From a virus: DNA of 20,282 bases. The position numbers and the translations under genes were made by a program. Location of the stretch: positions 1 through 20,282 of the IMG/VR virus record IMGVR_UViG_3300020437_000342; one strand, written 5' to 3'. Positions within the stretch are counted from its first letter, which is position 1. Each line of letters starts with the position of its first letter. The notes under the pieces are model-generated. The model had not been told where the DNA came from, made no database searches, and saw only the letters and a program-made list of their open reading frames with translations. Below are positions 1 to 20,282 of the stretch, piece after piece.

Positions 1-201
1 ATTTATGTTACCGTCAGCCGTAACTCCCGATCCTGTCACGCTATAAGTAGAGCCACCGAACTCAGTGGTTCTTATTGTTTCTGTAATATTAGTAGTTGTT
101 CTTGTCGTTGAAAAACTACTACCCTGCGAAAAATTAGGCACAACTGGAATTGCATACAGTGGGTTAGATACAAATAAAATTAGTAAACCTAACCACTTCA
201 T
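1..201 (-). CDS. Secreted cyanophage-type protein, N-terminal part (runs off window)
   Basis: The first 67 codons read in frame from ATG at 201 to the window edge, so the C-terminus lies outside. The product starts with a typical signal peptide (MKWLGLLILFVSNPLYA, cleavage likely after Ala17), followed by a Ser/Thr-rich stretch and the motif STYSVTGSG. The neighbouring upstream gene carries the similar STYSVSGSN, so the two may be related or act together. Its ATG shares one base with the stop of that gene (TAATG), which implies translational coupling. I recall similar proteins beginning with a signal peptide and PVVPNF in marine cyanophages, where they are usually unnamed or called structural. 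Function unknown. Confidence 0.75.
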   Translation of the reverse strand, partial: MKWLGLLILFVSNPLYAIPVVPNFSQGSSFSTTRTTTNITETIRTTEFGGSTYSVTGSGVTADGNIN

Positions 202-710
202 TAATCTAATACACTTAATTCCGTAACAAATTGCGCAATACCTGTAGTACCAGCACCACCAGCAACTACCGTTGTTAGACCTGCACTTGTTACAGTACCA
301 GCTAGATTACCAGCAACCCCTCCAGAATAACTTGTTGTCTTGCTAAAAACAGGGAGATCAGCAATAACCCCGGAAGCGACATCCACTCCAGATCCAACAG
401 CGTAAGCTGCGTCCCCACCTATAAATGACTCTTGAAAACTAAAGGCTGACCCTGCTGTGTTTATATCATAAGTACCAGCATCTAATGTCGCTGCTGCTGT
501 AGCACTTGCTGGTGCTACTAACTTGCCAAAATGATCGTCAGCAGATGCAACCTTTATGTTGCTGCCAGAAACACTGTAAGTACTTGCGCCACGTTCAGCA
601 ACGGTATAAGCACCGTCAACAGTAAGTTGAGTCGAACTCGTCATTTTGTGAATCATGTCAGCTTGTGCTGCTGGCATAAGTAATGCTGTGAGAAGAATTA
701 ATTTTTTCAT
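201..710 (-). CDS. Secreted/virion-associated protein of cyanophage type
   Basis: A 169-residue protein with a clear signal peptide (MKKLILLTALLMPAAQA, cleavage near residue 17). The mature part is rich in Ala, Gly, Ser and Thr and has no Cys, a composition typical of beta-rich surface or structural proteins. It contains STYSVSGSN around residues 43-51 and a Gly/Ala-rich C-terminal region. Marine T4-like cyanophages carry proteins of this size and pattern (start, ADMIHK after the signal peptide, AGGAGT near the end); this is from memory. It overlaps the gene before it by 4 bases and the gene after it by 1 base, so it lies inside an operon. A role on the virion or cell surface is inferred. Confidence 0.75.
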   Translation of the reverse strand: MKKLILLTALLMPAAQADMIHKMTSSTQLTVDGAYTVAERGASTYSVSGSNIKVASADDHFGKLVAPASATAAATLDAGTYDINTAGSAFSFQESFIGGDAAYAVGSGVDVASGVIADLPVFSKTTSYSGGVAGNLAGTVTSAGLTTVVAGGAGTTGIAQFVTELSVLD

Positions 711-1159
711 TTTTTAGAAGAATTAGGGTCAACTTTGATAACGTCAGGTTTAGATGTGACGATCTCAAGTGGCTGCTTTATTATTATAGTCGAAACACCA
801 CCAGAGGAGTTACCAATATTACCGTTTCCATCTTCTTTCTTTTTCTTCTTAGCTCCTTGTGCTGCGTTAACAGACACACCCATCCCAGCAAGGATGTTTC
901 CAAGGAGCCCGGCAGCAAACGTGCTATCAACTCTAGGCTGATCTGGTATGTCTATACCAAATAATCTATTAGGCAATTTAATATATCCAAGAGATAAAAC
1001 TATTAAACACCAAGCAAGAATAAATGATTGAGCAACAGTAGAAATTAAAAAGCTAATTTTCTCCTGATAATCAGGCTTATCGTCTTCTAATTGTTTTTGT
1101 TTTTCTGATATATCTTTAGGTTTTTCTTTTTCCATAGGGTTTTTCTGTATAATAGACAT
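707..1159 (-). CDS. Small single-span membrane protein, unknown function
   Basis: A 150-residue protein with a charged, Lys/Glu-rich N-terminus (about residues 1-33), one hydrophobic segment (about 36-62, ISFLISTVAQSFILAWCLIV...), a Gly/Ala-rich stretch (about 83-102), a KKKKK run and a Gly/Asn/Ser-rich tail ending in KK. This suggests one membrane anchor with a cytoplasmic basic patch. It is the first gene of the minus-strand unit at the left end and overlaps the next gene by 4 bases. Its ATG is only 18 bases from the GTG of the divergent gene at 1178, so the promoters of each must lie inside or across the other gene. I have no functional assignment; similar small proteins are common in cyanophages. 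Confidence 0.7.
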   Translation of the reverse strand: MSIIQKNPMEKEKPKDISEKQKQLEDDKPDYQEKISFLISTVAQSFILAWCLIVLSLGYIKLPNRLFGIDIPDQPRVDSTFAAGLLGNILAGMGVSVNAAQGAKKKKKEDGNGNIGNSSGGVSTIIIKQPLEIVTSKPDVIKVDPNSSKK

Positions 1160-1177
1160 AGATCGAGGACTCGTAAA

Positions 1178-1408
1178 GTGGTAGAGGTAGTTGCAGCAGT
1201 AGGTGGAGCGTTAATGACAGCTTGTTTTGTATCTGTAGGGTCTATTTCTTATCGTGGCAGGCAATCAAGAGATGATCTTGTTCGTAACACTACAGCTATA
1301 GAATTATTAAGTACAAAAATTGATGATATGCACGATGACATGAAAGAGGTGTTTCACAGGCTTAAAGAAGTAGAACTTGCTGTTGTAGAGATTAAGCCAA
1401 GAAGATAG
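1178..1408 (+). CDS. Small membrane-anchored coiled-coil protein, GTG start
   Basis: A 76-residue protein. Residues 2-22 (VEVVAAVGGALMTACFVSVGS) are hydrophobic and suit a membrane anchor; the rest (about 35-72) is charged, has heptad-like spacing and ends in a basic tail, suggesting a coiled coil. The GTG start is preceded by GAGG at about 10 bases. A good -10 (TATAAT, 1148-1153) lies just upstream, inside the start of the divergent gene, without a clear -35. I recall proteins opening with MVEV.AAVG.AL in marine Synechococcus and their phages, function unknown. Its stop codon lies inside the hairpin at 1405-1441. Confidence 0.7.
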   Translation: MVEVVAAVGGALMTACFVSVGSISYRGRQSRDDLVRNTTAIELLSTKIDDMHDDMKEVFHRLKEVELAVVEIKPRR

Positions 1409-1441
1409 CCTCTTCCATTGACCACAAACAGAAGAGGCTAT
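1405..1441 (+). terminator. 11-bp perfect hairpin over a stop codon, possible terminator
   Basis: ATAGCCTCTTC (1405-1415) pairs perfectly with GAAGAGGCTAT (1431-1441) across a 15-base loop. The stem covers the TAG of the preceding gene. No T-run follows, so it may act as a processing or stability element or an attenuator before the next gene at 1459 rather than a strict intrinsic terminator. Confidence 0.5.
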
Positions 1442-1458
1442 AGCTCTAGGTGTGAGGA

Positions 1459-1656
1459 GTGAGCTACTATAAATCTAGCAATATAAATAAAACAATGCTA
1501 AAAGTTATTGAACCAATTATCTTTGCCTTTCTTCGTGGAAAAGCATTAAAAAAACTCGCACTGGATATAGTACGAGCTATGGTAACTAAGAGTGATAATA
1601 GTGTGGATGATCGCTTATGCGATGCTTTAGAAAAAGCTTTATTTCCAGGCAGATAA
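1459..1656 (+). CDS. Small helical protein, unknown function, GTG start
   Basis: A 65-residue protein read from GTG at 1459, with a purine-rich AGG/GAGG stretch just upstream. It contains a hydrophobic/aromatic stretch (PIIFAFLRGKALKK, about residues 19-32) and an acidic segment with DDRLCDALEKAL near the end. The pattern suggests two amphipathic helices. Small proteins ending in VDDxLxxALEKALxP seem familiar from cyanophages and picocyanobacteria, but no function is known to me. It sits between a hairpin (1405-1441) and the tiny minus-strand ORF at 1657-1719, which begins right after its stop. Confidence 0.6.
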   Translation: MSYYKSSNINKTMLKVIEPIIFAFLRGKALKKLALDIVRAMVTKSDNSVDDRLCDALEKALFPGR

Positions 1657-1719
1657 TTACTTTTTACCGCCTTTTTTCTTCTTTTTCTTTTTCATTCCTG
1701 TTCCGTAATGACCGGGCAT
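1657..1719 (-). CDS. Possible 20-residue Lys-rich micro-ORF
   Basis: Reverse-strand ATG at 1719 to TAA at 1657 gives a 20-residue peptide starting MPGHYGTGM and ending in a run of seven Lys followed by GGKK. It occupies most of an otherwise empty 145-base gap. Very short peptides with a His/Gly/Tyr head and a poly-Lys tail occur in marine cyanophage genomes as I remember them, which is the main reason for listing it. I see no good SD, and poly-A/T tracts can produce such peptides by chance. Confidence 0.35.
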   Translation of the reverse strand: MPGHYGTGMKKKKKKKGGKK

Positions 1720-1801
1720 AGTGTGTAAGTGTAACTAAACTAAGTATAGCTTTGTTGCCTTATTAGACCAGTACGTTAGTCTTAGGTCGGAGGTACTTGT
1801 A

Positions 1802-2104
1802 ATGAAACTTGTAATGCCTTGGTCTAACTGGTTCAACAAACAAGCCAAAAAAAGACGTAAGGTAGAGCCTTGGGTTTTGGCTGACGTTACATTAGAAGAA
1901 GAATTGCAGGTTGAGGTATTTTTACGTCATGTCATACAAACACTAGACCCTAACGACATACCTGATCTTATAAGTGCTTTTGCAAAAGAAAATTTTAGGT
2001 TAGTAAAAATAATAAATCAAGCTGGCGATCACATAGATAAATTAGATCCTAAATCTTCCTCTCCCAAAAATAAGCGCAATCCTTCGCCCAAACTCCCCCA
2101 CTAG
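1802..2104 (+). CDS. Small soluble protein, unknown function
   Basis: A 100-residue protein with a near-perfect SD (GGAGGT) shortly before its ATG, so the start is secure. The N-terminus is basic and aromatic (WSNWFNKQAKKRRKVEPW). An acidic helical middle (about residues 30-75, with LEEELQVEVFLRHVI) is followed by a Ser/Pro/Lys-rich disordered tail. The last 56 bases overlap the convergent gene at 2049-2363, so the two transcripts end head to head. I do not recognise a family. Confidence 0.65.
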   Translation: MKLVMPWSNWFNKQAKKRRKVEPWVLADVTLEEELQVEVFLRHVIQTLDPNDIPDLISAFAKENFRLVKIINQAGDHIDKLDPKSSSPKNKRNPSPKLPH

Positions 2105-2363
2105 CTTTACCTTCTGGCATACCAAGACCACATTCTGCTTTTATAACTAAATGATGTATGCAATCTATACATAAAGGATGATCTCTACTCATACACCTAG
2201 CATCAGCATATAAATATTCTGCTTCTATAAGCGCAGGCTCTAATTCTTTAGCTTTTAAAGGTAAATTAAGTTTACCTTTTTTAGTTTTTATCTTTACTCG
2301 CCATACAGTAGGTTCTTCTTCATAGAGAACCATGCGACCAGCATGGTATCTAAGAGATGCCAT
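2049..2363 (-). CDS. Cys/His-rich small protein, possible zinc binder
   Basis: A 104-residue protein, the last gene of the long minus-strand operon. Its second half holds a Cys/His cluster: C57, H62, C65, C68, H70, H71, C78 and C91. The CxxC followed by HH suggests a small metal-binding fold. The N-terminal half (WRVKIKTKKGKLNLPLKAKE) looks like a small beta sheet. The ATG is separated from the previous stop by about 10 bases with no SD. The 3' end overlaps the convergent gene at 1802-2104. Family not recognised; metal binding is inferred from residue pattern only. Confidence 0.65.
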   Translation of the reverse strand: MASLRYHAGRMVLYEEEPTVWRVKIKTKKGKLNLPLKAKELEPALIEAEYLYADARCMSRDHPLCIDCIHHLVIKAECGLGMPEGKASGGVWAKDCAYFWERKI

Positions 2364-2371
2364 TTTTGTGT

Positions 2372-2465
2372 TTATGCCTCGTAATCATCAGGTGGAGGAC
2401 TAAGCCAGTATCTTCTACCATTTATAACTCTAAAAACATGATTACCGCAACATATAATCTGTCCT
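2372..2465 (-). other. Out-of-frame continuation of the preceding small gene (possible frameshift tail)
   Basis: This frame gives about 30 plausible residues (GQIICCGNHVFRVINGRRYW, then LSPPPDDYEA) but has no convincing start of its own: upstream it runs antisensical through the better-looking frame of the 2442-2627 gene. It would be reached from that gene by a +1 shift near CTT-AGG (minus strand, 2468-2463). Either programmed frameshifting, a recent indel, or two unrelated overlapping peptides could explain it. Confidence 0.35.
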
Positions 2466-2627
2466 AAGTTTTTCTGCTGCTGCAAGTGCTTCTGATCGTG
2501 TCTCAAATGTTCTGCTGTGATAGACAACTTTTCCGTCATAAAACCAACCTTTAAATTTATATGTAAGACCATAATATATTGGTTGGACTCCAAAATTACC
2601 TTTGCAGGCTAAATGTGTGATATACAA
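2442..2627 (-). CDS. Small protein with AP2-like/arm-type sequence pattern
   Basis: A 61-residue protein. Residues 22-54 (YKFKGWFYDGKVVYHSRTFE... then SEALAAAEKL) look like a short three-strand sheet followed by a helix, a pattern seen in AP2-like and integrase arm-type DNA-binding segments, though this is only a resemblance. It belongs to the minus-strand recombination operon, after the 75-residue gene. The reading frame stops soon after the helix, while the adjacent frame carries a sensible continuation down to 2372, so the annotated end may be wrong. If joined, the product would be about 84 residues. Confidence 0.5.
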   Translation of the reverse strand: MYITHLACKGNFGVQPIYYGLTYKFKGWFYDGKVVYHSRTFETRSEALAAAEKLRTDYMLR

Positions 2628-2642
2628 AATTTTTTCTCAGTT

Positions 2643-2870
2643 TTATATCAATTCGTAACTACAATCTTTCCATCTAGCTCTAATATATTTAATAGCTTTA
2701 GCTTGTGTTTCTGCGTTTGTAGATATTCTCATTGGTGCTGTTCCAATCCCCACTCCTTTAACAATAAAAGTGAATTTTTTAGTTTTTACATCTTTCTGTG
2801 GTCTAGTAACGCCTTCCATATCAGGTGTCATTGCCAGTATTTCTTTATCTCTAAAATTGTCCGATCTCAT
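2643..2870 (-). CDS. Small basic protein, unknown function
   Basis: A 75-residue protein with many Lys/Arg and a probable beta-alpha core (KKFTFIVKGVGIGTAPMRIS, then ETQAKAIKYIRARW). The layout resembles the downstream small gene (sheet, then a helix rich in Ala/Lys), so the two may be distant relatives. It overlaps the upstream gene by 20 bases, consistent with coupled translation inside the operon. A possible internal ATG at MTPDMEGV could be the true start and would remove the overlap. Function unknown. Confidence 0.55.
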   Translation of the reverse strand: MRSDNFRDKEILAMTPDMEGVTRPQKDVKTKKFTFIVKGVGIGTAPMRISTNAETQAKAIKYIRARWKDCSYELI

Positions 2871-3138
2871 TCTCTGCTACCTCTTGTTCTTTATCAGTAA
2901 AATCACGAATTAACATTTTTTCAACTTTGTTAACAGCATAATTATGTTTAAGAATTATAGTTCTAATATTTTCATCGACCCAATCACTGCGGAGACTAAC
3001 AGTATGATTATTTGCATACTCAACGATATGGTCATAACCTTTAATATCGTCATCTAATTTTTTTGCTAATTCTTCTAGCCTATTTTCCTTAAGCTTTAGC
3101 AATTTAAGTTCTGATTTACGGCTTTGTTTTGGTGTCAT
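2851..3138 (-). CDS. Charged helical protein, unknown function
   Basis: A 95-residue, highly charged protein. Residues 1-40 are rich in Lys, Leu and Glu with heptad-like spacing (SELKLLKLKENRLEELAKKL), indicating a coiled coil. Start and previous stop overlap as ATGA (3135-3138), a classic coupling arrangement with the preceding gene. I cannot assign a family. Its place between SSB/RecT and the operon's 3' end suggests an early phage function. Confidence 0.6.
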   Translation of the reverse strand: MTPKQSRKSELKLLKLKENRLEELAKKLDDDIKGYDHIVEYANNHTVSLRSDWVDENIRTIILKHNYAVNKVEKMLIRDFTDKEQEVAENEIGQF

Positions 3139-3539
3139 GTTATTTTTTCTAATTCAGCAATAGCTAGAGAACGTGCTTTGTCATGTATGATTCTAAATTC
3201 ATTTCTATCTATATATTGTAAAATAATTTCTGAGAAATGTTTATCGTATATAGATCTAAATAAACTTTCATCGTGATCTAAACTAATAAGTTGCGACAAA
3301 AAAGCTTTACATACTTGTTGTTTACGTCTTACTTTTTGATGCCAATCTTTGTTATAGTTTTCTTGTTTTTCTTCTTTAAATCTTTTTATATAATCATCCA
3401 TATTTTTTATAGCTGTCATTAACTCATCTTTTAACAATAAAACTTCTGGATTACTTAAAGACCCGACATCATCAATCGTGACAACTTTATCGATTTGTTT
3501 ACTATTAAATGTTAACGGCATAGATAAGGATAATTTCAT
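3135..3539 (-). CDS. Helical protein, unknown function
   Basis: A 134-residue protein, probably mostly alpha-helical. The middle (about residues 36-75) is strongly charged (MDDYIKRFKEEKQENYNKDW). There is no Cys pair and no obvious catalytic motif. It follows the SSB-like gene after a 90-base gap that may hold a promoter or processing site, and it overlaps the next gene by 4 bases. Family not recognised. Confidence 0.6.
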   Translation of the reverse strand: MKLSLSMPLTFNSKQIDKVVTIDDVGSLSNPEVLLLKDELMTAIKNMDDYIKRFKEEKQENYNKDWHQKVRRKQQVCKAFLSQLISLDHDESLFRSIYDKHFSEIILQYIDRNEFRIIHDKARSLAIAELEKIT

Positions 3540-3629
3540 TCTATTTTAGCTTAATTTTGCTTAAAATCTACTAAAAGTGAGGGGTCTTACATGAAGCGAA
3601 ATCTCTTAAAACTCTTCATAGCCCCAATA

Positions 3630-4004
3630 TTAAAAAGGAAACTCCTCTTCTTGTTTTTTAGGTGTAGAAGATGAGGAACTTGAATTATTAGTATTTCCTT
3701 CTTCTATAGCCTTCATAGTTTTATAGTCAGGCTCTAAATTAAGGCCAATATACTTCTTGCCTTGCTTACTTTCATTTAAATAGCCTGTAGCTCTAATAGT
3801 AACTACACCTTCTCCATGAAAGTCGCTATGTTCTGGCTTTGCTTTTTGTACATACTCACATAGCTTGATAATATCACCCTCTGTAATCTGCATAACACCA
3901 GAATACTTAGGATAGTTTTTGTTAGGATCGTAGTTCTCCTTGTAACGCTTTTTGTGGTCTTCTGCATCTTGTGAGAAAACTGCAAGTGGTAATTTAAAGT
4001 CCAT
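3630..4004 (-). CDS. ssb: Phage-type single-stranded DNA-binding protein
   Basis: A 124-residue protein with the organisation of an SSB: an N-terminal beta-rich domain (about residues 1-95, with VVTIRATGYLN and GKKYIGLNLEP as probable OB-fold strands), a low-complexity linker (NNSSSSSSTPKKQ) and an acidic-aromatic tail, EEEFPF. Such tails end in F and recruit replication and repair proteins in bacterial and phage SSBs; here the usual DDIPF is replaced by EEFPF. The position just after RecE/RecT-like genes supports the call. The ATG follows a TTTTTATCT leader without SD, similar to leaders of the right-hand cassettes. The OB fold is diverged, so the call rests on tail, linker, length and context. 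Confidence 0.75.
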   Translation of the reverse strand: MDFKLPLAVFSQDAEDHKKRYKENYDPNKNYPKYSGVMQITEGDIIKLCEYVQKAKPEHSDFHGEGVVTIRATGYLNESKQGKKYIGLNLEPDYKTMKAIEEGNTNNSSSSSSTPKKQEEEFPF

Positions 4005-4013
4005 AGATAAAAA

Positions 4014-4205
4014 TTAATTGGATTGACGTTTGGCTAATTCTAAATCCTCTATCTCAGCCAACTTATAGAGGATCTTTCCATTAATGGTATAAAAAGAAGG
4101 TGGTTTACCTTCTCTTCTCCACCTTTCAACAGAACCAATATGAACTCGCCATCTTTCAGCAAGTTCGCTTGGTGTTAGAAATTCTTTTTTAGAATCCGAA
4201 GTCAT
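4014..4205 (-). CDS. Excisionase-like helix-turn-helix DNA-binding protein
   Basis: A 63-residue protein matching the HTH_17/excisionase (MerR-like winged helix) pattern: LTPSELAERWRVHIGSVERW forms helix-turn-helix, then RREGKPPSFY and INGKILYKLAEIEDL form the wing and last helix. Proteins of this type act as excisionases, as AlpA-like activators or as small repressors. It overlaps the RecT-like gene by 17 bases and precedes SSB, so it is co-expressed with recombination genes. No integrase is visible, so an excision role is unproven; autoregulation of this operon is an alternative. Confidence 0.8.
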   Translation of the reverse strand: MTSDSKKEFLTPSELAERWRVHIGSVERWRREGKPPSFYTINGKILYKLAEIEDLELAKRQSN

Positions 4206-4821
4206 CTATACCCTCCTGTTGATCTACAACTATTTCAACATTACCTTCTGTAACGTCAATCGGCTGTATATCTACTACTTCCTCGCTAGTCTGCACACCT
4301 AATAATAGGTCAGGTATGTATTGCCTACCAAAGAAAGTAGCAGCCCTATTTTTTAGCATTAACTCTGGCATTGATTGATACTTAGGATTTTTCCTAGTCC
4401 AACCTTCTTGTTGTGCCATCTTCATAGATACTGCTGTACCTTTAACTAACTTGTTATCTTCAAGTCTTATAGCTTGGCATTGAACAGCTAAATTTTCATC
4501 TTTACCAGTAACAACATAGTCAAAGTTCTTAAATCTACCGCAGCCAAGGATGTTAGAGGTTATAAATTGAGAACTCCATGTTGGTCTGCCATGTATAACA
4601 TTTAAGTTTTGCATGACTGTAAGAGGACTAAGATTCATTCTCTTACTCATCTCTAATGCAACAAGACAATTAGATAAACCTTTTTGACCACGATACGTTG
4701 TTGGTACAAGATCAGATTCACATAAGCTTTTTGCTTGTCTCTGTGCAAACTCAAAAGACTCGGTGCTTTGATAGATAGAGGACTCGCCCTCAAGATTAGT
4801 TTTAGTAATTTCAGATGTCAT
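4189..4821 (-). CDS. recT: RecT-family single-strand annealing protein
   Basis: A 210-residue protein with the RecT-family layout: an N-terminal helical region with NCLVALEMSKRMNLSPL (51-67), the segment MQNLNVIHGRPTWSSQFI (70-87), a central beta region with VQCQAIRL, and the helix PELMLKNRAATFFGRQYIP (152-170) followed by LLGV and an acidic tail. RecT proteins anneal complementary single strands after a partner exonuclease has resected DNA. The partner here is the RecE-like nuclease just upstream, separated only by a 43-residue gene that overlaps both. The SSB-like gene downstream completes the pathway. It is shorter than E. coli RecT (269), as in many phage versions. Confidence 0.85.
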   Translation of the reverse strand: MTSEITKTNLEGESSIYQSTESFEFAQRQAKSLCESDLVPTTYRGQKGLSNCLVALEMSKRMNLSPLTVMQNLNVIHGRPTWSSQFITSNILGCGRFKNFDYVVTGKDENLAVQCQAIRLEDNKLVKGTAVSMKMAQQEGWTRKNPKYQSMPELMLKNRAATFFGRQYIPDLLLGVQTSEEVVDIQPIDVTEGNVEIVVDQQEGIDDFGF

Positions 4822-4942
4822 AGGTAATGTCTTTATAAGTGATGTCTACCCACTCATCACGAGCAAACATCCAAGTTTTTTCTGTTTCTGGGTCGTAGAA
4901 GACCATGCCCTCGTATGGGTCGTAAGGAAATTCTTTTCTCAT
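4811..4942 (-). CDS. 43-residue protein between exonuclease and RecT
   Basis: Reverse-strand ATG at 4942 to TGA at 4811 gives a 43-residue, acidic, aromatic-rich peptide starting MRKEFPYDPYEGMVFYDPET. The start overlaps the exonuclease stop as TGATG, and the end overlaps the RecT start by 11 bases, so it fits the operon exactly and fills the only gap there. This tight fit is the main evidence that it is a real gene. Its position between nuclease and annealing protein suggests it may modulate or bridge them (inference). Confidence 0.65.
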   Translation of the reverse strand: MRKEFPYDPYEGMVFYDPETEKTWMFARDEWVDITYKDITYDI

Positions 4943-5775
4943 CAGTAAAGCTGAATCTCCTCGTCAGATGACGTATGATCTTTTTTCTTGGTCATCCAAG
5001 GAGGTAAGTCGATTGTTTCTATTTCGTTAGGAGTATAGTCTGGGTAAGAATCGTTTTCTTTACACCAAAGTATTTGATTGATAGCTTCATCTACTTTTTT
5101 ATTACCTTCCTCAAGCATTTCTCTACTAGCACGATATACACCAACACAAAAAGGCGCAGTTTTTTCTATAGCAATAAATATAAAGTCATATGAATCAAAC
5201 CCTAAGTTCTGCAAAGTCCTTAAATAAAATGCAGCTTGGATATGGTAGCCAAATTGTCCTATAGATTTTTGGAAACCTTTAGGACTTGCATCTTGTGTAG
5301 TCTTGAGATCAACAACAATGTTTTTATCATGTGAAATCCAATCTGGCCTGCATTTTGCCTTTATTCCGTCTAAATTTTCACTAAAAAAGCTTAATTCTGT
5401 TAATCCTTCCATGTCATAGATCATCTTAGCTGGACTTGCTAAGAAGCTATGGTTCATATGAATAAGATTTTCTTCCCACTCAGCAGCCAATATATTTAAG
5501 TGACCATGTTCTTCCATCCATTGTTTGCCTTCTTTAGTCCTACCATTAAATGCTTTTGGTTTGTAGCAATATCTATTTTTAAATAACTCATTCTCCAAAA
5601 AGAATGTATGAACAGCAGTACCTTCTTCCATTGCTTTCGTAGGTACAGATTCAGCAGTTTTATCGTGTAGATATTTTTTAGGGCTAATTAGTGCTTTACG
5701 AATAGTAGAAGAAGACTCGTACTTAGTCTTGCCATGATACTCTTCGTTAGTCATTACAAGTGGTTTATAAATCAT
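4942..5775 (-). CDS. RecE/Cas4-like PD-(D/E)XK 5'-3' exonuclease
   Basis: A 277-residue nuclease of the PD-(D/E)XK superfamily, in the group of RecE C-terminal domain (PDDEXK, DUF3799-like) and Cas4/lambda-exonuclease-like proteins. Visible motifs: S21-S23 in the N-terminal SSSTIRKAL, H56 in GTAVHTFFL, D145 in RPDW, D156-x-K158 in VVDLKTT, and Q180/Y184 in QAAFYL. These are the metal-binding and catalytic positions expected of the family. It would resect double-strand ends and load the RecT-like protein encoded two genes later. It overlaps the upstream gene by 11 bases. No Cys cluster typical of iron-sulfur Cas4 is seen, which favours RecE-like. Confidence 0.85.
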   Translation of the reverse strand: MIYKPLVMTNEEYHGKTKYESSSTIRKALISPKKYLHDKTAESVPTKAMEEGTAVHTFFLENELFKNRYCYKPKAFNGRTKEGKQWMEEHGHLNILAAEWEENLIHMNHSFLASPAKMIYDMEGLTELSFFSENLDGIKAKCRPDWISHDKNIVVDLKTTQDASPKGFQKSIGQFGYHIQAAFYLRTLQNLGFDSYDFIFIAIEKTAPFCVGVYRASREMLEEGNKKVDEAINQILWCKENDSYPDYTPNEIETIDLPPWMTKKKDHTSSDEEIQLY

Positions 5776-6010
5776 TGAACTTATCCTTCCATAAAAGAAA
5801 ACTATCTAGCTCGCCACATTCATAAATTTTTTTCAATAATTTATCGTGCATCAAATGAGCTAATTTATCTTGTCCGTAGTACCACATACCACGTTCAACA
5901 GCGAAACAAAAAGCTTCAAAATTATTAGTCCTTACATAGAGCAATAGTTTGTCAACAAATTCTGCACTTGTTTCTTTTTGCAGCTTGCTCCAGTTAGTAG
6001 AGTCTTTCAT
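5765..6010 (-). CDS. First gene of the recombination operon, unknown function
   Basis: An 81-residue acidic protein, probably all-helical (FVDKLLLYVRTNNFEAFCFAVERGMWYYGQDKLAHLMHDKLLKKI). It is the promoter-proximal gene of the minus-strand recombination operon. Its leader has no SD, and the start lies about 20 bases after the predicted start site of the divergent promoter at 6018-6063. It overlaps the exonuclease gene by 11 bases. I do not recognise the family; being first in an early operon, a regulatory or host-takeover role is possible. Confidence 0.6.
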   Translation of the reverse strand: MKDSTNWSKLQKETSAEFVDKLLLYVRTNNFEAFCFAVERGMWYYGQDKLAHLMHDKLLKKIYECGELDSFLLWKDKFNDL

Positions 6011-6017
6011 AAATTAC

Positions 6018-6063
6018 TTGACACATATAACAACATATTATAGTATAAGACAACAAATGTCAA
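6018..6063. promoter_or_regulatory. Overlapping divergent sigma70-type promoters with TTGACA/TGTCAA inverted repeat
   Basis: Plus promoter: TTGACA (6018-6023), 17 bases, TAGTAT (6041-6046), start near 6053, ATG at 6068. Minus promoter: TTGACA read at 6063-6058, then either TATAAT (6042-6037, 15-base spacer) or TAATAT (6040-6035, 17-base spacer), start near 6030, ATG at 6010. Both -10 boxes occupy the same bases, so polymerase cannot use both at once. Confidence 0.75.
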
Positions 6064-6067
6064 CCTT

Positions 6068-7756
6068 ATGCAACTAAGAGATTACCAAAATTCAGCAATC
6101 TCTAACGTAAGAAAATCGTTTCAAGCGAAGTACAGATCTGTGCTGCTTACTCTTCCTACAGGTGCAGGCAAGACTGTTATCTTTTCTGAGATAACAAGAC
6201 TTGCAGGGTTGAAAGGTGCAAGTGTTCTTATACTTGTACACCGAAAAGAATTAATAGATCAGGCTGGCGATAAATTAACCAAGACAGGTGTTAAATACGG
6301 AATAATTGCAGCAGGCCGTAAGGAATCTAAGAGTAATGTACAAGTTGCCTCGGTGCAAACTTTAATTAACAGACTTAATAATCCAAATCAATTTGACTTG
6401 ATAATTATTGATGAAGCTCATCATGCAGTTGCTAATTCTTGGCGAAAGGTATTTGACTTTTACAAATCAGCAATAAAACTTGGTGTAACAGCTACACCTA
6501 TGAGAATGACAGGTGCAGGGCTAGGAGAGATATTTGATAAGTTAATTGTTGGCTCTACTATTCCAGAACTTGTAGAGCAAAAATATTTAGCAGAACACGA
6601 AGTATATGCACCACCAAATAAGCTAAATTTAGACAAAATAAGGACAATTAGGGGTGATTACAGCAAAAAAGAGGTAGAAGACGAGTTAGATAAGGTTGAT
6701 ATAGTTGGTGATGCAGTAGAGAATTATCGAAGACTTGGGCAGAATAAACCAGCTATAGCATTTTGTATATCAGTGAAGCATGGACAATATGTAACCAACA
6801 AATTCAAACAGGCTGGATACACCGCAGAACTTATAACAGGTTCTATGAAATCTGATGATAGAAAAACATTAATAGATAATTTTAAAGATGGAAAAGTACA
6901 GATATTAGTTTCTATAGATGTAGTCTCAGAAGGATTTGATGTGGAAGGTTGCTATGTTGCTATTCTACTTAGACCGACACAATCAGAAGCTTTATATATA
7001 CAACAAGTAGGAAGAGTTCTTAGACCAGAACCTAATAAAGTTGCAATAGTTTTAGATCATGTAGGTAATACAAAACGTCATGGATTTGTTGATGATGTTA
7101 GAGAGTTTGATTTACACCAGAAAGCAAAAACAAAAAGAAAAGGAGAACTTGCACCAGCAGTAGAAACTTGCGAGGTTTGTTTTGCAGTCTATAGACCGCA
7201 ACCAATATGTCCTGTTTGTGGACATAAAAAAGAAGTAAGAAAAAGAGAAATTACATATGAAGATGGAGAGTTAGTAAAAATGAAAAAACAACTTAAGCTT
7301 GATGAAGGAGATCCATTAATAGAAAAATCTACAGGAGCAAAGTTATATTTTTATGCTTGGGATGATGACCAAAGAAAAATAGGTTTTCAGTTTTCGTTGG
7401 GTCGTAAAAATCCAAAAGCTAAATGTTTTACCCCAGCACAATTTAAAGATTTCTGTAAACAAGACTTGTATGGTATTCATTCAAAGCATACAGATTATGC
7501 AAAGAAAAAATTTACAGAACGATTTTTAAGTTTAGTTAGATTGGCTGAAGTAGATATAGATGATATTGCTGTTATTAGATCAGAGCAGCAACGAAGAAAA
7601 AAAGAAGAAGAGTGGAGTTGTAAGACTTTAAAAGATTGGTTAAAGCTTGCACAAAAACGTGGGCATAATGCGTATTGGGCTAAGTTAAGATGGGAGATTG
7701 CTAAGAAAAGAAAACGTAAGGATAACTATGATGATGACGATTTATTTGGCTTCTGA
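6068..7756 (+). CDS. SF2 DEAD/DEAH-box helicase with C-terminal zinc ribbon
   Basis: A 562-residue superfamily 2 helicase of the Res/DEAD group. Visible motifs: Q-motif-like LRDYQ (3-7), Walker A PTGAGKT (30-36), DEAHH (115-119), TATP (141-144) and motif VI QQVGRVLRP (312-320). After the two RecA-like lobes comes a four-Cys zinc ribbon (C368, C371, C381, C384). The remaining 170 residues are basic and helical, ending in an acidic DDDDLFGF. Such phage helicases unwind DNA during replication or recombination. The ATG follows a strong promoter with a leader of only about 15 bases and no SD. It is the first gene of the replication operon and divergent from RecE/RecT. Confidence 0.9.
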   Translation: MQLRDYQNSAISNVRKSFQAKYRSVLLTLPTGAGKTVIFSEITRLAGLKGASVLILVHRKELIDQAGDKLTKTGVKYGIIAAGRKESKSNVQVASVQTLINRLNNPNQFDLIIIDEAHHAVANSWRKVFDFYKSAIKLGVTATPMRMTGAGLGEIFDKLIVGSTIPELVEQKYLAEHEVYAPPNKLNLDKIRTIRGDYSKKEVEDELDKVDIVGDAVENYRRLGQNKPAIAFCISVKHGQYVTNKFKQAGYTAELITGSMKSDDRKTLIDNFKDGKVQILVSIDVVSEGFDVEGCYVAILLRPTQSEALYIQQVGRVLRPEPNKVAIVLDHVGNTKRHGFVDDVREFDLHQKAKTKRKGELAPAVETCEVCFAVYRPQPICPVCGHKKEVRKREITYEDGELVKMKKQLKLDEGDPLIEKSTGAKLYFYAWDDDQRKIGFQFSLGRKNPKAKCFTPAQFKDFCKQDLYGIHSKHTDYAKKKFTERFLSLVRLAEVDIDDIAVIRSEQQRRKKEEEWSCKTLKDWLKLAQKRGHNAYWAKLRWEIAKKRKRKDNYDDDDLFGF

Positions 7757-7790
7757 TGTCACAGGTCGGTAAACTAGACAGTTAAATTTG

Positions 7791-7819
7791 TTGACATAAC
7801 TAGACTCTGTTTATATAGT
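7791..7819 (+). promoter_or_regulatory. Strong sigma70-type promoter TTGACA-17-TATAGT
   Basis: TTGACA (7791-7796), 17-base spacer, TATAGT (7814-7819). The expected start site near 7826 lies after the GTG at 7818 and ATG at 7821, so translation probably starts at ATG 7842. The sequence ACTAGAC occurs twice around the -35. Confidence 0.75.
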
Positions 7820-7841
7820 GATGTTACAGATCGCAAAAGTG

Positions 7842-8816
7842 ATGACACTAACAGCACAAGAAATTACTACACAACTTACTGAGCAATACAAAGATGTTCA
7901 AGTAGGTATCGAGTTTATAACTCCACAACAGGCACAGATTTATATGAATCGGAATTTTGCCAACAATAGAAAAACTGTTCTAAATAATATTTTAGAATTA
8001 GAAAGAGAAATGAAGGCTGGTCGCTTTATTCTTTCCGATTCCGCTATTTGTTTTAATACAGAAAACATATTAGTAAATGGACAGCACAGGTTATTAGCAG
8101 TTATAAAAACTGGCCTTACTCAGCCTTTTGTCGTTATAAAAAATCTTCCTGACAAATCTAAATTAATCATGGATGTTGGTAAGTCTAGGGTTATGTCAGA
8201 TCGTATTACTGTTAGTGGTATAAGAATATCTCGTAAAGAGTGTTCAATAATAAGACACGCAATGTCTAGAGTTACTGGCAACACAACAGGTACAGAACAA
8301 TTTTCAAGACCTTGCCACGATAATATTGTTGCTCAAACTTATATCAAGCACGATCAGTTTCTTAACTACGTTAATAAATTGCATTGCTCAAAAACAAGAG
8401 CTATTTTTATCGCAGCAGCATTAAAAATTTATGCTGAAATGATATACAACAAAAGGTCTGGAAAGCGTAAATTGAATCACGATATGACACCAAAAGAAAG
8501 GGCAATTCATTTTCTTAATATCGTATCTTCTGGTATGGCATCTCCTATTAATGGTGTAGATAAAGATATAAAACCTGTTGATAGGGCAGCACAATTATTA
8601 TTTAACAGGACTTGTGATTCTTCTCTTAAAGCTACATATTGGAATAGTGCTGATGCTTGGGCTTATACATTGAGAGCAGCGCATCATTTTATGTGTGGTA
8701 ATGATACAACATATATAAGACAAGCTTTAGATGATCCATTTAAACCATTTACTGAATTACCTTCGACAAATGAGATAATGGAAATATCATCAACACAAGC
8801 CACTAATATTACTTAG
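7842..8816 (+). CDS. ParB/DGQHR-like phage protein
   Basis: A 324-residue protein from ATG 7842; earlier in-frame starts (7818, 7821) lie within the promoter. Residues 55-84 include MKAGRFILSDSAICFN and the key motif NGQHRL (79-84), then a segment resembling phage ParB-like proteins in which an MD.G..R box follows (MDVGKSRVMSDR, residues about 106-117). The NGQHR motif recalls the DGQHR domain of DndB and ParB-like nucleotide-binding folds. The rest is helical. Similar proteins are widespread in phages of many hosts but have no proven function. It sits in the replication operon between helicase and a ribbon-helix-helix protein; the stop codon lies in a hairpin (8800-8819). Confidence 0.7.
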   Translation: MTLTAQEITTQLTEQYKDVQVGIEFITPQQAQIYMNRNFANNRKTVLNNILELEREMKAGRFILSDSAICFNTENILVNGQHRLLAVIKTGLTQPFVVIKNLPDKSKLIMDVGKSRVMSDRITVSGIRISRKECSIIRHAMSRVTGNTTGTEQFSRPCHDNIVAQTYIKHDQFLNYVNKLHCSKTRAIFIAAALKIYAEMIYNKRSGKRKLNHDMTPKERAIHFLNIVSSGMASPINGVDKDIKPVDRAAQLLFNRTCDSSLKATYWNSADAWAYTLRAAHHFMCGNDTTYIRQALDDPFKPFTELPSTNEIMEISSTQATNIT

Positions 8817-8831
8817 TGGTTTGTACAAACC
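8800..8831 (+). promoter_or_regulatory. Hairpin fused to 14-bp palindrome before RHH gene, likely operator
   Basis: CCACTAA (8800-8806) pairs with TTAGTGG (8813-8819) around a 6-base loop and spans the upstream stop codon. The perfect palindrome GGTTTGTACAAACC (8818-8831) follows at once. The next gene, from ATG 8849, encodes a ribbon-helix-helix protein, and such proteins commonly bind palindromes next to their own gene. No T-run, so termination is unlikely. Confidence 0.55.
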
Positions 8832-8848
8832 AAACTAATTTTTATAAC

Positions 8849-9118
8849 ATGGATGACAGAAAGTATGTTCGAGTAATTTTTCAACTCGAACCAGATCGGC
8901 ATGAGTTTATAAAACAAGAAGCCGAAAAAAAAGGCTTATCTATTAGCCAGTATTTACGAAATCTTGTTAGAGAAAAGTTTTATAGTGGCAGATTTACTTC
9001 AATGTATGAGGAGCAAAGACAGGAAAGAATTAACGATGGTTTTGAACAAGATCATCAAGCTATGTTAGACAAGCTCCGAAGCAAATTTGCTGACACACCA
9101 GATTTCTCTTATAAATAA
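8849..9118 (+). CDS. Ribbon-helix-helix (CopG/Arc-type) DNA-binding protein
   Basis: An 89-residue protein from ATG 8849. An in-frame GTG at 8816 would add 11 residues but overlaps the palindrome, so I prefer the ATG. The N-terminal 45 residues show the RHH pattern: strand KYVRVIFQLEPD, helix RHEFIKQEAEKKG, then LSISQYLRNLVREKF (turn plus second helix). The C-terminal half is charged and helical (YEEQRQERINDG... to DKLRSKFADTP). RHH dimers bind operator palindromes through the strand; the 14-bp palindrome just upstream is the obvious candidate. It lies in the replication operon and probably controls it or copy number. Confidence 0.8.
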   Translation: MDDRKYVRVIFQLEPDRHEFIKQEAEKKGLSISQYLRNLVREKFYSGRFTSMYEEQRQERINDGFEQDHQAMLDKLRSKFADTPDFSYK

Positions 9119-9146
9119 TGTATTATGGAAAAAACTACATCATTAG

Positions 9147-9503
9147 ATGTCAAACCAAGAGACAGTCTTACAACAAAATATAAGGTTAGCTCTTGGACAA
9201 CATTCTGATTTACGCTTATTTCGCAACGAAACTGGAAAACTTCCAGATCCTAGAACAGGGAGATGGGTACAGTTTGGGTTGGCAAAGGGTAGTTCTGATC
9301 TTATTGGTTTTAAGACTGTCAAGATTACTCCTGAGATGATAGGACAAGACTTGGCAGTATTTACAAGTATCGAAGTTAAAACAAACACTGGACAACTCTC
9401 AAAATATCAGCATAATTGGCTTCAAGCTGTTAAGAAAGCTGGAGGAATTACAGGGGTAGCTCGTACTGTAAGAGATGCCTTAGAAATACTCAAAGTTAAC
9501 TAA
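9147..9503 (+). CDS. VRR-NUC domain nuclease
   Basis: A 118-residue stand-alone VRR-NUC (PD-(D/E)XK) protein. Motifs: E5 and the N-terminal helix, RNETGK (26-31), FGLAKGSSDLIG (43-54) with D51, IEVKTNTG (75-82) with E76 and K78, and Q88/W91 in the last helix, followed by GGITGVARTVRDAL. This covers the whole minimal domain found in phages, whose members cleave branched or flap DNA; FAN1 carries the same domain. It is placed between an RHH protein and the primase-helicase, with gaps under 30 bases, which suits a role in processing replication intermediates. The exact substrate is not predictable. Confidence 0.85.
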   Translation: MSNQETVLQQNIRLALGQHSDLRLFRNETGKLPDPRTGRWVQFGLAKGSSDLIGFKTVKITPEMIGQDLAVFTSIEVKTNTGQLSKYQHNWLQAVKKAGGITGVARTVRDALEILKVN

Positions 9504-9529
9504 CGCTTTTAAACATACCTGTTATCTTT

Positions 9530-11692
9530 ATGTCTGCATTTGAGTTAGACCGCAATCAGTGGCGGTCATTTTTAGAACTTCTCGGAAAAGATATTCGTAA
9601 AGTTCGATTAAGATCATTCTTCCCAAAAGGTCATCCATTAAAAGAAAGAGATCGTGGTAAAAAATCTAACGCTAATGGTGATTGGATAAAACATTGTCAA
9701 GAAGAAGGTCGAGGTGTCTATCTTGTTATTAATGATGGCGAAGATACAGACTCTTCTATAACAGGTTGCCGAGCCTTTTTTTATGAACACGATGATATTT
9801 CAAAAGACAAGCAGCTATGGATTTGGAAAGACTTAGGCTTACCAGAACCATCAATACAAATAGATACAGGCGGTAAATCTATTCACAATTATTGGATACT
9901 AAAAAAAGCGATAGAACCAGAGACTTGGAAACCTATACAAGAAAGATTATTAGATTATGCAGATGCAGATAGAGCATTAAAAAATCCATCAAGAGTAATG
10001 CGTCTTCCAGGAACTTTCCATATGAGAGATGATGGTACTCATGGCGGTATGACTCAAATCATCCATACATCAGATAAAAAATATAGCGTTAAAGATATAG
10101 AGAAATGTTTGCCTACAAAAAGACAACATGAGAAAAATAAAGAGTCTGTAGAGTTTAAAGAATATCGTAAAGAGGATTTTGCAACAGTACAAAAAGCACT
10201 CTCACACATACCACCTAGAACTCCCGGCTCGAACACATATCATATGTATCGCAATATTTTATGGGGTCTTATAAAAGCTTGTGAGGATGCAGGCAAAAGT
10301 TCTGCTGATGCAATATCTCTTATGAGAGAACACTCGCCAGAATGGGGAGGACTCGATCAAGTTGCACAGTCTGGAGGGCAAAAAATAGAAGCTAATAGTT
10401 TTTGGTATTGGGCAATGCAACATGGTTACAAACCACCAAAAGTAATGAGAGTTTTAAATCCAGATAATCCAGATAGTCCTACATTAGTTCATTCAGATAA
10501 ATTACAAAAAATTGAAGCAAATGAACTATTAAACTTGCTTAAGACTCGCAGAGAGAATGGCGAACACGCATTTAGATACAACATATTTACACAACAGATA
10601 GAACTAAATGGAGTACCTTGTCAGGGGTCAACTTCTATTGATAGATATTACTTGGAGCTTGCTAGGCAAGGTTACAAATGTAATAAGGATACTGCCTTTG
10701 ACTGTGTTGTACAGATTGCCAGAGAATATGAATACAATCCAGTAACTGATTATTTAGATAAAGTTTATAAGACAGAATCGCCAGCTTACATAGACAGACT
10801 CGCAAGTACTTACTTAAGACCCGAAGATGCACATCTATCAGAACCGACTATCTATGACGATATGTTGAAGAAGACATTGATTGCAGCAGTAGCTAGAGCA
10901 TACAAACCAGAAGGGCATAAATTTGATAATGCTTGTGTTTTATTAGGAGAACAAGGAGCTAGAAAATCTACATTTTGGTCTGTCTTGGGAGGAGAGTTTT
11001 TTAGTGATGGCTTAAGAGACATTAACGGAAAAGACTCGCTTATGATCTTGCACAGAAGTTGGATTTGTGAGATGGCCGAGCTAGAAGCTGTCACATCTAA
11101 AAAAATGGCAGGGGAAATAAAATCTTTTTTATCTCAAGAAAAAGATGTTTTTAGAGTTCCTTATGGAAAAGTTACTGAGGAGTTTCCTAGAAGAGGAATT
11201 ATTGTTGGCTCAACAAACAGACATGATGGTTTTCTTGTAGATGAAACAGGAAATCGGAGGTTTTGGATAATCAAGTTAGGAGAAAATATTGGGATAGAAA
11301 ACCCAATAGATTGCGAAGGACTACTTGCGGAGAGAAATCAGATTTGGGCGAGTGTTGTAATGGCTTACAAAAATGGCGAGACTACATATTTAACTAAAGA
11401 AAATGAAGTCAAAGTAAACGAGGAAAATTTAGATTATTTAATCGAATCGCCTTGGAAAGCTGTTATCGAATCTTTTTGCGAAACACCACAGAATTTTCGT
11501 AGGGAACTTACAACCGAAGTTGTACTTTCTGAAGCTATTGAAAAACCAATTGAAAGACAAACTAGATACGATCAAATGCAAGTTGCAACAATTTTAAAGA
11601 ATTTAGGCTACGAAAAAAAGCGTAGAGGAAGTAGGGGTTGTCGCAAATGGGTCTACATTCGAGACTCGGAACGTGTCTTAACCTCTGCGTGA
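9530..11692 (+). CDS. Primase-helicase: AEP-like N-terminus, VapE-like ATPase C-terminus
   Basis: A 720-residue protein. The N-terminal part (about 60-170) resembles archaeo-eukaryotic primase/RepB-type domains: FFYEHDD (83-89, metal-binding acidic motif), GGKSIHNYW (114-122, with His119) and NPSRVMRLPGTFH (152-164). A Glu/Lys-rich helical linker follows. The C-terminal part (about 440-640) is a virulence-associated-E (VapE)-like P-loop ATPase: Walker A GEQGARKST (473-481), acidic WICEMAEL (511-518) and the signature STNRHDGFLVDETGNRRFW (561-579). It ends with a basic winged-helix-like tail. Such proteins prime and unwind DNA at phage and plasmid origins. The ATG is immediately preceded by TATCTTT with no SD. 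This is the main replication protein of the element. Confidence 0.88.
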   Translation: MSAFELDRNQWRSFLELLGKDIRKVRLRSFFPKGHPLKERDRGKKSNANGDWIKHCQEEGRGVYLVINDGEDTDSSITGCRAFFYEHDDISKDKQLWIWKDLGLPEPSIQIDTGGKSIHNYWILKKAIEPETWKPIQERLLDYADADRALKNPSRVMRLPGTFHMRDDGTHGGMTQIIHTSDKKYSVKDIEKCLPTKRQHEKNKESVEFKEYRKEDFATVQKALSHIPPRTPGSNTYHMYRNILWGLIKACEDAGKSSADAISLMREHSPEWGGLDQVAQSGGQKIEANSFWYWAMQHGYKPPKVMRVLNPDNPDSPTLVHSDKLQKIEANELLNLLKTRRENGEHAFRYNIFTQQIELNGVPCQGSTSIDRYYLELARQGYKCNKDTAFDCVVQIAREYEYNPVTDYLDKVYKTESPAYIDRLASTYLRPEDAHLSEPTIYDDMLKKTLIAAVARAYKPEGHKFDNACVLLGEQGARKSTFWSVLGGEFFSDGLRDINGKDSLMILHRSWICEMAELEAVTSKKMAGEIKSFLSQEKDVFRVPYGKVTEEFPRRGIIVGSTNRHDGFLVDETGNRRFWIIKLGENIGIENPIDCEGLLAERNQIWASVVMAYKNGETTYLTKENEVKVNEENLDYLIESPWKAVIESFCETPQNFRRELTTEVVLSEAIEKPIERQTRYDQMQVATILKNLGYEKKRRGSRGCRKWVYIRDSERVLTSA

Positions 11693-11943
11693 GGTTAGTA
11701 CACGCTATGGACACCACAAACAATGTCAGGACTTGCGATATAAGCTGTGTCTATAGTGTCTATACCTTTTACTATAAAGTATAATAAGTAAGGAAGAGGG
11801 GGAGTATAGGGAGTATATAGGGGAAAATAGGGGATTTAGGAAACTCTATAGGGAAGGTAGGGCAGGTCAGGACATATGGACACCTAATAAAAAGCTAGTC
11901 TCACACCCTAAGACTTGCTAATATACAAAAAACAAGACTCGCA
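11693..11943 (+). other. Non-coding region with six regularly spaced G-tracts and flanking repeats, origin candidate
   Basis: No credible gene lies here. G-tracts of 3-5 start at 11798, 11809, 11820, 11830, 11851 and 11860; the first four are spaced 11, 11 and 10 bases, about one helical turn, and could form a G-quadruplex. GGGAGTATA occurs twice in direct repeat. The block is flanked by two copies each of ATGGACACC (11707, 11876) and GTCAGGAC (11725, 11866) in mirrored order. TACT-ATAA-AGTA (11770-11781) is a variant of the right-hand operator, with TATAAT at 11780-11785. Position next to the primase-helicase fits an origin or its control region. Confidence 0.5.
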
Positions 11944-12693
11944 ATGGCAGCAACAATAAAAATTAGTTTAGGTAATTTAGAAAAACGATTAACAATATAT
12001 GAACAGACACAAGTAAAATTTGCAGGCAAAAAAGCATTAACTCAATATGCAAAAAGAGCAAAAACAAAGGAAGGTTTTATTGCAAAAAAATATAAGATGA
12101 TGTTTAGAAGTCCAGTACTTTTTACTTTAAATAGTACTTTTACAGTTCAAAAAGGAATTAAGTTAGATATTGGGGTAAAAGATGCTTTAGCTTTAAAAAA
12201 AGGTAAAGGCAATCCAGCAGCATTTTATTTGTATCCAGCAATCGGAGGAGGTTCAACAAGTGCTTATGCAACACAATTTACTCAATATTTATTAAACAGA
12301 AATTTTATGAGTAATGGAGATTATCCGTTTGCAGTTTTAGGCAATAATTTTATAAAAACAGATGGAAGTGGAAGAGTTAGAAGATATATTTACAGAAACG
12401 TACAATTTGGGCTTGCAAAAACTAGAGATAAAGAAGTTAAAGGTAGATCAAAGAAGAATGGCAAAATACAAGATGCAAGAGTAATCGCTTTTAAATCAAA
12501 TAAAGGTAAATTTAAAAAAGGTATTTATCGTGAAGTATCAAACAAAAAAGGCTCATACTTAAGCCCATTGTTTATGTTTAAACCAGTTCCGACACAAAAA
12601 CCAAAGCAAACATTTAGATCCATAATTCAAGATTCTAGTAAAAAAATTATTCCAGAATTGTGGTTTAAAGAAATAAAAGAACTTGCTAAGTAA
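11944..12693 (+). CDS. Basic phage protein, possibly minor tail protein Z-like
   Basis: A 249-residue, Lys-rich, AT-rich gene. Its order of elements recalls lambda gpZ/minor-tail-Z and HK97 gp10-type neck-tail proteins: a helical N-terminus (LEKRLTIYEQTQVKFAGKKALTQYAKRAK), a basic middle with beta segments (GVKDALALKKGKGNPAAF), then IAFKSNKGKFKKGIYREV followed by PLFMFKPVP and a closing helix (KIIPELWFKEIKELAK). The resemblance is in layout only, so the call is tentative. It stands alone between the G-rich region and the ligase gene, and tail genes would not normally be here. The start follows GACTCGCA directly, without SD. Confidence 0.4.
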   Translation: MAATIKISLGNLEKRLTIYEQTQVKFAGKKALTQYAKRAKTKEGFIAKKYKMMFRSPVLFTLNSTFTVQKGIKLDIGVKDALALKKGKGNPAAFYLYPAIGGGSTSAYATQFTQYLLNRNFMSNGDYPFAVLGNNFIKTDGSGRVRRYIYRNVQFGLAKTRDKEVKGRSKKNGKIQDARVIAFKSNKGKFKKGIYREVSNKKGSYLSPLFMFKPVPTQKPKQTFRSIIQDSSKKIIPELWFKEIKELAK

Positions 12694-12717
12694 ACAAATT
12701 AGTACTATAATAGTATC
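12683..12717 (+). promoter_or_regulatory. Promoter with TACT-N5-AGTA box (ligase gene)
   Basis: TTGCTA (12683-12688), 17 bases, TATAAT (12706-12711). The -10 is embedded in the box TACT-ATAAT-AGTA (12703-12715). A TTATCTTTATCTTAA leader runs from here to the ATG at 12734. Confidence 0.75.
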
Positions 12718-12733
12718 ATTATCTTTATCTTAA

Positions 12734-13513
12734 ATGACAATCGCAGACGAATTAGCAAAGGAATTTTTATATCACAACGACTTATATCGTGCAGGTAGGG
12801 CAGTAATATCTGACAAACACTTTGACGAGATTAAGAAAGCGTTAATCGCTGTAAGTCCACATCATCCAGCACTAAAAAAAGTAGATGAGGGTTGTGTATT
12901 GACAGGTCTTGGCACGTTACCTTTTGCTGAGTGGTATTCTTATTTACCAAAAAATACACCAGTAATTGTTGAGCCTAAGATAGATGGATGTGCAATGGCT
13001 GTTAGGTATGTAGATGGAATATTAGTTAAGGCATGGACTCGCAAAGGTGTAGATAAAACATATTGCATGAGGATGATAGAAGATTTACCAAAGCATATCC
13101 TTGCAAGAGGTACTGTTGAGATTAGAGGAGAGTTATATGGTAAAGGTCTTATTCCAGCTAGATCACAAAGACTCGCAGCAGGCCACTTACGCAAAAAACA
13201 GCCATCAGGGATGGGATTGTCTTTTTGTGCTTTCCAGATATTTAATGGGAAAGGTACAGAGGTATCTAATTTACAACAACTTTATAAATGGGGTTTCAAT
13301 GTATGTGACCATATAAAGTTTACTAAAGATGTCGTATCACAAGTTAAAGAGTTACATATTCAATGGCAAGACTCGCTGATATTTAGTCGCTATCCCACAG
13401 ACGGAATCGTAGTTAAAGTTTTAGATAAAGACTTGCAAGAAGAAATTGGAAGAACATCAATAGCACCAAGTTGGGCTACAGCTATAAAAGATGTGTGGAA
13501 AAAGACTTGGTAG
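12734..13513 (+). CDS. Minimal NAD+-dependent DNA ligase (adenylation domain only)
   Basis: A 259-residue protein equal to the Ia plus adenylation domains of bacterial LigA. Residues 9-40 (EFLYHNDLYRAGRAVISDKH...) match the NAD-binding Ia domain. The nucleotidyltransferase motifs are all present: catalytic Lys82 in EPKIDG (80-85), WTRKG (101-105), VEIRGEL (128-134), DGIVVKV (223-229) and SWATAIK (246-252). OB-fold, zinc finger, HhH and BRCT domains are absent, so it is about one third of a normal LigA (near 670 residues). It may seal nicks with help from another protein, or perform adenylation for repair. It is a single-gene cassette with its own promoter and TATCTTTATC leader. Confidence 0.8.
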   Translation: MTIADELAKEFLYHNDLYRAGRAVISDKHFDEIKKALIAVSPHHPALKKVDEGCVLTGLGTLPFAEWYSYLPKNTPVIVEPKIDGCAMAVRYVDGILVKAWTRKGVDKTYCMRMIEDLPKHILARGTVEIRGELYGKGLIPARSQRLAAGHLRKKQPSGMGLSFCAFQIFNGKGTEVSNLQQLYKWGFNVCDHIKFTKDVVSQVKELHIQWQDSLIFSRYPTDGIVVKVLDKDLQEEIGRTSIAPSWATAIKDVWKKTW

Positions 13514-13514
13514 G

Positions 13515-13552
13515 TTGACTACTGAGTAAGTATCGAGTATTATAACAGTAGT
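13515..13552 (+). promoter_or_regulatory. Promoter with TACT-N5-AGTA-type box
   Basis: TTGACT (13515-13520), 17 bases, TATTAT (13538-13543). The box is TATT-ATAAC-AGTA (13538-13550), one base off the consensus. The leader TTTATATTTTATCAACT leads to ATG 13569. Confidence 0.7.
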
Positions 13553-13568
13553 TTATATTTTATCAACT

Positions 13569-13790
13569 ATGTCAAATCAAAGGCAACAAGTTAATTGCCG
13601 AATAGAAGAATCGACCTTAACTAAACTAAAAGCACTCGCTAATGGTTACAAATACAAGGCTTGCCCTACTTGTGGTAGAGCTTGGGACTTGCATGGAGGT
13701 GTCAAGACCGAGCCAATACAACATAGTGTTTTAGCAAGTCAGCTATTAGAAAAAGCTATTGACCAGCTATTCCAAGACAGCCAAAATTAA
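13569..13790 (+). CDS. Possible ribbon-helix-helix protein with CxxC insertion
   Basis: A 73-residue protein. The start looks like RHH (QQVNCRIEESTLTKLKALANG: strand then helix), and the end supplies a second amphipathic helix (HSVLASQLLEKAIDQLFQD). Between them lies a short segment, YKYKACPTCGRAWDLHGG, with CxxC plus His, which may bind a metal. Short proteins with this RHH-like frame and a mid-protein CPxCGR insert would be DNA-binding regulators. It has its own promoter and box, which makes it a candidate for the regulator of the box itself. The assignment is from pattern, not a proven family. Confidence 0.55.
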   Translation: MSNQRQQVNCRIEESTLTKLKALANGYKYKACPTCGRAWDLHGGVKTEPIQHSVLASQLLEKAIDQLFQDSQN

Positions 13791-13791
13791 T

Positions 13792-13854
13792 TGTTACGAT
13801 TTTGTAACATAGTACTAGACAAGTACTAATCTATCCTGTACATTAAAAATGTAC
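13792..13854 (+). promoter_or_regulatory. Triple inverted-repeat control region upstream of accessory operon
   Basis: Three elements in a row: TGTTAC-N6-GTAACA (13792-13809), the box AGTACTAGACAAGTACT (13811-13827, TACT-AGACA-AGTA) and the perfect-arm palindrome GTACATTAAAAATGTAC (13838-13854). A TTTATCTTTATCTTTATTA leader follows to ATG 13874. The density of sites suggests control by more than one regulator of the operon that ends with the Mom-like gene. Confidence 0.65.
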
Positions 13855-13873
13855 TTTATCTTTATCTTTATTA

Positions 13874-14227
13874 ATGACAACATCAATTAAACCAAAAAGA
13901 AAATTACTCGGTACACTAGCTTTCTCTCAGAAAGTAAACGAGTATCAATTATTCAATTCCGCTAGAGAATTAGACATCAGATCAAAAGTTATGCTTCATG
14001 CAAGTGGAGATTGGGGTGATCTAGCACCAGAAGACGCAGAGACTAACAATCAGGTAGTCAGAAAAAGCAATGGTGGCAGATTACATTCTGTTTATAAATT
14101 GCAAGACAATAAAACTATTTGGATTATTACATCAGGCTATGGTCTTACTAAAGATGACATGGACTTGACTCAGTTTTCCGAGCAAGATTATTGCAACACA
14201 GTAATTTTATTTCCAGAGGAGTATTAA
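13874..14227 (+). CDS. Plasmid/phage GDWG-family protein, unknown function
   Basis: A 117-residue protein matching a widespread small family found on plasmids, phages and some chromosomes. Its signature is SGDWG.L..ED (44-54), then a Gly-Arg-Leu-x-Ser turn and IWIIT (82-86), and an ending in ILFPEEY (111-117). In databases it is often unnamed or misannotated as a restriction subunit; no function is established as far as I know. It is the first gene of an operon (13874-15599) leading to a Mom-like DNA-modification enzyme, and it uses the pyrimidine leader rather than an SD. Confidence 0.75.
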   Translation: MTTSIKPKRKLLGTLAFSQKVNEYQLFNSARELDIRSKVMLHASGDWGDLAPEDAETNNQVVRKSNGGRLHSVYKLQDNKTIWIITSGYGLTKDDMDLTQFSEQDYCNTVILFPEEY

Positions 14228-14229
14228 AA

Positions 14230-14496
14230 ATGTCAAAAAAGAAAATGGTTGAATTTACAACAGTTACAGATTATCAGCAAACATTCCGAATATGTTTAAC
14301 TGATATATGGGAAGAGATATGTAAGGAACAAGATTTTGAAGATGAAGATACTGATATAACCTATTGGGAAGAAGAAAATTTAAAAGAAATAGCTTGGGAT
14401 TATGTTTTAAAAAATCCTGATAAATATAAGGTTGGAGAAGGAGATTATGATAATGAAACTATATTAGACCAATCACTTTGGGAGGAAGAATCATGA
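14230..14496 (+). CDS. Small, strongly acidic protein
   Basis: An 88-residue protein; ATG 14230 is preceded by AGAGGAG at a good distance, so an upstream start at 14191 is unlikely. Asp and Glu make up roughly a third of residues, concentrated in the middle and end (EDEDTDITYWEEENLKEI). No family recognised. Very acidic small phage proteins can mimic DNA and block restriction or nucleases (for example Ocr and Gam-type inhibitors); with a Mom-like gene in the same operon this is a reasonable guess, but only that. It overlaps the next gene by 4 bases. Confidence 0.7.
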   Translation: MSKKKMVEFTTVTDYQQTFRICLTDIWEEICKEQDFEDEDTDITYWEEENLKEIAWDYVLKNPDKYKVGEGDYDNETILDQSLWEEES

Positions 14497-14678
14497 CTAG
14501 AGAAATGTTATTCCTATGTGATGTTCTTGAGGATTGGTGTGAGAAAAACAATTTTCCACATAGATGTGCAAGTGATTTACTTCACAATGCTGACACTAAA
14601 GGAAGACTTACAGGTAATCAAGCCTATTGGTTAGAAAGCTTTATCTCTACATGGGATATTGTTAATCAAAATTCATAG
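14493..14678 (+). CDS. Small protein, unknown function
   Basis: A 61-residue protein from ATG 14493; the SD (GGGAGG) lies within the last codons of the upstream gene. It is helical with Cys residues at 9, 16 and 25 (FLCDVLEDWCEKNNFPHRCASDLL) and several Trp. The segment RLTGNQAYWLESFISTWD looks like a small helical bundle element. It is positioned inside the Mom-like operon. Family not recognised. Confidence 0.6.
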   Translation: MTREMLFLCDVLEDWCEKNNFPHRCASDLLHNADTKGRLTGNQAYWLESFISTWDIVNQNS

Positions 14679-14689
14679 GAGGTAAAACA

Positions 14690-14914
14690 ATGAATTTAAC
14701 TTATGAGCAAAAAGTTTATCAATGGGCATCAGGTCATTATTTAGCTGATGATGTACCTAATAGTTTTTTTAAATTAACAAGTCAAGAACAGTTCGACTAT
14801 TTAGAAAATAATGCTTGGCAATTTTTTGAAGATTGTCGTGGCAAAGATATACATCAATATATTTGGTCTTTAGCTAATGACGTAATTATGAAAAAAGTAC
14901 CTAATGACTCTTAA
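14690..14914 (+). CDS. Small acidic protein, unknown function
   Basis: A 74-residue protein with a perfect SD (AGGAGG) about 8 bases before its ATG. It is rich in aromatic residues and Asp/Glu (QWASGHYLADDVPNSFFKL, then FDYLENNAWQFFEDC). No catalytic pattern visible. The last 11 bases overlap the Mom-like gene, so it may couple translation of that enzyme, as the small gene com does for mom in phage Mu; however it has no Com-like zinc finger. Confidence 0.6.
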   Translation: MNLTYEQKVYQWASGHYLADDVPNSFFKLTSQEQFDYLENNAWQFFEDCRGKDIHQYIWSLANDVIMKKVPNDS

Positions 14915-15599
14915 AGAAAAATATATAGTTCGCAAGTTAAGTACAAATGAATATGTTGAGTGGTTTAAACAAAAACATTATGCAAAACGTATTCCTAGTG
15001 TGTCTTATGCTTATGGACTATATAAAAATAAATTTATTGTTGGTATTTGTAGCTATGGAAGACCTGTTGCTCACACTTTAGTTAAGTATGCTTTTGCAGG
15101 CAAATTTCAAAATAATTTTTTAGAGCTTAACAGGTTAGTTGTAGATGAGGGATTAGAAAAAAATGTTTTATCTTTTTTTGTATCGCAAACTATTAAACAA
15201 TTACCTACACCAAATGTAATTGTTAGTTATGCAGATACTTCTCTAAATCATCATGGCTATATTTATCAGGCTTGTAATTTTATTTATACTGGACTATCAG
15301 CTAAAAGGTTTGACTATAAGGTTAAAGGACTCGAACACTTGCACAGTGCATCTTTGATGGACAAAGTAGGGAGAGGACTTGCAAAGGGAAAAATTCTTAA
15401 ACTTAGGGAAATGTATGGAGATAGATTATATACTTTAGATCGACCTAGAAAACATAGATATTTTTATTTCTTAGGGACTCGCAAACAAAAACAAGAGATG
15501 AGAGACTCGTTAACTTACGCTGTAGAGCCATACCCCAAAGGTGATAATGGGCGATATGACACTTACGATAATATAAATAGACAAGGAATATTATTCTAA
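14904..15599 (+). CDS. Mom-like DNA-modification protein (GNAT-related)
   Basis: A 231-residue protein with the pattern of phage Mu Mom and its relatives, enzymes that convert adenine in phage DNA to a carbamoylmethyl-type derivative and protect it from restriction. Visible features: HYAKRIPSVSYAYGLY (25-40), FIVGICSYG (44-52), FLELNRLVV (72-80), VSYADTSLNHHGYIYQACNF (107-126), then YTGLSAKRFDYK. The ELNRL, SYAD and GYIYQA.NF blocks are the most typical. The rest (about 140-231) is basic with several Tyr. It is the last gene of an operon of small acidic proteins. A GNAT-like fold and DNA target are inferred from family knowledge. Confidence 0.85.
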   Translation: MTLKEKYIVRKLSTNEYVEWFKQKHYAKRIPSVSYAYGLYKNKFIVGICSYGRPVAHTLVKYAFAGKFQNNFLELNRLVVDEGLEKNVLSFFVSQTIKQLPTPNVIVSYADTSLNHHGYIYQACNFIYTGLSAKRFDYKVKGLEHLHSASLMDKVGRGLAKGKILKLREMYGDRLYTLDRPRKHRYFYFLGTRKQKQEMRDSLTYAVEPYPKGDNGRYDTYDNINRQGILF

Positions 15600-15600
15600 T

Positions 15601-15634
15601 GTAACAAATTGTTACAGAATACTATATTAATACT
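15601..15634 (+). promoter_or_regulatory. GTAACA inverted repeat plus TACT-N5-AGTA-type box
   Basis: GTAACAAATTGTTAC (15601-15615, 6-bp arms) is followed by TACT-ATATT-AATA (15620-15632), one base off the box consensus. TATCTTTTATCAA precedes ATG 15683. The pair of elements repeats the order seen at 13792-13827. Confidence 0.6.
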
Positions 15635-15682
15635 AATAGCTGTTATATTAAGTGTGTAGTTTATTTTACTATCTTTTATCAA

Positions 15683-16477
15683 ATGGCAAGATCACTTTCA
15701 GTTCTATCTAAAATATTAGGACTAACAGCTTCATCAAATCCACATGAAGCTAAACTAGCAGAAGAAAAGCTAGAGCAACAATTACAAGCTAGAGGTATCA
15801 CCAGAGAGCAGCTAGAGCAACAGTTAGATATGTCAACTGTTGAAGAAGAAATAGAAGCTATCTCATTTAGATATGGCAAGCCTTACAAGCGTATCGACCC
15901 TGCTACAGCAACAATATTAAGTGCGGTTGCTAGGTTCTACAATGGCTCAGTTGTTTATTCTTTTGATGACGCTGACTATAGTGGAGATTATGGTTACAAG
16001 CGTGTAATAACAAGACACTTTGAGGTGTTCTCATCTAAAAAGAGTCAAATAGAAATAGAAGTCTATACTGACTATCTCTTACAGGCTTTAGAAGACGATT
16101 GGGCAAAGCATTGCAAAGAAGACCCATTTCAAGTTGCAATGATGGGGTCATCACACCGAAATAGCTTTAGAAAGGGTTGGGCAAACAAAGTTGCTAGTCG
16201 TTTCTATGAAATGAAAAAAGATGAAGAAGAGAATGGAAGACAGTTACAACTTGATAGTAAAACTGTTAACCAATCTGCACTAGCAGTTCAAAAGAAAAAC
16301 AATACAGAGAAAGAAATTATCAGAGCATTTAAGAAGAAGAAGTATCCCAAGCTTTATGCAAGTTCTGGTTTTACTCAAGGTGGCTCTGGTAGTTCAGCAG
16401 GTCGATCAGCAGGCGGTAACGTAGGCTTATCTAGACAGATGGGTAGTGGCGGTTACAAAGCGTTAGGTGGGTCATAA
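15683..16477 (+). CDS. DUF2786-like protein
   Basis: A 264-residue protein. Residues 6-40 (SVLSKILGLTASSNPHEAKLAEEKLEQQLQARGIT) match the DUF2786 N-terminal motif, in which a helix rich in Ala/Glu follows a short segment with HEA. The central part (about 65-150) forms a beta-rich domain (SVVYSFDD, KRVITRHFEVFSS), then NSFRKGWANKVASRFYEM (about 153-170), a block typical of this group. The C-terminus is Gly/Ser-rich and disordered. DUF2786 proteins are common in phages and plasmids and have no proven function. First gene of its cassette, followed by a 66-residue gene overlapping by 1 base. Confidence 0.75.
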   Translation: MARSLSVLSKILGLTASSNPHEAKLAEEKLEQQLQARGITREQLEQQLDMSTVEEEIEAISFRYGKPYKRIDPATATILSAVARFYNGSVVYSFDDADYSGDYGYKRVITRHFEVFSSKKSQIEIEVYTDYLLQALEDDWAKHCKEDPFQVAMMGSSHRNSFRKGWANKVASRFYEMKKDEEENGRQLQLDSKTVNQSALAVQKKNNTEKEIIRAFKKKKYPKLYASSGFTQGGSGSSAGRSAGGNVGLSRQMGSGGYKALGGS

Positions 16478-16677
16478 TGACCTACCCTAACCCTATTAGT
16501 TCACCTTATGTTTTATTTAAAGCTATGGAACAACCTAAGACGTTAAAAGAGATTAAGGCCGAAAGAAGAGCCATTATCGAAAACGCTTGGTTTAACCAAG
16601 AAATTACTGACGATCAACTTGAAGCTGAATATGAAGCTTTAGGTATTGTTAACAAAAGTAACAAACTACCACAATAG
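16477..16677 (+). CDS. Small helical protein, unknown function
   Basis: A 66-residue protein whose ATG shares one base with the preceding stop (TAATG), so it is probably coupled to the DUF2786-like gene. The core is a helical hairpin (LKEIKAERRAIIENAWFNQEITDDQLEAEYEALGI), reminiscent of short SHOCT-like or helix-turn-helix oligomerisation segments. No family named. Confidence 0.6.
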   Translation: MTYPNPISSPYVLFKAMEQPKTLKEIKAERRAIIENAWFNQEITDDQLEAEYEALGIVNKSNKLPQ

Positions 16678-16807
16678 TATTGTAATTTGCTATTGTATAA
16701 ATATCAGGCATAGGCATGGGTAGCGGAAACCATCTTTCATGTTGCATACGCTTTTAAGTCGAACCTCTTGTAAGTCCTGACTAACTTTATTTTCTATCTT
16801 TAAGCTT
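16671..16807 (+). promoter_or_regulatory. Long leader with palindrome and possible structured RNA
   Basis: The palindrome ACAATAGTATTGT (16671-16683) and a second CTATTGT (16690-16696) form a candidate operator with TATAAA nearby; the TACT-N5-AGTA box is missing here, unlike the neighbouring cassettes. The next 100 bases hold a less AT-rich stretch with short complementary segments (ATGG/CCAT around GTAGCGGAA; AGTC/GACT) and no gene. TTCTATCTTTAAGCTT leads to ATG 16808. A structured 5' leader or small RNA is possible. Confidence 0.35.
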
Positions 16808-17200
16808 ATGGCTAATTTACAAAAAACATACACCGAAGACCTCGCAGATTTTGGTTATAGAGAGCAAAGAGCAGCACAAGATCTCTTTGAAGCGTGGAAA
16901 CTAAACGGCTTACCTGTTGACTTTTGGAACAACGGAGTAAAAATTGGTTTCAACATGAACTCAGGTTATGTATTCCTTACTAATTCTGATTATCAGGTTG
17001 CTATGTGTACTACAAACGAGCAAGATCAACTTGAATTGTATTCTTTTTATACATCACCTTACGAGGGTAAAGAAGGTTCATTTGATGAGCTTTTAGAGGA
17101 GTACAAAGAAATGCACCCCGAAGATCAGGAGTGGTTTCAAGAAATTGCTGACAACATTAACAGGTCAGATGAATTACCAGATTTAGAGGAGGAGGAGTAA
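16808..17200 (+). CDS. Acidic protein, unknown function
   Basis: A 130-residue acidic protein. The first half looks like a small alpha-beta fold (GYREQRAAQDLFEAWKLNG, then KIGFNMNSGYVFLTNSDYQVA); the end is an acidic tail (DELPDLEEEE). The four Glu codons at the end are GAG repeats that also act as SD for the next gene. It heads a three-gene cassette with 17200-17370 and 17363-17815. No family recognised. Confidence 0.65.
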   Translation: MANLQKTYTEDLADFGYREQRAAQDLFEAWKLNGLPVDFWNNGVKIGFNMNSGYVFLTNSDYQVAMCTTNEQDQLELYSFYTSPYEGKEGSFDELLEEYKEMHPEDQEWFQEIADNINRSDELPDLEEEE

Positions 17201-17370
17201 TGCCAAAATTATTTACATCATTAGTTACTGTTCAGTTTGCTTGTAATAACCACGAAGCTAACTCTAGAGAGGATTATATAGATCTTCTTAAAAGACAGTA
17301 TTTAGAGGAATACAATATTGAATTACAAGATGATGAAATTAGTCTAATAGAGGAGATTAAAAATGACTAA
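17200..17370 (+). CDS. 56-residue acidic protein, unknown function
   Basis: ATG 17200 shares a base with the preceding stop (TAATG), with GGAGGAGGAG as an excellent SD; TAA is at 17368. The product starts MPKLFTSLVTVQFACNNHEA and continues with an acidic helical part (REDYIDLLKRQYLEEYNIEL). It overlaps the next gene by 8 bases. The strong SD and double overlap make it very likely real although short. Confidence 0.75.
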   Translation: MPKLFTSLVTVQFACNNHEANSREDYIDLLKRQYLEEYNIELQDDEISLIEEIKND

Positions 17371-17815
17371 AACAACCGAGCAAAAATTCAAACTTCACGC
17401 TAATTTTTGGTTTGAAATTAGCACACAAGATCTTAGAGATCTATTCTGCACTATGGGTCAAGGGTCGGGATATTGGGCGCATAGCGTCACAGTAGGAGAC
17501 ATTGAAGAAGACGAAGATGGCTACTATTTACCTAATCAAGACTACGAGCATGAGGGCTGTTGCGCTTGGGTTAAAGATCTAACATTAGATACCAAAATTA
17601 GGATAGAAGATATTGAAGAAGATAAACATGAATTAAAAGTTGCATATGTTATTAAAGCTATAGAAAACATAGTCTCAGGTAAGACTAATCTTAATACTTA
17701 TGATTGCTCAAAAGTTTTTGAAGCATTTAAAGATAATGACTTAGGACTTATTGATGCTTCAATAGCTGACTCTATATTGCAGATAACAACCTACAACACC
17801 CTAGTTTATGGCTAG
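17363..17815 (+). CDS. Acidic protein with Cys/His residues, unknown function
   Basis: A 150-residue acidic protein with an SD (AGAGGAG). Residues 1-75 form a beta-rich part with FCTMGQGSGYWAHSV and YEHEGCCAWV, in which Cys and His could bind a metal; residues 95-140 are helical. Similar short proteins exist in phages to my recollection, without function. It is the last gene of the cassette, followed by oriented GACTCGCA repeats and then a strong terminator. Confidence 0.65.
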   Translation: MTKTTEQKFKLHANFWFEISTQDLRDLFCTMGQGSGYWAHSVTVGDIEEDEDGYYLPNQDYEHEGCCAWVKDLTLDTKIRIEDIEEDKHELKVAYVIKAIENIVSGKTNLNTYDCSKVFEAFKDNDLGLIDASIADSILQITTYNTLVYG

Positions 17816-17816
17816 T

Positions 17817-17854
17817 AGAGACTCGCAGGCACTCGCTGAGAGACTCGCAGGCAC
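17817..17854 (+). repeat. Two direct copies of AGAGACTCGCAGGCAC
   Basis: Copies at 17817-17832 and 17839-17854, spacing 22 bases, with a third partial unit (GCACTCGCTGAG) between. Each copy contains the oriented octamer GACTCGCA found throughout the window. Confidence 0.85.
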
Positions 17855-17887
17855 ACACAATTAGGGTGGCATATAAAGATAGTACCT

Positions 17888-17915
17888 AGAGGGGAGTGAT
17901 AAACCCCTCTTTTTT
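17888..17915 (+). terminator. Intrinsic terminator
   Basis: AGAGGGG (17888-17894) pairs perfectly with CCCCTCT (17904-17910) around a 9-base loop, followed by a T-run. It closes the 16808-17815 cassette. Confidence 0.9.
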
Positions 17916-17935
17916 ATTATTAAGTTTTGTTACAA

Positions 17936-17952
17936 AATACTATAACAGTAGC
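17936..17952 (+). promoter_or_regulatory. TACT-N5-AGTA box
   Basis: AATACTATAACAGTAGC: TACT-ATAAC-AGTA, with TTGTTAC just upstream. TATAGT at 17962-17967 is a possible -10. The leader AACTATCTTTATTAA precedes ATG 17997. Confidence 0.65.
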
Positions 17953-17996
17953 AATATCGTTTATAGTAAGGGTGTTCAACAAACTATCTTTATTAA

Positions 17997-18263
17997 ATGA
18001 CAACTATTTCTTATCTAACTTATTTAGAATTTGTAGATTACGTTTTTAGCTTTTATGGCTCTTATGATGCTATTTACCCCTTACACCATATGGTAACAGG
18101 GCAAAGACTCACAAAAACTGACATCAAAAAAGCAATAAAAGATTATGAATTGTTTTTAGACAATCCCGAATCTACTTGGACTTGGGGTGATGGCGATTCT
18201 ATAGATAGAGAGAGAGTGCGAGACATCTTAGAAACAACGTACCGATTTAAAGAAGAAAAATGA
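17997..18263 (+). CDS. Small acidic protein, unknown function
   Basis: An 88-residue protein: N-terminal aromatic helical part (YLTYLEFVDYVFSFYGSYDAIYPL), then TDIKKAIKDYELFL and a Trp/Asp-rich segment (STWTWGDGDSIDRERVRDIL). No recognised family. It heads a two-gene cassette and overlaps the next start as ATGA. It uses the TATCTTTAT-type leader and no SD. Confidence 0.65.
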   Translation: MTTISYLTYLEFVDYVFSFYGSYDAIYPLHHMVTGQRLTKTDIKKAIKDYELFLDNPESTWTWGDGDSIDRERVRDILETTYRFKEEK

Positions 18264-18418
18264 TTATTAAATCAAATAGTACTTTCTCATTAGTACAAAC
18301 TATAACCGACCAAATTTTTTTAATTGTTAATGGAACATACTCTCAATCAGTTTTAAGAGTTTGGCATATTTCACAAAAACAAGATGCACTTTATGAGTGG
18401 AATAGGATAACAAGTTGA
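18260..18418 (+). CDS. 52-residue protein, unknown function
   Basis: ATG 18260 overlaps the preceding stop (ATGA) and TGA is at 18416. The product starts MIIKSNSTFSLVQTITDQIF and ends in VWHISQKQDALYEWNRITS, a small beta-rich pattern. Its stop codon coincides with the start of the tandem repeat array at 18417. Confidence 0.55.
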   Translation: MIIKSNSTFSLVQTITDQIFLIVNGTYSQSVLRVWHISQKQDALYEWNRITS

Positions 18419-18488
18419 GACTTGGAGACTTGGAGACTCGGAGACTCGGAGACTCGGAGACTCGGAGACTCGGAGACTCGGAGACTCG
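18417..18488 (+). repeat. Nine tandem 8-bp units GAGACTYG
   Basis: Two units GAGACTTG followed by seven identical GAGACTCG, uninterrupted, then CAAG. The unit contains the plus-strand-biased hexamer GACTCG; the last unit reads GACTCGCA. The array begins at the stop of the 52-residue gene and ends 13 bases before a terminator stem. Confidence 0.95.
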
Positions 18489-18501
18489 CAAGCTTTCACA
18501 C

Positions 18502-18528
18502 AAGCTCAGAAATGGGCTTATTTTTTTT
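18502..18528 (+). terminator. Intrinsic terminator
   Basis: AAGCTC (18502-18507) pairs with GGGCTT (18514-18519, one G-T pair) around a 6-base loop, followed by A and eight T. It closes the 17997-18418 cassette beyond the repeat array. Confidence 0.8.
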
Positions 18529-18542
18529 CACAAAAATTTCAT

Positions 18543-18595
18543 TGTATCAAATGATACAGTACATTTGTACTACTCATATTGTATCAAATGATACA
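18543..18595 (+). promoter_or_regulatory. Two TGTATCAAATGATACA palindromes flanking a GTACA-TT-TGTAC palindrome
   Basis: Identical 16-bp palindromes at 18543-18558 and 18580-18595 (7-bp arms, 2-base centre), 37 bases apart, with GTACATTTGTAC at 18559-18570 between them. No gene lies here. The layout suggests a paired operator, partition site or small origin. Confidence 0.7.
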
Positions 18596-18646
18596 TTAAA
18601 AATAGCAGATTTTAAGCAAAATATCAAATATTACATAATATTAAGA

Positions 18647-18663
18647 AATACTTATATAGTACT
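18647..18663 (+). promoter_or_regulatory. TACT-N5-AGTA box
   Basis: AATACTTATATAGTACT: TACT-TATAT-AGTA (18649-18661), overlapping a possible -10 TATAGT (18655-18660). A TACTATCTTTATC leader precedes ATG 18714. Confidence 0.6.
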
Positions 18664-18713
18664 TATTTTTAACTTAGATTAAGTATGTAAATATTTTTTT
18701 TACTATCTTTATC

Positions 18714-18998
18714 ATGAAAACTTATCAAGTTTTTTTAGGAACAAATAAGCCATCAGGTGGCATTGTTTCAACTCAAGAATGGTTAACATTCTTAAAACAA
18801 ATAGATTCTGTTTTTACTGGTTATACAGTTGAAACAGCTTCGGGATCTTGGAAGGGTATCAAAGAAAAAACCTACATCTTAACAGTCATTACTGATGAGA
18901 TAAAGCAATTAATCAGAATTGCCGAGGATTATAAAATGATTTTTAATCAGGATTCTGTATTAATCCAAGAACTACCAGTTAACCCTTTATTTGTTTAA
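18714..18998 (+). CDS. Small alpha-beta protein, unknown function
   Basis: A 94-residue protein. The order strand (TYQVFLGTNK), helix (STQEWLTFLKQI), strand (GYTVETASGSWKGIKEKTYILTVIT) and helix (IKQLIRIAEDYKMIF), then QDSVLIQEL, resembles small phage/plasmid proteins of the GxT-x-G-W type (DUF3574-like), recognised only by pattern. It heads a cassette with one or two tiny genes and then a terminator. The start is directly preceded by TACTATCTTTATC with no SD. Confidence 0.65.
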   Translation: MKTYQVFLGTNKPSGGIVSTQEWLTFLKQIDSVFTGYTVETASGSWKGIKEKTYILTVITDEIKQLIRIAEDYKMIFNQDSVLIQELPVNPLFV

Positions 18999-19000
18999 TT

Positions 19001-19147
19001 ATGTTAGATACTAACCGTTTTCCTGATCGTTACCTAGTAACGGATAAAGAATCAATTCTTTATTATGAATTGCTAGAAGATCAGCGTTATAAATTAGAAA
19101 TTAATTTAATTAAAAAAGTTCTTTATTTTATTACTAAATGGTTCTAA
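19001..19147 (+). CDS. 48-residue protein with hydrophobic C-terminus
   Basis: ATG 19001 to TAA 19147, starting two bases after the previous stop. The N-terminal two thirds are acidic and aromatic (YLVTDKESILYYELLEDQRY); the end (VLYFITKWF) is hydrophobic. No SD is seen, but the short distance suits coupled translation. Family unknown. Confidence 0.5.
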   Translation: MLDTNRFPDRYLVTDKESILYYELLEDQRYKLEINLIKKVLYFITKWF

Positions 19148-19200
19148 TTTATTTCATTCTCCTATCAATAACTATTTTGATAGATATTAAAACTAAATAA
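19138..19200 (+). CDS. Possible 20-residue hydrophobic peptide
   Basis: ATG 19138 overlaps the preceding gene by 10 bases; TAA ends at 19200 just before the terminator. The peptide (MVLIYFILLSITILIDIKTK) is one membrane span with a basic end, as in type-I-toxin-like or small phage membrane peptides. Lacks an SD; may be chance. Confidence 0.25.
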   Translation: MVLIYFILLSITILIDIKTK

Positions 19201-19206
19201 ATATTT

Positions 19207-19234
19207 AAGAGAGGTTTACAACCTCTCTTTTTTT
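19207..19234 (+). terminator. Intrinsic terminator
   Basis: AAGAGAGGTT (19207-19216) pairs perfectly with AACCTCTCTT (19220-19229) around a 3-base loop, with T-run to 19234. It ends the 18714 cassette. Confidence 0.9.
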
Positions 19235-19238
19235 ATGT

Positions 19239-19255
19239 AATACTTAAAGAGTACT
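19239..19255 (+). promoter_or_regulatory. TACT-N5-AGTA box
   Basis: AATACTTAAAGAGTACT: TACT-TAAAG-AGTA (19241-19253), placed 23 bases before ATG 19278. The leader is TTATTTTTATTTTTATC. Confidence 0.6.
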
Positions 19256-19277
19256 ATCAATTATTTTTATTTTTATC

Positions 19278-19760
19278 ATGCAATTATTCGAGTTTTACGG
19301 TAATGCTTTAAACTCTCATAAGAGATCAATTGATAAGCTAAATGGCAATTTAGCAAAATTTGATATTAACCAACTTTTAAAGCGTGACCAATTTAAAACT
19401 ATAAATGAATTATCAGGTGGGAAAGGTGTTACTAATTGGTCAAGTGTTAAAGGCTCAGTAAGGGTTAAAACAACCTATACCGCAGCAACTAGAAGTTGTA
19501 AGACGCTTTTCAAGTTACATAAAAATGTGATCTTCCAATTTACTGAATTAAGGGGTTATGCAATCGTTTTAGGTGACTCTAAATTATGGCAATCAGCAAC
19601 AACAAAAAGGCATATTAATTACCTTTTAAAATTGCTTTTAATTCCCTTCAAATATGTAACTATCAATGATGAGCCTTATTTGATAGGCACATTAAACAAT
19701 AATTCAAACATTCAAAAGCGTTTAAGCCTTAATACAACTTATTACTTAAACGATCTATAA
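19278..19760 (+). CDS. Basic protein, unknown function
   Basis: A 160-residue, Lys/Arg-rich protein. The N-terminal third is charged and helical; the middle contains WSSVKGSVRVKTTYTAATRS and FKLHKNVIFQFTELRGYAIVLGD, and the rest KRHINYLLKLLLIPFKYVTI. The basic character suggests nucleic-acid binding, which is only inference. It is a single-gene cassette with its own box, leader and terminator, and the last gene before the non-coding end. Family not recognised. Confidence 0.65.
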   Translation: MQLFEFYGNALNSHKRSIDKLNGNLAKFDINQLLKRDQFKTINELSGGKGVTNWSSVKGSVRVKTTYTAATRSCKTLFKLHKNVIFQFTELRGYAIVLGDSKLWQSATTKRHINYLLKLLLIPFKYVTINDEPYLIGTLNNNSNIQKRLSLNTTYYLNDL

Positions 19761-19780
19761 ACCACACTTAAAAACGATTT

Positions 19781-19806
19781 AAACGGCCTTAAGGCCGTTT
19801 TTTTTT
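19781..19806 (+). terminator. Strong intrinsic terminator
   Basis: AAACGGCC-TTAA-GGCCGTTT (19781-19800), a perfect 20-bp palindrome followed by six more T. It ends transcription after the 160-residue gene. Confidence 0.93.
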
Positions 19807-20282
19807 GCCAGTATGCAAAGTAGTACTGCAGTACTATAAAAGTAGCTTAGTGATAGCAAGCGATTACAGCGAAAATCGCCTGTAACAGTATTGAAAAATG
19901 TTTTTGGTGTGATAGTACTCTAGAAGTATTTAGGCTTGCCTGACGGCCTTACAGAGTACTCTGAGAGTACTTCTAAAAAGCTACTAACTAGAAAAAGAGC
20001 ATATTTTAAAATTTTAGTATTTAGCTTATCAATCAGACTTAAATAATAAGCTGGGCTTATATTTTACAGACTAGGTATAAATACTTAGATAATCTTACTT
20101 TGAGACAGTCTTAAGAAATTGAGACTTGCATAATATTTTGTCAAGTAAAATTCCTAAATCTTATTAATTTTTAATTATAAGCTGAACTTATATTTTAAGC
20201 AAAATAAATAAGCTTAGTTTATATGTACAAGCTTATACAAAATAGGTTCTTTCTGGCTGTCAGCCTGTGGGTAACTTCGTGG
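19807..20282. other. 476-base non-coding region dense in palindromes
   Basis: No credible gene on either strand. It holds TAGTACTGCAGTACTA (19821-19836, perfect palindrome), overlapping the box TACT-ATAAA-AGTA (19832-19844); two further boxes, TACT-CTAGA-AGTA (19916-19928) and AGTACTCTGAGAGTACT (19955-19971, perfect 8-bp arms); a hairpin around GCGATT...AATCGC (from about 19859); and one GACTTGCA (20123). Further right are the AAGCTTAT-type repeats. It could be a control hub, an origin or a packaging region. Confidence 0.55.
20046..20238. repeat. Three to four ATAAGCT...CTTAT repeats
   Basis: ATAAGCTGGGCTTAT (from 20046) and ATAAGCTGAACTTAT (from 20177) are each followed by ATTTTA. A diverged copy, ATAAGCTTAGTTTATAT, starts at 20208, and AAGCTTATA at about 20229. 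The first has perfect 6-bp arms. Their repetition in AT-rich DNA resembles iterons. Confidence 0.5.

Follow-up and report, generated by a model that had tools for sequence, protein, structure and literature searches.

An oriented word and its tandem arrays near the right end of a putative marine cyanophage genome: a candidate Chi-like signal

Why should the short gap between a stop codon and a probable transcription terminator in a phage genome hold nine successive copies of an 8-bp unit? The stretch of DNA analyzed here, referred to as the window, is an IMG/VR record of 20,282 bases, in which this array is the sole strong tandem repeat (TRF score 130, the next best being 39). The features that define the locus and its position in the genome are the following:

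18416-18418, + strand: TGA stop codon of the 52-aa ORF 18260-18418, sharing two bases with the first array unit
18417-18488, + strand: tandem array of nine 8-bp units, GAGACTTG twice and then GAGACTCG seven times
18502-18528, + strand: intrinsic-terminator-like hairpin (AAGCTCAGAAATGGGCTT, 18502-18519) followed by a T tract (T8), just 3' of the array
20266-20282, + strand: right genome terminus, GTGGGTAACTTCGTGG

The original prediction, made from the window alone, had described nine units in a 2 + 7 arrangement, and this proved exact. It had also placed the array precisely between stop codon and terminator, which holds on the 3' side, where the hairpin begins at position 18502, and has to be corrected on the 5' side, where the first two bases of the array belong to the TGA.

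The array and the genome that carries it

Besides a PrimPol-VapE-type primase/helicase, the window encodes an SF2 helicase (6068-7756), a VRR-NUC nuclease (9147-9503), a RecT-like annealing protein, an exonuclease VIII-like protein, a DNA ligase adenylation domain and a Mom-like protein. For the primase, the top database relative was Synechococcus phage S-LBS1 (56% over 54%). The two small genes flanking the array gave matches almost exclusively in marine Synechococcus and Prochlorococcus phages, which makes a marine picocyanobacterium the most likely host. A search for near-identical DNA in phage and plasmid collections returned none, and the nearest relatives of the window were metagenomic contigs. 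The longest of them, G013 (52,363 bases), has the genes for the small and large lambda-type terminase at its left end, and on its map structural genes (0-27 kb) are followed by leftward genes for recombination (27-34 kb) and then by early genes that run rightward up to the right end. The window stops at the same point as G004, G005, G009, G010, G015 and G016, and the first 13 bases of G013 are identical to its last 13, as expected of a cohesive end; the shared stop point and this terminal repeat led us to read the terminus as a cos end. On sequence grounds, the window represents the right-hand, early portion of a lambda-type marine cyanophage genome, with probable cos ends and with terS at the left.

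The RNA hairpin predicted for the array is strong (z -5.3, and -4.6 for the array by itself). A function as RNA hairpin was nevertheless rejected, since the hairpin is absent from the arrays of G012, G015 and G016 and is therefore not conserved. Just past the terminator, between positions 18541 and 18598, there are palindromes around TGTATCAAATGATACA (two copies) and GTACATTTGTAC; similar sequences are also located 3' of the array in relatives, and an operator or promoter region is possible at this place. The small gene 3' of the array (18714-18998), which has relatives in cyanopodoviruses and in P-HM1, encodes a DUF3574 protein with weak similarity to S-adenosylmethionine lyase.

The dispersed word, its direction and its conservation

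The core of the array units is also dispersed through the window, in one direction. GAGACTYG occurs 15 times, always on the + strand, where 0.7 copies would be expected on both strands and no more than 3 were obtained in 100 shuffles. With the array masked, + and - copies amounted to 18:0 for GACTCG (3.5 expected, both strands together), 20:1 for GACTYGC (3.6) and 17:0 for RRGACTYGC (1.1). GACTCG is the top hexamer of the window for both over-representation and strand bias, the top 7-mer score was 10.4 versus a maximum of 6.7 in 30 simulations, and pooling the sites gave the consensus R R G A C T Y G C W. These data support the earlier proposal that the array was made from a dispersed oriented motif, with its orientation kept and in non-coding DNA. 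Most GACTYG sites are intragenic, hitting all three reading frames on both coding strands, while multi-copy clusters are mainly intergenic. Dyad pairing within the word was discarded, just a weak A-T/G-C association being found (p 0.026). The sites outside the array are:

4755-4789, + strand: pair AAGACTCG...AGGACTCGC, antisense in the leftward RecT-like gene 4189-4821 and conserved in G011, G013 and G015
5281-5719, + strand: GACTYG copies at 5283, 5433 and 5714, lying antisense in the leftward exonuclease gene
6198-15509, + strand, first part: dispersed GACTYG at 6198, 6395, 6732, 7463, 8609, 9348, 9922, 10350, 10543, 10797, 11033 and 11663
6198-15509, + strand, second part: dispersed GACTYG at 13036, 13170, 13370, 13430, 13504, 13686, 14162, 15328, 15376, 15476 and 15504
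11730-11941, + strand: non-coding cluster 3' of the PrimPol gene, GACTYG at 11730, 11912 and 11936, the last copy ending just 5' of the ATG at 11944
17818-17849, + strand: second cluster, GAGACTCGCAGGCACTCGCTGAGAGACTCGCA, directly 3' of the stop codon of ORF 17363-17815 and upstream of a GAGGGG...CCCCTC hairpin with T6
20121-20129, + strand: single copy of the motif, GAGACTTGC, at a distance of 160 bp from the right end

The gene whose start codon is preceded by a motif cluster (11944-12693, in the early region) encodes a 249-aa protein of PHROG 1924, annotated as 'minor tail'. Its identity between phages is 48-58%, that of neighboring genes being mostly 75-97%, and its fold, modeled with moderate confidence, gave no match in the PDB.

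For the comparison with relatives, RRGACTYG was counted on each strand (+:-) after collapsing each array. The ratio was 31:1 in the window, 45:0 in G004, 40:0 in G010, 47:0 in G011, 56:1 in the 52-kb G013 and 28:3, 47:2 and 30:3 in further close relatives. More distant relatives gave 21:5 (G017) and 16:1 (G018), and in G002 the word is nearly limited to its arrays. The rightward orientation was kept within leftward genes, to which the sites are antisense (4:1, 7:0, 6:0, 5:0, 9:1, 9:1 and 5:1 per contig). Along G013, site density stays near background over the structural genes and is high between 27 kb and the right end. Between relatives at 86% identity, 77-85% of the GACTYG sites were kept versus 51-56% of permuted words, the corresponding values at 77% identity being 54-57% and 26-28%, and nearly all gains and losses of sites took place on the + strand. 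These comparisons argue that the word is selected as DNA and with a direction, independently of gene strand and reading frame. DNA modification by Mom could be rejected as the cause, since G004 lacks a Mom homologue and still shows the 45:0 ratio. No such strand bias was found in Prochlorococcus phage P-SSP7 or in one Kyanoviridae contig, and the array matches in the high-GC contigs G001, G003 and G006 were set aside as unrelated, mostly lacking a one-way bias (13:2 in G006).

Other oriented words were also noticed. GCCTGCC is a one-way 7-mer in G017 (10:0, 0.7 expected), GCAGGCA is one-way in the clade of the window (24:2), and the structural half of G013 (1-27000) has strand-biased TGGCGGT, CTGCTGG and TGGTGG-type words that resemble Escherichia coli Chi and may reflect glycine/alanine codon use.

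A different word was found in the sister phages L342 and L343, whose primases are 66-72% identical and which show no GACTYG bias. L342 has 14:0 copies of GTTCTTG and 10:0 of GTTCTTGC (several sites, between 3260 and 16740), its top 7-mer score being 10.1 versus a maximum of 7.2 in 30 simulations, and L343 has 8:0 copies of GTTCTTG. The geography is the same as that of GACTYG: sites within leftward genes lie antisense to them, one cluster occupies the gap 3' of the primase gene and another is located immediately 3' of the stop codon that ends the Mom-like gene. Given that both words end in CTYGC, we infer that the GACTYGC and GTTCTTGC lineages share one recognition system, the specificity of which would have shifted. 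A weak trend to purine-rich RRGG and TGGTTTA-like bases was noticed just 3' of the intergenic GTTCTTGC copies in L342.

Arrays at the orthologous place in relatives

All eight contigs with the common right terminus, the window included, have an array around 1.5-2.0 kb from that end, usually beginning at a stop codon and finishing before a terminator, and at 107-236 bp from this end relatives carry one or two additional copies. While the GACTCG core is constant, the unit is not. It is 8 bp long in the window, G004 and G005, 8 bp also in G010 and G013, where its sequence differs and 7-bp starters are present, 7 bp in G009, alternately 12 and 10 bp in G015, mixed 8 and 9 bp in G016, and 11 bp in G012, a ninth contig; the more distant G002 has units of 8 bp and alternating units of 8 and 16 bp. 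The orthologous arrays have the appearance of a single site amplified several times independently. Slippage at a functional site, one of the origins proposed from the window alone, is the best account of how the array arose.

The original prediction had also called for a check of relatives, in which absence of arrays and core motif, with assembly error behind the unit number, would have spoken against it; the opposite was found, both being present. Since arrays are located at the orthologous place in relatives from other metagenomes, they are not an assembly artifact, and a varying pitch with a constant core rules out both assembly error and a filament of fixed pitch. The meaning attributed to the 8-bp period, crowded or filament-like protein binding, is therefore not supported, and neither is an array of ribbon-helix-helix (RHH) boxes: the pitch of 7, 8, 9, 11, 10/12 or 8/16 bp among orthologous arrays does not show the constant spacing of such structures. 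Selection seems to act on copy number and direction near the right genome end, and not on phasing.

Possible functions and likeness to known systems

The reading that we tentatively prefer, and which falls a little short of being probable, is that the array arose through slippage from a polar cis-acting site specific to the lineage, RRGACTYGC(A), which would act in a Chi-like way. Once entry of the DNA or cutting by terminase has left the cos end free, a helicase-nuclease, which could be the host RecBCD or a phage-encoded enzyme, would load at the right end and move leftward, meeting the terminal copies and the array first and reading GACTYG from its 3' side. If the chance of recognition per copy is limited, many copies near the end would raise the odds of switching the enzyme from destruction to recombination before phage genes are lost, so that genes further left would be spared. 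Growth of the array by slippage would be favored as more copies increase recognition, and the array would act as a booster.

RecBCD has access to lambda DNA through its right end alone, and recognizes Chi when coming from the 3' side of 5'-GCTGGTGG (PMC2082072), which would put the sites described here in the active orientation. Chi sites of lambdoid phages are concentrated between the replication genes and cos, and are nearest cos in phages having a recombinase but no RecBCD inhibitor (PMC3784561); genes for RecT-like and exonuclease VIII-like proteins are present in the window. The phage word is likewise a short, oriented and over-represented one, with the orientation that is active for right-end entry, and is placed between replication genes and cos. 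A variable pitch with a constant core is also what would be expected if an enzyme moving along the DNA recognized the sites one at a time. To judge by its anatomy, the word fits a polar signal of the Chi type and is a candidate member of the Chi class. One objection to a model based purely on DNA ends is that it does not predict the exact location of several clusters between stop codon and terminator.

Marine Prochlorococcus and Synechococcus possess recBCD (PMC5101192), and a recD match above the family cut-off was found in G143, a 1.75-Mb Prochlorococcus-like genome. No Gam-type RecBCD inhibitor was detected among the phage proteins scanned, a set that left out many small genes. In G143, which may not be the true host, RRGACTYGC reached at most 1.6 times the order-3 expectation, was unexceptional at order 5 (rank 76 of 254) and was hardly strand-biased, without a clear leading-strand bias; the 400 kb examined of G256, which may not be the true host either, gave 1.1 times the expectation and no skew. 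None of the 299 genomes of the order that were screened came near the phage density of the word. An apparent 13:0 strand bias in several of them was dismissed as an artifact, forward hits coming first among the matches listed. Given this lack of clear enrichment in the Prochlorococcus genomes tested, either the host is unsampled, or a phage-encoded enzyme reads the word, or the Chi model does not hold. The octamer that ranks first in G143 for over-representation and skew is a different one, GGGCAGCT, found 41:9 on the leading strand.

A more specific proposal, which we regard as unlikely, is that these phages have a Chi-like password of their own, GACTYGC or GTTCTTGC depending on the lineage, read by a phage helicase-nuclease or by a variant of the host enzyme. 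Phage DNA would be spared while other DNA is degraded, and the arrays at the right terminus would be evolvable strength dials.

Among explanations of another kind, a stoperator-like transcription block is the main rival, although we also consider it rather doubtful. A phage DNA-binding protein, such as the RHH-like protein encoded at 13569-13790 (73 aa, with a CPTCG insertion and no Pfam match), would bind the word and block or tune rightward elongation, with the clusters that lie between stop codon and terminator insulating gene cassettes. The placement of clusters right 3' of stop codons and 5' of terminators keeps such a role alive, and asymmetric oriented sites scattered over the genome and following the direction of transcription are known from Cluster A mycobacteriophages (PMC9283540). 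Besides, the RHH-like protein is 95-97% conserved in close relatives, is found in G017 and G002, and was not seen at that place in L342, which is devoid of the GACTYG word. However, wherever sites fall within leftward genes they run antisense to them, in all contigs and also in L342, most sites lie within genes and in all frames instead of in short intergenic regions, and no lysogeny or immunity repressor was recognized by Pfam or PHROGs among the proteins scanned. Less likely still would be one-way sites used by a primase/PrimPol, a nickase or another protein on one strand during unidirectional (rolling-circle) replication. The constant orientation along the map, the density peak around the PrimPol-helicase region and the presence of a PrimPol-VapE helicase and a DNA ligase adenylation domain in the phage are consistent with it, but the structural half, which also needs to be replicated, is near background, the pile-up at the right terminus is left unexplained, and the word is long compared with known primase sites, which are much shorter.

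Neutral slippage, by which the array would be a functionless microsatellite or a relative of cyanobacterial short tandem repeats, is already disfavored, and we consider it improbable. GGAGACT-type tandem repeats do exist in cyanobacterial genomes, for example that of Crocosphaera watsonii, and the unit and copy number of the phage arrays change fast; yet the arrays of many relatives share GACTCG, orientation and location despite their different units, single copies are conserved and one-way, and the window is without any other strong tandem array. The near-perfect single orientation could also recall evasion of a type III-like restriction enzyme: if such an enzyme requires a head-to-head pair of sites, DNA with one-way sites is protected, the one-way EcoP15I sites of T7 being the classical example. 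This would account for the loss of one orientation but not for the excess of the other (17 copies of RRGACTYGC versus 1.1 expected), and tandem amplification would be unexplained, all of which makes it a very remote explanation.

Marine picocyanobacterial hosts have RecBCD and, to our knowledge, no known Chi. If the Chi-like reading is right, phages of marine picocyanobacteria would have in the word and its arrays their first candidate signals for recombination or end protection, and such a word would be able to switch between sister phages. Whatever the mechanism, the signal is a clear and testable one in an uncultured phage group: a one-way word that is conserved, with arrays rebuilt time and again near a genome end.

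The combination of features differs from that of the known systems it recalls. Like the stoperators of Cluster A mycobacteriophages (PMC9283540), the phage word is asymmetric, scattered genome-wide and present in several cases at gene ends, but it is shorter, its orientation follows the genome map, it is mostly intragenic and no repressor was found. The short tandem repeats of C. watsonii, of the GGAGACTC type, share with the phage array an 8-bp tandem unit of similar sequence; there, no one-way dispersed copies are known, whereas the phage keeps place and core while the unit changes. The met boxes of MetJ and other RHH operators consist of tandem boxes of 8 or 7 bp, and the window has both an 8-bp tandem pitch and a gene for an RHH-like protein, although the pitch is not conserved among relatives and the word is non-palindromic. 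With respect to Chi of lambdoid phages, the word itself is different, is not clearly enriched in the candidate hosts tested, forms arrays near the end and is switched in sister phages; both are short, non-palindromic and in excess, are located between the replication genes and cos, and have the direction that fits entry from the right end.
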